From an uncultured Bacteroidia bacterium (GTDB lineage: Bacteria; Bacteroidota; Bacteroidia; Bacteroidales; UBA932), in contig CACZHP010000006.1 in NCBI GenBank assembly GCA_902780935.1, forward strand, positions 1-64,000: 64,000 nucleotides of DNA, given 5' to 3'. The notes under the pieces are model-generated. The model saw only the letters and a list, made by a program, of their open reading frames with translations. It had not been told where the DNA came from and did not search any database. The position numbers and the translations under genes are program-made. Below, piece after piece: positions 1 to 64,000 of this stretch (position 1 is its first letter; each line of letters begins with the position of its first letter).

Positions 1-52
1 ATCCGCGCCGATGGTACTGGCCCACCAGCTGGGAGAGTAGGTCGCCGCCGTT
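1..52 (+). rRNA. rrf: 5S ribosomal RNA, 3' part
   Basis: The first ~50 bases read as the 3' half of a bacterial 5S rRNA. The conserved segments CCGATGGTACTG and GGGAGAGTAGGTCG are present in the usual order and spacing. The 5' half lies outside the window, so this is probably the end of an rRNA operon entering from the left. The exact 3' end is uncertain by a few bases. A strong terminator follows immediately. Confidence 0.88.
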
Positions 53-58
53 CTTCGG

Positions 59-101
59 AAGTCCCTGACAGACGTCGTCTGCCAGGGACTTCTTCTTTTT
101 T
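59..101 (+). terminator. Rho-independent terminator after 5S rRNA
   Basis: A near-perfect hairpin: AAGTCCCTG (59-67) pairs with CAGGGACTT (83-91) and CAGAC (69-73) pairs with GTCTG (77-81), followed by a T-rich run (90-101). It ends the rRNA transcript and lies between two converging units, since the next gene runs on the minus strand. Confidence 0.85.
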
Positions 102-113
102 ATTACTGGATAT

Positions 114-1178
114 TTATTTAATGCGGTAGGGTTGGTCGTCGTAGAGGGTGTAGCGTTTGGCTTTGCGGATCCACTTCTGTTCCTCTATTTTGACGTGTTC
201 CCGGACTTCCTGGAACGATATCGATCCTTTGATATAACTGAGGATTGTCGGATCTGACAATTTCTCCTCGAAGCCGGGCAGCAGCTCGAATTGCGGGTAT
301 CTCTCAAGGAAATACCTGATCAGTTGTATGGTGTGGAGAAGGGAATGGTATTCAGCTCCTGGCTGGAGCATAATCTGATAGCCTTGGCAACGCTGTCCCT
401 GATGGCGTCCTGCCGCCGGAGTGAACGAGCATGGGCGCATCATGACTCCTGCCGGGGCTGGAATGACCTCTAATCGGTCATGTCTGATAAAAGGTGCTCC
501 GAAATATTCATAGGGCCTTGCGGTACCGATCGCGGGGGTGATAGTGGTGTTGTTCCACAATCCACCCCCCGGATACATCTGGCTCGTGAACATCCCAGGG
601 ATGTCTGACGCCGGCGCTATTGTCCATGGCAGCAATTGCCTGGTCGAGTCGCTGGCGATGGCCGAGATGACATGGAGCGGGAAACCGGCCCCTATCTCTG
701 TGTAGTACAGGTTGCAAAGCTCTCCAAGTGTAAGCCCATGGCGATGTGCCACCTTAGGCGTGTGTGGCTCAATTGTGTCTCCTGGCATTGATCCTTCCAC
801 GATCCTTCCCGCCGGATTAATATGGTCCACAATATAAAGCGCAGGAACGTGTTCCATCTTGGATATTGTCTCCATAAGATGGAACACGTCCTTGCTGTAA
901 TTGAAATATCTCGCTCCGGCGTCCTGGATCTCGACAACCACGGCATCCAATCCTTCCAAGGCCTTTTCCTCAAAGGAAATGTGATTCGTGCCGGGAGTCA
1001 GCTCGGTGTCTCTTGGAGAAAAAACCACCTTAAGATTACCTCGCTCCCTGAACAAGTCGTACATATAACGCCCGCGGGCAGTGTCCCAGCAGTTTTGCGT
1101 ACAGAAACACCCGACACTTCCGCTTGTCAGGGCCTTGTCCAGCTGGTCTTCCAGAGCCGTGGTCCTGAACGAGAACAT
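114..1178 (-). CDS. DUF1343 / NamZ-like exo-beta-N-acetylmuramidase family protein
   Basis: A 354-residue protein of the DUF1343 family, whose characterised members (NamZ/YbbC) release N-acetylmuramic acid from peptidoglycan fragments. Recognisable family blocks are VEIQDAGARYFNY, VDHINPAGRIVEG, HGLTLGEL and GTARPYEYFGAPF. Two things are odd. There is no signal peptide, although NamZ proteins are normally exported. The block usually written SPEHG reads SPRDT here, so activity may be altered. Its ATG overlaps the glmM stop codon (TGATG), so it is translationally coupled to glmM and is the last gene of the long V-ATPase-glmM transcript. Family assignment is firm; substrate and location are inferred. 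Confidence 0.8.
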   Translation of the reverse strand: MFSFRTTALEDQLDKALTSGSVGCFCTQNCWDTARGRYMYDLFRERGNLKVVFSPRDTELTPGTNHISFEEKALEGLDAVVVEIQDAGARYFNYSKDVFHLMETISKMEHVPALYIVDHINPAGRIVEGSMPGDTIEPHTPKVAHRHGLTLGELCNLYYTEIGAGFPLHVISAIASDSTRQLLPWTIAPASDIPGMFTSQMYPGGGLWNNTTITPAIGTARPYEYFGAPFIRHDRLEVIPAPAGVMMRPCSFTPAAGRHQGQRCQGYQIMLQPGAEYHSLLHTIQLIRYFLERYPQFELLPGFEEKLSDPTILSYIKGSISFQEVREHVKIEEQKWIRKAKRYTLYDDQPYRIK

Positions 1179-2637
1179 CAGATTCCGTTTTTAATGACTG
1201 ATTCGGCGACAGCTATCACCTCCTTGGCTAAAGCCTCCGCATCCTCAAGCGTTGGAGCCTCGGAATAAATGCGTATTATAGGCTCTGTATTCGACCTGCG
1301 AAGGTGAACCCATTTACGCTCAGCCTCAAAGCTGATCTTCACGCCGTCAAGGCAATTGACATCCTCGGAGGCGTATTCAGCTTTCAGTCTTTCGAGAATC
1401 TTGTCAATGAGCCTCTTGTCTGAGAGCTCTATCTTGTTCTTGGCTATGTGATATTCCGGATAAGTCTTTCTTAACTCACTGACCTTTACGTGTTTCCTGG
1501 CGAGATTCGACAGGAATAGCGCAACCCCGACCATGGCGTCGCGGCCATAATGGATAGCGGGATAAATCACTCCACCATTGCCTTCGCCTCCAATCAGGGC
1601 ATTCGTCTGTCTCATCCTTGTCGTCACGTTGACCTCGCCGACAGCTGCAGCATGATATTTCCCTCCGAACTTCTCGGTGACGTCACGAAGCGCCCTGCTG
1701 CTGGAAAGATTCGAGCAGGACACGGGTGCGTATGGATATGTGACCTCTGCCAGGGATATATTCTCCGCCTTAGCGATCTTGGCCGCCCTTTCGAACAGGT
1801 ATGAGGCTACGCTTACCAAGGTATATTCCTCGCCGAAAGGCTCCCCATTCTCGCAAATGAAGGCCAACCTGTCCACGTCAGGATCGACGGATATTCCCAG
1901 GTCGGCGTTCTCCTTGACGACTGTGTAGCTCAAATCGGTCAGGTTCGAAGGGAGAGGCTCAGGGTTGTGCGCGAAGTCCCCTGTGGGTTCGCAATTGAGC
2001 CTGACACACTCCACGCCGAGTCTCTCCAAAAGCCTTGGCATGATGACGCCTCCAACTGAATTGATCGCGTCAAGAACCACTTTGAAGCCGGCGTCGGAGA
2101 TGGCGTCGACATCCACTTCCGGCAGTGCCAGAACAGCGTCCAGATGCTCGTCAGTGTAATCGTGCTCAGTGACATGGCCAAGCTCGTCCACCCCGGCGAA
2201 ATCATATTCTCCTTTGGCTGCTACCTCGAGGATCGCCTCACCTTCGGCGGCGGTGAGAAACTCCCCGCGGTGATTCAGGAGCTTGAGAGCGTTCCATTGG
2301 CGGGGGTTATGGGAGGCCGTGAGGATTATTCCTCCATCGGCCTCGGCGAAAGTGACCGCCATTTCAGTAGTCGGGGTCGATGCCAATCCTATTTTGATGA
2401 CATCCACTCCGCATGAGACCAATGTTCCGACCACAAGGTTCTCGACCATTTCCCCGGAAAGCCTGGCATCCCGGCCGACGACTATCTTGTATTTCTCGCC
2501 GGCCTTTTTTTGCTTCCTGGAAGGAAGTGTGGCACAGTAGGCGTATGTGAAGCCTACTATGTCAACAGGGGAGAGACCCTCGCCAGGTTTTCCACCGATG
2601 GTCCCTCTGATCCCTGATATTGATTTGATGAGGCTCA

Positions 2638-2638
<1 letters not shown>
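1178..2638 (-). CDS. glmM: Phosphoglucosamine mutase (alpha-D-phosphohexomutase family)
   Basis: A 486-residue cytoplasmic phosphohexomutase. It most likely converts glucosamine-6-phosphate to glucosamine-1-phosphate for UDP-GlcNAc synthesis. The N-terminus SLIKSISGIRGTIGG, the catalytic phosphoserine loop TASHNPRQWNALK, the metal-binding loop DPDVDRLA, the sugar-binding GGEGNGG and the C-terminal phosphate loop RRSNTEPIIRIYSE are all present. The start codon overlaps the ntpK stop (TAATG), so it is coupled to the V-ATPase operon. A phosphomannomutase role cannot be excluded, but the N-terminus is typical of Bacteroidota GlmM. Confidence 0.88.
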
Positions 2639-4907
<2,269 letters not shown>

Positions 4908-4915
<8 letters not shown>

Positions 4916-5528
4916 GGCTTTCCTCCTCCTCTAATGCCTCTTCGGCAGCATGACGTTCCTTGACTATCTTGGACGAGGCTTTGCTCAGGTTCTCCTCGTC
5001 TTCCATGTATCGCTTGATCTTGCGGATCGCCTCCTGGTAGCCCGGTATCTGGACTTTCTCGTAGAGATTGACCTTCTGGGTGGTCTTTTTCCTCTGATAG
5101 TCCAGAATGCGTTTCTTCTCCTTGTAAACCTCAGATTCGATCCCGAGGCGGGAAAGCTCCTTGAGGATAGCGACTCCGTCCATGTACCATGCCGGCTTCG
5201 CGAAAGTGTTGAAAGGCTTTATCTCATACTTGATCTCGCCAAGTTCAGGACACTTAACGCCGGCAACCTTTACTGTCTTGAGATCCACATCGGTTATGGA
5301 CACTATCCCGTGGTCGAACTCGTTCCACAGAGGCGCCAGGTAGCTGTAGGTTTTCTCGGCCAGATCAAGCTCCCGGATAAGGCTCTCGCTTTTCTCCTTG
5401 GCCTTACGCACCTCAAGCCGCAGGGCGCTCTCCTTGTTCTGCAGGGTAGGGAGGGCGTTCTGTCGCATCTTGAGCTGCTTTTGCAGGTTGTTCAGCGATG
5501 TCTTGTTGTATTGAAACTTGATAGCCAT
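4908..5528 (-). CDS. ntpD: V-type ATP synthase subunit D (central stalk)
   Basis: A 206-residue, largely coiled-coil protein that forms the central rotor shaft between the A3B3 head and the K ring. The N-terminal helix (QYNKTSLNNLQKQLKMRQNA) and the long C-terminal helix (IRKIKRYMEDEENLSKASSK) match the antiparallel coiled coil of the family. Order and tight spacing (3 bp after ntpB, 8-bp overlap with ntpI) support the assignment. Confidence 0.9.
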
Positions 5529-5531
5529 TCT

Positions 5532-6854
5532 TTAGCGGCCTTTCCAGTATTTGTCTATAAGTGATTGCTTGATGCCGGTCTCGGCCTTGCTGAAATACTT
5601 CCCGAACAGTTCCCAAGCGGTGTCCAGCATCTCGGTTATCGAGATATTGACATCGATCGAGAGAAGCCTGGTAGCATATTCCTTGGCATAGTCGAGACAG
5701 CGATGGTCATAGTCGGAGAGGTCGAAACCATTTTCCAGTTTGGTCTTGGCGTTCTGGGCGTCGGCGTATAGACGGACTCCGGCGTTCATGACCTGGCTGT
5801 GATCCTCCCTGGTCTTGATGTTCTGGACTCTTTGCTTGAGTCGGGACAACGAGCGGAACGGGTCAATAATGACCTTTCCGGAATCGGAGTCGGCACGCAG
5901 AAATAGCTGGCCTTCAGTGATATATCCGGTATTGTCAGGTATAGCGTGGGTGATGTCCCCGTCGTTCAGGGTCGTGACGGCGATGATGGTGATGGAACCA
6001 TCCGTAGGGAGCTGGACAGCCTTCTCGTAGATCTTCGCGAGATCTGAATACAGGGAGCCGGGCATGGAATCCTTGGACGGAATCTGGTCCATACGGTTCG
6101 AGACGATCGACAGGGCATCGGCGTACAGGGTCATGTCGGTAAGAAGCACGAGCACCTTCTCGTTCTTGTCCACGGCGAAATATTCTGCCGCGGTCAGCGC
6201 CATGTCGGGGACAAGGAGCCTCTCTACGGGCGGATCCTCAGTGGTGTTGACGAAGCAGATAATCCTGTCGAGGGCTCCGGCATCCTCGAAAGCGTGACGG
6301 AAGAAAAGGTAGTCGTCATTGGACAAACCCATTCCTCCGAGGATGATCTTGTCAACGTCGGCCCTTAAAGCCACATCTGCCATCACCTGGTTGTAGGGCT
6401 GGTCTGGATCGGCGAAGAAAGGAATCTTCTGGCCGGAGACGATGGTGTTGTTAAGGTCGATGCCGGCGATGCCGGTGGGGATCAACTCCGAGGGCTGGCG
6501 TCTCTTGTAAGGATTGACGGAGGGGCCTCCGATCTCCCTTTCCTCGCCTTCAACCTCTGGGCCTCCGTCGATGGGGCGGCCATAAGCGTTGAAGAACCGG
6601 CCTGCCAGTTGTTCGGAGACTTTAAGGGTCGGGGGCTCGCCAAGGAAGGTGATCTCGGCGTCTGTCGGGATGCCTTCCGTTCCTGAAAACACCTGCAGGG
6701 TCACAAGGTCCCCTTTGGTCTTGACGACCTGGGCGAGCCTGCCGTGAACCACGGCCAGCTCGTCGTTCGAGACGCCCTTGGCTTTAAGTGACACAGTCGC
6801 CTTGGTGATGGCGTCAAGCTTCGTGTATATCCGTTGATATGCCTTAATTGCCAT
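5532..6854 (-). CDS. ntpB: V-type ATP synthase subunit B
   Basis: The non-catalytic nucleotide-binding subunit of the V1 head (440 residues). It has the beta-barrel N-terminus, RFFNAYGRPIDGGP, then the central domain with LIPTGIAGIDLNNTIVSGQKIPFF and LVLLTDMTLYADAL, and a C-terminal helical part. As expected for B it has no Walker A lysine loop. The start overlaps the end of ntpA by 11 bp, consistent with equal expression of A and B. Confidence 0.93.
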   Translation of the reverse strand: MAIKAYQRIYTKLDAITKATVSLKAKGVSNDELAVVHGRLAQVVKTKGDLVTLQVFSGTEGIPTDAEITFLGEPPTLKVSEQLAGRFFNAYGRPIDGGPEVEGEEREIGGPSVNPYKRRQPSELIPTGIAGIDLNNTIVSGQKIPFFADPDQPYNQVMADVALRADVDKIILGGMGLSNDDYLFFRHAFEDAGALDRIICFVNTTEDPPVERLLVPDMALTAAEYFAVDKNEKVLVLLTDMTLYADALSIVSNRMDQIPSKDSMPGSLYSDLAKIYEKAVQLPTDGSITIIAVTTLNDGDITHAIPDNTGYITEGQLFLRADSDSGKVIIDPFRSLSRLKQRVQNIKTREDHSQVMNAGVRLYADAQNAKTKLENGFDLSDYDHRCLDYAKEYATRLLSIDVNISITEMLDTAWELFGKYFSKAETGIKQSLIDKYWKGR

Positions 6855-8598
6855 ATTCTTGCGTTATTTTACGGGTCTTGTTGGCGTATTCCTCGAAGGC
6901 CTCGCTGTGGAACTCTGTGTAGTTCATCTGGCGGAGGTCGTTGATAAGCTCCTTGAAAAAGTCGCGGCACTTCTCGAAATCCTCGAACTGGTATTCCTTG
7001 GAGCAAAGGTCAAGAACCATGTCGAGCATGTACTTCTGCCTTTCCATGGGACATAGGGCATCGATGCTGTCGAAAGCGTCCTGCTGAAGGAACACGAAAT
7101 CGATCAGCTCCGACTTCCAGAAACTGATGTGGTAGCCGATAGGGACACCATCGTCGCCAAGGATGTTGATCTGCTCGTTGGCCTCCCGGCCGCGGCGCAG
7201 GATATTCTTGGCTTCCAGGACTTTGGCCACCCAGTCATTCTCTACGTTGCTGTCTAGGTAGGAGATGATCTCGGGATATTCCAGATATTTTGAATATGAC
7301 TCGATAGGGTTGACTGCCGGGTAGCGCTTTTGGTCAGCCCTGTTCTGCTCAAGTCCGTAGAAGCACCTCGCGGCTTTCTTCGTGGACTCCGTTACCGGCT
7401 CCTTGAGGTTTCCGCCGGCAGGGGATACCGTACCTATGAAGGTGATGGCTCCGGTCTGACCGTTGTTGAGGACAACCATTCCGGCCCTGGAGTAGAAATT
7501 GGAGATGATGGCCGAGAGGTCGACGGGGAAGGCGTCGGCTCCGGGGAGTTCCTCCATCCTATTGGACATCTCCCTCAGCGCCTGGGCCCAGCGGGACGTG
7601 GAGTCCGCGAGCAGGAGGCATTTCAGACCCATGGCCCTGTAATATTCGCAGATAGTCATCGCAGTGTACACGGACGCCTCTCGGGCGGCGACGGGCATGT
7701 TGGAGGTGTTACAGATGATGGTCGTGCGCTCCATCAAGTACCTTCCCGTGTGAGGGTCGATAAGCTCAGGGAACTCGGTGAATATCTCCACCACCTCGTT
7801 GGCGCGCTCCCCGCATGCGGCCATGACAATGACATCCGCCTCACCCTGCTTGGCGATGGCGTGCTGGAGAACGGTCTTGCCGCAGCCGAACGGCCCAGGG
7901 ATGAATCCTGTGCCACCTTCGGCAATGGGGTTGAAAGTGTCGATGCAGCGCACACCGGTCTCCATGATCTTTCTCGGCCGAGGTTTCTCCTTATACGCCT
8001 TGACCGCGACTTTCACGGGCCATTTCTGCGTCATCGTGACATACTTGGCCTCACCGCCCTCATCGGTCAGGACAGCTATCACCATGTCGATGTTGTAGCT
8101 TCCAGCGGTGATTATCTTCTTGATGGTATATTCTCCCTTGAAACTGAAAGGGACCATGATCTTGTGAGGCAGCCAGCCTTCCTTGACTTCTCCAAGCCAG
8201 TCTCCGGCGGTGACCTTATCACCTTCCTTGGCTATCGGGGTGAACTCCCATAACTTCTTGTGATCAAGAGGGTCCGTGTATTCTCCTCTCTTGAGGAAAA
8301 CATCGTCCATCGTGGCCAGATTGTTCTGAAGCCCGTCGTAGACGCTGGACAGCAGCCCAGGCCCCAGGGTGACCTCGAGCATCCTGCCCTCGAACTCAAC
8401 AGGGTCTCCGTTCTTGAGACCTCGGGTGCTCTCGAACACCTGCACGGAAGCCTTGTCTCCATTCACCTTGATGACCTCCGCGAGAAGCGGTGTGCCGGAA
8501 AGCGTGATGTAGCAAAGCTCGTTCTCAGCCACCGGACCGTCAACTTGGACGGTCACAAGGTTTGAGACGATGCCTATAACTTTTCCTGTAGTCTTCAT
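6844..8598 (-). CDS. ntpA: V-type ATP synthase catalytic subunit A
   Basis: The catalytic subunit (584 residues). Walker A is GPFGCGKT at residues 235-242. MAACGERANEVVE and LLADSTSRWAQALREMSNRMEELPG further on complete the catalytic site. The bulge domain typical of A subunits lies before Walker A (about 110-200). It hydrolyses or synthesises ATP in the cytoplasmic V1 head. It follows DUF2764 by 15 bp and overlaps ntpB. Confidence 0.95.
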   Translation of the reverse strand: MKTTGKVIGIVSNLVTVQVDGPVAENELCYITLSGTPLLAEVIKVNGDKASVQVFESTRGLKNGDPVEFEGRMLEVTLGPGLLSSVYDGLQNNLATMDDVFLKRGEYTDPLDHKKLWEFTPIAKEGDKVTAGDWLGEVKEGWLPHKIMVPFSFKGEYTIKKIITAGSYNIDMVIAVLTDEGGEAKYVTMTQKWPVKVAVKAYKEKPRPRKIMETGVRCIDTFNPIAEGGTGFIPGPFGCGKTVLQHAIAKQGEADVIVMAACGERANEVVEIFTEFPELIDPHTGRYLMERTTIICNTSNMPVAAREASVYTAMTICEYYRAMGLKCLLLADSTSRWAQALREMSNRMEELPGADAFPVDLSAIISNFYSRAGMVVLNNGQTGAITFIGTVSPAGGNLKEPVTESTKKAARCFYGLEQNRADQKRYPAVNPIESYSKYLEYPEIISYLDSNVENDWVAKVLEAKNILRRGREANEQINILGDDGVPIGYHISFWKSELIDFVFLQQDAFDSIDALCPMERQKYMLDMVLDLCSKEYQFEDFEKCRDFFKELINDLRQMNYTEFHSEAFEEYANKTRKITQEYGN

Positions 8599-8613
8599 AT
8601 ATGCGTATTCGTA

Positions 8614-9222
8614 TTATTCGTTCTGTGGAGCTGTGTAGCTCACGCCGCCAAAGCTGGCCGTAGTCTCTTCGATAAGCCGCTGGAACATCTCCGCGCCAGT
8701 CTCCTCGTCCAGGGCCCGCCATCTCTCGATGAGCCTCATTTTGGCGATTATGCCAAGCAAGGCGTCGAGGTCAAAATAATTGAAAGTCGTCAGCTCGCTG
8801 ATTTTCTCCCAAACAATGGCGTCCAATCCTTTCTCTCTACCGAGAATATTCTCCCCGGCCAAAGTCTCGGAGACTTTGGCAGCCTCCTCGAATTCTCCTG
8901 TCCCAATGTTGATGGTGTCCTGATTTTCAGGGCGTCCGAACGCCTTGTTGAGGAACCTTGCCTTTTTGTTGCGAAGATTCAGGTCAAAGGTGAAATACTC
9001 CCTGATGAAGCGGTTATCGTCCTTCAAGGCCGCCTCGTAGAAGCCTTGGTTGAGATTTTCTTCCTTGTAGCCGTCCAGAAGGGTGTCGACAGTCTTGATA
9101 TCCTTGGCTGAAAGCTGTGACTTTATCCACTGGAGATAGGTATCCAACGACTTGTCCTCCCCGAACTTCCAGTCTCTGGAGATCGAGGGCAGACTCGCTA
9201 TTATGTATTCGTAGTTAGCCAT
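8614..9222 (-). CDS. DUF2764 protein of V-ATPase operons
   Basis: A 202-residue soluble, helix-rich protein. I take the ATG at 9222 (MANYEYIIASLPSI) rather than the GTG one codon upstream, because the ATG overlaps the ntpE stop as TGATG. DUF2764 genes recur at this place in V-ATPase operons of Bacteroidota and spirochaetes. The operon has no recognisable subunit C or F, so this protein is a candidate for a reduced or substitute stalk subunit. That role is inference, based on position and on the leucine/charged C-terminus FDLDALLGIIAKMRLIERW. No enzymatic motif is visible. Confidence 0.8.
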   Translation of the reverse strand: MANYEYIIASLPSISRDWKFGEDKSLDTYLQWIKSQLSAKDIKTVDTLLDGYKEENLNQGFYEAALKDDNRFIREYFTFDLNLRNKKARFLNKAFGRPENQDTINIGTGEFEEAAKVSETLAGENILGREKGLDAIVWEKISELTTFNYFDLDALLGIIAKMRLIERWRALDEETGAEMFQRLIEETTASFGGVSYTAPQNE

Positions 9223-9830
9223 CACTCTCCGAAGAGCAACTTCCTCGTGGCAGGCCTGAGGTATTCTCCGATCAAGGCCTCGAAAGCCTCTGAAGTGAGG
9301 TCGATGAAATATGAGCCGTCTTTGGGAGCGATCCTGAAGCCTCCGGCGATCTTGCCCGAGAACTTCGCGGTGACACCTGAAGACAGGGCCTTTGACAGCT
9401 CGCCGTTGACAAAGGGCTCCAACTCACTTCTCAAGCTTTCCGGGAGAGTCAGCTCGAGGTCGACACTTTCCTGCGAGTTGAAATTCTTCGCCACGGAAGT
9501 GATGACTTCTTTCACGAAATCGGCTGAAGACAGGGCGGATGCGGCCTTGCCGCCAATCATGCCGCTCACCATGAGGTTCTCAATGTCCCTTTTTACGGAC
9601 TGGATGCTCTGGGTGGCGGCCATCTTGACATCCCCCTCGACCTTCACTTGATAGTCTTTGGCATCTTTCTCGGCTTTTTTGATTATCTCGTCTGCCTTTC
9701 TCTGGGCGGCCTCAACTATCTCCGTAGCTTTGGCCTCGGCCTTGGCGAGGAGAGCCTCGCCTTCTTCCTTTCCCTTTGACAGACCTTCCTTGTAGAGCTT
9801 GTCAGTCAGTTCCTGGAGTTTGTTATCCAT
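9222..9830 (-). CDS. ntpE: V-type ATP synthase subunit E (peripheral stalk)
   Basis: The first gene of the V-ATPase operon (202 residues). The N-terminal ~85 residues form an alanine/lysine/glutamate-rich coiled coil (KGKEEGEALLAKAEAKATEI), followed by a globular C-terminal domain, as in peripheral-stalk subunit E. No separate subunit G/H gene precedes it. A TATATTTG promoter element lies about 20 bp upstream. Confidence 0.87.
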   Translation of the reverse strand: MDNKLQELTDKLYKEGLSKGKEEGEALLAKAEAKATEIVEAAQRKADEIIKKAEKDAKDYQVKVEGDVKMAATQSIQSVKRDIENLMVSGMIGGKAASALSSADFVKEVITSVAKNFNSQESVDLELTLPESLRSELEPFVNGELSKALSSGVTAKFSGKIAGGFRIAPKDGSYFIDLTSEAFEALIGEYLRPATRKLLFGE

Positions 9831-9849
9831 GTTATTCAGTGTTATTTTT

Positions 9850-9857
9850 CAAATATA
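9850..9857 (-). promoter_or_regulatory. Bacteroidota -7 element for V-ATPase operon
   Basis: The minus strand reads TATATTTG, an exact match to the Bacteroidota TAnnTTTG element, 19 bp before the ntpE start codon. No clear TTTG -33 element stands at the usual distance. It lies in the 47-bp gap after the mmd operon, so the V-ATPase genes probably have their own promoter. Confidence 0.55.
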
Positions 9858-9877
9858 GTAAAAAGAATGGTTCTTTA

Positions 9878-11020
9878 CTAGCCAAGGAATCCAAGTAATA
9901 TTCCGGCGGCCACAGCCGAACCAATCACACCGGCCACATTCGGCCCCATGGCATGCATGAGCAGGTGGTTGTCCGGATCGAATTCCCTTCCCACAATCTC
10001 GGAGACACGGGCGCTGTCCGGGACGGCCGACACACCGGCGTTCCCGATCAGCGGGTTGATCTTGCGGTCACCCTTGAGAAAGAGGTTCCAGAACTTGACG
10101 AACAGTACGCCCACTGTCGTGGCGATCACGAACGAGAGAAGTCCCAGAAGGAATATTTTCAATGAGTTCCCGGTCAGGAACTTGTCCGCCTGGGTGGAAG
10201 CTCCTACGGTGAGGCCGATGAGGGTTGTCACCACATCGATGAGGGGACCTCTGGCCGTCTCCGCGAGGCGCCTTGTCACTCCGCTCTCTTTCAGCAGGTT
10301 CCCAAAGAACAGCATACCGAGCAGGGGAAGTCCGGACGGCACGATGAAAGCGGTGAGGAGGAATCCCACGATAGGGAAGATGATCTTCTCTTTCTGGCTG
10401 ACCTGCCTCGGTGCGGGCATCCTGATCAGGCGCTCTTTCTTAGTCGTCAGGGCGAGCATGATGGGCCTCTGGATGACAGGCACCAGGGCCATGTACGAAT
10501 ATGCGCTGACAGCGATGGCGCCCATGAGGTCAGGGGCAAGTTTAGAGGAAAGGAAGATGGCCGTGGGACCGTCCGCTCCTCCGATGATGCCGATGGCACC
10601 GGCCTGGTTAGGGTCGAATCCCAGCAGGAGAGCCAGCAGATAAGCGCCGAAGATGCCAGTCTGTGCGGCCGCTCCGATCAGCAGGAGTCGTGGTTGGGAT
10701 ATTAGCGCCGAGAAATCAGTCATGGCGCCTATTCCCAGGAATATCAGAGGGGGATACCATCCCTGCTTGACTCCTTGGTAAAGTGTGTTGAGTACCGAGC
10801 CGTCCTCATAAACACCGATGTTCAATCCCGGGAACATCGGGATGTTGCCGATGATCATACCGAAACCGATCGGCACAAGCAGCAGCGGCTCCCAACCTTT
10901 CTTTATGGCTATCGTTATGAATAAGACGCCAATGAGGATCATGGCGATATTCTGCCATGTCGCATTGGCGAATCCGGTAAAATACCAGAATTGCTTGAGA
11001 CTCTCTAAAATTGTGTTCAT
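9878..11020 (-). CDS. mmdB: Sodium-pumping methylmalonyl-CoA decarboxylase, beta (membrane) subunit
   Basis: The OadB/MmdB/GcdB family membrane subunit (380 residues). It releases CO2 from carboxybiotin and exports sodium ions. About nine or more hydrophobic segments, the IGGADGPTAIFLSSKLAP block with the key aspartate, and PLIGNAGVSAVPDSARV are characteristic. I chose the ATG at 11020 (MNTILESLKQF), 1 bp after the biotin-protein stop. An upstream in-frame start at 11053 would overlap that gene by 32 bp and adds an unlikely basic leader. It is the last gene of the mmd operon. Confidence 0.9.
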   Translation of the reverse strand: MNTILESLKQFWYFTGFANATWQNIAMILIGVLFITIAIKKGWEPLLLVPIGFGMIIGNIPMFPGLNIGVYEDGSVLNTLYQGVKQGWYPPLIFLGIGAMTDFSALISQPRLLLIGAAAQTGIFGAYLLALLLGFDPNQAGAIGIIGGADGPTAIFLSSKLAPDLMGAIAVSAYSYMALVPVIQRPIMLALTTKKERLIRMPAPRQVSQKEKIIFPIVGFLLTAFIVPSGLPLLGMLFFGNLLKESGVTRRLAETARGPLIDVVTTLIGLTVGASTQADKFLTGNSLKIFLLGLLSFVIATTVGVLFVKFWNLFLKGDRKINPLIGNAGVSAVPDSARVSEIVGREFDPDNHLLMHAMGPNVAGVIGSAVAAGILLGFLG

Positions 11021-11021
11021 C

Positions 11022-11453
11022 CTAGGCGATCTTGACGATTTCGGCTCCCTCAAGCACGGAGTCGCCCTTGTTCACGAGCACCGCTGTGACAGTGCCGTCC
11101 GCTGAGGCCTGGATCTCGTTTTCCATCTTCATTGCCTCGATGACAGCGACTTTCTGTCCGGCTTTGACAGCCTGGCCTTCCTTGACGGAAACTTCTATGA
11201 TCACGCCGGGCAGGGGAGAGGTCACGGCCTTGCCTTCTCCGGCGGGCTTTGCGGCGGGCGCAGGTGCGGGTGCTTGGGTGTCATTCTGAGGCGCGGCCGA
11301 AGAATCTTTCACAGCCGCGGGAGCGCTTACCGGAGTGTCCATCTCGACCTCGTATGTGGCTCCATTGACTGTCACGTTGGCAATATTTCCTTCCACGGAA
11401 TTGATGTCGACGTTGTATTCGTTCCCGTTGATCTTGAATTTGTAGGTTCTCAT
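11022..11453 (-). CDS. mmdC: Biotin carrier (gamma) subunit of the decarboxylase
   Basis: A 143-residue biotin carrier. The N-terminal ~40 residues are a small beta fold, followed by an Ala/Pro-rich flexible linker (about 43-72) and a biotinyl domain with the EAMKM motif, where K109 would be biotinylated. It carries the carboxyl group from the carboxyltransferase to the membrane subunit. It stands between the delta and beta subunit genes with spacings of 18 and 1 bp. Confidence 0.92.
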   Translation of the reverse strand: MRTYKFKINGNEYNVDINSVEGNIANVTVNGATYEVEMDTPVSAPAAVKDSSAAPQNDTQAPAPAPAAKPAGEGKAVTSPLPGVIIEVSVKEGQAVKAGQKVAVIEAMKMENEIQASADGTVTAVLVNKGDSVLEGAEIVKIA

Positions 11454-11471
11454 ATTTGAATATCTCTTTGA

Positions 11472-12398
11472 TTATCTTGGTAATTGCCTGAAATTCTGGG
11501 CTTTGTCCGCCCATGTGCTGCCCTTGGTGGGGTTGATGGTTATGATGAGGCTCTCCTGGTCATGGATCCCTCCGCCAAGGTAGTCGTCCAGGGCGAGAGC
11601 TATCGCAGCGTAAACCTCTGAGCCGAATTCCCGGGAGAGAGCCATGGATATGGCGGCGGCCACCTCAGGGGTGAGGTCGCCGGCCTTCACCTTCTTCGCT
11701 TTCGGGGCTTTGGGCTGGCCGGACTGGAGCCGTTTGTTGGCGTTGCCGATCCAGCCGAAGATGAACGCCAGGATGAGGAGAGCTGTAAACACGACGAGGA
11801 TGGCGATGAAGGTCAGGACCCAACCATGGGGGTCTTTCTCCTTCATGACCTGGCTCTTGGTCTTAGCGTCCACATCTCCGTTGTAGGAACCGGGCGTCGG
11901 TCTCTGCGAGACGGTTGTCTCGAAGTCCATTTCCTTGACTCCGAACGGTACCCTGACCACGGAACAGTCGGCGGGAAGGTCAGAGGGTATCTCAATCTGG
12001 TCGATCACCGTCCTGCCATCGTTGCTGACGAGGTAAAGGGTGGAACCATTCCTCAGGGAGAAATTCGTGTAATAGGTTCCCTGGCTGGCGTTTCCGCTGG
12101 CGTAGAACACCACGCTCTGGCGGGGTCCGAGTCGTGTGGACCTGTCAGAAGTGGGAATATGATATTTCTTGAGGTCGGACTTGTCATCCGAAAGGTAGCA
12201 ACCTCCGAAGTTGACAGTTCCGTTGGATGTGTTGAACAACTCGATCCAACCTGTTCTCTGACCGTATCCGTCCGTGAGTCCGGCGGTGTTCTCGACCAGT
12301 ACCTCCCCGATGATAAGGTCGGTGAGGTTCTGCGCCCAGGCGCCAGCGCCGGCTAACAGCATGAAAACGGTCAGGAAGAATAATCTTGTATATCTCAT
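11472..12398 (-). CDS. OadG-like decarboxylase delta subunit with lamin-tail domain
   Basis: A 308-residue protein. I use the ATG at 12398 (MRYTRLFFLT), 4 bp after mmdA, which gives a clean signal peptide ending near GAWAQ. After it comes a lamin-tail-like beta domain (about 20-145; IGEVLVENTAG, GWIELFNTSN, GGCYLSDD), then a membrane helix (about 195-220) and an OadG-like cytoplasmic tail with a basic Ala/Lys linker. OadG/MmdD subunits anchor and assemble the sodium-pump decarboxylase and are usually very short. The added extracytoplasmic lamin-tail domain is the unusual feature. Confidence 0.82.
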   Translation of the reverse strand: MRYTRLFFLTVFMLLAGAGAWAQNLTDLIIGEVLVENTAGLTDGYGQRTGWIELFNTSNGTVNFGGCYLSDDKSDLKKYHIPTSDRSTRLGPRQSVVFYASGNASQGTYYTNFSLRNGSTLYLVSNDGRTVIDQIEIPSDLPADCSVVRVPFGVKEMDFETTVSQRPTPGSYNGDVDAKTKSQVMKEKDPHGWVLTFIAILVVFTALLILAFIFGWIGNANKRLQSGQPKAPKAKKVKAGDLTPEVAAAISMALSREFGSEVYAAIALALDDYLGGGIHDQESLIITINPTKGSTWADKAQNFRQLPR

Positions 12399-12402
12399 CG
12401 CC

Positions 12403-13965
12403 TTAAAGGGGAAGATTGTCATGTTTCTTCGCGGGCATCATCTGCTTCTTTCCAGCGAGTTGCTCGAGCGCTCGAATCACTCTGAAACGAGTGTTCCTGG
12501 GCTCGATGACATCATCGATGTAGCCCTTCTGGGCGGCCTGGTAGGGATTGTTGAACAATTCCTCGTACTCAGCCTTCTTCTCCTCACGGATCTTTTTCTG
12601 CTCACCGGGATCCTCAACAGCCTTGATGTCCTTGGCGTACAGCACATTGACGGCGCCGTCGGCACCCATCACAGCTATCTGGGCGGATGGCCAGGCGTAC
12701 ACAAGGTCGGCCCTCAGGTGCTTGCTGCTCATCACAATGTAGGATCCGCCATAGCTTTTCCTTAGCTCGACAGTGACTTTCGGGACCGTGGCCTCACCAT
12801 AGGCGTATAGCAACTTGGCTCCGTTAGTGATGACAGCTCCGTACTCCTGCTGCGTTCCGGGAAGGAATCCGGGCACATCGACCAGCGAGACGAGGGGAAT
12901 GTTGAAGGCGTCGCAGAAGCGGACGAAGCGGGCGCCCTTCCTCGAAGCGTTGATGTCCAGCACACCGGCCAGCATCTTGGGCTGGTTGGCGACAATTCCG
13001 ACGCTCCTCCCGTTCATGTGGGCGAACCCGACGATGATGTTCTTGGCGAAATCCTTGTGGATCTCGAAGAACTTCCCGTCGTCCACAATGGCGCTGATCA
13101 CCTTGTACATGTCGTACGGGGTGTTCGGATTGTCGGGGATTATCTCGTTGAGACTGTCGTCCATGCGGCTGACAGGGTCGTTGGTCGGAACGACCGGGGC
13201 CTCTTCCATGTTGTTCTGGGGGATATAGGAGAGTAACTCCTTGATCTTCGCTATCCCGTCCTGCTCATTATCAGCGGCGAAATGGGCCACACCGCTCTTC
13301 GAGGCGTGCACGCTGGCACCACCGAGTTCCTCCTGGCTGACTTCCTCTCCGAGGACGCTCTTCACAACGGCCGGGCCGGTGAGGAACATGTAGGAGGTGT
13401 TCTTCACCATGACGGTGAAATCCGTGAGGGCAGGGGAGTAAACCGCTCCACCGGCGCAGGGACCGAAAATTCCTGAGATCTGCGGCACCACGCCGGAGGC
13501 GAGGATATTCCTCTCGAATATCTCGCCATATCCGGCCAGCGAGTCAACACCCTCCTGGATCCTGGCTCCTCCGGAGTCATTCAGGCAGATAAATGGGGCG
13601 CCGTTACGTGTCGCCAGGTCAAGGACCTTGCATATTTTCTCGGACATGGTCTTTGAAAGCGATCCTCCCGACACGGTGAAATCCTGGGCCGCCACATACA
13701 CCAGACGGCCTCCGATAGTGCCCATGCCGGTGACGACCCCGTCTCCGTCGAAGTGCTGCTTGTCCATCCCGAAGTTGACGCAGCGGTGCTGGACAAACAT
13801 GTCAAACTCCTCGAAACTGCCTTCATCGAGAAGGAGGGAAAGCCTCTCCCTGGCGGTCAGCTTGCCTTTCTGGTGCTGGGCGTCGATCCTTTTCTGTCCT
13901 CCGCCCAGTTTGGCCGCTGCCCTGCGCTCGACCAGTCTCGCGATATTTTCCTGTTGAATGCTCAT
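12403..13965 (-). CDS. mmdA: Methylmalonyl-CoA decarboxylase alpha subunit (carboxyltransferase)
   Basis: A 520-residue biotin-dependent carboxyltransferase, with the two crotonase-like halves of the PccB/MmdA family. Features are [22 protein letters not shown], the acyl-CoA oxyanion glycines in [35 protein letters not shown], and [13 protein letters not shown] in the second half. With the biotin, beta and delta genes downstream it forms a sodium-pumping decarboxylase of the succinate-to-propionate pathway. A biotin-carboxylase gene is absent, which argues against an acyl-CoA carboxylase. Confidence 0.88.
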
Positions 13966-13987
13966 ATTCTTTGAATATTTAGAACTA

Positions 13988-14018
13988 CAAATTTACCAAG
14001 AATCCCTGGTCTTTCAAA
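13988..14018 (-). promoter_or_regulatory. Promoter of the mmd operon
   Basis: On the minus strand TTTG (14018-14015), 19 bases, then TAAATTTG (13995-13988). Both elements and the spacing match the Bacteroidota housekeeping promoter exactly. It lies 22 bp before the mmdA ATG and overlaps the 3' end of the preceding gene. Confidence 0.72.
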
Positions 14019-15258
14019 ATCTTATGCCTACTGAAAAATCCATGTAGTCAGCCTTGAATTTATGCGCTTTGATACAAACGCTGACAAAAAACGGATGCAG
14101 GGCTTCGGGATAGTACCTGATTCCGGCCCTCTCGTATAGCCAACCGTGCTCTCCGTGAATGCCCATTTTCCGCTGGAGATATATTCCCTCCTGAACGTAT
14201 AAGGCGACATTATTGTAAAAAATTTCTTGAACCAGACCTACCCCGAACGAAAAAGGGGAGTAACCTTTCGAGGCCGCATTCTCTTCCTCGCTGTAAAGGA
14301 TGCTATCTGCCCAGCGTAGGCGTTCAGTGTTGGAATTCCAGAACGCGTCAGCGGTGAATCCTGCTCCGAACCGGCCGCTGATCCTGTAGATGGCGTCGGC
14401 GCTGAGCGATGCCATAGGCCATTTCCTAAGGTTTGTTTTGGCTTGTGTCTCCCTTGATTCAGTCTTGGTGAACGCCAGCCATTCCGCGGCGCAGGCATGC
14501 ACTCCTCCTCCAGCATAGACCTCATAGTTCCAGCCTTTCCGGTACATATCCCCGGATATTCGCCTCGTTCTTAAGATGTTGCCTTTGGGAGCGATCCTTT
14601 CCTTGAAGCGATATCTCGCGGCCAGCCCTCCGCCCCAATAATTGAGACCGCCGTTTGGATAAGCGAAGCGGGCGCTGGAATTGTGCCGGACATTGATTCC
14701 AGCTTCTATGTCCAGCCTGGGCAGGACGAACCAGGTGAGGTGGCCGCCTCCGGCGGCGTAAAACAGGACAGGAGCGCTGAAAAACCAGTTCGAACGGTTC
14801 TCTATCGGGTCGTAGTACCCCGAGGAATATGACAAGCCCAGGGATATGTCATATCCGAAGCCCAGATGCCTGGTCCTCAGCAAGTCCCTGGACATTTTGC
14901 CGTACAGGGCGACCATGTCGGAATAATGTCCTTTGCCGCTTCTGAAAACTACGTCGGAGAGAGTGTTGAATGTGATCCCGATCCCGAAAACAGGATAGTT
15001 GTAGCCGGCGGCAAAGCCGTCTGTGCCGTTGGAAGGATCGGTGGCGTAGTCCAGCTCCAAGGTGTAGGAGTTGAAACCTGTCGATGTGTAGGAATCCCGG
15101 AAAGAACCTATGGTCATCCTGTCGGCTCCAGCCTTCAGGCTCCAGGGCGTTTTATCCGCCTGAGCCGCAACGCGCGGACATGACAAACCCTGGACCGCTA
15201 CGCAGACCAGGGTTGTGAGTATGAGTCCTTTAAGCCTCTCCATCGCCGGAGGAATCAT
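14014..15258 (-). CDS. PagL-like lipid A 3-O-deacylase / acyloxyacyl hydrolase family outer-membrane protein
   Basis: A 414-residue exported beta-barrel protein. A signal peptide (about residues 6-33, ending RVAAQA) is followed by alternating beta strands rich in aromatic and glycine residues, ending in an aromatic (IRF) as outer-membrane barrels do. The block RHNSSARFAYPNGGLNYWG contains H192 and S194 with the His-x-Ser spacing of the PagL active site, and resembles Bacteroidota PagL-like proteins. The ATG overlaps the yebC stop (ATGA), so it is coupled to yebC. A later ATG at 15243 is also possible. Enzymatic function is inferred from the motif only. Confidence 0.66.
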   Translation of the reverse strand: MIPPAMERLKGLILTTLVCVAVQGLSCPRVAAQADKTPWSLKAGADRMTIGSFRDSYTSTGFNSYTLELDYATDPSNGTDGFAAGYNYPVFGIGITFNTLSDVVFRSGKGHYSDMVALYGKMSRDLLRTRHLGFGYDISLGLSYSSGYYDPIENRSNWFFSAPVLFYAAGGGHLTWFVLPRLDIEAGINVRHNSSARFAYPNGGLNYWGGGLAARYRFKERIAPKGNILRTRRISGDMYRKGWNYEVYAGGGVHACAAEWLAFTKTESRETQAKTNLRKWPMASLSADAIYRISGRFGAGFTADAFWNSNTERLRWADSILYSEEENAASKGYSPFSFGVGLVQEIFYNNVALYVQEGIYLQRKMGIHGEHGWLYERAGIRYYPEALHPFFVSVCIKAHKFKADYMDFSVGIRF

Positions 15259-16010
15259 TCCTCGGCGGGTTTCATCGTGTTATAGACAGCGGTGACATCG
15301 TCGTCGTCCTCGAGGAGTCCTGTGAGTTTGTCAAGAGTCTCCCTCTGCTCGGGGGTGACATCTTTCAGCTCGGTGTTGGGAATCCTCTCGAATCCTCCGG
15401 ACACAAGCTCGTAGCCGTTGTCCTCTATGAACTTCTGGATGGCGCCATATGAGCTGTAGGCTCCGTAGATGACGATGTTCCTGGTGACGTTGCCGTCCTC
15501 ATCCTCCTGCTCCTCGGTAAAGACTTCGGGATCATCGTCGCAGTCGCAGAGTTCCAGCTGAAGCTCCTCTATGTCAAGGCCTTCCTGATCTTTGATGCGG
15601 AATACGCACTTGTGGTCGAACATGAAGCTGACGCTTCCGCTGGTGCCCAGAGCTCCTCCGCATTTGGTGAAGTAGCTGCGGACATTAGCGACAGTCCTGG
15701 TATTGTTGTCAGTGGCGGCTTCCACGAGATAAGCGATGCCGTGGGGGCCATAGCCCTCGTAGACTATCTCCTTGAAATCACCCTGGTCTTTCTCAAGGGC
15801 TTTCTTGATAGCCCTCTCGACATTCTCCTTGGGCATGTTCTCGCTCCTGGCCTCGGCCATGAGCGCCCTAAGCCTGGGGTTGCCGGTCACATCCGGTCCG
15901 CCCTGCTTGACAGCGATAGTAATCTCCTTCCCGATCTTGGTGAAGGTCTTGGCCATGTGACCCCATCTCTTGAATTTCCTTTCCTTGCGGAACTCAAACG
16001 CTCTTCCCAT
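15255..16010 (-). CDS. yebC: YebC/PmpR family translation or transcription factor
   Basis: A 251-residue YebC/TACO1 family protein. It starts MGRAFEFRKERKFKRWGHMAKTFTK, which is the usual N-terminus, and continues with GGPDVTGNPRLRALMAEARSENMPKENVERAI and YEGYGPHGIAYLVEA. Members bind nucleic acids or the ribosome and help translation of difficult sequences; older annotation calls them transcriptional regulators. The C-terminal half has the acidic DEDGNVTRN stretch. It sits 2 bp after the TPR gene. Confidence 0.93.
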   Translation of the reverse strand: MGRAFEFRKERKFKRWGHMAKTFTKIGKEITIAVKQGGPDVTGNPRLRALMAEARSENMPKENVERAIKKALEKDQGDFKEIVYEGYGPHGIAYLVEAATDNNTRTVANVRSYFTKCGGALGTSGSVSFMFDHKCVFRIKDQEGLDIEELQLELCDCDDDPEVFTEEQEDEDGNVTRNIVIYGAYSSYGAIQKFIEDNGYELVSGGFERIPNTELKDVTPEQRETLDKLTGLLEDDDDVTAVYNTMKPAEE

Positions 16011-16012
16011 GA

Positions 16013-16696
16013 CTATTTCGCGCTTTCAATCCTGGAGATGTACTTGTCGATATCGTATCCCTCCATTGACTGAGGATACTTGTCCTTGATGGTCTTGTAA
16101 TAAGACAGAGCCTTGGCGTTGTCGCCGAGCTGCTCGCAGACCACGCCGGCCTTGAGCATATAGGTGGCGGCGAACATGTTGTCACCGGCGGCGATGGCCT
16201 TGTCGAAATAGTTCAGGGCCTCCTTGTAGTTCTCCAGGCCGGTGTAGGCGTCACCGATGCAACCGAGGGCGCGGGCCTTGAGAATGCTCTCCTCGCCTTT
16301 GTACTTCTTCAGGTAATCGATAGCCTCCTGGTAGTGACCGAGCTGGAGCTCGCAGATTCCGGCATAGAAGTACACATCCTTACCGGCCTTGGCTCCGAAA
16401 TCGTCGATGATCTGGGAGAACCCGAGCACGTTGCCGTCCCCGTTGAGGGCGAGGTCATACTCACCCGCGCGGAAATTGGCCTCGGCGGGATACATCTGGG
16501 CGGCGGCCTCGCGGCTCTTCGGCTGGTAGTAGAACTTGTAGAAGGCCACGATAGCGAGTCCGATGACCAGCAGCGCTATCAGGATGGAGTAGATGGTCTT
16601 TTTGTTTTCACGGAAGAACTGGTCGGTCCTGGAGACGGTCTCGTTCACTCTCTCCTGACGTTCCTGCTCTTTCAAGTCAGCTGTTTTCTTTGCCAT
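16013..16696 (-). CDS. Membrane-anchored tetratricopeptide repeat protein
   Basis: A 227-residue protein with a charged cytoplasmic N-terminus, one membrane helix (about 35-55, IYSILIALLVIGLAIVAFYKFYY) and a periplasmic domain of about four TPR units (GHYQEAIDYLKKYKG, ENYKEALNYFDKAIA, GDNAKALSYYKTI). The layout resembles YfgM-like proteins that act near the Sec translocon and chaperones, but no exact partner can be named. First gene of the TPR-yebC-PagL-like unit. Confidence 0.8.
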   Translation of the reverse strand: MAKKTADLKEQERQERVNETVSRTDQFFRENKKTIYSILIALLVIGLAIVAFYKFYYQPKSREAAAQMYPAEANFRAGEYDLALNGDGNVLGFSQIIDDFGAKAGKDVYFYAGICELQLGHYQEAIDYLKKYKGEESILKARALGCIGDAYTGLENYKEALNYFDKAIAAGDNMFAATYMLKAGVVCEQLGDNAKALSYYKTIKDKYPQSMEGYDIDKYISRIESAK

Positions 16697-16744
16697 TTCT
16701 ATTTCTTTTTTGTTTTATTGTCTTTTAACTTCCATGACAGTCCG

Positions 16745-16762
16745 CGAAAATAGAAAAAATTG
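16745..16762 (-). promoter_or_regulatory. -7 element for the TPR-yebC operon
   Basis: The minus strand reads TATTTTCG (16752-16745), one base off TAnnTTTG, with ATTG about 20 bases upstream. It lies 48 bp before the TPR gene and back to back with the recF promoter in a 123-bp divergent gap. Confidence 0.4.
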
Positions 16763-16799
16763 TTTAATCATGCAATATGATTATCTTTGCTTATCTTCG
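16759..16799 (+). promoter_or_regulatory. Promoter of recF operon
   Basis: ATTG (16759-16762), 19 bases, then TATCTTTG (16782-16789), an exact -7 element. A second copy, TATCTTCG, follows ten bases later (16792-16799). Either could serve recF, whose ATG is at 16820. Confidence 0.55.
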
Positions 16800-16819
16800 C
16801 GACAAAGACTTCTTTTGGG

Positions 16820-17926
16820 ATGCCGACGCTTAAGAAAATAGCCATCCAGGACTTCAGGAACATCGTTCTGCAGGAGCTTTCCTTCTCCCCGAACATCAAT
16901 TGCGTTTCGGGAAACAACGGGGAGGGAAAGACCAACCTCATGGATGCTATCTGGTACTTGTCCATGACTAAGAGCGCGTTCTCTTCCACGGACAGGTTCA
17001 ATTTCCGTCACGGGACAGACGCGTTCGCGATCTCGGGGGTCTTTGACATGGGGGACGGCCTTCAGACCCGCTTCTCCGTGAGGGTTGATTCAAAGGGAGA
17101 GAAAAAGGTCCGTCGGGATGATAAGCCGTATTCGAGGGTGGCTGACCATATCGGGGTTCTCCCGATTGTAATGGTCTCTCCTTCAGACATTTCCTTGGTG
17201 AGCGAGAGCGGGGAGGACCGCCGCCGTTTCGTCAATTCCGTGCTGTCCCAGATGGACAGGGAATATCTTTCGGCTGTCCAGCAATACAACCGCCTGCTTT
17301 TCCAGCGCAACAAGATGCTCAAGGACGGGACTTTCGACGACTCCCTCCTTGGAATATTCGACGAGCGGATGGGCGAATACGCTTCAAGGGTGTACCAGTC
17401 CAGGGAGAGTTTTATAAAAGATCTGGAACCTGTTGTCTCTGAATATTATAAGGCTCTTTCCGGAGGGAAGGAGACTGTGTCGGTAAGCTACGTCTCGGAT
17501 CTTGCCAAGGCTCCTCTTGAGGACCTTCTGAAGGCTTCCAGGGAGAAGGACCTGGCGCTAAGGTACACCACCTCCGGAGTGCAGAGGGATGATTTCATCT
17601 TCAAGATGGACGGTTATCCGATACGCCGTTGCGGCTCGCAAGGGCAGCAGAAGTCTTTCCTTGTCTCCCTCAAGCTAGCTCAGTACGAGATAATGAAGAA
17701 GCGTTACGGATTTCCCCCGACCCTGCTTCTGGACGATGCTTTTGACAAGCTGGACATGGGAAGGATCGGCAATCTGCTGGGCATGGTGGCCGGCAGTGAT
17801 TTCGGCCAGATATTCATCACCGACAGCAACAAGGTCCGCATGGCCGGGATAGTTGACAAGCTGACGGCGGCCAGGGCCTACTTCGAGGCTGTCGGCGGAG
17901 AGTTCAAGGAGGCCGGCGATGCCTGA
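16820..17926 (+). CDS. recF: DNA replication and repair protein RecF
   Basis: A 368-residue SMC/ABC-like ATPase that loads RecA at single-strand gaps with RecO and RecR. Walker A is GNNGEGKT (residues 31-38). The ABC signature region is CGSQGQQKSFLVSLKLAQ and Walker B is LLLDDAFDKLD. I start at the ATG at 16820 (MPTLKKIAIQDFRN), the canonical N-terminus. An in-frame ATG at 16787 overlaps the likely promoter. It overlaps the next gene by 8 bp. Confidence 0.95.
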   Translation: MPTLKKIAIQDFRNIVLQELSFSPNINCVSGNNGEGKTNLMDAIWYLSMTKSAFSSTDRFNFRHGTDAFAISGVFDMGDGLQTRFSVRVDSKGEKKVRRDDKPYSRVADHIGVLPIVMVSPSDISLVSESGEDRRRFVNSVLSQMDREYLSAVQQYNRLLFQRNKMLKDGTFDDSLLGIFDERMGEYASRVYQSRESFIKDLEPVVSEYYKALSGGKETVSVSYVSDLAKAPLEDLLKASREKDLALRYTTSGVQRDDFIFKMDGYPIRRCGSQGQQKSFLVSLKLAQYEIMKKRYGFPPTLLLDDAFDKLDMGRIGNLLGMVAGSDFGQIFITDSNKVRMAGIVDKLTAARAYFEAVGGEFKEAGDA

Positions 17927-18263
17927 ATACCGCAAGATAAAGGGGGTTCCCAGGAAAGAGGCCCTGGGAATGGATCAGATCGTGCCTTTGTTCGTGCGGT
18001 CGAGGGGGCTTAGCGCGGGGCTCAACACCAGGAGGATATTCTCCGCCTGGGACGAGGTGTCAGGAGTCAAGGACTTTACGCTCAGGAAGTTCTATCGGGA
18101 TGGAAAGCTTTACGTGACCTTGTCCTCGTCGATGGTCCGTACCCATGTGGAGCTTCAGAAAGACTCGATTCTTCAAGCCGTGAACTCTTTCCTGGAGAAA
18201 GACGGCCTGTTCGACAAGACATGCTCCAAGGTGGGCTTAGTGAAGGAAATAATTCTCAAGTGA
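17919..18263 (+). CDS. DUF721 (DciA-like) protein
   Basis: A 114-residue DUF721 protein. The core KFYRDGKLYVTLSSSMVRTHVELQKDSILQAVN is the small KH-like fold shared with DciA, the bacterial loader/operator of the replicative helicase. It overlaps recF by 8 bp; recF-DUF721 pairing recurs in several phyla and points to replication or repair. Helicase loading is inferred from family. Confidence 0.8.
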   Translation: MPEYRKIKGVPRKEALGMDQIVPLFVRSRGLSAGLNTRRIFSAWDEVSGVKDFTLRKFYRDGKLYVTLSSSMVRTHVELQKDSILQAVNSFLEKDGLFDKTCSKVGLVKEIILK

Positions 18264-18264
18264 T

Positions 18265-19314
18265 ATGGAAGAAGGCAAGATAAAGATAGTCGTTGACGAC
18301 GCCATCCCGTTCATCTCCGGGGTCCTGGAACCGTACGCCGATGTAGTCTATAAAGGCGGCCGGGAGATATGCAGGGAGGACTTGCTCGACGCGCAGGCCC
18401 TGATCATCCGCACCAGGACGAAGTGCGACGCCGCCCTCCTTGACGGCACTTCAGTCAAGTTCATAGCCACTGCCACCATCGGTACCGACCATATTGACCA
18501 TGATTATTGCGACAGCAAAGGTATAACCGTGCGCAACGCTGCCGGATGCAACGCCGGAGGAGTGATGAACTATGTGTTCTCGGCTCTTTACGGGGTGGCT
18601 TCCCGCAAGGCCATTAGCCTGGATGGGGTCAATCTTGGCATCGTGGGAGTCGGTAACGTGGGCGGCAGGGTTGACAGGGTCGCCGGGTACCTTGGGTTCA
18701 AGGTCCTTAAGAATGATCCTCCCAGGATGGCGGCAGAGGGCACCGAGGGGTTCTGCGATCTGGATTATCTCCTTGAAAACGCCCAGGTCGTGACCATGCA
18801 TGTGCCCCTGGACGAGACGACTTTCCGTATGTGTGACGACTCTTTCTTCGCCAAGATGCGTCCCGGGGCTATATTCATCAATGCGTCCCGCGGCGAGGTA
18901 GTGGATGACGCCGCCCTGAAAAGGGCTGTCCCCAAGCTCGGCCCGATCATCATCGACACTTGGAACAACGAGCCGGACATCGACAGGGAACTCCTGGACA
19001 TGGTGGATATAGCCACTCCCCATATCGCCGGTTACTCTTATCAGGGTAAGCAGAACGGCACGGCCGCTTCAGTGAGGGCGCTGGCGAGGTTCTTCGGGTT
19101 CGAGAAACTCTATGAGTTCTTCCCCAAGACCGAAGTCGAGAGCCTGGAGGCCGTCAAACTGGACCTCAAAGGAAAAAGGCAGGGTGAGATCACCTCTGCC
19201 TTGCAATATAACTATCCGATATTCACGGACGATTTCATGTTCCGGATGGATCCCGGTGCTTTCGAGAGCCTTCGCTCCCATTACCAGTACCGCCGGGAGT
19301 TCTACATCGACTAA
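18265..19314 (+). CDS. pdxB: 4-phosphoerythronate dehydrogenase
   Basis: A 349-residue D-2-hydroxyacid dehydrogenase of the PdxB type, oxidising 4-phospho-erythronate in pyridoxal-phosphate synthesis. The Rossmann glycines are GIVGVGNVGGRV (about 128-139). The catalytic set is Arg in NASRGEVVDD, Glu in NNEPDID and His in TPHIAGYSYQGKQNG. The last block plus the C-terminal extension (about 265-349) separates PdxB from SerA-type enzymes. It starts 1 bp after the DUF721 gene. Confidence 0.92.
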   Translation: MEEGKIKIVVDDAIPFISGVLEPYADVVYKGGREICREDLLDAQALIIRTRTKCDAALLDGTSVKFIATATIGTDHIDHDYCDSKGITVRNAAGCNAGGVMNYVFSALYGVASRKAISLDGVNLGIVGVGNVGGRVDRVAGYLGFKVLKNDPPRMAAEGTEGFCDLDYLLENAQVVTMHVPLDETTFRMCDDSFFAKMRPGAIFINASRGEVVDDAALKRAVPKLGPIIIDTWNNEPDIDRELLDMVDIATPHIAGYSYQGKQNGTAASVRALARFFGFEKLYEFFPKTEVESLEAVKLDLKGKRQGEITSALQYNYPIFTDDFMFRMDPGAFESLRSHYQYRREFYID

Positions 19315-19320
19315 GAAGTT

Positions 19321-20091
19321 CTACTTGGTAGCGCTTTTGACCTTGCCATTCTCCTTGTAAGCGACCTCTCCAGAGCCGCTCACGCTGGCCGTGACTTTCT
19401 TTGCCTCCATGTTGCCGGAATAGAATGATCCTGAGCCGCTTTTGTACAGTATGAGTTCGTTCGCGCTCCCTTCGAGGTTCACATCTCCGGATCCTTCAGC
19501 TGTCACATAGACGACATCTCCGCGGATCGTAGCTCTCATGTCTCCTGATCCGGTCTTGTTTATGGTGACCGGGCCGCTGATCTCGCATTCATCCATAATC
19601 ACGTCCCCGGAACCGCTTGCGCTGATGGTTAAAGACTGGCCCCGAAGCGTCTTCCCGAAATGGATGTCCCCGCTTCCTTTCTTATTCAATACCGAGATGC
19701 CAGGGGCATAAATAGTGACTTTCTCATCGTTGGCGACGATCACCCCTCTGTCGTTGGTGTTGAAGAATATCCTCAAGGTGCCTGCCTCGTTTTCTACCTT
19801 GACCTCATCCCTTGAACGATGAGTTCCTGACACGAGGACTTCCGGCTCGCCTTCCCGAGGAATGAAAGTGACATCCATCCAGTTGGATACCTCAAGGATG
19901 TTAAACTCCCCGGGATGGAACACCGCGGGCTCTGATTCTGAGTAAACAACCTCGGAAAACACCTTTCGGTAGCTTATCTCACTCTTGATCTTCTCCTTGG
20001 CCTCATCGCTGACCCTGATATAGCAGGAGGAGGCTCCGGCAGCCGCTGCCGCCAAGGCGATGGCGGCTATTGTGATCTTTATGCTTTTCAT
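19321..20091 (-). CDS. DUF2807 (head GIN domain) lipoprotein
   Basis: A 256-residue exported protein. The signal peptide has a lipobox-like end AAGASSC (Cys about residue 23). The rest is a right-handed parallel-beta domain with repeats of the kind NKKGSGDIHFG, SASGSGDVIMDE, NKTGSGDMRATI, TAEGSGDVNLEG, YKSGSGSFYSG and SVSGSGEVAYKE, typical of the 'putative auto-transporter adhesin, head GIN' family. It is the last gene of the ABC-GntR unit; the link suggests an envelope-stress or surface role, but function is unknown. Confidence 0.85.
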   Translation of the reverse strand: MKSIKITIAAIALAAAAAGASSCYIRVSDEAKEKIKSEISYRKVFSEVVYSESEPAVFHPGEFNILEVSNWMDVTFIPREGEPEVLVSGTHRSRDEVKVENEAGTLRIFFNTNDRGVIVANDEKVTIYAPGISVLNKKGSGDIHFGKTLRGQSLTISASGSGDVIMDECEISGPVTINKTGSGDMRATIRGDVVYVTAEGSGDVNLEGSANELILYKSGSGSFYSGNMEAKKVTASVSGSGEVAYKENGKVKSATK

Positions 20092-20099
20092 GTTATAAT

Positions 20100-20444
20100 C
20101 TATTTATTGTCAAATATTTCCTCGGGTTTGAGACCCAATAGTTCCATCTTCCGGATAAAGACCGGGACATCCTCTTTGAGGAATTCTTCCCGGGAGTTGC
20201 CGAGCACGATCTCCTTAGCGTCGTCGGAAATGAAATACCCGATGCCGCGCTTGTTGTGAATGACCCCCTCGGTGGTGAGCCTCTCGTAGGTCCTCATCAC
20301 GGTGTTCGGGTTGACTCCGATCGTCGCCCCGTATTCCCGGACTGACGGGATCCTGTCTCCAGGTTTCAGGTCGCCGGAGAGTATCCTCTCCAGGATGGTG
20401 TCACGGATCTGGAGGAATATGGCTTTGTTTGAATTGAATTCCAT
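20100..20444 (-). CDS. GntR-family repressor, YtrA subfamily
   Basis: A 114-residue regulator with an N-terminal winged helix (FNSNKAIFLQIRDTILERIL, GDRIPSVREYGATIGVNPNTVMRTYERL, KRGIGYFIS) and only a short C-terminal tail, which is the YtrA subfamily layout. Such proteins are usually encoded within the ABC transporter operon that they repress. Here the ABC genes lie just upstream (12-bp gap) and an AGTGTA-N12-TACAC operator-like repeat lies at the operon promoter, suggesting autoregulation. Confidence 0.9.
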   Translation of the reverse strand: MEFNSNKAIFLQIRDTILERILSGDLKPGDRIPSVREYGATIGVNPNTVMRTYERLTTEGVIHNKRGIGYFISDDAKEIVLGNSREEFLKEDVPVFIRKMELLGLKPEEIFDNK

Positions 20445-20456
20445 AGTCTTAATATA

Positions 20457-21290
20457 TTAATGTTGAAGGTTCTTGACTTTGAACCAGGACCACAGACCCA
20501 GTCCTCCGACCACTACGACGAGACTGAGGTTGCTCCAGAAGTTGAACCAGAAATCAATGTTGCCCAAGTGGTTCTCCGCCCATTTCTCAAGTGTTTCGGC
20601 GAATGTCTTCAAGTCGATCATGGAAGCTGCGGAAGCCGCGATCGCCGAGACAGTCATCGAGATGACAAAGAGGGCGAGGATCGTTTTGGATATCTTTCCT
20701 TTCTTGAACAGCAGGGCACCGAGAAGGAATACAGAGACGGTCTGGAGTACACTGGCCACCAAGAACCAGAGTCCCTTGGCTCCAAACTGGACCATTCCTT
20801 CGCTGAATCCCGGATCAAAGTCCCTCCATGCGCCGAATAATGACGTGCCGGTATTACTGTCGATGAGGCAGACCAGCGCGTCGCTGAGAAGGTACACGCA
20901 AAAGAATGCCGCCGGGATGATCACAAGGCAGGTCAGCATCATGGATGTGAATTTCTCAATCCGGGAGGCCGGAAGCTCAATCCACTCGGATCCTTGGGCT
21001 TTGTCTGTCAGGAAACCGTAGGTCCTTGATGGGAAAACCATTAGGAATATACCAGTGGCGAGCGCGAAAACTCCGGCCCTTAATCCGAGAGGAGGCCTGC
21101 TGATTGGGGCCCCAGAGAACAAGGCGTTGATCCCGTCGTATCCCAGGGCAGCGAAGAACAGGTAGATGAGGTGGAAAATGACCGGGAGGATGGCGAAGAT
21201 TACCAGAAACAATCCCTGATCCTTCCACCTGGACTTGAGGTCGAATCCGAAATATTTGCAGAAACGGCTTATGTTGAATGTGTTGCTCAT
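20457..21290 (-). CDS. ABC transporter membrane protein
   Basis: A 277-residue membrane protein with about six hydrophobic segments (for example LFLVIFAILPVIFHLIYLFFAAL and FLVASVLQTVSVFLLGALLF). No named family motif is visible. The tight fit (2 bp after the ATPase gene, then GntR) marks it as the permease of an export or two-component ABC system of the Ytr type. Substrate unknown. Confidence 0.75.
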   Translation of the reverse strand: MSNTFNISRFCKYFGFDLKSRWKDQGLFLVIFAILPVIFHLIYLFFAALGYDGINALFSGAPISRPPLGLRAGVFALATGIFLMVFPSRTYGFLTDKAQGSEWIELPASRIEKFTSMMLTCLVIIPAAFFCVYLLSDALVCLIDSNTGTSLFGAWRDFDPGFSEGMVQFGAKGLWFLVASVLQTVSVFLLGALLFKKGKISKTILALFVISMTVSAIAASAASMIDLKTFAETLEKWAENHLGNIDFWFNFWSNLSLVVVVGGLGLWSWFKVKNLQH

Positions 21291-21292
21291 GA

Positions 21293-22129
21293 TTATGCCT
21301 CCTTTTTGTTGAATAGTCCTTTGATGAGATCCTTGTGGGCGTGGACGGCGTTGAAGAGAGCCTCGACGTTGACCTTGCTTTCTTCCTTATCGTAGTTCGG
21401 ATAGACTTGCAGGAATCCTCCCGGAAGCTGCTCCCTGAAAAGGGAACCATCCTTGAGGGTCGTGCCGTAGTCGAAGAACAGCTTGTCGGATATTTCCTCC
21501 ATGCTGGCGTTGAGGAGCACCTCCTGCTTGTCCAGAATGATCACCGGGTCAATGATGTTCTCCAGATCCCTGACCTGGTGGGTGGAGATTACGATGGTTG
21601 ACTCCTCGGCCGTGTGGCTCATGATGGCTGAGCGGAACTGAGCCTTGGAAGGGATGTCGAGACCGTTTGTGGGCTCGTCCATAAAAAGGTATTTCGCTCC
21701 GGTCGCCAGGGCAAAGGCGATGTAGGTCTTCTTGAGTTGTCCGGCTGACATCTGGCTCATCTTCTTGTCAGGGTCATTCTCGAATTCCTTCATAATATGC
21801 AGGAACTTCTCGTGATCGTACAGTGGCCAGAACCTGCCCCTTTCTTTCGCGTACCCATCCGCGGTCATCGGGGTCGGAGCGACCTCATCCGGGAGGTAGT
21901 ATTGTTTCTCCAGAAGGGAAGGAGTCCTGTTGAAAGGATTCTCCCCATCTGTGGTTATGCTCCCGCTCCCGACCTTCTTGAGGCCGCAGAGTAGGGTGAG
22001 CAGGGTAGTCTTTCCGACTCCGTTCTCGCCGAGCAGGCCGTAGATCCTGCCCTCCTCGAATGAGGTCGTGATGCTTTTGAGCACTGGCTCTTTCCCGTAA
22101 CTGAAAGAGAGGTCTTTGATCTCAATCAT
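21293..22129 (-). CDS. ABC transporter ATP-binding protein
   Basis: A 278-residue ATPase. Walker A is GLLGENGVGKTTLL (about 32-45), the Q-loop lies near YYLPDEVAP, the signature is MSAGQLKKTYIAFALA, Walker B is YLFMDEPTNGLD and the switch histidine is in STHQVRDLE. The signature has A in place of the common G (SAGQ), as seen in several exporter ATPases. First gene of a four-gene unit with permease, GntR regulator and DUF2807 protein. Confidence 0.92.
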   Translation of the reverse strand: MIEIKDLSFSYGKEPVLKSITTSFEEGRIYGLLGENGVGKTTLLTLLCGLKKVGSGSITTDGENPFNRTPSLLEKQYYLPDEVAPTPMTADGYAKERGRFWPLYDHEKFLHIMKEFENDPDKKMSQMSAGQLKKTYIAFALATGAKYLFMDEPTNGLDIPSKAQFRSAIMSHTAEESTIVISTHQVRDLENIIDPVIILDKQEVLLNASMEEISDKLFFDYGTTLKDGSLFREQLPGGFLQVYPNYDKEESKVNVEALFNAVHAHKDLIKGLFNKKEA

Positions 22130-22144
22130 ATATTTGCGTTTTTT

Positions 22145-22168
22145 AGTGTATTAGTTTAATAGTACACC
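22145..22168 (-). promoter_or_regulatory. Predicted YtrA-type operator
   Basis: An inverted repeat AGTGTA (22145-22150), 12 bases, TACAC (22163-22167). It closely resembles the AGTGTA-n-TACACT sites reported for YtrA-subfamily GntR repressors. It begins just downstream of the TATATTTG -7 element, so a bound protein would cover the transcription start of the ABC-GntR operon. Confidence 0.6.
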
Positions 22169-22169
22169 G

Positions 22170-22200
22170 CAAATATACGAATGAATTTCATTATCGCAAA
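22170..22200 (-). promoter_or_regulatory. Promoter of the ABC-GntR operon
   Basis: On the minus strand TTTG (22200-22197), 19 bases, TATATTTG (22177-22170): an exact Bacteroidota promoter with exact spacing. The upstream element overlaps the 3' end of the AraC-like gene. Confidence 0.7.
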
Positions 22201-22646
22201 TTTTTTTTAATATTTTTTTCCCTCCACTCGCTTGGTGTCATCCCAGTCGCTGATTTGAACTGGTGGCGGAAATCGGCTTTGTCGGCGATTCCGAGGGACT
22301 TGCCTATCTTGTAGGCGGGAATTCGGGGGTAATCCACGAGCATGCGTTTGGCCTCCTCGATCCTGAGTTCTTTTCGCCATGTCAGGAAACTTTTTCCGAA
22401 CCTGAGTGAGCAGAAATAGCTCAGTTCGTCGCTGGTGACATCCAGTTCCCGGAGTATTTCCTCAATGGAAGAGTAATTGAGCTTGTATTTTCCAGCGGCC
22501 ACCCATTCGTCGAGGCGCTTGCCGACCATGCCTATGACCATCCTCGTCCGCCGGGTCTCGGAGATCCTTTTTTTCTTCATCAGACGCCTCTGTCGCCACC
22601 TTGACACAAGGTTTGATAGTTGAAGTTTTTCGTTGTTCAAGTACAT
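22191..22646 (-). CDS. Short AraC-type HTH protein
   Basis: A 151-residue protein from the ATG at 22646 (MYLNNEKLQLSNL); an in-frame start at 22679 is less likely because it runs into the divergent lysA promoter region. The N-terminal 40 residues are strongly basic (RWRQRRLMKKKRISETRRTR). The C-terminal ~100 residues are an AraC-type double helix-turn-helix (SSIEEILRELDVTSDELSYF, RIEEAKRMLVDYP, IADKADFRHQFKSATGMTPSEWR). No sensor domain is present and the target is unknown. Transcribed away from lysA. Confidence 0.75.
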   Translation of the reverse strand: MYLNNEKLQLSNLVSRWRQRRLMKKKRISETRRTRMVIGMVGKRLDEWVAAGKYKLNYSSIEEILRELDVTSDELSYFCSLRFGKSFLTWRKELRIEEAKRMLVDYPRIPAYKIGKSLGIADKADFRHQFKSATGMTPSEWREKNIKKNLR

Positions 22647-22695
22647 AATAAACTCTGTTACAAAAAAAAGGTATAGCAATTTATGAAAAAACCCT

Positions 22696-22703
22696 TACTT
22701 TTG
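22696..22703 (+). promoter_or_regulatory. -7 element for lysA
   Basis: TACTTTTG, an exact TAnnTTTG match, 20 bp before the lysA ATG. No clear TTTG at -33. Confidence 0.5.
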
Positions 22704-22723
22704 CAACCGTATATTAAACGGAC

Positions 22724-23941
22724 ATGTTGAGAATTGACGATTTTGCCTCTTTCCGAAGAGTCGCCACACCCTTTTATTATTACGATATAGACCTGTTCCA
22801 GCGTACCGCCGACAAGGTGGCCGAGCTTTCCGCGCGAACCGGAATCCATGTGCATTATTCCCTTAAGGCCAACTCCGACAGGAGACTCAATGAGATGATC
22901 AGCTCCAGGGGGATTGGAGCGGACTGCGTGAGCGGGGATGAGATAGACTTCGCCGTGAGCTGCGGATATGATCCGAAAAAGATTTTCTTCGCTGGAGTCG
23001 CCAAGTCGGACAAGGAGATCTGCCAGGCCTTCCAGGTCGGGATCGGCGCTTTCGTCGTCGAGTCCCTTGAGGAGATCGAGATCGTGAGCGACATCGCCCG
23101 CAGGCTTGGCCGCAAGGCTCCTATGAGCCTGAGGATCAATCCCAATATCGACGCCCATACCCATCATTATATCACTACCGGCCTGTACGAGGATAAGTTC
23201 GGCATCTCGGACAGGAGTTTCGACGAGGCGGTCGCGATGGTGAGGGACAACCCCTACATCGATTTCTACGGACTTCAGTTCCACATCGGCTCCCAGATCC
23301 TGGAGGTCGAGGATGTCGTGAAACTCGAGTGCGAGAAAGTGAGTAAGATCGTCGAGCGTTTCGAGGAGACTGGCCTTGTGGTAAAGAATATTGACCTTGG
23401 AGGCGGGCTGGGTGTCGATTATGACGATCCGGACGGCCATCCCGTTCCTGATTTCGAGTGCTGGTTCAGGACCATCCATGACAATCTCAAGCGCCGTCCT
23501 GACCAAGTTCTCCACATCGAACCGGGCCGTTCGATCGTTGCCCAGTCGGGCTCCCTTATCACGGAGGTCCTTTATGTCAAGAAGGGCGAGAACAAGCGCT
23601 TCCTGATGGTCGATGCCGGAATGAACGACCTTATCCGTCCCGCATTGTACGGAGCATACCACAAGATAGAGAACCTCTCCGCCCATTATGAGGACGGAGA
23701 CAGCCGCGAGACACGTGTGTACGATGTCGTGGGGCCGGTCTGTGAGTCTGCCGACTGCTTCGGAAAAGAGCGTCCCCTGGCCAAGAGCCACAGGGGAGAC
23801 AGGATCGCCATCCGCAGTGCTGGAGCGTACGGCCAGGTCATGGCCTCTCACTACAACATGCGTCCCATAGCCCCGTCCGTGTATTCAGATAGGGTCTCTG
23901 AGGCTCCGAGAAGGAAGGATTATTTCGCCAGTGTTGATTAA
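22724..23941 (+). CDS. lysA: Diaminopimelate decarboxylase
   Basis: A 405-residue PLP-dependent fold-type III decarboxylase, the last step of lysine synthesis. The PLP lysine is K48 in VHYSLKANSD. Other family blocks are FHIGSQI, GGGLGVDYD, EPGRSIVAQSG, DAGMNDLIRPALYGAYH and the active-site cysteine block GPVCESADCF. The end converges with ffh, 10 bp away. Confidence 0.95.
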   Translation: MLRIDDFASFRRVATPFYYYDIDLFQRTADKVAELSARTGIHVHYSLKANSDRRLNEMISSRGIGADCVSGDEIDFAVSCGYDPKKIFFAGVAKSDKEICQAFQVGIGAFVVESLEEIEIVSDIARRLGRKAPMSLRINPNIDAHTHHYITTGLYEDKFGISDRSFDEAVAMVRDNPYIDFYGLQFHIGSQILEVEDVVKLECEKVSKIVERFEETGLVVKNIDLGGGLGVDYDDPDGHPVPDFECWFRTIHDNLKRRPDQVLHIEPGRSIVAQSGSLITEVLYVKKGENKRFLMVDAGMNDLIRPALYGAYHKIENLSAHYEDGDSRETRVYDVVGPVCESADCFGKERPLAKSHRGDRIAIRSAGAYGQVMASHYNMRPIAPSVYSDRVSEAPRRKDYFASVD

Positions 23942-23951
23942 GGGGGGAATC

Positions 23952-25277
23952 TTATCTCCTGAATCCTCTCATCCTTTGCGCAAGGTTGCCGGTCAGGGCG
24001 CCTTTCATCATCTTGCGGGTTGTCTCGAACTGTTTGAGGAGTTTGTTGACCTCGACCACGTTCGTGCCGCTTCCGTCCGCTATCCTCTTGCGGCGGCTGC
24101 CGTTGATGATTTCAGGATTGTCCCTTTCCTCGGGAGTCATGGACATGATGATGGCCTCTATCCCCTTGAAGGCGGTGTCGTCATCAATGTCTATGTCCTT
24201 TATCATCTTCCCGACTCCGGGGATCATGCCCGCCAGATCCTTGATGTTGCCCATTTTCTTGACCTGCTGGATCTGGTTGTAGAAGTCCATCAGGCCGAAC
24301 TGGTTCTTGGCGAGTTTCTTGCGGGTCTCCCTGGCCTGCTTCTCATCGAACTGCTCCTGGGCCTTCTCCACGAGGGAGACCACGTCTCCCATGCCGAGGA
24401 TCCTGTCAGCGATCCTATCGGGGTGGAACACGTCCATCGCGTCCATCTTCTCTCCCGAGGAGATGAACTTGATAGGCTTGCCGGTGACATATTTGATGGA
24501 TAGAGCGGCTCCGCCCCTGGTGTCGCCGTCCATCTTGGTGAGGACGACCCCGTCGAAGTCCAGTCTCTCGTTGAAGACCTTGGCGGTCTCGACAGCGTCC
24601 TGGCCGGTCATGGCATCCACGACGAACAATGACTCCGTGGGCTGGACGGCCTTGTGGAGAGCTGAGATCTCGTCCATAAGCTCCTGGTCGACCGCCAGGC
24701 GGCCGGCGGTGTCTATGATCACTACCGGGTACCCCTCCGACTTGGCCTTGGCGATGGAGCCCTTGGCTATCTTAATGGGGTCTTTCTCTCCTTCTTCGGT
24801 ATATACCTCGACTCCGATCTGTTCTCCAAGAACCTTCAACTGCTCGATGGCAGCGGGACGGAAAGTGTCGCAGGCGGCGAGAAGGACCTTCGTCCCTCTC
24901 TTGCTCTTGATGTTGTTCGCGAGCTTGGCGGAGAAGGTCGTCTTACCGGAACCGTTCAGACCGGCCACAAGGACTATCCCCGGATTACCCTTGATGTTGA
25001 TGTCCATTGATTGGCTGCCCATGAACTCGGCGAGCTCGTCGTGGACTATCTTGACCATCATCTGCTGGGGCTTGACCGCGGTAAGCACGTTCTGGCCCAT
25101 AGCCTTCGTCTTGACCCTGTCGCAGAATTCTTTCGCGACCTTGTAGCTCACATCGGCGTCAAGCAGCGCCCTGCGGATGTCTTTGAGAGTCTCGGCGACA
25201 TTTATCTCGGTGATCCTGCCTTCGCCCTTCAGAATCTTGAATGAGCGTTCCAGCCTTTCCTGTAAGTTCTCGAACAT
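23952..25277 (-). CDS. ffh: Signal recognition particle protein Ffh
   Basis: The SRP GTPase (441 residues) that targets nascent membrane and exported proteins. It has the N domain (1-~90), the G domain with GLNGSGKTT (106-114), DTFRPAAIEQL, DTAGRL, TKMDGDTRGGAALS, and a methionine-rich M domain (about 300-441; GVGKMIKDIDIDDD, MMKGALTGNLAQRM). The glutamine commonly found in GLQGSGKTT is asparagine. It follows the GSCFA gene by 25 bp; a TATATTCG at 25319-25326 could give it a separate promoter. Confidence 0.96.
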   Translation of the reverse strand: MFENLQERLERSFKILKGEGRITEINVAETLKDIRRALLDADVSYKVAKEFCDRVKTKAMGQNVLTAVKPQQMMVKIVHDELAEFMGSQSMDINIKGNPGIVLVAGLNGSGKTTFSAKLANNIKSKRGTKVLLAACDTFRPAAIEQLKVLGEQIGVEVYTEEGEKDPIKIAKGSIAKAKSEGYPVVIIDTAGRLAVDQELMDEISALHKAVQPTESLFVVDAMTGQDAVETAKVFNERLDFDGVVLTKMDGDTRGGAALSIKYVTGKPIKFISSGEKMDAMDVFHPDRIADRILGMGDVVSLVEKAQEQFDEKQARETRKKLAKNQFGLMDFYNQIQQVKKMGNIKDLAGMIPGVGKMIKDIDIDDDTAFKGIEAIIMSMTPEERDNPEIINGSRRKRIADGSGTNVVEVNKLLKQFETTRKMMKGALTGNLAQRMRGFRR

Positions 25278-25302
25278 AGGGGGTTCTCTTTAAATAATAT
25301 GG

Positions 25303-26199
25303 TCAAACATCAAGACCGCGAATATACGAAAAATTGATGGGACGGTGCCGGGATGCCGCAAGTTCTTTGCGGCGTCTCGAGAGTTCGGGGAGGTCGCTCT
25401 CCGGGAAGGCCCATTCCTCGAACCTTGACAAGACGTATTCAGTGGCCTGCTCCGAGGGATGAGTCATGTCAGGAGCATAGAAACGGTAGTCCCGAAGCTC
25501 ATCCATGAATATCTCATAAGCCGGGAAGTAGTCCGCACGCTCCGGAAAAGCATTTGTCACTTCGTCAATGGCAAGCAGCAAAGTGCTCTTGCTCAACTGG
25601 TTCCCGTGGGCCCCGTCTTTGAGGTGACGGATGGGGGAGACAGTGAATATGAATTGTTTCTCCGGGAATCGGCGGACGAGGTTCTTAAGTAGGATAGTGA
25701 CTTCATCGACTCTTAGACGGCGTCTTGTGAATTCCTTCGCGTCCCGCTTGAGGCAGTTAGACACGACCTCACCGGTCGCCACATGCTCGAAACACCATGC
25801 CGTCCCGAGGGTGATTATCACCTTCAGGGAGGATTTCCAGAAGGCTGACGCTTTCCCAAGCGAGGAATTGGCGACTTCCAGAAACTCCTCCTCGGTTCGC
25901 CGGGCGAAAGAAGTGTGGTGGCTGAACGAGCACACCAAACCGGCGCCCGCTCCCATCATGACGCATTCATCCTTTGTGAAAGGGACACCGGAAGCCAGCC
26001 TGGCAACCGAATTGCAGATCGAGACAGGATTGTATATGGTTCCGAAAGGGTTGGAGAGGACGTTTATGCCAAGCTCTTCCATCTTTTTCCCCATGTTGTC
26101 GGCGAAACAACTTCCCAAGGTTATCACCTGTTCATTCACAGACAATTGAACCCGGCTCCTGCCGGTCTGTACCGGAGTTTGAAGTTTCATTTCTTCCAT
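25303..26199 (-). CDS. GSCFA domain protein
   Basis: A 298-residue protein of the GSCFA family (SGNH-like fold), common in Bacteroidota and of unproven function. The naming motif is GSCFADNMGKKMEELG near residue 28. Further blocks are NPFGTIYNPVSICN, LGTAWCFEH, FTVSPIRHLKDGAHGNQLSKSTLLLA and DMTHPSEQATEYV, which give the GDSL-like Ser and the Asp-x-x-His of an esterase-type triad. It is divergent from the 5'-nucleotidase gene across only 36 bp. Confidence 0.85.
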   Translation of the reverse strand: MEEMKLQTPVQTGRSRVQLSVNEQVITLGSCFADNMGKKMEELGINVLSNPFGTIYNPVSICNSVARLASGVPFTKDECVMMGAGAGLVCSFSHHTSFARRTEEEFLEVANSSLGKASAFWKSSLKVIITLGTAWCFEHVATGEVVSNCLKRDAKEFTRRRLRVDEVTILLKNLVRRFPEKQFIFTVSPIRHLKDGAHGNQLSKSTLLLAIDEVTNAFPERADYFPAYEIFMDELRDYRFYAPDMTHPSEQATEYVLSRFEEWAFPESDLPELSRRRKELAASRHRPINFSYIRGLDV

Positions 26200-26222
26200 A
26201 CCGCTAAATTACGAAAAAATAC

Positions 26223-26230
26223 TATTTTTG
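26223..26230 (+). promoter_or_regulatory. -7 element directly before the 5'-nucleotidase ATG
   Basis: TATTTTTG ends only 5 bp before the ATG at 26236. If used as in other Bacteroidota, transcription would begin at or next to the start codon and give a leaderless mRNA. Confidence 0.5.
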
Positions 26231-26235
26231 TAACC

Positions 26236-27978
26236 ATGAGAAGCATTCTGTCAATCCTTTCCGCCGCTGTGATAGCCGCTGCGGTCTCTTGTTCCGGACC
26301 CAAGGACGGGACATATTCACTGACCCTCCTGACAACAAACGATGTCCATGGGACGTTTTTCGACTCGACCTATGTCGGGGGCAATGTCAAACGCTCTCTC
26401 TATGCCGTGAAATACGTTGTTGACAGCGTCAGGGCCTCTGTTGGTGATGAGAACGTCATATTGGTGGACGCCGGCGACATCGTCCAGGGGGACAACGCGG
26501 CCTATTACTACAATTATGTGGACACCCTGACACCGCACGTGTATCCCAGGTTAGCGAAATACATGGGCTATGACGCGGTCGTCCTCGGCAACCATGACAT
26601 CGAGGCGGGACATCCTGTGTATGACCGCCTGGCACGGGACATGAAGGCGGCTGGAATTCCCCTTCTGGCGGGTAACGCTATCCGTAACGACAACGGACAG
26701 AGATATTTCCCTATCTACACTATCCTCAAGCGCAAGGGGCTCAGGATCGCCGTCCTCGGCTACGACAACGCCAATATCGCTGGATGGCTTCCCGAAAGGC
26801 TCTGGAGCGGGATGAAGTTCACGAGCCTGATTCCTCTGGTGCAGCAGGATGTGGATGCTGTCATCGCGAAGGAGAAGCCCCATGTCGTGATTGTCGCCGT
26901 CCATTCGGCTACGGGTTCCGGAGACGGCAAAGTTCTTGAGAGCCAGGGGCTTGACCTTATGCAGACCCTGCATGGAGTGGACTTTCTCGTCTGTTCCCAT
27001 GATCACAGGCCGAAAGTCGTTGAGAGTGACACCCTTTGCCTGATCAATTCGGGAAGCCACAGCCGTTTCGTCGGACACGGCAAGATCGATTTCACCGTCA
27101 AGGGAGGAAAGGTGACGGCCAGGAAGGTCTCGGCCGACCTTATCCCGGTGGACCGCATGAAGATAGACAAGGAGATGTCCGAAGCATTCCACGATGACTA
27201 TCTGGCTGTCAAGGAGTTCACGAACCGTAAGGTCGGGGACCTCAAAGTGGACCTGGTCACCAGGGACGCTTACAAGGGGATGAGCCCGTATCTGAACCTT
27301 ATCCACACCTTGGCTCTGACCCGCTCTTCCGCGAAGATCTCTTTCGCCGCTCCTCTGACCTTCAACGGGACAGTGAAGGCCGGCACATTGGTGTATAACG
27401 ACTTGTTCACGGTCTATCCTTTCGAGAACCAGCTGTATGTCGTCAATATGACCGGCAAGGAAATCAAGGATTATCTTGAGGCCTCTTACGACACATGGAT
27501 CAACACCGTCTCCAAACCTTCCGACCATGTCCTCAAGATAGCCGAAAGGGCGGATCCCAGGACAGGGGCGGAATCGTGGTCTTTCGTCAACCGGTCATAT
27601 AATTTCGACTCGGCAGGAGGTCTTGTTTACTCTGTTGACGTGACGAAGCCTCTCGGGGAGAGGGTGATAATCAAATCCTTGGTCGGAGGAGAGACCCTCG
27701 ATCCAAGCAAGACATATCCCGTGGCAATGACCTCTTACAGGGCGAGCGGTGGCGGCGGCCTTATGGTCGCGGCCGGAATTGCCACAGGCAAGATCGAGGA
27801 ACGGGTCGTGGAGATCTACCCAGAGTTCAGGCAGCTGCTCTATGATTATCTCATGGAGAAAGGCTCCATCGATCCGGTCGCCATTTCGGACAAGGACAAG
27901 ATAGGGGAGTGGCGTTTCGTGCCCGAGAAACTTGCGGAGCCTGCCTTGGAGAAGGATATGCGTCTAATATTCAAGTGA
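26236..27978 (+). CDS. 5'-nucleotidase / UDP-sugar hydrolase family lipoprotein
   Basis: A 580-residue exported metallophosphoesterase. From the ATG at 26236 it has a signal peptide with lipobox AAVSC (Cys about 19); starts further upstream would put the lipobox in mid-protein. The N-terminal metallophosphatase domain shows TTNDVHG, VDAGDIVQG, GNHDIEAG, VHSATG and CSHDHRP. The C-terminal 5'-nucleotidase domain (about 320-560) has the substrate-binding FENQLYVVNMTGKEI and NSGS blocks. It probably removes phosphate from extracytoplasmic nucleotides; the exact substrate is open. Confidence 0.9.
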   Translation: MRSILSILSAAVIAAAVSCSGPKDGTYSLTLLTTNDVHGTFFDSTYVGGNVKRSLYAVKYVVDSVRASVGDENVILVDAGDIVQGDNAAYYYNYVDTLTPHVYPRLAKYMGYDAVVLGNHDIEAGHPVYDRLARDMKAAGIPLLAGNAIRNDNGQRYFPIYTILKRKGLRIAVLGYDNANIAGWLPERLWSGMKFTSLIPLVQQDVDAVIAKEKPHVVIVAVHSATGSGDGKVLESQGLDLMQTLHGVDFLVCSHDHRPKVVESDTLCLINSGSHSRFVGHGKIDFTVKGGKVTARKVSADLIPVDRMKIDKEMSEAFHDDYLAVKEFTNRKVGDLKVDLVTRDAYKGMSPYLNLIHTLALTRSSAKISFAAPLTFNGTVKAGTLVYNDLFTVYPFENQLYVVNMTGKEIKDYLEASYDTWINTVSKPSDHVLKIAERADPRTGAESWSFVNRSYNFDSAGGLVYSVDVTKPLGERVIIKSLVGGETLDPSKTYPVAMTSYRASGGGGLMVAAGIATGKIEERVVEIYPEFRQLLYDYLMEKGSIDPVAISDKDKIGEWRFVPEKLAEPALEKDMRLIFK

Positions 27979-28875
27979 TTATAGCCTGGCTCCCTGAGTC
28001 ATCGCCCGATACTCGGCCGGAGTGCGGCCGGTCATGTGGCGGAATGCCGTGAAGAAATAATCATGATTGTTGTAGCCTACTCGGTAGGCTACTTCTTTTA
28101 TGCTCACCGAGGTGTTGGTCAGCAGCTCTTTCGCCTTGCTCATACGGACTTCGCTGATGTACCTGGCAGGGGAGAAGCCGGTATATTCCTTGAAAGTCTT
28201 GCGGAAGGTCGAGTAACTCACGCAGAGCTTTGCGGCCACTTTCTCCGGGGAAATGTCCGTGTAGTTGTCCTGGATGATCACTTTCGCCTGACTGATCTTG
28301 CGGGCCATGTCCGACTCCTCGAACTGGGAGTTGCGGTCGTAAAAGTAAGCCAGGCTCAGAAGCCGCCCCACAATCCCGGCCAGAAACTGCTGGAACCCTG
28401 ATTCTTGCTTTACGGCGGCGGAGATGGCCTCATTGTAGAGCGCCACGATGTCCTCGTGGATGTTGACCTTGAACACCGGCCTTTCCTTTGAGAAGAACCC
28501 CCGCTCGATCAGGTTATCGACGAAATGGCCGTTGAAGCCAATCCAATATTCCTTCCAGCCGGTCTGCTGGTCGGGGTGGTAGGAATGCCATTCCCCGGGG
28601 AACAGGAGGAACATCATCCCGCTCTCCACATGGACAGGCTTGTTCCTTCCCAAAGTCCCGCAGTAGAATTTCCCCCTTCCTTCGGTGATATAAAGTAGCT
28701 GGTACTCTTCCAGCACCCGGCCGCTGCTGACGGTGAAAACATATCTCGAAGGGTGGTTCCTCGGCGGATACTCCATCCCCGGCGCGATCTCCTGGAAGCC
28801 GGCCGAATTGACGGCGGTGCCCCATTGGAGATCGACCGGATTCACCGCCAAATATTTAAGATGAACGGACTCCAT
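27979..28875 (-). CDS. AraC-family regulator, probable rhamnose activator
   Basis: A 298-residue AraC regulator. I use the ATG at 28875; the GTG three codons upstream is also open. The N-terminal cupin-like sensor domain (about 20-170; YEPLLYITEGRG-like segment, GMMFLLFPGEWHSYHP, WKEYWIGFNG) is followed by a C-terminal double HTH (ISPEKVAAKLCVSYSTFRKTF, SIKEVAYRVGYNNHDYFFTAFRHMTGRTPAEYR). It is divergent from rhaB-rhaA, which suggests that it senses L-rhamnose or a derivative and activates those genes. The ligand is inferred from neighbourhood. Confidence 0.82.
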   Translation of the reverse strand: MESVHLKYLAVNPVDLQWGTAVNSAGFQEIAPGMEYPPRNHPSRYVFTVSSGRVLEEYQLLYITEGRGKFYCGTLGRNKPVHVESGMMFLLFPGEWHSYHPDQQTGWKEYWIGFNGHFVDNLIERGFFSKERPVFKVNIHEDIVALYNEAISAAVKQESGFQQFLAGIVGRLLSLAYFYDRNSQFEESDMARKISQAKVIIQDNYTDISPEKVAAKLCVSYSTFRKTFKEYTGFSPARYISEVRMSKAKELLTNTSVSIKEVAYRVGYNNHDYFFTAFRHMTGRTPAEYRAMTQGARL

Positions 28876-28891
28876 GGTTTTCACTCAATTA

Positions 28892-28899
28892 CAAAGATA
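28892..28899 (-). promoter_or_regulatory. -7 element for the rhaR-like gene
   Basis: The minus strand reads TATCTTTG, an exact match, 16 bp before the ATG at 28875. A TTGG lies 21 bases further upstream. The remainder of the 126-bp divergent region probably holds the rhaB promoter; there GAAATTTG (28963-28970) is only a partial match, as expected for an activator-dependent promoter. Confidence 0.5.
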
Positions 28900-29001
28900 T
28901 GAAAAAATCGGATCAAATTTCCAAGTTGTAATGTCAGATTCTTCAGCGCTCATGATATTAAAAAGACGAAATTTGTAAAAGACTAATCAGACCACATAAT
29001 C

Positions 29002-30417
29002 ATGAATTTCCTAGCATTCGATCTCGGAGCAACAAGCGGGAGGGCTATCCTCGGAAAAGTCGAGGATGGCAAGTTGTCCTCCGAGGAAGTCTATCGTTTC
29101 CCGAACGCCGTCAAGGAGATTGACGGCAAATATTACTGGGATATCTACTCCCTTCTGGACCATTTCAAGGCGGCGATGAAGGAAGTCTCAGGGAAGGGTA
29201 TCAAGGTCGAGTCCATCGGCATCGACACATGGGGTGTCGATTTCGGCTGCATCGGTCCGGATGGCGAGGTGCTCGGCTTGCCCAGGGCGTACCGCGACCC
29301 TTACACCGACGGGATTCCGGAGGAAGTGTTCAAAATCATCCCCAAGGAGGAGCTATACAAGGCCACCGGGACGCAGATCATGAACTTCAACACTATTTTC
29401 CAGATCTATGCCCAGCACAAGGAGCCTGATTCACCGATCCATAAGGCCAAGGAGATTTTGTTCATGCCTGACCTCATGGCCTACCTCCTGACAGGGGAGA
29501 GGGTCTGCGAATACACTGACGCCTCCACCTCAGGTCTTATCGACCCGAGGACCAGGGACTTCGACCGGAGCCTGTTGGAGCGTCTTGGGATTAATCCAGG
29601 CATCCTTCGCCCTATTGTCCAGCCCGGAACCAAAGTGGGGCTGTTGAAGCAGGAAATCTGCAACGCTACCGGCATGGAGCGCATCCCTGTGATAGCGGTC
29701 GCCGGTCATGACACCGCTTCGGCCATCGCCGCCGTCCCCGCTGAGAATGAGCATTTCGCATATCTCAGCAGCGGCACCTGGAGCCTGATGGGCATCGAGT
29801 CCCCGGTTCCGGTCGTCAATGACAAGTCGTATGAGTACAATGTCACCAACGAGGGTGGAATCGAGGGCACCACAAGGTTCCTTAAGAATATCACCGGCAT
29901 GTGGCTCCTCGAGCAGAGCCGCAAGACTTGGGCAGCTGAGGGCAGGGAGTACAACTACGCCCAGATCGAGGCTATGGGTAGGGAAGCTATTGATTTCCCG
30001 TCTGTTATCGATCCTGACGACCCTCGTTTCGCCGCTCCGAAGGACATGGACGCTGAGATAAAGAAGTCTCTCGCCGAGTCCGGCCAGGAGGTCCCCAAAA
30101 ATGACGCGCAGATGATCAGCTGCATCTACCACAGCTTGACCAAGAAATACAAGGAAGTCATTGCCATGCTGCAAAGCTTCGCGTCATTCACCATCGACAA
30201 GCTCCACGTAATTGGAGGCGGCTCGGCCAACAAGCTCGTGAGCCAGCTCACCGCCGACACCCTCGGGATTCCGGTTGTCGCTGGTCCTGTCGAGGGCACT
30301 GCCATCGGAAACATCATGATGCAGGCCAAGGTGGCGGGACTCGTCAAGGACCGCTGGGAGATGCGCCGCATCATCGGAAATTCAATTGAGACAAAGACTT
30401 ATTATCCAAACAATTAA
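29002..30417 (+). CDS. rhaB: Rhamnulokinase
   Basis: A 471-residue FGGY-family sugar kinase that phosphorylates L-rhamnulose. The N-terminal phosphate loop is FDLGATSGRAILG. Substrate-domain blocks are IDTWGVDFG and TGTQIMNFNTIFQI. The second domain carries AVAGHDTASAIAAVP, YLSSGTWSLMGIE and the ATP-binding HVIGGGSANKLVSQLTAD. It is followed by rhaA after 11 bp and is divergent from an AraC regulator, the classical rhamnose arrangement. Confidence 0.95.
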   Translation: MNFLAFDLGATSGRAILGKVEDGKLSSEEVYRFPNAVKEIDGKYYWDIYSLLDHFKAAMKEVSGKGIKVESIGIDTWGVDFGCIGPDGEVLGLPRAYRDPYTDGIPEEVFKIIPKEELYKATGTQIMNFNTIFQIYAQHKEPDSPIHKAKEILFMPDLMAYLLTGERVCEYTDASTSGLIDPRTRDFDRSLLERLGINPGILRPIVQPGTKVGLLKQEICNATGMERIPVIAVAGHDTASAIAAVPAENEHFAYLSSGTWSLMGIESPVPVVNDKSYEYNVTNEGGIEGTTRFLKNITGMWLLEQSRKTWAAEGREYNYAQIEAMGREAIDFPSVIDPDDPRFAAPKDMDAEIKKSLAESGQEVPKNDAQMISCIYHSLTKKYKEVIAMLQSFASFTIDKLHVIGGGSANKLVSQLTADTLGIPVVAGPVEGTAIGNIMMQAKVAGLVKDRWEMRRIIGNSIETKTYYPNN

Positions 30418-30428
30418 TATCCAAGAAT

Positions 30429-31679
30429 ATGAACGAGCAGAAAATCATCCAGGCCTACGAGATGGCCAAAGAGCGCTATGCCGCTATCGGTGTCGATACT
30501 GACAAGGCTATCGCCGAGCTTGAGAAACAGCAGATTTCCCTCCATTGCTGGCAGACAGACGACGTGATGGGATTCGAGAGCAACGCCGGCCTTTCCGGAG
30601 GTATCCAGACCACCGGAAACTATCCCGGACGCGCCCGCAACATTGACGAGGTCCGCGCTGACCTCGAGTTCGTCAAGACTCTCCTCGCCGGTAACCACCG
30701 TATCAACCTCCATGAGATCTACGGGGATTTCGGAGGCAAATTCGTGGACCGCGACCAGGTGGGTGTCGAGCACTTCCAGAGCTGGATCGAGTGGGCTAAG
30801 GCCAATAATTTCAAACTTGACTTCAACTCCACTTCTTTCGGCCATCCGAAGAGCGGGGACCTGAGCCTTGCCAATCCTGATCCGGCTATCCGCGAGTTCT
30901 GGATCGAGCACACAAAGCGCTGTCGCCGCATCGCCGACGCCATGGGTAAGGCACAGAACGACCCTTGTATCATGAACATCTGGGTCCATGACGGCCAGAA
31001 GGACTACACGGTCAACCGCAAGAAGTATCGCGAGATCCTCGCCGCTTCCCTCGACGACATCCTCAAGGAGGATCTCCCTGGCATGAAGAGCTGCGTTGAG
31101 GCGAAGCTCTTCGGAATCGGTCTCGAGAGCTACACTGTCGGTTCGATGGACTTCTTCGAGGGCTACTGCGCTTCCCGCAACGTGATCTATACCCTCGACA
31201 CAGGCCACTACGAGCCCACCGAGAACGTCGCTGACAAGGTTTCTTCCCTGCTGCTCTATGTCCCCGAGCTGATGCTCCATGTGAGCCGTCCCGTCCGTTG
31301 GGACTCCGACCATGTGACCATCATGAACGACATGACCCTGGACTTCTTCAAGGAGCTTGTCCGCAGCGATGCCCTGCACCGCGCTCATGTCGGTCTGGAC
31401 TACTTCGACGCTTCCATCAACAGGATCGGTGCCTACATCATTGGAACCCGCGCCACCCAGAAGTGCATCCTGAGCGCTCTTCTAGAGCCTCTTGCCAAAC
31501 TGCGCGAGTACGAGGCCGAGGGCAAGGGCTTCCAGAAGCTTGCCCTCCTCGAGGAGGCCAAGACCCTTCCTTTTGGAGCTGTGTTCGATTACTTCAACTG
31601 CAAGAACGGCGTCCCCGTCGGCGAGGAGTTCATCCCTTGCATCGAGAAATACGAGAAGGAAGTCACTTCCAAGAGGTAG
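30429..31679 (+). CDS. rhaA: L-rhamnose isomerase
   Basis: A 416-residue metal-dependent TIM-barrel isomerase that converts L-rhamnose to L-rhamnulose. Family blocks include ISLHCWQTDDVMGFE, INLHEIYGDFGG, DFNSTSFGHPKSGDL, NIWVHDGQKDYTVNR, TLDTGHYEPTENVADKV and HVSRPVRWDSDHV, giving the metal-binding Glu, Asp and His residues. No aldolase (rhaD) gene follows; a terminator comes 7 bp after the stop. Confidence 0.96.
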   Translation: MNEQKIIQAYEMAKERYAAIGVDTDKAIAELEKQQISLHCWQTDDVMGFESNAGLSGGIQTTGNYPGRARNIDEVRADLEFVKTLLAGNHRINLHEIYGDFGGKFVDRDQVGVEHFQSWIEWAKANNFKLDFNSTSFGHPKSGDLSLANPDPAIREFWIEHTKRCRRIADAMGKAQNDPCIMNIWVHDGQKDYTVNRKKYREILAASLDDILKEDLPGMKSCVEAKLFGIGLESYTVGSMDFFEGYCASRNVIYTLDTGHYEPTENVADKVSSLLLYVPELMLHVSRPVRWDSDHVTIMNDMTLDFFKELVRSDALHRAHVGLDYFDASINRIGAYIIGTRATQKCILSALLEPLAKLREYEAEGKGFQKLALLEEAKTLPFGAVFDYFNCKNGVPVGEEFIPCIEKYEKEVTSKR

Positions 31680-31680
31680 A

Positions 31681-31718
31681 AAAAAAAGAGGGATGGCTCA
31701 GGCCATCCCTCTCTTTTT
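31681..31718 (+). terminator. Bidirectional Rho-independent terminator after rhaA
   Basis: A perfect 11-bp stem, AGAGGGATGGC (31687-31697) with GCCATCCCTCT (31702-31712), loop TCAG, T-run on the plus strand and A7 before it. It therefore can end transcripts from both sides, rhaA on the left and the MBL operon on the right. Confidence 0.92.
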
Positions 31719-31720
31719 GC

Positions 31721-32992
31721 TTATGAACGGAAGTTCATGACGCTGAGGACTTTCATAGATTCATCCTCGGCGGTGAGATAGGTGATCGAATAATCCTTCC
31801 CACCTTTGGGAACATCAAGCACGATGTGCCCTCCGCTGAAAGAGTCTTTGTGGATGATGCCAAGCCATTCCTTTCCGGCATCTTCCTGGCGTCTTTCTTT
31901 CGGGAATATCCCGGGGCAGACAATCCTCTCACCCGGGTAGATGCTTTGGTCGGCGATCCTCTCCATCACCGGTGCCACATTGTGGAGCTGGTCCCAGACG
32001 CAGCTGACATAAACCCTGGCCTGGAGCGCCTCCAGGAGTTTCCTTGTCATGGAGTAATGGCCGTGGTGGTTAATCTTCGCGACGCTGACCTTTTCGCAAA
32101 CCTCGGCGATGTCGTCCTCGATTTCATGGACAGTCCCGTCAGGCATCTTCCAGTTGTCGGAGAAGTCTCCGGCAGTGTAGAATTTGAACGGACCGTAAGA
32201 AAAAATCATTCCGAGGCTCATCCCGTTCTCATTGAAGTTCAGGTCTTTCTTTTTCCGCTCGGCGTAAAGGTCCTCAATCCTTCCGTCCGGGTAGGCGATC
32301 CTTCCGTTGGCGCAGATGTTCCTGATTGAGAAATCGGGATATTTGCCGGGATTATGTACCATCTTCACCTGGTCGATGGCTCCCTCTCGGAATTTTTCCA
32401 CCTCAAGGCCTCGGTGCTTTGTCATGTAAGAATAGAAGTCTTTCATCTGCCCGAAACTGTCCTCGCTTTTTGGGATCAGCTCGTCGTTGAGCGGCCAGCC
32501 GCGGTCGAAAGCTTTCCCGAAGGACAGCCATTCCGCCGCATGGGAGAACCCGCTCAAATAATAATCCTTACCGTCCCTGATGACTTTATCCGCATAGAAA
32601 CCATACCCTCCCGCATGGTCTGAGTGGTAATGGGAGAGCATCATTAAATCCACTTTATCGCCTCTGGGATTGACTCTTTGGACATATCTTGCGATCCATT
32701 CCCCGGCATGCCTGTCAGGAGAGGGGAGAACCGGTACGGCCAGCTTGCCGCGTCCGACGGCATTGTGGTCTCCGCAGTCGAGAAGCATGGTGGTGCCGTC
32801 CGGGAATATCATGAACATCGATTCGGCTACTCCGGTGTAGATGAAATGCACTTGGAAATGGCCTTTCTTCCATCCTTTCCACGCTTTCCCGACCTCGGGG
32901 GCCTTGGTTCCCAAAGCGAAAGCCTCATCCCAGCCAAGCATCAGCGCGGCTGTGGCCATTGTCGATGACTTCAAAAAAGTTCTTCTGTCCAT
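31721..32992 (-). CDS. Tat-exported MBL-fold metallo-hydrolase
   Basis: A 423-residue protein with a twin-arginine signal (DRRTFLKSSTMATAALML) and a metallo-beta-lactamase domain. The metal motif is SHYHSDHAGG (H121, H123, D125, H126), preceded by LLDCGDHNAVGRG. Later histidines (KINHHGHYSM) and aspartates (YTAGDFSDNW) fit the second metal site. It resembles ComEC/Rec2-like or exported MBL hydrolases; substrate unknown. It is the last gene of the MFS-ROK-GmhA-like unit, 35 bp after the isomerase. Confidence 0.82.
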   Translation of the reverse strand: MDRRTFLKSSTMATAALMLGWDEAFALGTKAPEVGKAWKGWKKGHFQVHFIYTGVAESMFMIFPDGTTMLLDCGDHNAVGRGKLAVPVLPSPDRHAGEWIARYVQRVNPRGDKVDLMMLSHYHSDHAGGYGFYADKVIRDGKDYYLSGFSHAAEWLSFGKAFDRGWPLNDELIPKSEDSFGQMKDFYSYMTKHRGLEVEKFREGAIDQVKMVHNPGKYPDFSIRNICANGRIAYPDGRIEDLYAERKKKDLNFNENGMSLGMIFSYGPFKFYTAGDFSDNWKMPDGTVHEIEDDIAEVCEKVSVAKINHHGHYSMTRKLLEALQARVYVSCVWDQLHNVAPVMERIADQSIYPGERIVCPGIFPKERRQEDAGKEWLGIIHKDSFSGGHIVLDVPKGGKDYSITYLTAEDESMKVLSVMNFRS

Positions 32993-33027
32993 AAGATGTT
33001 TATAATTATAAGAAGATAATCAATCTA

Positions 33028-33612
33028 TCAAAAAGTACCCTGTAGCAGAGACTCTATCGCTTCAATGAGGATGTGAATCACCTTTATGTGGATCTCCTGG
33101 ATACGGTCTGAGTGGGGAGCGTCAGGGGCCGCTATCGTCACGTCGGCAAGGTCCGAGAGGGGTTTCCCTTTCTTGGAGGTCAGGGCTATAACCTTCATTC
33201 CAAGGTTTTTGGCGGTCTCGGCGGCTTTCAGGATATTCTTTGAGGAACCGCTTGTGCTGATCGCGAGGAGAACATCTCCGCTCTTGCCAAATGCCTCTAC
33301 CCATCTTGAGAACACAACATCGAAGGAGTAATCGTTCCCGACGCAGGTAAGGTACGCCGGATCATTTATCGCCATCGCTGGAAGCGGTCCGCGGTCATTC
33401 CTGAACCGGCCAGTCAGTTCCTCCGCGAAATGGGTGGCGTCGCAAAGTGAGCCGCCGTTGCCGCAGCTGATGATCTTCCCTCCGGAGGAAAGGCATCCCG
33501 ACATGACCTCCGCCGCTTTCTCTATTGAAGGGACAGTATCCTGGTCGGACATGAAACGCTCCAATTCCTCATGAGCCTGGGCAAGGCTATCTTGTATGAT
33601 TGTCTTGGTCAT
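33028..33612 (-). CDS. gmhA: GmhA-like phosphoheptose (SIS-domain) isomerase
   Basis: A 194-residue SIS-domain isomerase most like sedoheptulose-7-phosphate isomerase GmhA. Blocks are ISCGNGGSLCDATHFAEELTGRF, AINDPAYLTCVGNDYSFD, LLAISTSGSSKNILKA and EIHIKVIHILIEAIE with the conserved His/Glu. No other heptose genes (hddA, gmhB, hddC) are nearby. It sits instead after a ROK kinase and an MFS carrier, so it may act on another sugar phosphate. Start at 33612, 12 bp after the kinase gene. Confidence 0.82.
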   Translation of the reverse strand: MTKTIIQDSLAQAHEELERFMSDQDTVPSIEKAAEVMSGCLSSGGKIISCGNGGSLCDATHFAEELTGRFRNDRGPLPAMAINDPAYLTCVGNDYSFDVVFSRWVEAFGKSGDVLLAISTSGSSKNILKAAETAKNLGMKVIALTSKKGKPLSDLADVTIAAPDAPHSDRIQEIHIKVIHILIEAIESLLQGTF

Positions 33613-33624
33613 ATTCTTTGGATA

Positions 33625-34593
33625 TTATTGAATATCAACTGCTATGGATAAGGCGGCATAGTCACCGACGGCCTCTCCGAGGGCGGCTGGAACAACTTTG
33701 CATACCTTGCTTGCCAGCGGCAGCGCCTCTTTTGAGATCACCTCATCCATCAATGGCTTGAACACATCCTCATTTCGGGCATATATGCTGCCGATAACTA
33801 TCATCTCAGGGTTGAGGATATCAATCACTAGAGACAATCCCGCTCCAAGATGCCTTGCCGATATCTCATAAACTCTTTTTGCCAACGGATCTCCGGCCTT
33901 GAGAGCCTCAGCTACTTTTTTTGCCGTGATTCCTGAGAGATTCCCATCAGGGCACCAATGGACTTTGCCACCCATTTGCATGGCTTCCTTGGCGATATCC
34001 CGGGCGAGCTGCTCTATGCCACTTCCGCTGCAAAAACCCTCGAAAGAACCGGCCTTTCCATATCCAACCGGGCCGAAGGCCTCCAATCGGATATGTCCAA
34101 GCTCGCCAGCATTGTCATTTGTCCCGGTGTATAGCTTCCCATCGATTATCAAACCTGCCCCGAGTCCCGTCCCGAAAGTCATGAAGACCATATTCCTGGT
34201 ACCTTTTCCCGCACCGAACTTCCATTCGGCTAGAGCGCAGGCATTTGCGTCGTTATGAACCGCAGCCTTGACCCCGAACTCTTCAGAAAGGATTCTCACT
34301 ATAGGAATATTATCCCAACCAGGGAGGTTAGGGGGCGACATGATCACACCGGTCTTGCTGTCAAGAGGTCCGCCACAGCTGATACCGATAGCCTGGATGT
34401 CCTTCTCCGTGAGACCGTTCCTGCCCAGAACTTCCCTGATCGTGGCTTTGATGCTCTCGATTGTCCCTTCGACATCAATCGTGGGGAAAGACTTCTTGTC
34501 CTTTATGTCCAAATCCCCGTCTTTGGGGAGACCTATCGTGATAGCGCATTTAGTGCCGCCTATGTCCACGCCGACAAATACCTTGTTATCCAT
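33625..34593 (-). CDS. ROK-family sugar kinase lacking the zinc cysteines
   Basis: A 322-residue ROK kinase. It has the phosphate loop VDIGGTKCA (9-17), catalytic Asp in HNDANACALAEW, and TFGTGLGAGLIIDGKLYTG with AGELGHIRL. The segment that normally reads CxCGxxGCxE is VGYGKAGSFEGFCSGSGI, so all three structural zinc cysteines are replaced. It overlaps the MFS gene by 8 bp. A glucokinase-like cytoplasmic role on the sugar imported by the MFS carrier is likely; the sugar is unknown. Confidence 0.85.
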   Translation of the reverse strand: MDNKVFVGVDIGGTKCAITIGLPKDGDLDIKDKKSFPTIDVEGTIESIKATIREVLGRNGLTEKDIQAIGISCGGPLDSKTGVIMSPPNLPGWDNIPIVRILSEEFGVKAAVHNDANACALAEWKFGAGKGTRNMVFMTFGTGLGAGLIIDGKLYTGTNDNAGELGHIRLEAFGPVGYGKAGSFEGFCSGSGIEQLARDIAKEAMQMGGKVHWCPDGNLSGITAKKVAEALKAGDPLAKRVYEISARHLGAGLSLVIDILNPEMIVIGSIYARNEDVFKPLMDEVISKEALPLASKVCKVVPAALGEAVGDYAALSIAVDIQ

Positions 34594-35758
34594 TTGATTT
34601 AACTCTGCTAATAAACGGTATCAGAATAACCATGAAGATCCAGGCGAGAGTCAAAGCGATCAAGGCGGAGGCCTGGTTTCCGAAAGTGTCTGTGATCACT
34701 CCGAGGATGGGAGGGATTATACCTCCTCCGCATACTCCCACAATCAAAAGGGATGAGACCTCGTTTGTCTTCTCTGGTACTCTCAACATCGATGTTGAGA
34801 ACACTATTGAGAAGAGGTTGGCGTAGCCGAGACCGAAAAGAGCCACAAGCGTCAAGACAAGTGCCAAGCCACGGGCGAACACGAGGCAAACGAGACAAGC
34901 CAGGGCGAGTAACACGCTGGCGGTGAAGAACTTCCTTGCAGGGTATCTCATGAGGGCGATTCCTCCGATGAAAGCTCCGATGGTCCTCGCGAGGAAGTAA
35001 ACGCTGTTTCCCATTCCGGCTTTCTCTAGAGGAAGGGCGCATCTTTCCTGGAGGAGTTTCGGGAAGGTGACTCCCATTCCAACGTCAACTCCAACAAGTA
35101 CCAGTATTCCGATGAAAAACATCACTATGTACTTGTCTTTCAGCAGGGAGAAAGTCCTGGCGAAGGAGATTTCCTCTTTTTCTATCAGGGTTTCCTCGAT
35201 AGGGGAGAGTGTCAGCCAAACCATAGCCAATATCGTCACGAAGGCATAAGTTGGGAATACGGTCTTCCATCCGAACACACTTCCGGCGAACATGGCGGTG
35301 AGAATGGGCCCCAGGAAAGAGCTGATGGCCTTGATGAATTGGCCGAGGGTCATGGTCCCTGTCAGCTTATCGGATGACACGACGCTGCTGACCAGCGGGT
35401 TAAGGGCAACTTGAAGGATTGTGTTCCCGATACCGAGCATAGCGAACGCCGCCAGCACAAAGGCGAAGTTGTATCTTATCACTGGCACCAGCATGGCGAG
35501 AATCGTTATCCCGAAGCTCAGCAACACGGTTCTCTTTCTTCCTATCCGGTTCATCAGCATCCCGGTGGGGATGGACAGGATCAGGAACCACAAGAAACAT
35601 GAGAGGGATATCAGGCTGGCGACCTTGTCATCCATTCCGGCAAAGTCCGCTTTCACATAATTTGTGGCGACTCCGACAATGTCCACGAATCCCATGATGA
35701 AGAATCCGAACATCACAGGGAGAATGGCCTGGTTGAATTTGGATTTTGGCATAATCAT
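34586..35758 (-). CDS. MFS transporter, FucP/sugar-symporter-like
   Basis: A 390-residue carrier with about 12 membrane helices. It has the MFS loop MNRIGRKRTVLLSFG after helix 2 and NPLVSSVVSSDKLTGTMTLGQFIKAISSFLGPI in the N-terminal half, resembling the FucP (sugar:H+ symporter) branch. It is the first gene of the MFS-ROK-GmhA-MBL unit. The second methionine (35752) is an equally possible start. Substrate is presumably the sugar phosphorylated by the ROK kinase. Confidence 0.82.
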   Translation of the reverse strand: MIMPKSKFNQAILPVMFGFFIMGFVDIVGVATNYVKADFAGMDDKVASLISLSCFLWFLILSIPTGMLMNRIGRKRTVLLSFGITILAMLVPVIRYNFAFVLAAFAMLGIGNTILQVALNPLVSSVVSSDKLTGTMTLGQFIKAISSFLGPILTAMFAGSVFGWKTVFPTYAFVTILAMVWLTLSPIEETLIEKEEISFARTFSLLKDKYIVMFFIGILVLVGVDVGMGVTFPKLLQERCALPLEKAGMGNSVYFLARTIGAFIGGIALMRYPARKFFTASVLLALACLVCLVFARGLALVLTLVALFGLGYANLFSIVFSTSMLRVPEKTNEVSSLLIVGVCGGGIIPPILGVITDTFGNQASALIALTLAWIFMVILIPFISRVKSNG

Positions 35759-35830
35759 AAGAGGTTTGATGGATAAACTTAAGAATTTTTCTCAAATAAT
35801 CCTTATATTGGTGAACAAAACCACATAACT

Positions 35831-36787
35831 ATGTCTATTTCGAGGAGAGATTTTTTCAAGAAGAGCCTTGTCGCCGGTGCCGGAGCGGCTGTGGCGACTA
35901 TGGCCGGTCCTCTTTCCATAGAGACGGAGGCTAAGTCCAGGAAGAGGAAACTCAAGACAAAACGAGTGATCATATTCACTTTTGACGGAATCAGGGTGGA
36001 CGGTCTGGCACAGGCGAGGACACCGAATATCGACTCCTTGATTGAGAGCGGATCCGCATCCTTCACCACCAGGGATGTCATGCCTTCAGTGACTCTCCCT
36101 AACTATACAAGCCACCTGACAGGCGCGGGCCCGGAGGTGCATGGTGTGGCGGACAACGGCTGGAAAGTAGGTGAATATAAACTGGAATCGGTTGAGAAGG
36201 ACTCTGACGGTTATTTTCCTTCAGTGTTCAAAGTTTTGAAGGATAATGTCCCCGGCATCAAGACCGCCTATTACTGGAACTGGCTGCCTTTAATTAATGC
36301 CATGAATCCCAAATACATGGACGACAAGCTATCCTCGAGTGACGAGGGATATGCCTCCCTATACGATCGTGCCATGGAATACCTCGGTTCCCACAAGGAC
36401 GACAAGATGTTCATGTTCCTTTATAACGTCCACACCGACCATATCGGTCACACTTATTCTTGGATGTCTCCGGAATATATACAATCAATTGAGGAAGGTG
36501 ATGTCCAGGTGGGACGCATGATTGATTTCCTCAAGAAGGAAGGTCTTTTCGAGGAGACTCATCTCATGTTCATAACAGACCATGGTGGAATAGGCAAGGG
36601 CCACGGTGGAGTCAGCCCTGAGGAGATGATTGTGCCCTGGGTGATTTCCGGGCCTGGCATCAAGAAAGGTTTCACCATCACTGAACCAAACAACACTGTC
36701 AATACCGCATCGACAGTGCTGAGGCTTTTCGGGGTGGATCAGCCACTCTGCTGGACAGGAGAGGTCCCCGAGTCTATTTTCAAGTAG
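35831..36787 (+). CDS. Exported nucleotide-pyrophosphatase/phosphodiesterase (alkaline phosphatase superfamily)
   Basis: A 318-residue enzyme with a Tat signal (SRRDFFKKSLVAGAGAAVATM). The alkaline-phosphatase-fold metal and nucleophile sites are visible: FTFDGIRVDGL, the nucleophile Thr in MPSVTLPNYTSHLTG, HTDHIGHTYSW, and ITDHGGIGKGHGG. This matches the ENPP branch that cleaves phosphodiester or pyrophosphate bonds of nucleotides or headgroups. Its stop abuts the convergent SGNH gene. Confidence 0.85.
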   Translation: MSISRRDFFKKSLVAGAGAAVATMAGPLSIETEAKSRKRKLKTKRVIIFTFDGIRVDGLAQARTPNIDSLIESGSASFTTRDVMPSVTLPNYTSHLTGAGPEVHGVADNGWKVGEYKLESVEKDSDGYFPSVFKVLKDNVPGIKTAYYWNWLPLINAMNPKYMDDKLSSSDEGYASLYDRAMEYLGSHKDDKMFMFLYNVHTDHIGHTYSWMSPEYIQSIEEGDVQVGRMIDFLKKEGLFEETHLMFITDHGGIGKGHGGVSPEEMIVPWVISGPGIKKGFTITEPNNTVNTASTVLRLFGVDQPLCWTGEVPESIFK

Positions 36788-37642
36788 TTACAGCCTGCAA
36801 GGGAGTGCGGATAGCTGGTACATGAGTGTCTTGGCGATACGCTCATGTCCTTTGGCGTTAGGGTGCAGCCTGTCTGTGTCAGGGTTGGCGAAATACCTGG
36901 CATGTTCCTCAATCATGGGATTCAGTCCGCATAGCGCGTTGAGGTCTATCACCGGCACGCTCCAAACGTTGGCCGTCTCCTTGATTGCCTCCACATAATC
37001 GTGGATATAAAGTCCCAGCCGGTTCGGATAAGATTCCTCAGGTTGAATATTCCCCGCTCCAAATGTTGCGAAAGCCCTGTGGATTGGGGTGAGTAGGATT
37101 ATCTGTTTCTCGGGGAACATCCTCTTCAGCTTGTCCATGGCAATGTTGATCCTGCCTTTCAACGTGTTCCCGTCCATTGAGGGAGTCCTTTTAATCTTCA
37201 GGAACTCAGTGGCGGGATAGCCGAGTGCGGCGGTCACCGTCTGAGGCGTCTCATCATACCACTCACCGAGAAGAACGTCAGATATGTAGTCGTTGGTCCC
37301 TATGAATATCATGATGGCGTCAAACTCATCCCCATGCTCGGCTTTGAGCCTATCCGCCTGATCAGGAATATCATCCCACTGCCGTCCGTTGACCCCATAG
37401 ACATAAGGATGGATCCCCAACCATTTCTGGAGATATCCCCAATAGTGATTGTCACTGAGGCCCGTCCAGTCATGATTGTCCGGATTCTTGGTGTCGCGGT
37501 TTCCGGGCACAACTCTGGCGTCGGTGATTGAATCTCCGAAAAACGCCACTCTGGCGCCCTGCCAAGGGTGGGTGGATGGCGTCTGTGCCACAGCTGCCGC
37601 GCAAAGCAGTGCCATGGACAGGAAAATGATTATCTTTCTCAT
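36788..37642 (-). CDS. Exported SGNH/GDSL hydrolase
   Basis: A 284-residue esterase-like protein with a signal peptide (ending AAAVAQ). Block I is FFGDSITDARV with the Ser nucleophile. Block II Gly is in VYGVNGRQWDDI, block III is FIGTNDYI and block V DTDRLHPNAKGH gives the Asp-x-x-His. Such enzymes often remove acetyl groups from glycans. Its ATG overlaps the dsbD stop by 4 bp, so it is translated with dsbD. Confidence 0.85.
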   Translation of the reverse strand: MRKIIIFLSMALLCAAAVAQTPSTHPWQGARVAFFGDSITDARVVPGNRDTKNPDNHDWTGLSDNHYWGYLQKWLGIHPYVYGVNGRQWDDIPDQADRLKAEHGDEFDAIMIFIGTNDYISDVLLGEWYDETPQTVTAALGYPATEFLKIKRTPSMDGNTLKGRINIAMDKLKRMFPEKQIILLTPIHRAFATFGAGNIQPEESYPNRLGLYIHDYVEAIKETANVWSVPVIDLNALCGLNPMIEEHARYFANPDTDRLHPNAKGHERIAKTLMYQLSALPCRL

Positions 37643-39762
37643 ATCGCCTGATTATTAAACTTCTCTATACCAGACTTCAGGAACTCCACGAATCCGTCAA
37701 CAGAGAGATCATATCCACGGACAGGAACAAGGAGATCCCCGTCAGAACTGAGCAGGGCGTAGTTGGGTTGAGCGTTCACGTTGAACCTTTCCCTGACGAT
37801 GTAGGAGTTGACCCGGCCTATGTCTTTCAGGGTTTTGCCTTCAGGGGTTGTGACCCAGTCCTCTTTGTCGAGTTTGGTCTTGTCGTCGTTGTACAGGAAG
37901 ACCATAATATATTGGTTCTTCATTATTTCCTGCACTTTCGGATCGGACCAGACCCTCTGCTCCATCTCGCGGCAGTTGACGCAGCCGTGGCCGGTTATGT
38001 CCACGAAAACAGGCTTGCCGGAAGCCTTTGAAGCGGCCAGGCCGTCCTCGATGGTGAAATAGCCATTGTACCCCATCGGCAGGCGCAGATTGTATTTCTC
38101 CGCGAACCCGCTCTCGCTGTCAGAGCCCAAGGCGGCGCCAATCGCCCCAGCTCCCTGCGCTTCGCGCCCTATCCGGGTAAATGTCCGCTGGGGCGATTCG
38201 CCACCTTGGGCGTAGGGCGAGTCAGCGTAGTTCCAGACGATAAAGTCCTGAGTCTCAATGGGTGGCAAGTAACCGGAGAGGGCCTTGAGAGGCGCTCCCC
38301 ACATGCCGGGAATCATGTAAACCACAAAGGTGAACACTCCGATTGCCAAGGCGAGCCTTGTCACGGAAAGGCTCTCTACAGGAGAGTCGTTCTTGAAACG
38401 GATCTTCCCGAGAAGGTAGAGCCCGAGAAGGCTGAATACAACGATCCAGATCGCCAGGTAGATCTCCCTGTCCAGTAGTCCCCAATGGTAGGTCTGGTCA
38501 GCCACGCTGAGGAACTTGAACCCCAGGGCGACCTCGATGAATCCGAGCACCACCTTGACGCTGTTAAGCCACGATCCGCTCTTCATCTTTTTTAGGAGCG
38601 AAGGGAACATCGCGAGGATCGTGAACGGCAGTGCGAAGGCCACGCTGAACGCCAGCATAGTGACCATAGGGGTCCAAAACTCGCCGGAAGTGGACTTGAT
38701 CAGCACGGTCCCTACAATCGGTCCGGTGCAAGAGAATGACACCAGGACAAGGGTGAGGGCCATGAAGAAGATTCCCCCAAGGCCACCCTTTCCGGCCTTG
38801 GCGTCGCTCTTGTTGGCAAGGCTGGAAGGAAGCTCGATCTCGAACGCCCCGAAGAAGGAGGCGGCGAAGACCATGAACACGATGAAGAATATGATGTTCG
38901 GGAGCCAGTGTGTGGCGAGCCAGTTGAAAATGTCCGCCGTGACGGCATTGCCCCCAATCAGCCATGTCAGGCCGATGATTATGGATATCGGGACAGTGTA
39001 GAGCAGCACGATGAACAGCCCGTACATGAAGGCTTTGAAACGTCCTTCGGCGGGGGACTGGGACTGCTTCATGAAGAAGGAGATGGTCATGGGGACCATG
39101 GGGAACACGCAGGGGGTCAGCAGCATGGCGAGGCCCCAGAGGATCGCCTCGATGATCAGTCCCCACAGGCTCCCGCTCGCTTCGCCAGCAGCGGAAGACA
39201 ACTCCCCTCTGCGGACATTTTCCCGGCTAGGGCGCGAAGCGTTGGGAGCGGAGGAGACGTTGTCTTCCGCCTTAGAGTTGCCGAGGGTGGCATGGTCCGG
39301 TGCGGCCTGTGCCGCACTTCCGTCACCTAGCGGCACTGAGAACTCCCAGTGCTCGGGGGCGGCGCAGAATTGGTCGTTGCAGCCGCTCCAAGTGATTTCT
39401 CCGGAGACAGTGGCGTTCTCGTCATTGAGCTTGACCTTCTGGGAGAAAACGGCCTCGTCGAAGAACACCTCATCATCCTTGAACATGGAGGGTTTCGTGA
39501 CCTGCTTGAACTCCCCGACAGGGGAAAAGCCCTGGCCGGGTTCTAACTCCAGCGTGGTGGGATTGTACTGGTTGCCGGTGGTGTAGATATGCCAGCCCTT
39601 CTCGATGGTGGCGGTGAAGATCAGCTCATATTCATTATCTCCAGCCGGCTTGGAAGACACCTTCCAGGTCGCGGTGGCATCCGGCGCTTGGCCGAAAGCG
39701 GCGGCGCTCCAAAGGAACGCTGCTGCAATCGATGTGATTATCGTTTTCAGATATTTTCTCAT
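37639..39762 (-). CDS. dsbD: Thiol:disulfide interchange protein DsbD, with two in-frame palindromic insertions
   Basis: A 707-residue protein that passes electrons from cytoplasmic thioredoxin to the periplasm. Order: signal peptide; N-terminal domain with GCNDQFCAAPEHW; a central domain of about eight membrane helices with LTPCVFPMVPM and SFSCTGPIVGTV; C-terminal thioredoxin-like domain with GCVNC (C594, C597). Residues 165-191 and 518-546, in the linkers on each side of the membrane domain, are encoded by two copies of a palindromic repeat placed in opposite orientation (39191-39270 and 38126-38210). The frame stays open through both. It lies 4 bp after rny. Confidence 0.9.
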   Translation of the reverse strand: MRKYLKTIITSIAAAFLWSAAAFGQAPDATATWKVSSKPAGDNEYELIFTATIEKGWHIYTTGNQYNPTTLELEPGQGFSPVGEFKQVTKPSMFKDDEVFFDEAVFSQKVKLNDENATVSGEITWSGCNDQFCAAPEHWEFSVPLGDGSAAQAAPDHATLGNSKAEDNVSSAPNASRPSRENVRRGELSSAAGEASGSLWGLIIEAILWGLAMLLTPCVFPMVPMTISFFMKQSQSPAEGRFKAFMYGLFIVLLYTVPISIIIGLTWLIGGNAVTADIFNWLATHWLPNIIFFIVFMVFAASFFGAFEIELPSSLANKSDAKAGKGGLGGIFFMALTLVLVSFSCTGPIVGTVLIKSTSGEFWTPMVTMLAFSVAFALPFTILAMFPSLLKKMKSGSWLNSVKVVLGFIEVALGFKFLSVADQTYHWGLLDREIYLAIWIVVFSLLGLYLLGKIRFKNDSPVESLSVTRLALAIGVFTFVVYMIPGMWGAPLKALSGYLPPIETQDFIVWNYADSPYAQGGESPQRTFTRIGREAQGAGAIGAALGSDSESGFAEKYNLRLPMGYNGYFTIEDGLAASKASGKPVFVDITGHGCVNCREMEQRVWSDPKVQEIMKNQYIMVFLYNDDKTKLDKEDWVTTPEGKTLKDIGRVNSYIVRERFNVNAQPNYALLSSDGDLLVPVRGYDLSVDGFVEFLKSGIEKFNNQAI
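38126..38210 (-). repeat. Palindromic in-frame element, copy A
   Basis: A 37-nt core (38151-38187; minus strand starts CGGACATTT and contains AGGGCGCGAAGCG) lies between complementary arms 38188-38210 and 38126-38150, which pair at nearly every position apart from a 2-nt bulge and one mismatch. It is inside dsbD in the coding sense and encodes the peptide RTFTRIGREAQGA. Its core differs from copy C at one base and from copy B at four; its arms are unrelated to theirs. Confidence 0.85.
39191..39270 (+). repeat. Palindromic in-frame element, copy B
   Basis: The same 37-nt core (39212-39248) on the plus strand, antisense to dsbD, between arms 39191-39211 and 39249-39270. The outer 12 bp of the arms, GCGGAAGACAAC and GTTGTCTTCCGC, are perfectly complementary; the inner parts pair imperfectly. 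It encodes a linker with APNASRPSRENVRR in DsbD. Confidence 0.83.
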
Positions 39763-39766
39763 GGCG

Positions 39767-41302
39767 TTATTTGGCGTAGGAAACTGAACGGGTCTCTCGG
39801 ATAACAGTGATCTTTACCTGTCCGGGATAAGTCATCTCTTCCTGGATCTTCTGGGCGATGTCGGCCGACAGCCTGGCGGCCTGGTCGTCGCTCACTTCCT
39901 CGGCTCCGACTATTACCCTTAGCTCGCGTCCGGCTTGGATAGCGTAACTCTTTGTCACGCCGGGATATGCGGCGGCGAGATCCTCCATGCCCTTCAGACG
40001 CTTGATGTAGGACTCTATGACCTCCCTGCGGGCTCCGGGACGGGCTCCGGAGATGGCATCACCTATCATGACGATAGGAGATATGATAGAGGTCATCTCG
40101 ATTTCCTCGTGGTGCGCTCCGATGGCGTTGCACACGTCCGGTTTCTCCTTGTATTGCTCGGCCAGCTTCATGCCCAGGAGAGCGTGGGGCAGCTCGGGCT
40201 CTTCCTCGGACACTTTACCGATGTCATGGAGAAGTCCGGCCCTCTTAGCCACCTTCGGGTTGAGTCCCAGCTCGGAAGCCATGATGGCGCAGATGTTCGC
40301 GACCTCGCGGGAGTGCTGCAGGAGGTTCTGACCGTATGAGGAGCGGTATTTCATTCGGCCGATCATCCTGACGAGCTCGATGTTGAGCCCGTGGATGCCG
40401 AGGTCGATGCAAGTCCTCTTGCCAGTCTCAAGGATCTCTTCCTCAAGCTGCTTCTGCACCTTCGCTACCACTTCCTCGATGCGGGCCGGATGGATCCTGC
40501 CGTCCACGACAAGCTGGTGAAGAGCGAGCCTGGCCACCTCCCTGCGGACAGGGTCGAAGGCGGAAAGAAGGATGGCGTCCGGAGTGTCGTCCACCACGAT
40601 TTCGACACCTGTGGCGGCCTCAAGAGCCCTGATATTACGGCCCTCGCGGCCGATTATGCGTCCCTTGATCTCATCATTCTCGATGGGGAAGGTCGTCACG
40701 GCGTTCTCGATGGCGGTCTCGGTGGCGGTCCTCTGTATGGTGTTGATCACTATTCGTTTAGCCTCTTTCGAAGCGTTCAGCCTGGCCTCGTCCATGGTGT
40801 CGTTGATGTAAGCCTGGGCCTCGGTCCTGGCCTCGGCTTTCATGTTTTCCATCAGGATGTTCTTGGCCTCCTGGGCGCTCATTCCGGCGATGGTCTCGAG
40901 CTGTTTGTTAGCCTGGGCGCTGAGTTTCTCATACTCTTCGGCTTTCTTGGCGAGTTTCTCCTGCTGAGCCTGAAGGCTGTTCTTGGCGTTGTCAGCGTCG
41001 CGGAGCTTTTTCTGGAGCTCGGCACTCTGCTGGTTCAAGGTGTTCTCTTTCTGCTTGACGCGGCTCTCGGCCTCCCTGATCTGGTTGTTCTTCTCGTTGA
41101 CGAAGCGCTCATGCTCGGCCTTGAGCTGTAGGAACTTCTCCTTGGCCTGGTGGATCTTGTCGTTCTTGATCCCCTCGGCCTCTATCTCGGCCTTCGCTAT
41201 TATCTCGTTCCTCCGTCCATTCAGAACCATCTTCTGGACCAGGATATAAACCCCAAGGGCAATTGCCGCCCCTATAAGGGCTCCTATAAGGTATGCTATC
41301 AT
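39767..41302 (-). CDS. rny: Ribonuclease Y
   Basis: A 511-residue membrane-anchored endoribonuclease that starts mRNA decay. It has an N-terminal membrane helix (about 3-25), a long coiled coil (about 30-180), a KH domain ([22 protein letters not shown]), and an HD domain ([38 protein letters not shown]) with the metal His-Asp pair. It is transcribed with zapA and the 6S-like RNA upstream and dsbD downstream. Confidence 0.95.
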
Positions 41303-41359
41303 TGTTTTGTTTTAAAATATTGTTAACGTTTTATAATCAATTTGTCAGGGGCGTAACGC

Positions 41360-41399
41360 AAAAGACGGCCGCCGGTGTCGGAAACCGGTCGGTCGTCTG
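41360..41399 (-). terminator. Hairpin terminator between the 6S-like RNA and rny
   Basis: On the minus strand AGACGACCGACCGGT folds with ACCGGCGGCCGTCT and is followed by TTTT. It lies after the 6S-like RNA and about 60 bp before rny, so it may end the RNA or attenuate read-through into rny. Confidence 0.6.
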
Positions 41400-41406
41400 A
41401 GATATT

Positions 41407-41587
41407 AAAAAAAGCCGTTAGTCGCTTGTCTTAAATCTTAAAAAATAAGATTTGAGATCCGGTCCGGTTCGGACTTCCACCGTCGCGCGGGGCGCAATCC
41501 CGGAAGGTAACCTTGGCCTGCCCTTGCCGTCCTGAGTGTTCTCGGTTCAAATAGAACTTGTTGATAAAAGCACGTGGGACTAACGGC
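41407..41587 (-). ncRNA. ssrS: 6S-like RNA downstream of zapA
   Basis: A 181-nt non-coding stretch. Its ends, GCCGTTAGTC (41587-41578) and GACTAACGGC (41423-41414), form a perfect 10-bp closing stem on the minus strand, followed by T7 (41413-41407). The interior is GC-rich with internal pairing (for example CGGG with CCCG) and a large poorly paired centre. Size, closing stem and place after zapA match 6S RNA, which regulates RNA polymerase and sits by zapA in many bacteria. The 5' arm overlaps the zapA stop codon. I have no alignment, so the family name is inferred. Confidence 0.6.
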
Positions 41588-41876
41588 CGTCTTTTTCAAT
41601 ATTCTTTAGGTATGACTCCACATCTTCCTGAAGCCCTTTCGCCTCCTCCCCGGCATCGGAGAGCCTCTTCTGGTAAGTCAGCCTGCTGACCGTCTCGTTG
41701 AGGGCGACGAAGGAGAGCTTGTCAGAGAGAGATTTGTTCGGGAACTTGGCGTCATAGGCGGTCAGTTTCTGGTTGATCGCCTCCGCGGCAAGCCTCATCA
41801 GGCGCTCCATCTCCGGAGAGGAAGCGACCAGAGGATATTCATTGCCCGCGATTTTTATCTTTATGCTCTGTCCCAT
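41580..41876 (-). CDS. zapA: Cell division protein ZapA
   Basis: A 98-residue FtsZ-ring stabiliser. I start at the ATG at 41876 (MGQSIKIKIAGNEYPL); the open frame begins at a TTG four codons upstream. The N-terminal beta part and the C-terminal coiled coil (ALNETVSRLTYQKRLSDAGEE) match the family. The last codons and stop overlap the 5' end of the 6S-like RNA. It starts 1 bp after the upstream coiled-coil gene. Confidence 0.88.
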   Translation of the reverse strand: MGQSIKIKIAGNEYPLVASSPEMERLMRLAAEAINQKLTAYDAKFPNKSLSDKLSFVALNETVSRLTYQKRLSDAGEEAKGLQEDVESYLKNIEKDGR

Positions 41877-41877
41877 T

Positions 41878-42147
41878 CTAATTCTCAAGCAAGGAGATGC
41901 ATTTGTCTATCTCCTTGATCAGTTTCTCGATCTTCTCTTTCGCTGCGGTCCTGTCGCCGGCGGCTCCGAAGGCTTCCGAAAGCTGCAGATTGTTAACCTG
42001 TTGCTCCAGATCACCGATCTGTTTCCTGCAGGACTCGTTGTCGGCCTCGCGCTCGGCGAGGAGAGTCTGGAGCCTCACGCGCTCCGCTTTCTCCGCCTCG
42101 TAGAGTGAGATAAGCTTTTCTATGTCTTTTCTTAAACTTTCAAGCAT
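41878..42147 (-). CDS. Small coiled-coil protein before zapA
   Basis: An 89-residue, almost wholly coiled-coil protein (heptads through EKLISLYEAEKAERVRLQTL, EADNESCRKQIGDLEQQVNN, and AAKEKIEKLIKEIDKCISLL). It is not recognisable as a known family by sequence alone. Its place directly before zapA (1-bp gap) suggests a division-ring role, similar in style to ZapB. First gene of the unit. Confidence 0.7.
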   Translation of the reverse strand: MLESLRKDIEKLISLYEAEKAERVRLQTLLAEREADNESCRKQIGDLEQQVNNLQLSEAFGAAGDRTAAKEKIEKLIKEIDKCISLLEN

Positions 42148-42178
42148 ATCAACCAGGCCGTTTTTCTCCTGCTGAATG

Positions 42179-42210
42179 CAAATGTAGCAAATAATCTTTA
42201 TTCGCGCAAA
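42179..42210 (-). promoter_or_regulatory. Promoter of the coiled-coil/zapA/6S unit
   Basis: On the minus strand TTTG (42210-42207), 20 bases, TACATTTG (42186-42179): both elements exact. It lies 31 bp before the coiled-coil gene. Confidence 0.65.
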
Positions 42211-42215
42211 ATCAC

Positions 42216-42223
42216 TAAATTCG
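42216..42223 (+). promoter_or_regulatory. -7-like element for the COG0523 gene
   Basis: TAAATTCG, one base off TAnnTTTG, 19 bp before the ATG at 42243. Several genes here use this TTCG variant. Confidence 0.35.
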
Positions 42224-42242
42224 CGTTAAAGAAAAAAATGCT

Positions 42243-43397
42243 ATGACTATTACAGTAGAGAACAAGGAGATACCGGTGCTGCTCCTTACCGGATATCTCG
42301 GAAGCGGCAAGACGACGTTGGTCAACAGGATCCTTTCCAACAAGAAAGGTATAAAATTCGCCGTGATAGTGAACGATATAGGAGAGGTGAATATCGATGC
42401 GGACCTGATCCAGAAGGGCGGTGTCGTCGGGCAGACGGACGACAGCCTCGTGCCTCTTCAGAACGGATGTATCTGCTGCACCCTGAAGATGGATCTCGTG
42501 AACCAGATAGACGAGCTTTGCCGGATGAGGAAGTTCGACTATATCGTGATCGAGGCGAGCGGAATCTGCGAGCCGGCTCCCATAGCCCAGACGATATGCT
42601 CCATCCCCAAGTTGTTGCCGGAATATAACAGGGCAGCGACTCCTAAACTGGACGCCATCGTGACTGTCGTTGACGCTTTGAGGATGAAGGATGAGTTCGC
42701 GTCCGGAAAGGCGCTCAAGAGACCGGACATCGAGGAAGATGACCTGGAATCTCTTGTGATCCAGCAGATTGAGTTCTGCAATATCGTATTGCTCAACAAG
42801 GCTTCGGAGGTCTCCCCGGAAGAGCTTGGCGAATTGAGGGAAATCGTGAAGGCCCTTAATCCACAGGCTACGATCCACGAGTGTGACTATGGCGAGATCG
42901 ATCTTGGCCTGATTCTAAATACCGGGATGTTCGACTTCGACAAAGTCGCCACATCGGCAGCCTGGATAGCCGCGATAGAGGGCGATGAGGAGGAAGAACT
43001 CCACAACGAAGAATCCGGCGAGGCTCTCGAGTATAACATCAGCACTTACGTGTATTACCGTAGACCGGCCATGGACATCAACATGCTGGATTACATCGTC
43101 TCGAAGAAGTGGCCTTCCAACATCATCAGGGCGAAGGGGCTTTGCTATTTCGCCGATGAGCCTGACAAATGCTACCTCTTTGAGCAGTCCGGTTCCCAGA
43201 AGTCGATAAAGGAAGCGGGACTCTGGTTCGCCACCATGCCGGCTGACCAGCTTCAGGAGATGATGCGCCGGGACAAGAACCTGCGCCGTGACTGGGATCC
43301 GAAATATGGGGACAGGATGGAGAAGATAGTCTTCATCGGCCGCGACATCGATCCAAAGGCAATCGACGAGTTGTTCGATTCCTGCCTGGCTGAATAA
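42243..43397 (+). CDS. COG0523 / CobW-family GTP-binding metallochaperone
   Basis: A 384-residue GTPase of the COG0523 (ZNG1/CobW) family, which delivers zinc or another metal to client enzymes. Walker A is GYLGSGKT (17-24). The metal site is CICC (76-79), followed by EASGICEPAPIAQ. The C-terminal CobW domain (about 250-384) begins near ISTYVYYRRPAMDI. No zinc-uptake genes are adjacent and no Zur site was recognised, so the metal is open. Confidence 0.9.
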   Translation: MTITVENKEIPVLLLTGYLGSGKTTLVNRILSNKKGIKFAVIVNDIGEVNIDADLIQKGGVVGQTDDSLVPLQNGCICCTLKMDLVNQIDELCRMRKFDYIVIEASGICEPAPIAQTICSIPKLLPEYNRAATPKLDAIVTVVDALRMKDEFASGKALKRPDIEEDDLESLVIQQIEFCNIVLLNKASEVSPEELGELREIVKALNPQATIHECDYGEIDLGLILNTGMFDFDKVATSAAWIAAIEGDEEEELHNEESGEALEYNISTYVYYRRPAMDINMLDYIVSKKWPSNIIRAKGLCYFADEPDKCYLFEQSGSQKSIKEAGLWFATMPADQLQEMMRRDKNLRRDWDPKYGDRMEKIVFIGRDIDPKAIDELFDSCLAE

Positions 43398-43591
43398 TAA
43401 GCAAAACAAAAAGGTCGTTACCTCACGGCAGCGACCTTTCCCACTTAATACAAACCTAATTTATGAATAAAACGTAAGATCTTCTATCCAAGCAAATATA
43501 AGGCATTTTTTGTGCCGCAAAAATAGGGATGACCGCTCATTGAACTAAAGGATAAAACTTCTCTACTAAAAGCGATTATTTTTTATAAATC

Positions 43592-44359
43592 ATGAAAGCC
43601 AAACGACTCATAGCCATTCTGATTGCCTTGGTGGTCTGCTCTTTAGCCCAGGCTCGGAAAAAACCCCTGATCGGTGTTGTGCCGGGGTGTAGTGGAGAAA
43701 TGAACCTGGTTCTCAGCCGTTCTTATACTGACGCTGTCGCCAGGGCCGGAGGAATCCCGGTGATTCTGCCACAGGTGGATGACGCTCTCACCGCAGCCGA
43801 GTACATCAGCCGTCTTGACGGAATATTGTTCACTGGAGGTGTCGACGTCGATCCATCCCGCTACGGCGAGACGGTTCTCAATGAATCGGTTGAGATAGAT
43901 CTTCGGAGGGATTCCATCGAGTTTCTTTACGCGGAAGCCGCTCTCCTGAAAAGATTGCCCATCATGGCCATTTGTCGAGGTGAGCAGCTCATGAATGTCG
44001 TTCTGGGAGGATCACTGTACCAGGATCTTCCCAGCCAGAAGCCGGGGGATATTCCTCATCGCCAGAAAACTGATTCGAGGTATCCTACCCATTCCATCTC
44101 AGTCGCTCCGGGATCTATTTTGCATAGGGCTATGGGCGAGACCGAACTCATGGTCAACACTTCTCACCATCAGGCGGTTAAGCGCCCCTCCGACAAAGTT
44201 GTCGTGACCGCATATTCACCGGACGGGGTGGTCGAGGCGTACGAGAGCGGAATCAAGGGTCAGTGGATTCTCGCGGTGCAGTTCCATCCTGAGCAGCTGG
44301 TCCGCGCGGACGACAAGTGGCTCGCCTTGTTCAGGACTTTTGTCAAAGAATGCCGTTAG
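43592..44359 (+). CDS. Exported class I glutamine amidotransferase (gamma-glutamyl hydrolase type)
   Basis: A 255-residue peptidase C26 protein, the PuuD/gamma-glutamyl-GABA hydrolase family. Catalytic Cys128 is in MAICRGEQLMN, and the His-Glu pair in AVQFHPEQL. A signal peptide (1-~21, ending SLAQA) sends it out of the cytoplasm, unlike E. coli PuuD. It likely hydrolyses gamma-glutamyl bonds in peptides. Its TAG stop is immediately followed by the ATG of the GH106 gene. The 194-bp gap before it shows only an inverted repeat at 43410-43439 and no clear promoter. Confidence 0.85.
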   Translation: MKAKRLIAILIALVVCSLAQARKKPLIGVVPGCSGEMNLVLSRSYTDAVARAGGIPVILPQVDDALTAAEYISRLDGILFTGGVDVDPSRYGETVLNESVEIDLRRDSIEFLYAEAALLKRLPIMAICRGEQLMNVVLGGSLYQDLPSQKPGDIPHRQKTDSRYPTHSISVAPGSILHRAMGETELMVNTSHHQAVKRPSDKVVVTAYSPDGVVEAYESGIKGQWILAVQFHPEQLVRADDKWLALFRTFVKECR

Positions 44360-47300
44360 ATGAGGCTCCTCCAGGTCTTTTTCTCCATCTTGTTGGCTAT
44401 GATCCCATTACCTGGTCATAGCCAGGAACTCGTTGTCATTTTCAATACTGTCCCGAACCAGTATAAACCCCAGGTCTGGTGGCATTGGATGGATGGGAAT
44501 GTCTCCCAGGAGGGGATAAGGAAGGATCTGGAATGGATGAGACGCTCCGGCATTGGTGGGGTTCACCAGTTCGATGCCGGGGGTATTGATATGCCCAGGG
44601 CGGCCAAGGTGAAACTCCCATATCTGTCAGATGGATGGAAGGACGCTTTCAGATATGCGGTCTCTCTGGCTGATTCTTTTGGAATGGATGTCACCATAGC
44701 GAGCGCTCCCGGCTGGAGTTCTACAGGCGGGACTTGGGTGAAGCCTGCGGACGCTGTCAAGAAACTGGAGTGGCGGTCTGTTGACGTGGATGGCGGGAAA
44801 GTCGAGGTCAGCCTTCCGGATCTCTACAGGGTCACGGGACCTTATCAGGATTTCTTTCAAGGCAATGACAGGGTGCAGATCGCGCCCTATGGCAAGGATC
44901 TGTTCGTGCTTGCTGTCAAGAGATCCCCTTCGGACCGTTCAATGGAAGAAATGGGGGCAGAGATCGAAGTCTCGGACACTTTGATTACCGTCAAATTGAA
45001 CAGGAGATATTCCATCAAGGCGTTCACCCTGAAGTCGATGTCCATGGGAGGAAGGCCGAGGGAAGGGGAGCCTGTATGGCGTAATGTCCTGGAGTGCAGT
45101 GATGACGGAGTCTCATGGAAGGAGATACATAAAGTGTCCCCTTCGAGACTGCCCTATATGACAGAAGACATCAGCCCTGTCAGGGCCAGATGGTTCCGGG
45201 TCAGGGGAGAGAAACTTGAGGCGCTGGACCTGTTCACGACCCGGAAGGTGAACCATTCGGAGGAACTTGGCGGATTTAGTAATGTGCCAGATTTCAATAA
45301 GTTCCATATCCCTCCAGGGAGAAGATTTTTTAGCCGGGGACGCTATGTCAAAACCGGTGATGTCATCGACCTGACAGGGAAGATGACTCCTGACGGTCAT
45401 CTTTCATGCTCCCTTCCGGGAGGCCGCTGGAGAATATACCGTTTCGGATGGTCGATTACCGGAAAGGTCAACCATCCTGCCTCTCCCGAGGCCACCGGAC
45501 TGGAGGTTGACAAACTTGACAAGGACGCCTGGATGAGGTATTTCCGTCATTATCTCGACCTTTACAAAGATGCCTCCGGAGGCCGGCTTGGCGCAGAAGG
45601 GATAAGATACCTTCTAACTGACAGTTACGAGGCGGGTTCTTTCACATGGACCGCGAATCTCGCCCGTGAATTCAGGGACCGCAGGGGATATGACTTGCGT
45701 CCCTGGCTCCCCGTCCTGGCCGGAGAAATCATCGGCGGCCCCCGGGAGAGCGAGGGTTTCCTGTGGGACTGGAGGAGGACACTCGGTGAGCTGTTTGTGG
45801 AGAACTATCAGAGAATCAGGGATTTGGTGGAGGAATATAACCTGGCGGGCTACTACTGTGAGACCCACGAGGGCGGAAGGGCATACGTCGGTGACGGCAT
45901 GGATCCGAAACTCTCGGCTTCGATACCTATGGCCGCGATTTGGATGGAGAACACTCCGACAGGCTCCAGTATTCCTTCGTCCGTGGCCGACATCAGGGAG
46001 TCTGCTTCGGCCGCCCATATCTCCGGAGCAGGGATAGTCGCCTCGGAGACTTTCTCTGTCAATGGTGACGAAGGAAGGGCATACACCTATTGCCCTGAGA
46101 ATATGAAATATGTGGCTGATGTCGCTATGGCGGCGGGGGTCAACCGTTTCGTTATCCACGAGAGCGCCTCCCAGCCGAACGACTCGTACCTTCCCGGGCT
46201 TCAGCTTTTCCGTTATGGCCAGTGGCTTCACCGGAATGAGACTTGGGGAGAGTATGCCTGGGTGCTGATGGATTACCTCGGAAGGTCAAGCGCCTTGCTG
46301 AGGCAGGGGATTCCTGTCGCGGACATACTTCTATATTACGGTGAGGACAGCAATGTGACATCCTTGTACGGCGGAGGCACATTCGCCTCGTTGCCCCAAG
46401 TCCCTGCCGGTTATGAATATGATTTCGCAAATCCAACTGTCCTCAAGTCATATCTCGAGTCAGTTGTCAGTGTCGCCATTGCCTCCGGTGACGGCCGTAA
46501 TGCGCCTGGGCGGACATTTACCCGGAGAGGGCGCGAAGCGCAGGGAGCCCAGGCGCCTTTTACGGCCGCACCGGACGAGGCTGAGACTTTGCTGGAAAGT
46601 GCTGGAGGGACGAGCTACAAGGTGTTGTGGCTGGACGGGAATATCCGGACGATGTCTGCGGAGATGCTCCAGAAGATCAAGGAATATGCGGATGCCGGGG
46701 TGAGGATCTGCGGGGCTCCTCCGGAGCGACCAGCTGGTCTGAACGCGGACAAGAAAGCCTTCAGGAGAATCGTGAAAGACATTTGGGAAAGCGGCAGGGA
46801 GAATGTCTATGGATCGCTCGATGAAGCCCTGGAGGGCATCGCCCCAGACTGCGTCGCTGAGTTTGACGGTGTCCCCGCGGGCCCTGAGAAGTTCCGTTAT
46901 GTCCACCGCTCGATGGAAGACGGCACACAGATATACTGGGTCAGGAACTTCTCAGGGAAAGACGCCATGGCGAGAATCAGCTTCAGGGACTCGGGTCCTT
47001 ACGCCGCCCTCTTTAATCCTGAAAACGGGAAAATATTCACATTGGACACCTTCCTTCAAGACGGGCGGACTCTTGCGGATATCCCGATGCTATCCACTGA
47101 CGCCTTCTTCGTGGTTTTCTCGCCCAATCCCTTCCCTTATCCGACCTTGCCCTCCTGTCGTCCTGAGCGAAGCGAAGGATCTTTCCCCATCCCCGGCCCT
47201 TGGACCGTAACCTTCGACCAGAAGGGCGGAGGTCAGGTGAGGGAGGTGTTCATAAGCCTGGGGTCCTGGACCGAGAGCGGCGATCCCGTGGTCAAGTATT

Positions 47301-47656
47301 TTTCAGGCACCGCAGTTTACCGTACTACCTTCTTCCTGGAATCCGGCTTCCCGGTTGGGGATGCCCCCATATACTTGGACCTCGGATCAGTGAAGAACAT
47401 CGCTGAGGTCTTCGTCAACGGAAAACCTTGCGGCGTGTTGTGGAAAGCCCCTTTCAGAACCGAAGACCTCTCCGGGGCCCTGCGTCCTGGGAAGAACTCA
47501 CTGGAAATCAAGGTGACGAACCTCTGGCGCAACCGCATGATAGGGGATGTCCAGCCTGGCGAGACCCGCCCTGTCACGGCCATCCGTCGCTTCTATAAAG
47601 CAGGCGACTCCCTCCTGCCTTCAGGCCTTCTTGGCCCTGTCGTGATCACTCGGTGA
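44360..47656 (+). CDS. GH106 alpha-L-rhamnosidase with two in-frame repeat insertions
   Basis: A 1098-residue exported glycoside hydrolase, with a signal peptide ending PGHSQ. The start PQVWWHWMDGNVSQEGIRKDLEWM, GIGGVHQFDAGG and TIASAPGWSSTGG identify family GH106 (alpha-L-rhamnosidase). LTDSYEAGSFTW and YYCETHEGGRAYVGDG lie in the catalytic region. A C-terminal beta-sandwich domain (about 960-1080; VKNIAEVFVNGKPCGVLWKAPF) follows. Two segments look foreign: residues 711-737 (palindromic element copy C, RTFTRRGREAQGA) and about 932-942 (SCRPERSEGSF). The frame is intact, so the protein may still be active. Its 3' end overlaps tamB by 11 bp in antisense. Confidence 0.85.
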   Translation: MRLLQVFFSILLAMIPLPGHSQELVVIFNTVPNQYKPQVWWHWMDGNVSQEGIRKDLEWMRRSGIGGVHQFDAGGIDMPRAAKVKLPYLSDGWKDAFRYAVSLADSFGMDVTIASAPGWSSTGGTWVKPADAVKKLEWRSVDVDGGKVEVSLPDLYRVTGPYQDFFQGNDRVQIAPYGKDLFVLAVKRSPSDRSMEEMGAEIEVSDTLITVKLNRRYSIKAFTLKSMSMGGRPREGEPVWRNVLECSDDGVSWKEIHKVSPSRLPYMTEDISPVRARWFRVRGEKLEALDLFTTRKVNHSEELGGFSNVPDFNKFHIPPGRRFFSRGRYVKTGDVIDLTGKMTPDGHLSCSLPGGRWRIYRFGWSITGKVNHPASPEATGLEVDKLDKDAWMRYFRHYLDLYKDASGGRLGAEGIRYLLTDSYEAGSFTWTANLAREFRDRRGYDLRPWLPVLAGEIIGGPRESEGFLWDWRRTLGELFVENYQRIRDLVEEYNLAGYYCETHEGGRAYVGDGMDPKLSASIPMAAIWMENTPTGSSIPSSVADIRESASAAHISGAGIVASETFSVNGDEGRAYTYCPENMKYVADVAMAAGVNRFVIHESASQPNDSYLPGLQLFRYGQWLHRNETWGEYAWVLMDYLGRSSALLRQGIPVADILLYYGEDSNVTSLYGGGTFASLPQVPAGYEYDFANPTVLKSYLESVVSVAIASGDGRNAPGRTFTRRGREAQGAQAPFTAAPDEAETLLESAGGTSYKVLWLDGNIRTMSAEMLQKIKEYADAGVRICGAPPERPAGLNADKKAFRRIVKDIWESGRENVYGSLDEALEGIAPDCVAEFDGVPAGPEKFRYVHRSMEDGTQIYWVRNFSGKDAMARISFRDSGPYAALFNPENGKIFTLDTFLQDGRTLADIPMLSTDAFFVVFSPNPFPYPTLPSCRPERSEGSFPIPGPWTVTFDQKGGGQVREVFISLGSWTESGDPVVKYFSGTAVYRTTFFLESGFPVGDAPIYLDLGSVKNIAEVFVNGKPCGVLWKAPFRTEDLSGALRPGKNSLEIKVTNLWRNRMIGDVQPGETRPVTAIRRFYKAGDSLLPSGLLGPVVITR
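46492..46568 (+). repeat. Palindromic in-frame element, copy C
   Basis: The 37-nt core (46511-46547) lies between arms 46492-46510 and 46548-46568, which are complementary over CGGCCGTAA and GCGCCTGGG with a small bulge. It is read in the same frame as copy A and encodes RTFTRRGREAQGA inside the GH106 protein. Confidence 0.85.
47157..47184 (+). repeat. Short dispersed repeat (CRPERSEGS-encoding)
   Basis: The segment around CCTGAGCGAAGCGAAGGATC encodes CRPERSEGS. I know this peptide as the mark of a short repeat scattered through many bacterial genomes, normally between genes. Here it lies in frame in a low-complexity linker of the GH106 protein, before the C-terminal beta-sandwich domain. 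It contains GCGAAGC, also found in the palindromic element core. Confidence 0.7.
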
Positions 47657-50600
47657 TAGATATCTTGTTGAGCTCCTTCTCCAGAACTGGAGCGTTGGCT
47701 CTTTCTTGACGTTTCTTACGGCTTGTGAAGATGCTCCGGGCGAGCTCTCTGAATGTGCTGAACTCCTTCTGGTAGGTCACACCGACTCCATTTCTCTGGT
47801 AGTTGTCCAGGAAGTTGGTGTAGTCGTCGGCCGAATGGGAGAAAAGTTTCAGTCTGACCTGGCCTGGCTTGTCGAGCTTTATCTCGATGTCAAGGTCTCC
47901 AACTACATCCCCCTGGGATGAGTTGCCGTATTCCCTGTTGCCGACATTTCCGTTCACTATAACCCTGTTGTTGAACAATTGGGTAGACACGGCGACGTCG
48001 AAGATGTTCGAGCCGCTTTGGCTGGATTGATAATTCAAACCGAAGTCTAATGGTATGTCCAGTTTCTGCAATATGTTGTTGAGCTGCCCGGCCATGATCT
48101 CCGCCAGGTTCGTGTAGAGGTTCGAGGTGTTGTTGACGATTCCGGACTGCTCTTCCGGCATGAATCCTCCAGAGATCAGCAGGGCGAGGAACTGCCGCTG
48201 CACTTTGTCCTCTGTGTTGAGGGCGCTCTCCACATTCGCCTTGGTGGTGGGGTCGATGTCCGGTACATCGATCGAGAACGTCAGCTGTGGCTCCCTGAGC
48301 TTTCCTGAGATCCCGATTCCGCAATTCACCGTCCTCCTGCTGGACACGGAGGCGGTGTCAGCGATCAAAGTGGCGATCGAGGCTTTTGTGGTATAGACTC
48401 CGTCGATGTCCAAGTCGCTGTCCATCACATCCCCATTGAACCTTATGGAACTTCCCTGCGACAGGGAGAAGTCTTTCTGGGTGATGTCGAGCGCGTTGAA
48501 ATGGAATTTACCGGAGGCGAGAGTGTATTCACCATTGATGGTGAACACATCCGCGGCGGGACGTACAATTATGTCTATATTCCCTTGACCTCGTCCATTG
48601 AGGGCGTTCCCGGAGAGCCGGTCGATCTCGACGTAGGCCTCAGTCCTCTCGTTGGCGGATATTCTCAGGTGGATGCCGAAATCGTTCTCTTTCTTGCTCT
48701 CCGACACGAGCCTGTTCATCATCACGTCATAAGGATCGATGTAGATCTCTTTCTCAGGCTCCTTGAAAGTGAGCAGGTTGGTGTTGGCGTCTGATGAGGC
48801 GTTGTCTATGGGAATGTGTATTGATCCGTTTTTGTCGGTCCGCGCGTCCACGTCGAGCCGTATCGCGTTGAAAGGTCCTTTGATAGAGACATTTCCAGTC
48901 GCGAAAACATTGCCGTAGATGGCCTCCCCGGAAGTGGGGGACATATTTATGGCTTCCATACGGTTCATCCTTATCCCGGTGTCCATCCTGATGTTCTTGA
49001 GATGATCAAACAGGATGCCTCCAGAGATGGTTCCGGTGCCGTCAAACCTGTCCCTGACCGCTATACCGTCCAGATGGAGACCGCCGTTGTCTATGGTGAA
49101 CGGGCCGCTCGCATAGTACGGCACATTAGTGTAGGCGACCTTGAGCATCACGTTGTCGAACCTGGTTCCTTCCCCGGAGAGGGACAAGTTGTCCGTCTTG
49201 CCGTGGATCCTCACTTTTCCGCTCACATGTCCGTCGGTCTCGCTGAAAACTGATGACAGCACCGGCGCGATGTAACCGGCTTCCAAGTTCTTCAGGTCGG
49301 CGACAATGTCCAGTGTCTTGTCCTTCATTCCATAGAAGCCGTTGATATCGAAGGTCTTGGCTCCGTTGAGGACATTGTTGGCCAATATGTCCAAGACCCC
49401 GTCACCGACCATTCCGCAGTCGATTCTCATGGCTCCGGCGTCAATTCCGCCTACTTTCACCGAGTCACACTGAAGCGCTACCGAAAGACCGGCGTTGCTT
49501 TCCCAAGGGGTGGAAAGGGTGGAGCGTCCCGTGGCGAGTCCTGAGATTCCGTAGTCTTGCCCAAGCAGGATGTTGGCTATGGCCATGTCGAATTTCACCA
49601 GATTCACTTCCAGGGTGTCCGGTCTTGTCTTCGAGTAGCCTCCGTCCACCTTTATGGATTGGCCTCCGCATGCGGCAGAGAGGTTGTCTATGGTCCAGTC
49701 CTTTCCAAAGAGGTTGATGTCGGACTGCGAAATGAGCCACTCCTGGTCGTTGATCCACAGGCTGGACGGAAGAGTGTGGCCATGGATCATGAGCTCTCCT
49801 TCCGGGGACCTTTCCAGCTCACTGGAAAGGTAGATCTCTCCCTTGTCAGCGAAATCGCCCTTGTTGTCGAACGAATATCCGAGACCCACATGGTTCTCGC
49901 TGGCGAAAAGAGAGAGATGGTCATTCTTGAACATCATGCCGGCGACCGCCAGTTCAGAGCCTGTCATGGCTCCGTTCAGGCTGCCTCCCTTATTGTCGAA
50001 AGCCAGATCTATGTTCCGCAGGTAATTCTTGCCGAGAGCTATCCTGGAGGACTTGACGGAGGCTTTCACCTCTCCTTGATCTGAAACCGTGAGCCGAACA
50101 CGGGAACTGTCGGCGATGTACAGTCCGGGCATGGCGAACGACAGCACGTCCCGGATGTCGTGGATGTCCAGCTTCACGTCGTACTTGTCGGACATCCAAG
50201 TCTTGACCGTGTCTTTGCAAAGGACTGGAAGCTCTTTAAGCAGAGTGAGTTCCCTGAGGTCCCTGACGATTTTGGTGATAGGCTTGGTCCCGACATAGGA
50301 CCCGTTGGCGAAATCGGAGTCGAGGTTGACCCTGTGTCTCCCGTTACCGGAGTGGGAGGCTATCGTTATGTCCCCGACATCATATTTCCCAAGAGAATTC
50401 TCCAGCCCGAGATCCATTATGTCGAGGTCTCCGATAATGTCTCCGCTGTTGACGGTCATGTAGTTGGCGTTGACTCTTCCCGCGACTTTGGAGACGCCCC
50501 TCTTGTCCAGTCCAAGGGCCTGGAGGTCAGCGTAGCCGATGTCCGCGTAGAACTTGTAAAGGCCGTTGCTTGTCTTGTCGGAGAGGGTGAATATTCCCTG

Positions 50601-52154
50601 GAACAGGAAGTTGAGGTTGGGATCATTGCAGATCAGGCGACCGTCGAAAGCCTTGTCGGAGAAAGTTCCGGCGGCCATGATATTCGAGTACTCATATTCC
50701 AGCGCCTGTAATTTGTCGATGAAGAGGGAATCTATCTTTAGATTGATCCCTCCCTTCCCGAGGGAAGCGTCCATCGCTCCGCGCATGGTCAAGTCACCGA
50801 TCTTGTCAGTCCCGACTATCCTTCCGATGTCCAGGGCGTTGGTCGCGACCACTCCTGAGAATCTCCTGACCCCGCCTCTTTTGATCAGGTCGTGAAGTCG
50901 GATGTCCGTGCTCAGCGCCCCATTACTCTCGGATCCGGCTTTGCCTTTGACATTCAGGTTGTTAAGGGTCCCTTTCACATGCCCTTCGAATCCCAGCCTG
51001 TCGCCGGGAGCGTATTTCCCGAGCGCAAGCTTCGCTGAAGGGGCGAATCCGTTAACGAATTTTCCGAGTCCTTCCGAGGTGAAAGAGAGGTTATCAACCC
51101 TGAAATCGAACACGGTGTTGTCGATCTCGGGCAGTCCTGAAAGCCGCCCTTCCGCATAACCCTTGACTCCGCTCCCGGACTCGGTGAAGTCGATGCGGTC
51201 GATTCTCAGGTCGCTTACGGTCCCGTCCACATCCGCCTTCTGCAGGTCGAACCTGACGGACATGTCCTTGAGGGCCGAGGCGAAATAGGAGAGGCTCTTG
51301 AAATCCACCCTGCTGGAGCGGATGTCTCCGGTGAGCCGGACTTCCTCAATGAAATCATTGAAAGCGTCAATCCCGGAATAGCTCATGGCGAACTCCCTCA
51401 TCTTTATGTCCGACCAGTCGTCTTTGAGCTTCAGGTCCTCGATAAGGGTCCGGCCTCCTCCTACTGTAGTCTTTCCTGAAAGGGACGCGATATGGTAGCC
51501 GCTCTTCTCAGTGGCCTCCAGCTCATCCACCACCCCTTTCATATATCCGCTGGACAGGCTAAGGTCATGAGCCTCAAGGGTTTTCACGGTCACGTCCATG
51601 TCCGCCCAGTCGATCCCGTATTCCTTCGGGGGGTGGACGCTTTTAAGGTTGACGAACCTGAAACGGAATCCGTCCACTTCCACTTTCCCCGCATCGAAAA
51701 TGTCCCCCATCTCTTTATCCGGATCAGGTTCCTTCCCGGAAGGCGGGAACACGCGTTTGAGGTTGCTGCCGCCAGGCTGGGTGACGAAAGTGAAAGCGCC
51801 CCCGGTGACCGAGACTCTTCCGAGGTGGATCCCCTCATTCTTGAAAAGACCTTTCAGGGAGAACGACGCGACTATTGACTTGGCGCTCGCGACTGTGTCC
51901 AGGACTTCTCCGGAGGGGGTGATCGGCGGATTCTCGTCGATTAACCGGAAGTCTTTGATAATTATGGCGTTGAAGGGCTTTAAGTGGATTGAGGAGAACT
52001 CGATTTTCCCGCCGAGCTTGCTTTCCAGGACATCCACGGCCCTCTTTGTGAGGAAAGTCTGCACCCCGGGTATCTGGAAAATAATCCATGCCGCGGCCAG
52101 GATGACCGCCATCGTAACGATAATATTCCGTAATATCTTGAGTGCTTTTCTCAC
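47646..52154 (-). CDS. tamB: Translocation and assembly module TamB (DUF490)
   Basis: A 1502-residue protein anchored by one N-terminal helix (about 9-30, LRNIIVTMAVILAAAWIIF). A long periplasmic repeat-beta body follows, and the C-terminal DUF490/TamB domain (about 1130-1470; LNGRGQGNIDIIVRPA, FNALDITQKDFSLSQGSSIRFNGD, LNTEDKVQRQFLALLISGGFM). TamB-like proteins bridge inner and outer membranes in lipid transport and barrel assembly. No tamA gene is next to it. The start is GTG at 52154, 6 bp after a perfect TATATTTG, which suggests a leaderless mRNA. Confidence 0.9.
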   Translation of the reverse strand: MRKALKILRNIIVTMAVILAAAWIIFQIPGVQTFLTKRAVDVLESKLGGKIEFSSIHLKPFNAIIIKDFRLIDENPPITPSGEVLDTVASAKSIVASFSLKGLFKNEGIHLGRVSVTGGAFTFVTQPGGSNLKRVFPPSGKEPDPDKEMGDIFDAGKVEVDGFRFRFVNLKSVHPPKEYGIDWADMDVTVKTLEAHDLSLSSGYMKGVVDELEATEKSGYHIASLSGKTTVGGGRTLIEDLKLKDDWSDIKMREFAMSYSGIDAFNDFIEEVRLTGDIRSSRVDFKSLSYFASALKDMSVRFDLQKADVDGTVSDLRIDRIDFTESGSGVKGYAEGRLSGLPEIDNTVFDFRVDNLSFTSEGLGKFVNGFAPSAKLALGKYAPGDRLGFEGHVKGTLNNLNVKGKAGSESNGALSTDIRLHDLIKRGGVRRFSGVVATNALDIGRIVGTDKIGDLTMRGAMDASLGKGGINLKIDSLFIDKLQALEYEYSNIMAAGTFSDKAFDGRLICNDPNLNFLFQGIFTLSDKTSNGLYKFYADIGYADLQALGLDKRGVSKVAGRVNANYMTVNSGDIIGDLDIMDLGLENSLGKYDVGDITIASHSGNGRHRVNLDSDFANGSYVGTKPITKIVRDLRELTLLKELPVLCKDTVKTWMSDKYDVKLDIHDIRDVLSFAMPGLYIADSSRVRLTVSDQGEVKASVKSSRIALGKNYLRNIDLAFDNKGGSLNGAMTGSELAVAGMMFKNDHLSLFASENHVGLGYSFDNKGDFADKGEIYLSSELERSPEGELMIHGHTLPSSLWINDQEWLISQSDINLFGKDWTIDNLSAACGGQSIKVDGGYSKTRPDTLEVNLVKFDMAIANILLGQDYGISGLATGRSTLSTPWESNAGLSVALQCDSVKVGGIDAGAMRIDCGMVGDGVLDILANNVLNGAKTFDINGFYGMKDKTLDIVADLKNLEAGYIAPVLSSVFSETDGHVSGKVRIHGKTDNLSLSGEGTRFDNVMLKVAYTNVPYYASGPFTIDNGGLHLDGIAVRDRFDGTGTISGGILFDHLKNIRMDTGIRMNRMEAINMSPTSGEAIYGNVFATGNVSIKGPFNAIRLDVDARTDKNGSIHIPIDNASSDANTNLLTFKEPEKEIYIDPYDVMMNRLVSESKKENDFGIHLRISANERTEAYVEIDRLSGNALNGRGQGNIDIIVRPAADVFTINGEYTLASGKFHFNALDITQKDFSLSQGSSIRFNGDVMDSDLDIDGVYTTKASIATLIADTASVSSRRTVNCGIGISGKLREPQLTFSIDVPDIDPTTKANVESALNTEDKVQRQFLALLISGGFMPEEQSGIVNNTSNLYTNLAEIMAGQLNNILQKLDIPLDFGLNYQSSQSGSNIFDVAVSTQLFNNRVIVNGNVGNREYGNSSQGDVVGDLDIEIKLDKPGQVRLKLFSHSADDYTNFLDNYQRNGVGVTYQKEFSTFRELARSIFTSRKKRQERANAPVLEKELNKISITE

Positions 52155-52160
52155 AATCTA

Positions 52161-52168
52161 CAAATATA
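52161..52168 (-). promoter_or_regulatory. -7 element directly before the tamB GTG
   Basis: The minus strand reads TATATTTG, exact, and only six bases separate it from the GTG start of tamB. It is divergent from TAACTTCG (52193-52200) on the plus strand, the likely tsaD element 29 bp before its ATG. Confidence 0.55.
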
Positions 52169-52192
52169 CCAAATTACTTCAAAAACTTTCAT

Positions 52193-52200
52193 TAACTTCG
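52193..52200 (+). promoter_or_regulatory. -7-like element for tsaD
   Basis: TAACTTCG, one base off TAnnTTTG, in the 75-bp divergent gap between tamB and tsaD. Confidence 0.35.
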
Positions 52201-52229
52201 CGGTCATAATAAGAAAGTCTTTGAAGATT

Positions 52230-53252
52230 ATGGCGGATTATATCCTGGGAATAGAGTCAAGTTGTGACGACACTTCGGCGGCTGTGTTGAGAGACGGGGT
52301 CTTGCTCTCCAATGTGATCGCAAGCCAGCAGGTCCACAAGGATTTCGGGGGAGTCGTGCCCGAACTGGCTTCCAGGGCGCATGAGAAGAATATCGTCCCG
52401 GTCGTGAGCCAGGCTCTGGACAAGGCCGGAATAAAGGCCACCGACCTTACCGCCATAGCCTTTACCCGGGGCCCCGGACTCCTCGGATCCCTTCTTGTCG
52501 GAACTTCCTTCGCTAAAGCCATGGGCATCGCCCTTGACATCCCTATTATCATGGTCAACCATCTTCAGGGCCATATACTTGCGGGGTTCGTGGATCAGGA
52601 GGGCAAGGAGAACCGCCATCCGAAGTTCCCATACCTCTGCCTGCTTGTCTCAGGGGGCAATTCGCAGATTGTCAGGGTTGACAGCCCGCTGGAGTACACC
52701 ATCCTCGGGCAGACCATCGACGACGCTGTCGGCGAGGCCTTCGACAAATGTTCCAAGATGATGGGCCTGGGGTATCCGGGCGGTCCGGTGATCGACCGGC
52801 TCGCAAAGGAAGGTGATCCGGAGCGTTTCAAGTTCGCTAAACCCCAGATCCCCGGCTTGGATTACAGTTTCAGCGGTGTCAAGACTTCGTTGCTTTACTT
52901 TGTCAGGGATGAGGTCGCAAAGGATCCGGATTTTATTGAGAAGAACAAGGAAGACCTTTGCGCCAGTTTTCAGAAGACATTGATAGACATTCTTTTGAGC
53001 AAACTGATTAAGGCTGCGAAGCAGACCGGCATCAAGGAAGTGACTATAGGCGGCGGAGTGTCCGCCAACAGTGGACTGAGAGCCAGGATAGAGGCTGAAG
53101 GGAAGAAGAGGGGATGGAACACCTACCTACCGGAGTTCAAGTTCACCACCGACAACGCGGCGATGATCGCGGTAGCCGGGTGGTTCCGCCACAAGGCCGG
53201 GGAAAGGACCCCTTTGGATGTCGCCCCTGTTTCCAGAATAGCTGATTATTAA
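52230..53252 (+). CDS. tsaD: tRNA N6-adenosine threonylcarbamoyltransferase
   Basis: A 340-residue ASKHA-fold enzyme that transfers threonylcarbamoyl to A37 of ANN-decoding tRNAs. I take the ATG at 52230 (MADYILGIESSCDDTSAAV), not the TTG three codons upstream. Metal histidines are in MVNHLQGHILAG. Other blocks are LVSGGNSQIV, GQTIDDAVGEAFDKCSKMMGLGYPGGP, GGGVSANSGLR and FTTDNAAMIAVAG. The FAD dehydrogenase gene follows after 12 bp. Confidence 0.96.
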   Translation: MADYILGIESSCDDTSAAVLRDGVLLSNVIASQQVHKDFGGVVPELASRAHEKNIVPVVSQALDKAGIKATDLTAIAFTRGPGLLGSLLVGTSFAKAMGIALDIPIIMVNHLQGHILAGFVDQEGKENRHPKFPYLCLLVSGGNSQIVRVDSPLEYTILGQTIDDAVGEAFDKCSKMMGLGYPGGPVIDRLAKEGDPERFKFAKPQIPGLDYSFSGVKTSLLYFVRDEVAKDPDFIEKNKEDLCASFQKTLIDILLSKLIKAAKQTGIKEVTIGGGVSANSGLRARIEAEGKKRGWNTYLPEFKFTTDNAAMIAVAGWFRHKAGERTPLDVAPVSRIADY

Positions 53253-53264
53253 TAGTTTAAGAAT

Positions 53265-54944
53265 ATGATAGAGTTTGAGATGACTGGCCGTGTCGGCCGT
53301 GACCTGCGCCCCGATGATGTGAGGATCGTGGCTGCGAGGGAGATGAACCTCCGCGGCAACGCCGTGATCAATGTGATCGACCCGACCAAATCCTTCCAGC
53401 CCACTTTTCCCCACGCTGACGCCACCTGCGTGATCGCCCGTAGGTCGATAGATGCGAGAAACGACGTGATATACCGCTACAAGATAGAAGGTTACAACCA
53501 TCGTTTCGAGTCTTATGTCCCTTACGAGGTGGCTGAGTACAAGGATGTCTCCGAGGCTGAGCCTGTGATTATCGTTGGAGCAGGGCCGGCCGGTATGTTC
53601 GCCGCCCTTAAACTCCTGACCCTCGGCCTCAAGCCGGTGATCCTGGAGAGGGGAAAGAATGTGCGGGACCGCAAGTTCGACATGGCGGCCCTCGTCCGAG
53701 AGGGAGCGTTGAACCCTGACTCCAATTACTGCTACGGCGAGGGTGGGGCCGGGGCTTTTTCCGATGGCAAGCTCTATACCCGTTCTTCCAAGAGGGGGGA
53801 CATTAAGGAAGTCCTCCAGCAGTTCGTCAACTTCGGGGCCAACCCCCAGATTCTCATCGACGCCCATCCGCACATCGGCACGGACCGTCTACCGAGGATT
53901 GTCGAGAACATCCGCCAGACCATCGAGTCTAAGGGAGGTGAATATCATTTCGGAACCAAGGTGACCGACATCACCCGCAAGAAAGACGGTACGATCGAGG
54001 TCAAGGCCCTAGACAGCGAGCATCCCACGAAGACAACCGGGAAACCGAAGTCAGTCAAATACATAGCCAAGAAAGTGATCCTGGCCACAGGCCATTCGGC
54101 CAGGGATATTTACGAGATGCTTGACGCCAAGAAATGCCCTCTTGAGCCTAAAGGTTTCGCGATGGGTGTGCGTGTCGAACATTCACAGGCCCTGATCAAC
54201 GAGGCCCGCTACCACGGCCAGTGGGAGCAGGGAATGCCCGCCGCCGAATATTCATTCGCCCAGCAGGTTGACGACAGGGGAGTGTTCTCCTTCTGCATGT
54301 GTCCCGGGGGCGTGTTGGTGCCTTCCGCTACGGAGCCTGAGACCATCGTTATGAACGGCATGTCCAACTCCGCCCGTAGCGGAAAGTTCGCCAATGCCGG
54401 AGTTGTGGTCCAGATCGAGCCTGAGGACATCCCCGAGGAATATTCCGAAGCGGGTGCTTTCAAGGGTCTCGACTTCCAGAAGGCTGTCGAGCGGAAGATG
54501 TGGGAATATGCCCACACCCGTTCGGAGAACCCGATGGCCGCTCCGGCGCAGAGGATGATCGATTTCTGCAACGGGGTCGTGTCTTCGGATCTTCCCGAGA
54601 CCTCTTATAAGCCGGGCGTGGTGCCCGCACCCCTCCACGAGTTGCTCCCGGAGTTCATTTCTTCAAGGCTCCAGAAGGCTTTCCCGGAGGTCAACAAGCA
54701 CTCTATCAGAGGTTTCTTTACAAATGAGGCCTTGCTGGTCGGTGTCGAGTCCAGGACATCCTCCCCGATCCGGATCGGCCGTAATCCCCGGACTTTCGAG
54801 TCAGATTCTTTCCCGGGGCTGCTGCCTTGCGGTGAGGGTGCCGGATATTCCGGAGGCATAGTTTCATCGGCCATCGACGGCATCAACTGCGCCGTGGCCG
54901 CCGCCCGCTCGCTTGACTCTTCCGAGTTGCCCGAACAGCAGTGA
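53265..54944 (+). CDS. FAD-dependent dehydrogenase (COG2509 type)
   Basis: A 559-residue flavoprotein. After an N-terminal ~95-residue domain comes the dinucleotide-binding PVIIVGAGPAGMFAALKLL with the following VILERGK. The family block NYCYGEGGAGAFSDGKLYTRS and the C-terminal FAD block FPGLLPCGEGAGYSGGIVSSAIDGI are diagnostic of the uncharacterised COG2509 group. Substrate unknown. It is in an operon with tsaD and is convergent with the cytidylate-kinase-like gene. Confidence 0.85.
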   Translation: MIEFEMTGRVGRDLRPDDVRIVAAREMNLRGNAVINVIDPTKSFQPTFPHADATCVIARRSIDARNDVIYRYKIEGYNHRFESYVPYEVAEYKDVSEAEPVIIVGAGPAGMFAALKLLTLGLKPVILERGKNVRDRKFDMAALVREGALNPDSNYCYGEGGAGAFSDGKLYTRSSKRGDIKEVLQQFVNFGANPQILIDAHPHIGTDRLPRIVENIRQTIESKGGEYHFGTKVTDITRKKDGTIEVKALDSEHPTKTTGKPKSVKYIAKKVILATGHSARDIYEMLDAKKCPLEPKGFAMGVRVEHSQALINEARYHGQWEQGMPAAEYSFAQQVDDRGVFSFCMCPGGVLVPSATEPETIVMNGMSNSARSGKFANAGVVVQIEPEDIPEEYSEAGAFKGLDFQKAVERKMWEYAHTRSENPMAAPAQRMIDFCNGVVSSDLPETSYKPGVVPAPLHELLPEFISSRLQKAFPEVNKHSIRGFFTNEALLVGVESRTSSPIRIGRNPRTFESDSFPGLLPCGEGAGYSGGIVSSAIDGINCAVAAARSLDSSELPEQQ

Positions 54945-54954
54945 GGTCAGGTTC

Positions 54955-55593
54955 TTATTTGGCGTTGATTGCCTTCAGAATGACATCGACCGCCTCGTCT
55001 TCGTTGAGGTAGTCCATGTTGAGGACAAGGTCGTAATTGCGGAGATCGTAGCGGTTCGTGGAAGCGTAGCGCTGGATGTAGTTATCCCTGGCCTTGTCCA
55101 CATAGGCGATGATCTCTTCAGCCTCTTTCTCCGAGACTTCCTGGCGGCGCATGACCCGGGCTATCCTGTTGGCCTTGGAGGCGTGGATGAACACGTCGAA
55201 CTTGTTCGGGTGGTCCTTGAGGACAAAGAAACCGGAGCGTCCGGCGATCACGCAGGACGACTCCTCGGCAAGGGAGGCAAGGATCTGGCTCTCGTAGTTG
55301 AAGATCTCTTCTGAAGTCACGTCGGCAGGATACTCAACTCCCTTTGGAATGAACATCTCGGACCCGAACTCGGGGGAAATCCTCGAGAAAAGGTCCCCGA
55401 GCCAATTCTTTTTCTGGCCCTTGATCCTCTCGATCTCGGCCTCGTTGAGACCGAACATTTCTTTAAGCTTCTTAATCAGATCCTTGTCGCAGTAGCGCAC
55501 TCCGAGCTTTTCAGCCAGTTTGCGCCCTACTGTCCTACCACCGGTGCCTACCTCGCGGCTGATGGTGATCGCGAATTTCCCGTTGATGTCCAT
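54955..55593 (-). CDS. Cytidylate-kinase-like protein
   Basis: A 212-residue P-loop protein of the cytidylate-kinase-2 family. The N-terminus ITISREVGTGGRTVGRKLAEKLG has a modified phosphate loop (GTGGRTVG). FVLKDHPNKFDVFIHASKANRIARVMRRQEV is the lid region with arginines. These proteins are distinct from Cmk and their substrate is not established. Transcribed divergently from the GH78 genes. Confidence 0.82.
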   Translation of the reverse strand: MDINGKFAITISREVGTGGRTVGRKLAEKLGVRYCDKDLIKKLKEMFGLNEAEIERIKGQKKNWLGDLFSRISPEFGSEMFIPKGVEYPADVTSEEIFNYESQILASLAEESSCVIAGRSGFFVLKDHPNKFDVFIHASKANRIARVMRRQEVSEKEAEEIIAYVDKARDNYIQRYASTNRYDLRNYDLVLNMDYLNEDEAVDVILKAINAK

Positions 55594-55612
55594 CGTATCA
55601 GTTGTTATGACA

Positions 55613-55620
55613 CAAATATA
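55613..55620 (-). promoter_or_regulatory. -7 element for the cytidylate-kinase-like gene
   Basis: The minus strand reads TATATTTG, exact, 19 bp before the ATG at 55593. It lies in a 77-bp divergent gap opposite the rhamnosidase promoter. Confidence 0.5.
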
Positions 55621-55643
55621 TAAAAATTATGAATTGTTTTTTA

Positions 55644-55651
55644 TATTTTTG
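55644..55651 (+). promoter_or_regulatory. -7 element for the GH78 operon
   Basis: TATTTTTG, exact, 19 bp before the ATG at 55671. It overlaps an upstream in-frame ATG (55629), which is the reason for choosing the later start. Confidence 0.5.
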
Positions 55652-55670
55652 TTTGATAGTTCTTACAGAT

Positions 55671-58247
55671 ATGATCCACATCTTAACATCGCGGCGATTC
55701 CGCCGTCTCCTCCCGCTTTTCACGGCACTTTTGGGGTTCGTGTCATGCAGCCCTTCTTTCAGTGTTTACGATCTCAGATGCGAGGGACTTTCCGAACCTC
55801 TCGGCATTGATTCCGCTGAACCCCATTTCAGTTGGAAAATAAGCTCGGGTTCCCCCATGGAACAGGTGGCTTATGAGATACAGGTGGCGAGCTCCCCTGA
55901 AGCTCTCAAGTCCGGGAATGCGGACCTTTGGTCTTCTGGTAAGGTGGCCTCTTCGGACCAGGTGATGATCCCATATTCCGGGAACCGATTGGCCTCCAGG
56001 CAACAGTGTTGGTGGAGGGCCAGGGTTTGGAAATCCGAGAACGAGGTCTCCGCCTGGAGTGCCCCCCAGAGGTTCGGTGTCGGTATCATAGGAGACGACA
56101 GCTTGAAGGGGGACTATATTGGAGCCACCTACACTCAAGGAAGCGCTTCAATCATGCGGAAGTCGTTCACTGTGGAAGACTTAAGTTCGCCAGCCATTCT
56201 TTATGTCAACTCCCTCGGTTATCATGAGGCCTATATCAACGGCAAACCGGTTTCCGACGCCGTGCTGACTCCGGCGGTCTCGCAGCTGGACAAGAGGTCC
56301 CTTATCATGGCTTACGACGTCACCCCTCTTCTTCGGAAAGGTGAGAACGAGATCGTCTTTTGGCTAAGTTCCGGCTGGTATAAGCAAATCCCGTTTGACG
56401 CTTCTTACTGGGGAGCTCTTGTCAAAGCGGAACTTGACGCGATAGGCCCGGAGGGTCCGAAGCCCTTGGTGTGCACGGACTCGTCATGGGAAGGCACATT
56501 GAGCGGTTACTCAGATTATGACTCTTGGGGAGCGTGGCATTTTGGCGGTGAGACCATCGACGCTTCTGAAGTACCTGTCTCGATGGATCCTAAGTCATTG
56601 GATCCGTTGCCATGGCGAAAAGTTGACGTCGAGGATGTGAATGGCATTGTCGCAACGATGCAGATGTGCGAGCCCTGCCGCATCCAGGAGACCCTGGTCG
56701 CCAAGAGTGTGACAAAGGACGGCAAGGACCGTTGGATAGTGGATTTCGGCCGGGTGATAAACGGCATGTTCGAAATCAAACTACCTTCTATGGAAAAAGG
56801 TCACAAGACAGAAGCCGGTTTCTGCGACGCCAAGGAGGAAGGAGGTTTTAATCCGGTGTCGAGGGATTATTACATATCCTCAGGGGCTCCAGATGGGGAT
56901 CATTTCAAGAACAAGTTCAACCACCACGTGTTCCGCTACGTAATTCTTGAGAACCTGCCAGAGGCTCCCAAACCGGAGGATATCAAAGGGCACAGGATGC
57001 GTACGGATTATCAGGCTGCCGCGACATTCGAGTCCTCGGACAAGGACATGAACGCTATCCACGACATGGTCCGCTATACGCTTGAGAACCTGGCCTTTGA
57101 TGGATATATGGTTGATTGCGCCAACATCGAGCGTCTTGGATACGGAGGCGACGGCAACGCTTCCACACTCTCTCTGCAGACCATGTTCGATGTCTCTCCT
57201 TTGTATGTCAATTGGCTCCAGGCATGGAATGACTGCATCCACGAGGATGGCGGCTTGCCGCATACCGCTCCATGCCCCTACGGCGCTGGTGGTGGCCCTT
57301 ACTGGTGCGGATTCATTGTCCAGGCTCCCTGGAGGACATGGATGAGCTATGCGGATCCACGTATGCTTGAGAGGTGCTATCCTACTATGCTTCATTGGCT
57401 GGATTATGTGGACGCCTATACTGTCGATGGGCTCTTGAGAAAGTGGCCTGACACTGACTACAGGGGATGGTATCTCGGAGACTGGGCGGCGCCAAAAGGA
57501 ATTGAGGTTGGTGAGCAGGAATCAGTGGATCTTATCAACAACTGCTCTCTCTGCCAGGTTTACAAGGAACTTGAGGGAATCGCCAAAGTCCTTGGCCGGC
57601 CTGAGGAAGCGGCTGGTTTCAAGGCGCGCTATGATGCCCTGGCCAGCATGATCAACGAGACCCTTTACCACCCTGAGACTCAGACTTACGGCAGCGGCAC
57701 TCAGGTTGACATGGCGTATCCCATGCTTGTCGGGATAGTTCCTGAGAATATACGGAAACAGGTCAGGGATAAGCTGATAGAGCGTACAGCCAACGTGTAT
57801 GGAGGCCATCTCAAGACCGGTCTTGTCGGCGTGCCTGTCATAACCGAATGGGCCACTTTGGCGGGCGAGTGTGACTTCATGTACGGAATGCTCAAGCAGA
57901 GGACATATCCTGGGTATCTCTATATGATTGACAATGGCGCGACCAGCACTTGGGAGTACTGGAGCGCTGACCGTAGCCGTATGCACAACTGCTATAACGG
58001 CATAGGCAGCTGGTTCTACCAGGCTCTCGGAGGCATTATCCCCGTTGAGCCCGGCTACCGTAAGGTCACTATCGATCCTCAGGCCCCCGAGGGCCTTGAA
58101 TGGGTTAATGTCACCAAGGACACTCCTTATGGGAAGATCGTGGTCTCTCGTCAAGGGGAAAATCTTCATTTTGAATTGCCCGTCGGAGTGAAAGCCATTG
58201 TCGGTGGCAGTGAATATTCCTGTGGCAAGCATGATGTGAAATTATAG
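55671..58247 (+). CDS. GH78 alpha-L-rhamnosidase lipoprotein (copy 1)
   Basis: An 858-residue exported enzyme. From the ATG at 55671 it has a signal peptide with lipobox GFVSC. An N-terminal beta-sandwich (VYDLRCEGLSEPLGIDSAEPHFSWKI) and a second beta domain (about 150-330; LYVNSLGYHEAYINGKPVSD) precede the (alpha/alpha)6 catalytic barrel. The barrel contains VDCANIERLGYGGDGNAS, equivalent to the acidic GH78 motif, and GSWFYQALGGIIP. A C-terminal beta domain ends the protein. It removes terminal L-rhamnose from glycans or glycosides. A close paralogue follows 6 bp later. Confidence 0.93.
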   Translation: MIHILTSRRFRRLLPLFTALLGFVSCSPSFSVYDLRCEGLSEPLGIDSAEPHFSWKISSGSPMEQVAYEIQVASSPEALKSGNADLWSSGKVASSDQVMIPYSGNRLASRQQCWWRARVWKSENEVSAWSAPQRFGVGIIGDDSLKGDYIGATYTQGSASIMRKSFTVEDLSSPAILYVNSLGYHEAYINGKPVSDAVLTPAVSQLDKRSLIMAYDVTPLLRKGENEIVFWLSSGWYKQIPFDASYWGALVKAELDAIGPEGPKPLVCTDSSWEGTLSGYSDYDSWGAWHFGGETIDASEVPVSMDPKSLDPLPWRKVDVEDVNGIVATMQMCEPCRIQETLVAKSVTKDGKDRWIVDFGRVINGMFEIKLPSMEKGHKTEAGFCDAKEEGGFNPVSRDYYISSGAPDGDHFKNKFNHHVFRYVILENLPEAPKPEDIKGHRMRTDYQAAATFESSDKDMNAIHDMVRYTLENLAFDGYMVDCANIERLGYGGDGNASTLSLQTMFDVSPLYVNWLQAWNDCIHEDGGLPHTAPCPYGAGGGPYWCGFIVQAPWRTWMSYADPRMLERCYPTMLHWLDYVDAYTVDGLLRKWPDTDYRGWYLGDWAAPKGIEVGEQESVDLINNCSLCQVYKELEGIAKVLGRPEEAAGFKARYDALASMINETLYHPETQTYGSGTQVDMAYPMLVGIVPENIRKQVRDKLIERTANVYGGHLKTGLVGVPVITEWATLAGECDFMYGMLKQRTYPGYLYMIDNGATSTWEYWSADRSRMHNCYNGIGSWFYQALGGIIPVEPGYRKVTIDPQAPEGLEWVNVTKDTPYGKIVVSRQGENLHFELPVGVKAIVGGSEYSCGKHDVKL

Positions 58248-58253
58248 GGGATT

Positions 58254-60803
58254 ATGCTCAAGAAATTATCTTTGATACTGGCCTGCGCTTTGGCCATGGC
58301 CTCCTGCGGGCTCTCTTTAAGTGTATATGATCTTACATGCGAGGGCCTTTCGGACCCTCTGGCCATTGATTCGGCGGAGCCTCATTTCAGTTGGAAGATA
58401 TCCTCCGAAGCTCCGGCATCACAGGTCGCTTACCAGATACAAGTCTCATCTTCATTGAAGGGTCTCAAGTCAGGTAAAGCGGTCCTGTGGGATTCCGGCC
58501 GGGTAGTGTCCCCGGATCAGGTCATGATCCCTTATTCAGGGACTCCGCTGGTCTCCCGCCAGCAATGCTGGTGGCGGGTAAGGATATGGAAATCTGATAA
58601 GGAGGTTTCCGGATGGAGCTCCCCTAGGCGTTTCGGCATAGGTATCATAGGCGGGGACACAATGCGGGGAGAATATATCGGAGCGGCAGCCGGTAATTTG
58701 AGATCACCTCTTTTAAGGAAAAGCTTCGAGATTGAAAACTTGCCCGGGATGGCCATTCTGTATGTCAATTCCCTGGGGTACCATGAGGCATATGTAAATG
58801 GCAGTCCGGTCTCGGAGGCCGTCCTGTCACCCGCCGTTTCCCAGCTTGACAAAAGGTCCCTCATCATGGCATATGATGTCACCTCGCTTCTCAGGAAGGG
58901 AAAGAACGAGATAGTCCTTTGGATCGGTTCCGGTTGGAACAAGGTGTTCAATCCGACCCATGACGGACCGCTTGTGAAAGCGGAATTGGACGGGGTCACC
59001 CCGGTTGGGGCAGAAGTGATCCTGAATACCGATGCGTCCTGGGAGGGCACTTGGAGCGGTTACAGCGATTTGACAAACTGGCGTTACGGAAAGTTCGGAG
59101 GGGAGTCAATCGATGCCTCCGTGGCTCCGGAAGCTGTTGAATCGCAATGTCTTGACCAATTATCATGGGCTCCGGTGGATGTCGTTAAAGTCGTGGACAT
59201 CAAGGCCACGGTGCAGATGTGCGAGCCTTGTATCGTACAGGAAACCCTTTCCGCCAGGAGCGTCAAACCTTATGGAGAGGGACGTTGGGTCGCGGACTTC
59301 GGCCGCATTGTCAACGGCCTGCTTGACATCACTCTTCCAGGGATGGAAAAAGGTCATGTCAGCATAGCGTCTTTCACTGATTATGAGGAGAAAGACGGGA
59401 CATACAACCCGGTCAGCCGCAATGAATATATCTCTTCAGGAAGGCCGGAGGGCGACAGGTTTGTCAACAAGTTCAATCACCATGTGTTCAGGTATGTCAT
59501 CCTGGACAGCATTCCCGAAGCTCCGAAACCGGAGAATGTCAAGGCCCTGAGGATGCGTACTGACTTTAAAGGCTCCTCGACGTTCAAGTCCTCGGACGAA
59601 GAGCTCAACGCCATACATGACATGGTGAAATACACTATGGAGAATCTGGCTTTCGACGGTTATATGGTCGATTGCGCCAACCTTGAGAGGCTCGGGTATG
59701 GAGGTGACGGCAACGCATCGACTCTCTCGCTCCAGATCATGTTCGATGTGGCACCGTTGTACGCGAACTGGCTTCAGGCGTGGAATGACGTGATCAGGGA
59801 GGATGGTGGGCTTCCCCACACTGCCCCTTGTCCCTGGAGGGCCGGAGGAGGCCCATATTGGTGCGGTTTCGTGGTCCAGGCTCCCTGGAGGACTTACATG
59901 AGCTACGGGGACAAGCGTTTGATTGAAAGGTGCTATCCCACGATGACGGGTTGGCTCGACTATGTTGATGCCTACACCGTGGACGGCCTTCTGAAAGCGT
60001 GGCCGGAGACGGAATACAGGCACTGGTTCCTGGGCGACTGGGCCGCTCCCGACGGAGTGGATGTCCAGGATCCCGAGTCAATCGATCTGGTGAACAACTG
60101 CTCTCTTTGCCAGGTTTACCTTGATCTTGTCCAGATAGCTCACCTGCTCGGTAAAGAGGCGGATGCCGCCGAGTTCCAGGCCCGGTACGACGCTCTGGCC
60201 AAGGTCATCAACGGCAAACTCTATCACGCCGACACTTTCACCTACGCCAGCGGCTCCCAGATAGACATGGCTTACCCCATGCTAGTCGGGATCGTCCCGG
60301 AGAATAATCGGAAGCAAGTCAGGGACAAACTGATAGAACGTACCGCCACAGTTTATGAAGGACATCTCAAGACCGGGCTCGTCGGTGTTCCGGTCATAAC
60401 CGAATGGGCGACCTTGGCTGGTGAGTGTGACTTCATGTACGGCATGCTGAAGCAGCATGGCTATCCGGGTTATCTCCACATGCTTGACAATGGGGCCACT
60501 GGTACTTGGGAGCATTGGAACGCCCGTCGCAGCCGTCTCCATAACTGTTTCAACGGGATCGGCAGCTGGTTCTACCAGGCTTTGGGAGGCATTATCCCCA
60601 CGGAACCTGGCTACAGACACGTCCTGATCAACCCCCAGATTCCGGAAGGGCTGCAGAGTGTGGAGGTTTCCCAGGTGACTCCTTATGGTGAGATAAAGGT
60701 CGCCAGAAATGGCCGTAATCTCCATTTCGAGATTCCGGTCGGAGTCACCGCCACAGTTCGCGAAAAAGAATATTCGTGCGGGAAATACGACATTGATTTA
60801 TAA
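58254..60803 (+). CDS. GH78 alpha-L-rhamnosidase lipoprotein (copy 2)
   Basis: An 849-residue paralogue of the preceding gene, with the same domain order, the lipobox AMASC and the same motifs (VDCANLERLGYGGDGNAS, GSWFYQALGGIIP). By eye roughly two thirds of the residues are identical along the whole length. The largest differences are in the substrate-domain loops near residues 135-150 and 240-260, so linkage or aglycone preference may differ. A tandem duplication is the simplest explanation. Confidence 0.93.
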   Translation: MLKKLSLILACALAMASCGLSLSVYDLTCEGLSDPLAIDSAEPHFSWKISSEAPASQVAYQIQVSSSLKGLKSGKAVLWDSGRVVSPDQVMIPYSGTPLVSRQQCWWRVRIWKSDKEVSGWSSPRRFGIGIIGGDTMRGEYIGAAAGNLRSPLLRKSFEIENLPGMAILYVNSLGYHEAYVNGSPVSEAVLSPAVSQLDKRSLIMAYDVTSLLRKGKNEIVLWIGSGWNKVFNPTHDGPLVKAELDGVTPVGAEVILNTDASWEGTWSGYSDLTNWRYGKFGGESIDASVAPEAVESQCLDQLSWAPVDVVKVVDIKATVQMCEPCIVQETLSARSVKPYGEGRWVADFGRIVNGLLDITLPGMEKGHVSIASFTDYEEKDGTYNPVSRNEYISSGRPEGDRFVNKFNHHVFRYVILDSIPEAPKPENVKALRMRTDFKGSSTFKSSDEELNAIHDMVKYTMENLAFDGYMVDCANLERLGYGGDGNASTLSLQIMFDVAPLYANWLQAWNDVIREDGGLPHTAPCPWRAGGGPYWCGFVVQAPWRTYMSYGDKRLIERCYPTMTGWLDYVDAYTVDGLLKAWPETEYRHWFLGDWAAPDGVDVQDPESIDLVNNCSLCQVYLDLVQIAHLLGKEADAAEFQARYDALAKVINGKLYHADTFTYASGSQIDMAYPMLVGIVPENNRKQVRDKLIERTATVYEGHLKTGLVGVPVITEWATLAGECDFMYGMLKQHGYPGYLHMLDNGATGTWEHWNARRSRLHNCFNGIGSWFYQALGGIIPTEPGYRHVLINPQIPEGLQSVEVSQVTPYGEIKVARNGRNLHFEIPVGVTATVREKEYSCGKYDIDL

Positions 60804-60823
60804 TTTTTGTATATTTAACCGGA

Positions 60824-60831
60824 TATTTTCG
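60824..60831 (+). promoter_or_regulatory. -7-like element before the Gfo/Idh/MocA gene
   Basis: TATTTTCG, one base off TAnnTTTG, 21 bp before the ATG at 60853, in a 49-bp gap. It may give the last two genes an extra promoter inside the rhamnosidase unit. Confidence 0.35.
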
Positions 60832-60852
60832 CAATAACTATAACACTAAGAT

Positions 60853-62289
60853 ATGATTAACAGAAGAGATTTCCTCAAGTCCATGGCCGTGGCTTCCGCC
60901 GGCGTGGCTCTCACTCCGGGAGAGATCCTGGGTTCCAACAAGTTTTCCTCCGTGAGGGCCTCCCAGGCCAAGCCTCGCGGCGAGAAGGTAAAGATCGCCT
61001 TTGTCGGTATTGGCAACCGTGGTGAGCAGATCATCCAGGATTTCACAAGAACCGGGATGATAGACGTTGTCGCCCTTTGCGATGTAGATATAGACGGGCC
61101 TCAGTGCAAGAATGTGCTTGCCCAGTATCCCAAGGCCAAGAGGTTCCGTGACTATCGTCAGATGTTTGACAAATGCGGAAATGAGTTCGACGCCGTAGCG
61201 GCCGCGATTCCGGACCATTCCCACTTCCCGATAGCCATGCTGGCTCTGAACCAGGGCAAGCACATCTATCTCGAGAAACCGATGTGCCGCACCTTCCATG
61301 AGGCCGAGCTGATGATGGCCTCCGCCCGCCGTCATCCCAACCTCGCCACTCAGGTCGGTAACCAGGGGCATTCAGAGGGCAACTACTTCCAGTTCAAGGC
61401 CTGGATGGATGCCGGCATAATCAAGGATGTCACAGCCGTGACCGCCCACATGAACAATTCCCGCCGCTGGCATAATTTCGACGCGAAGAAGATGTATCGC
61501 ATGCCCGCCCAGCAGTCTATCCCGAGGGGGATGGACTGGGACACCTGGCTCGGCGTGACTCCTTATCATGATTTTAATGAGAAGTACCACCAAGGCGACT
61601 GGAGGTGCTGGTATGACTTCGGAATGGGCTGCCTTGGTGACTGGGGAGCGCATATTCTCGACACTGTACATGAGTTCCTTGAGCTCGGCCTTCCTTATGA
61701 GGTCAGCATGCTTTATGAGAACGGCCATAACGACTATTTCTATCCCTATTCGTCAACCATTCTCTTCCGTTTCCCGCAGAGGAACGGCATGCCGCCTGTG
61801 GACGTGACCTGGTACGACGGACTGGACAACCTGCCGCCGCTTCCGGAAGGATATGGCGGTGGAGTATCGACAGCCAATGTGCCTGCCTCTGGTCAGAATG
61901 TCGGACCCGCCGCGAAGATCTCTCCCGGAAAGATCATATACACCAAAGACTTGATTTTCAAGGGCGGAAGCCACGGATCCGAGCTCAGCATCATACCTGA
62001 GGAGGCGGCGAGGGATATGGCCTCCAAGCTTCCTCCGACCCCGGAGAGCCCGTCCAACCACTTCGAGAACTTCCTGTTGGCTTGCCAGGGCATCGAGAAG
62101 ACAAGGAGCCCGTTCGAGATCAATGGCGTACTCTCGCAGGTCTTCTGCCTTGGCGTCATCGCCCAGAGATTGAACGCTAAACTCTATTTCGATCCTCGCA
62201 CCAAGCAGTTCACCAACAACGACTTCGCCAACGCCATGCTCGCTGGTCTGCCGCCTCGCAGGGGTTGGGAGCAGTTCTACACCATGTAG
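60853..62289 (+). CDS. Tat-exported Gfo/Idh/MocA-family oxidoreductase
   Basis: A 478-residue dehydrogenase with a Tat signal ([20 protein letters not shown]). The Rossmann site is [16 protein letters not shown], and the catalytic EKP motif is in [36 protein letters not shown] lies in the C-terminal substrate domain. Export with tightly bound NAD is known for related glycoside 3-dehydrogenases, which oxidise sugars at C3. Its partner DUF1080 gene is 11 bp downstream. Substrate is inferred only. Confidence 0.85.
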
Positions 62290-62300
62290 TTTTACGGAAT

Positions 62301-63023
62301 ATGAGAAAGGTTTTCATAGCTCTCGCCGCGCTGGCGCTATGCCTCAGCGCGTGCGCCCAGGACAATTCGTTGACATCCCAGGAAAAGGCCGACGGCTGGA
62401 AGCTCCTTTGGGACGGAAAGACAACTGAGGGTTGGAGAGGTGCCAAACTGGATGATTTCCCCGCTAAAGGCTGGGTGATCGACAAGGGTGTCCTGAAAGT
62501 CCTTAAGGGCAATGGCGGGGAATCCACCAACGGCGGAGACATCATCACGACCCGCCTTTATAAGAATTTCATCCTCAAGGTTGACTTCAAGATCACTGAG
62601 GGAGCCAACAGCGGCATAAAGTACTTTGTGGATCCGACCCTTAACAAGGGCGCGGGGTCAGCCATCGGTTGCGAGTTCCAGATTCTGGACGATTTGAGGC
62701 ATCCGGACGCCAAGCTCGGAGTCAAAGGAAACAGGACCTTGGGATCGCTTTATGACCTGATTCCCGCTCCAGCGGATAAACCCTTCGACATCACGACCTG
62801 GAACACCGCGATGGTGAAGGTCGAGGGCAACCATGTCGAGCATTGGCTCAATGGTGTGAAACTCATTGAATATGAGCGTAACAATCAGGAATGGAACGCC
62901 CTTGTGGCCTATAGCAAGTACAAGGACTGGCCCAACTTCGGAAATTACGAGGAAGGCTACATCCTTCTCCAGGACCACGGCGACGAGGTCTGGTTCAAGA
63001 ACATCAAGATTAAGGAACTGTAG
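62301..63023 (+). CDS. DUF1080 (3-keto-disaccharide hydrolase) lipoprotein
   Basis: A 240-residue exported protein. From the ATG at 62301 it has a signal peptide with lipobox LSAC; the frame is open further upstream but would overlap the previous gene. The jelly-roll DUF1080 domain fills the rest: [46 protein letters not shown] and [22 protein letters not shown]. Members can cleave 3-keto-glycosides made by Gfo/Idh-type oxidases, matching the upstream gene. Confidence 0.88.
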
Positions 63024-63028
63024 AAAAG

Positions 63029-63060
63029 AAAAGCCGGGCGGTCAGCCCGGCTTTTTCTTT
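63029..63060 (+). terminator. Bidirectional terminator after the DUF1080 gene
   Basis: A perfect stem AAAGCCGGGC (63030-63039) with GCCCGGCTTT (63045-63054), loop GGTCA, followed by TTCTTT and preceded by an A-rich run. It separates two converging genes. Confidence 0.88.
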
Positions 63061-63071
63061 CATCTCTCATT

Positions 63072-63857
63072 TTATTTCTGCTCTTTGCCTCCGAGGATCT
63101 GACGGACCTTGAGTGGCTCGTTGGTGGTTATGCAATCGACATTCAGGTCGATCATCTCCTTGATATCATCCTCATGGTCAACAGTCCAGACATTGACGCT
63201 CATTTTCCTGTCGTGAGCTTCCTTGACCCAGGTCGGGTTTTTCTGGAAGACACCGTAGTGGTAGTCGATGCCGTTCACGCCATCGGCGAGGACCTCTTCA
63301 GGAGTCTTGTTGCCACTCAGGAACTGGTTGGTGAAACCAGGGCAGAGGGCGGCGATCCTCTGGCAGATATTCCAGCTGAAGGAAATGAAAATCACTTTCT
63401 TGGGATCGTAAAGCCCATGCTTTTTCAGAGCGGCGACACTCTGGTCAACCATGTAGTCCTCATGAGCCTTGTCGATCTGCGGCTTCAGCTCGCAGACCAG
63501 CACTGTGCCGCCTTTCTCTCCCTGGGTCAGGTACTCGTCGAGGGTGGGGAGCTTCTCGCCGTTCTTGAGGCGGTAGTCCTTGAAATCGGCATAGTCATGG
63601 GTCTGGATATTCACGCCTTTTATGTCGCGGTCGTGGTGGACAACGATCACGAGGTCGGAGGTCATGTGGACATCGAACTCGCTGCCCCAGAGCCTGTTCT
63701 GCTGGGCCAGCTCAAGGGCTTTGATGGAGTTCTCGGCGTAGCCGGCCTCCTCGCAGTTCCAAAAGCCCCTGTGGGCGGTGATGGCGACTTTGGGCGCGCA
63801 TGATGATGTCAAAGCGACTAATGCGGCGACAGCCGCGATTTTGACGAATCTTCTCAT
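63072..63857 (-). CDS. Glycerophosphodiester phosphodiesterase family lipoprotein
   Basis: A 261-residue exported GDPD enzyme. From the ATG at 63857 it has a lipobox LTSSC (Cys about 20). The TIM-barrel motifs are ITAHRGFWNCEEAGYAENSIKAL, SEFDVHMTSDLVIVVHHDRDI (metal Glu/Asp and catalytic His) and LVCELKPQ. It likely hydrolyses glycerophosphodiesters from phospholipid turnover. The in-frame start at 63887 is rejected because it would precede the signal peptide. Confidence 0.9.
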   Translation of the reverse strand: MRRFVKIAAVAALVALTSSCAPKVAITAHRGFWNCEEAGYAENSIKALELAQQNRLWGSEFDVHMTSDLVIVVHHDRDIKGVNIQTHDYADFKDYRLKNGEKLPTLDEYLTQGEKGGTVLVCELKPQIDKAHEDYMVDQSVAALKKHGLYDPKKVIFISFSWNICQRIAALCPGFTNQFLSGNKTPEEVLADGVNGIDYHYGVFQKNPTWVKEAHDRKMSVNVWTVDHEDDIKEMIDLNVDCITTNEPLKVRQILGGKEQK

Positions 63858-63889
63858 ATTAAGGGATATATTTATTAGTTTCAGCAATC

Positions 63890-64000
63890 TTACAAAGATA
63901 GTAATTTCTTGATGTATTCTTGCCTGTAATTATGGATATTCTCGTCCCACCATGCCTTGTATGGCTCAGGTATGTTCGCTGACCAATGGTTGCGGTAAGG
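63890..64000 (-). CDS. 3' end of an unidentified CDS
   Basis: The minus strand is open from the window edge to a TAA at 63890-63892, giving 36 residues that include PYKAWWDENIHNYRQEYIKK. Composition and codon use look genuine, but the piece is too short to name a family. It would be the gene just upstream of the GDPD gene. Confidence 0.5.
   Translation of the reverse strand, partial: PYRNHWSANIPEPYKAWWDENIHNYRQEYIKKLLSL
63893..63900 (-). promoter_or_regulatory. -7 element for the GDPD gene
   Basis: The minus strand reads TATCTTTG, exact, 35 bp before the ATG at 63857. It overlaps the last codons of the partial upstream gene. Confidence 0.4.

Follow-up and report, generated by a model that had tools for sequence, protein, structure and literature searches.

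A multicopy palindromic DNA element with a conserved core and matched, changing arms in genes of an uncultured Bacteroidia bacterium

The window, i.e., the whole 64,000-nt stretch of DNA analysed, carries dsbD (37639 to 39762, reverse strand, 707 aa) and a gene for a GH106 alpha-L-rhamnosidase (44360 to 47656, forward strand, 1098 aa; PF17132, E 7.7e-238). Two palindromic inserts lie in dsbD. Copy A (38126 to 38210, reverse strand, sense to the gene) has a 37-nt core at 38151 to 38187 (reverse strand) between arms at 38188 to 38210 and 38126 to 38150, and copy B (39191 to 39270, forward strand, antisense to the gene) has its core at 39212 to 39248 (forward strand) between arms at 39191 to 39211 and 39249 to 39270. 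Copy C (46492 to 46568, forward strand) is in the GH106 gene in the sense orientation, with its core at 46511 to 46547 (forward strand) and arms at 46492 to 46510 and 46548 to 46568. A sequence-only reading of this DNA had proposed that the three loci share the core, that complementary arms of 19 to 25 nt enclose each one, and that neither gene loses its frame. A degenerate 30-nt core pattern bore out the first point, matching each locus without mismatch (38158 to 38187, reverse strand; 39212 to 39241 and 46511 to 46540, forward strand), and direct reading of the sequence confirmed that the cores of A and C differ at one position and those of A and B at four. The arm lengths, 19 to 25 nt, were also as proposed. 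The reading frame is open through all three copies, and all three hairpins fold, with single-stranded DNA fold energies of -30.6, -22.2 and -24.7 kcal/mol for A, B and C (z of -5.1, -3.6 and -3.4; in each case none of 200 shuffles folded as well). The 13-nt motif alone was found three times in the window with up to two mismatches, against 2.03 expected, which is not significant, in contrast with the longer core. The peptides encoded are RTFTRIGREAQGA for copy A and RTFTRRGREAQGA for copy C; copy B, antisense to dsbD, encodes a different one.

The same peptides at the same places in DsbD and GH106 orthologs had been named as one finding that would speak against an element, and both dsbD inserts are absent from an alignment of 29 relatives. 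At the site of copy A, genomes G066 and G422 (L200, L423) have a common arm type in antisense orientation and the own genome has other arms in sense orientation; at several other sites the own genome resembles G066 more closely (identity up to 90%). The element at this site seems to have been replaced. In one relative (L053, genome G027), the DsbD linkers have runs of a VILSDPSVI/SDSEGS-type repeat peptide at both positions that the element uses.

Other repeats occur nearby. A second type, GTCGTCCTGAGCGAAGCGAAGGATC, lies at 47157 to 47181 of the window, in the same GH106 gene as copy C. Its centre, GAGCGAAGCGA, was seen in 27 contexts in the loci, about 20 of them with arms ATTCT/AGAAT or ATCCT/AGGAT, and in relatives it is present at some linkers that the fixed-core element also uses. 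The start of this repeat resembles CGTC/TGTC-tagged REPs, and its family is separate from the fixed-core element. A further palindromic insert, with arms CAGTCCAGAC/GTCTGGACTTG and a GC-rich centre, was seen in L110 (5018 to 5041) and L250 (424 to 447). It lies about 30 nt from a fixed-core element in genome G300, and part of it recurs in the own genome, where a Y1 transposase gene is about 1 kb away.

The search for further copies of the core that the sequence-only reading had proposed found many, both in the own genome and in related species. In the own genome (3.05 Mb), the degenerate 30-nt core with up to three mismatches was found at 14 places and a second pattern at 15, compared with none for a reversed-pattern control. 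A covariance model built from 86 copies retrieved 16, the 16th, found by the model only, having a longer mini-hairpin, GTCGCGAAGCGAC. In a genus sample of 400 genomes, 27 matched the pattern with up to two mismatches, and the six richest had 24 to 41 copies; the reversed control matched in four of the 400, so some single two-mismatch matches are probably due to chance. The covariance model matched 98 of the 400, own genome included, with the best 12 candidates per genome scored and per-genome counts thus being lower bounds. Own genome apart, it matched none of 392 in a draw of 393 genomes from the order and none of 295 in a draw of 296 from the phylum (best 12 and 17 candidates per genome, respectively, and stricter filters). 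The element is therefore genus-restricted within the draws searched.

The pattern was also present in at least 114 stretches of a named genome collection, 110 of those listed being Bacteroidales or Bacteroidia assemblies, among which the labels rumen, omasum or abomasum are frequent. The four outside matches (Chlorobium, Chlorobiaceae, Oscillospiraceae and Sphingopyxis), each single, look like chance. Phage carriage was rejected, as the exact 20-base pattern is absent from a viral contig collection. A literature search by titles and abstract openings, with subscription literature outside its scope, found no published account of the element, and the core-string matches listed were to an 11-base string only. 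A search for other families with a fixed core, using 11-mers and strict arms, found none.

The core consensus is CGRVCATTTWCCCGGNYAGGGCGCGRAGCGYAGSGAG. In 149 copies taken with no selection on pairing, the arm-arm alignment score reached at least 12 in 86%, compared with 3% when arms were swapped between copies. Omitting L119 and L170, which are not Bacteroidales, and L229, L231 and L247, which have no genome assignment, left a set of 144 copies. The covariance model that had been suggested was built from an alignment of 86 copies. These belong to the 107 (of the 144) in which 11 or more of the 16 arm pairs form, G-T being accepted as a pairing. Arm covariation was strong: the 86 copies gave 550 double-change cells versus 190 +/- 12 in shuffles. 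The number of pairs with any double change (17 versus 16.5) did not beat the shuffles. Since this alignment was chosen for pairing, its covariation counts lean towards pairing, whereas the arm scores of the 149 copies and the mismatch counts of the 144 given below do not. The claim that the arms of different copies are unrelated held in part. Arms at unrelated sites differ by 0.633, close to the 0.610 expected by chance from column composition, but some arms cluster across sites, and those at common sites diverge gradually.

Pairing extends into the core, where copies with CGAGC have AGCGAG and those with CGACC have AGGGAG (39 C-G and 27 G-C at column pair 20-50). In the proposed fold, the stem would continue via a C-G pair, two G/A mismatches, one covarying pair and one constant pair, and then open into a junction, from which a CCC/GGG hairpin and a GCGAAGC mini-hairpin would branch. 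The stems of these two hairpins are near-invariant in the 86 copies, and so covariation gives them no support there; all support for the mini-hairpin comes from paired changes in distant relatives (CGC-GAA-GCG, TCGC-GAA-GCGA and TTGC-GAA-GCAA). The run C-G, G/A, A/G, G-C resembles a tandem sheared G-A motif, and GCGAAGC resembles a DNA mini-hairpin of very high stability. Tandem arrays were seen at six loci (L216, L116, L118, L184, L152 and L114), with the left arm and core repeated in units of about 54 to 73 nt and the right arm at the end only. They probably arose by slippage.

We counted copies inside and outside genes, as proposed, using a simple open-frame rule rather than a gene finder. 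Of 135 placeable copies, 95 (at 39 sites) fall within a single open frame, 33 between two frames and seven beside one. The neighbours are on opposite strands for 19 of the 33 between-frame copies, and in none of the 14 others do both frames enter the element, so no clear gene disruption is seen. Besides DsbD and GH106, Pfam hosts include a tRNA methyltransferase (MnmA), methionine synthase, BacA (UppP), NAD synthase and ABC proteins; in the scan of ten hosts, L013 had no match. In a genus known from ruminant guts, the element provides a further way for proteins to become longer, and annotators should regard peptides such as RTFTRIGREAQGA as element-derived. A core variant free of stops seemed enriched in the frame that would otherwise contain TAG (Fisher p 3e-8), but this result was discarded as circular, because being inside one open reading frame presupposes a stop-free frame; the variant is present in that frame in 7 of 13 copies and, counted by site, in 4 of 10 (p 0.12).

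An RNA stem should tolerate G-U pairs. Over the 16 arm columns of the 144 copies, G-T/T-G mismatches occupied 132 of 2304 cells and A-C/C-A mismatches 139, and the 86 aligned copies, with three outer columns left out, gave 41 and 43 of 1118 cells. With no preference of G-T over A-C, arm pairing looks to be kept at the level of DNA rather than RNA. Within genes, 47 copies are sense and 48 antisense. A search of Rfam with positions 37500 to 47000 of the window yielded three sub-threshold matches at E<=1, none over an element. Conservation of the core does not track the reading frame or, on present evidence, an RNA fold.

The 144 copies represent 64 sites, 32 of which have copies from at least two genomes. 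They provided 144 between-genome pairs, all unique but not independent, as several pairs have sites in common, which we binned by flank identity (>=95, 88-95, 82-88, 76-82 and 60-76%). With falling flank identity, arm difference rose from 0.021 to 0.125, 0.266, 0.409 and 0.465, compared with 0.633 at unrelated sites, and double Watson-Crick changes per 16 pairs went from 0.0 to 0.3, 1.4, 2.3 and 2.5. Core divergence was low (0.018, 0.024, 0.056, 0.114 and 0.098; unrelated sites, 0.116), although these figures are biased in that the copies had been found by their core. At 76-82% flank identity, orthologs differ nearly as much as unrelated sites do (0.114 versus 0.116), indicating that the core is not frozen within the variation that the family allows. 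Orientation was mixed at shared sites, with 64 of the 144 pairs flipped (0/3, 3/9, 17/36, 26/64 and 18/32 by falling identity). At arm positions 9 to 24, these 64 were closer in element orientation in 34 and 40 cases and in genome orientation in 5 and 7. Arms thus usually turn with the core, which fits an inversion near the outer ends and also reinsertion in reverse.

Because the copies had been found by core, orthologous alleles of G114 sites were fetched nearly all by flank alone. This gave 72 of 90 possible alleles, from six genomes, for 15 G114 loci that hold 16 of the 24 pattern copies of G114; the remaining 18 had no match or one flank only among the matches listed, and two of the 72 (L390 and L391) were taken on one flank, a copy there being already known. 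The number of core edits was 0 in 22 alleles, 1 to 5 in 12, 6 to 9 in none and 10 to 14 in 38, with 11 to 14 in 40 shuffled alleles. The core is therefore near-intact (34 of 72) or absent (38 of 72), and none is half-decayed. The type of core junction agreed in 63% of orthologous pairs, 41% of same-genome pairs and 33% of other pairs. As site predicts core type better than genome does, genome-wide homogenisation of the core was rejected. Between two species, L004 and L110 are identical over about 40 bases on one side of the element and 85 on the other, in wider flanks that are 81-87% identical, and their three differences all fall in the first ten core bases between these long identical flanks. 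Local exchange of cores may occur, this pair and the greater agreement within genomes (41 versus 33%) being hints of it.

Empty alleles mostly lack both arms (L185 versus five genomes, L122 versus two, copy B versus G017 and L010 versus G066), and one arm type is found at ten sites in ten genomes (single linkage, <=9/32 differences), indicating that whole hairpins spread. Outside the common part of the arm, the stem is lengthened at each of the ten sites by a few complementary pairs peculiar to that site, as judged by eye; the outer ends of hairpins thus seem to incorporate host DNA. An origin of both arms by fold-back copying of the target was rejected, since most empty alleles lack both by eye. 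Homing with co-conversion of flanks was likewise dismissed, because 148 flank comparisons, with some pairs compared in either direction, showed no rise of identity close to the element. The copies do not share ends as those of a MITE would, and no target duplication is visible in the insertion alignments, though the DNA at the junctions evolves fast.

In four comparisons (L176/L232, L111/L224, L006/L398 and L008/L417), a piece of an arm occurs where the core is absent, and these pieces may be deletion remnants. At the L008 site, genome G066 retains one arm with eight bases of the core, and G170 has arms but no core; at the L006 site, a single arm is left in G066. The losses seen look like deletions. 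Linkers are reused: in dsbD, at the L008 site and in further places, the linker that holds the element holds a different repeat or different arms in relatives. In a gene tree of one 930-bp region, G017, which has no model match, stands beside the own genome inside the carrier clade (support 0.89); its position in this one gene fits wholesale loss of the element.

The reading that we favour, by a little over an even chance, is that of an old, non-autonomous mobile DNA palindrome with a conserved core module, in which template switching at replication both preserves the match between the arms and flips them. The element would act as folded DNA, presumably through a single-stranded intermediate. 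Whole hairpins would occasionally enter new places and survive in protein linkers and at gene ends, where the frame is kept. Template switching between the arms during replication would repair mismatches, so that the arms drift as a matched pair, and would invert the unit at a site, giving mixed orientation. Template switching has been reported to homogenise arms and invert spacers (PMC8604942) and to yield multibase compensatory changes (PMC8794818). Both signatures, arm homogenisation and inversion, are present here, in the rise of double changes and the flipped pairs. Template switching explains neither the constant core nor the spread, and we therefore infer selection on the folded core DNA via a putative factor, in that most core substitutions would be rejected and a putative protein acting in trans would read the core.

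Other explanations account for part of these data. The element might be a cis-acting DNA site useful to the host, where a nucleoid, replication or repair protein binds the hairpin and both the core and the capacity for cruciform formation are maintained by selection, site by site. The low core divergence at shared sites, cores either near-intact or absent, a core type that tracks site more than genome and the indifference to orientation would all suit such a site, which we nevertheless consider unlikely given that 302 of the 400 genus genomes have no model match, that one of those without a match, G017, neighbours the own genome in the gene tree, and that the near relative G066 has two copies and deletion remnants. 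To our mind it is still less probable that the element is REP-like and depends for its movement on a REP-associated tyrosine transposase (HUH, Y1) supplied in trans, looking different because its core belongs to no family yet described. Of 21 genomes tested, 18 have Y1 genes (17 of them above the cut-off), including all nine copy-rich carriers, the three genomes without them (G013, G091 and G363) are not among the model-matching ones, and REPs are reported to lie in genes in some cases (PMC3733652). However, genomes without a match, such as G017, G016 and G003, also have Y1 genes, the ends carry no GTAG- or CGTC-type tag and the outer arms differ by site. From 49 Y1 matches, 30 loci were fetched with up to about 1.5 kb on either side, and not one contains the core; a linked RAYT/Y1 mobiliser is not supported.

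A structured RNA acting in the transcripts of host genes would agree with the strong covariation and the fold, but the near-equal numbers of sense and antisense copies in genes, the mixed orientation at shared sites, the absence of a wobble preference and of Rfam matches over the elements at E<=1 make it very improbable. Practically no credence is left for coincidental or homologous protein sequence in place of an element; the core pattern matches, in unrelated genes and between genes, and the lack of both inserts in DsbD of the 29 relatives refute it.

Returning to the mobile palindrome, we put forward one extension of it as a speculation with the balance against it. The element might represent a new class of mobile DNA that passes on a small structured core as its heritable unit and has a disposable long stem, rewritten strand-to-strand at each site and extended into host DNA, the core being kept by selection on folded DNA via a putative dedicated protein. 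If so, copies would have shape and core in common, but not stem. The family records, in many natural copies, how hairpins evolve within living genes, with paired arm changes and a mixing of orientation with divergence, and it makes the persistence and spread of palindromes in bacterial chromosomes directly testable.

The sequence-only reading had likened the element in its behaviour to Rickettsia palindromic elements (RPEs) or REPs, and the spread of copies, the arm covariation and the absence from DsbD of relatives support a dispersed palindrome of that kind. Like RPEs, which are described as palindromic inserts in frame in unrelated protein genes (PMC3733652), it is inserted in frame in unrelated protein genes. 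It is set apart from RPEs by description: RPE-4 and RPE-6 are placed among CGTC-tagged repeats (PMC3733652), whereas this element is untagged, with copy-specific arms and the core as its constant part. GTAG and CGTC REPs are likewise reported as short many-copy palindromes, some of them intragenic and some subfamilies having alternative complementary stem bases, but with stems mostly of 6-9 bp and a tetranucleotide tag (PMC3733652). The element has stems of about 20 bp, unlike the 8-9 bp stem with a CGTC or TGTC tag of CGTC REPs, RPE-4 and RPE-6, and its outer arm ends have no common tag, GTAG included (by eye; 86-copy consensus). Unlike REP/RAYT systems, it has a 37-nt structured core and no linked transposase. 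Coding palindromes of Nematomorpha mitochondria similarly maintain matched arms in protein genes, for which the authors suggested a repeat-conversion mechanism; no common core or dispersed family is described in the part of that paper available (PMC6649704). The inverted repeats attributed to template switching in yeast (PMC8604942) and in RNA genes (PMC8794818) resemble the element in arm homogenisation, compensatory changes and spacer inversion. As far as the available parts of these two papers go, those are unrelated single repeats, whereas the element here is a multicopy family with one conserved spacer.
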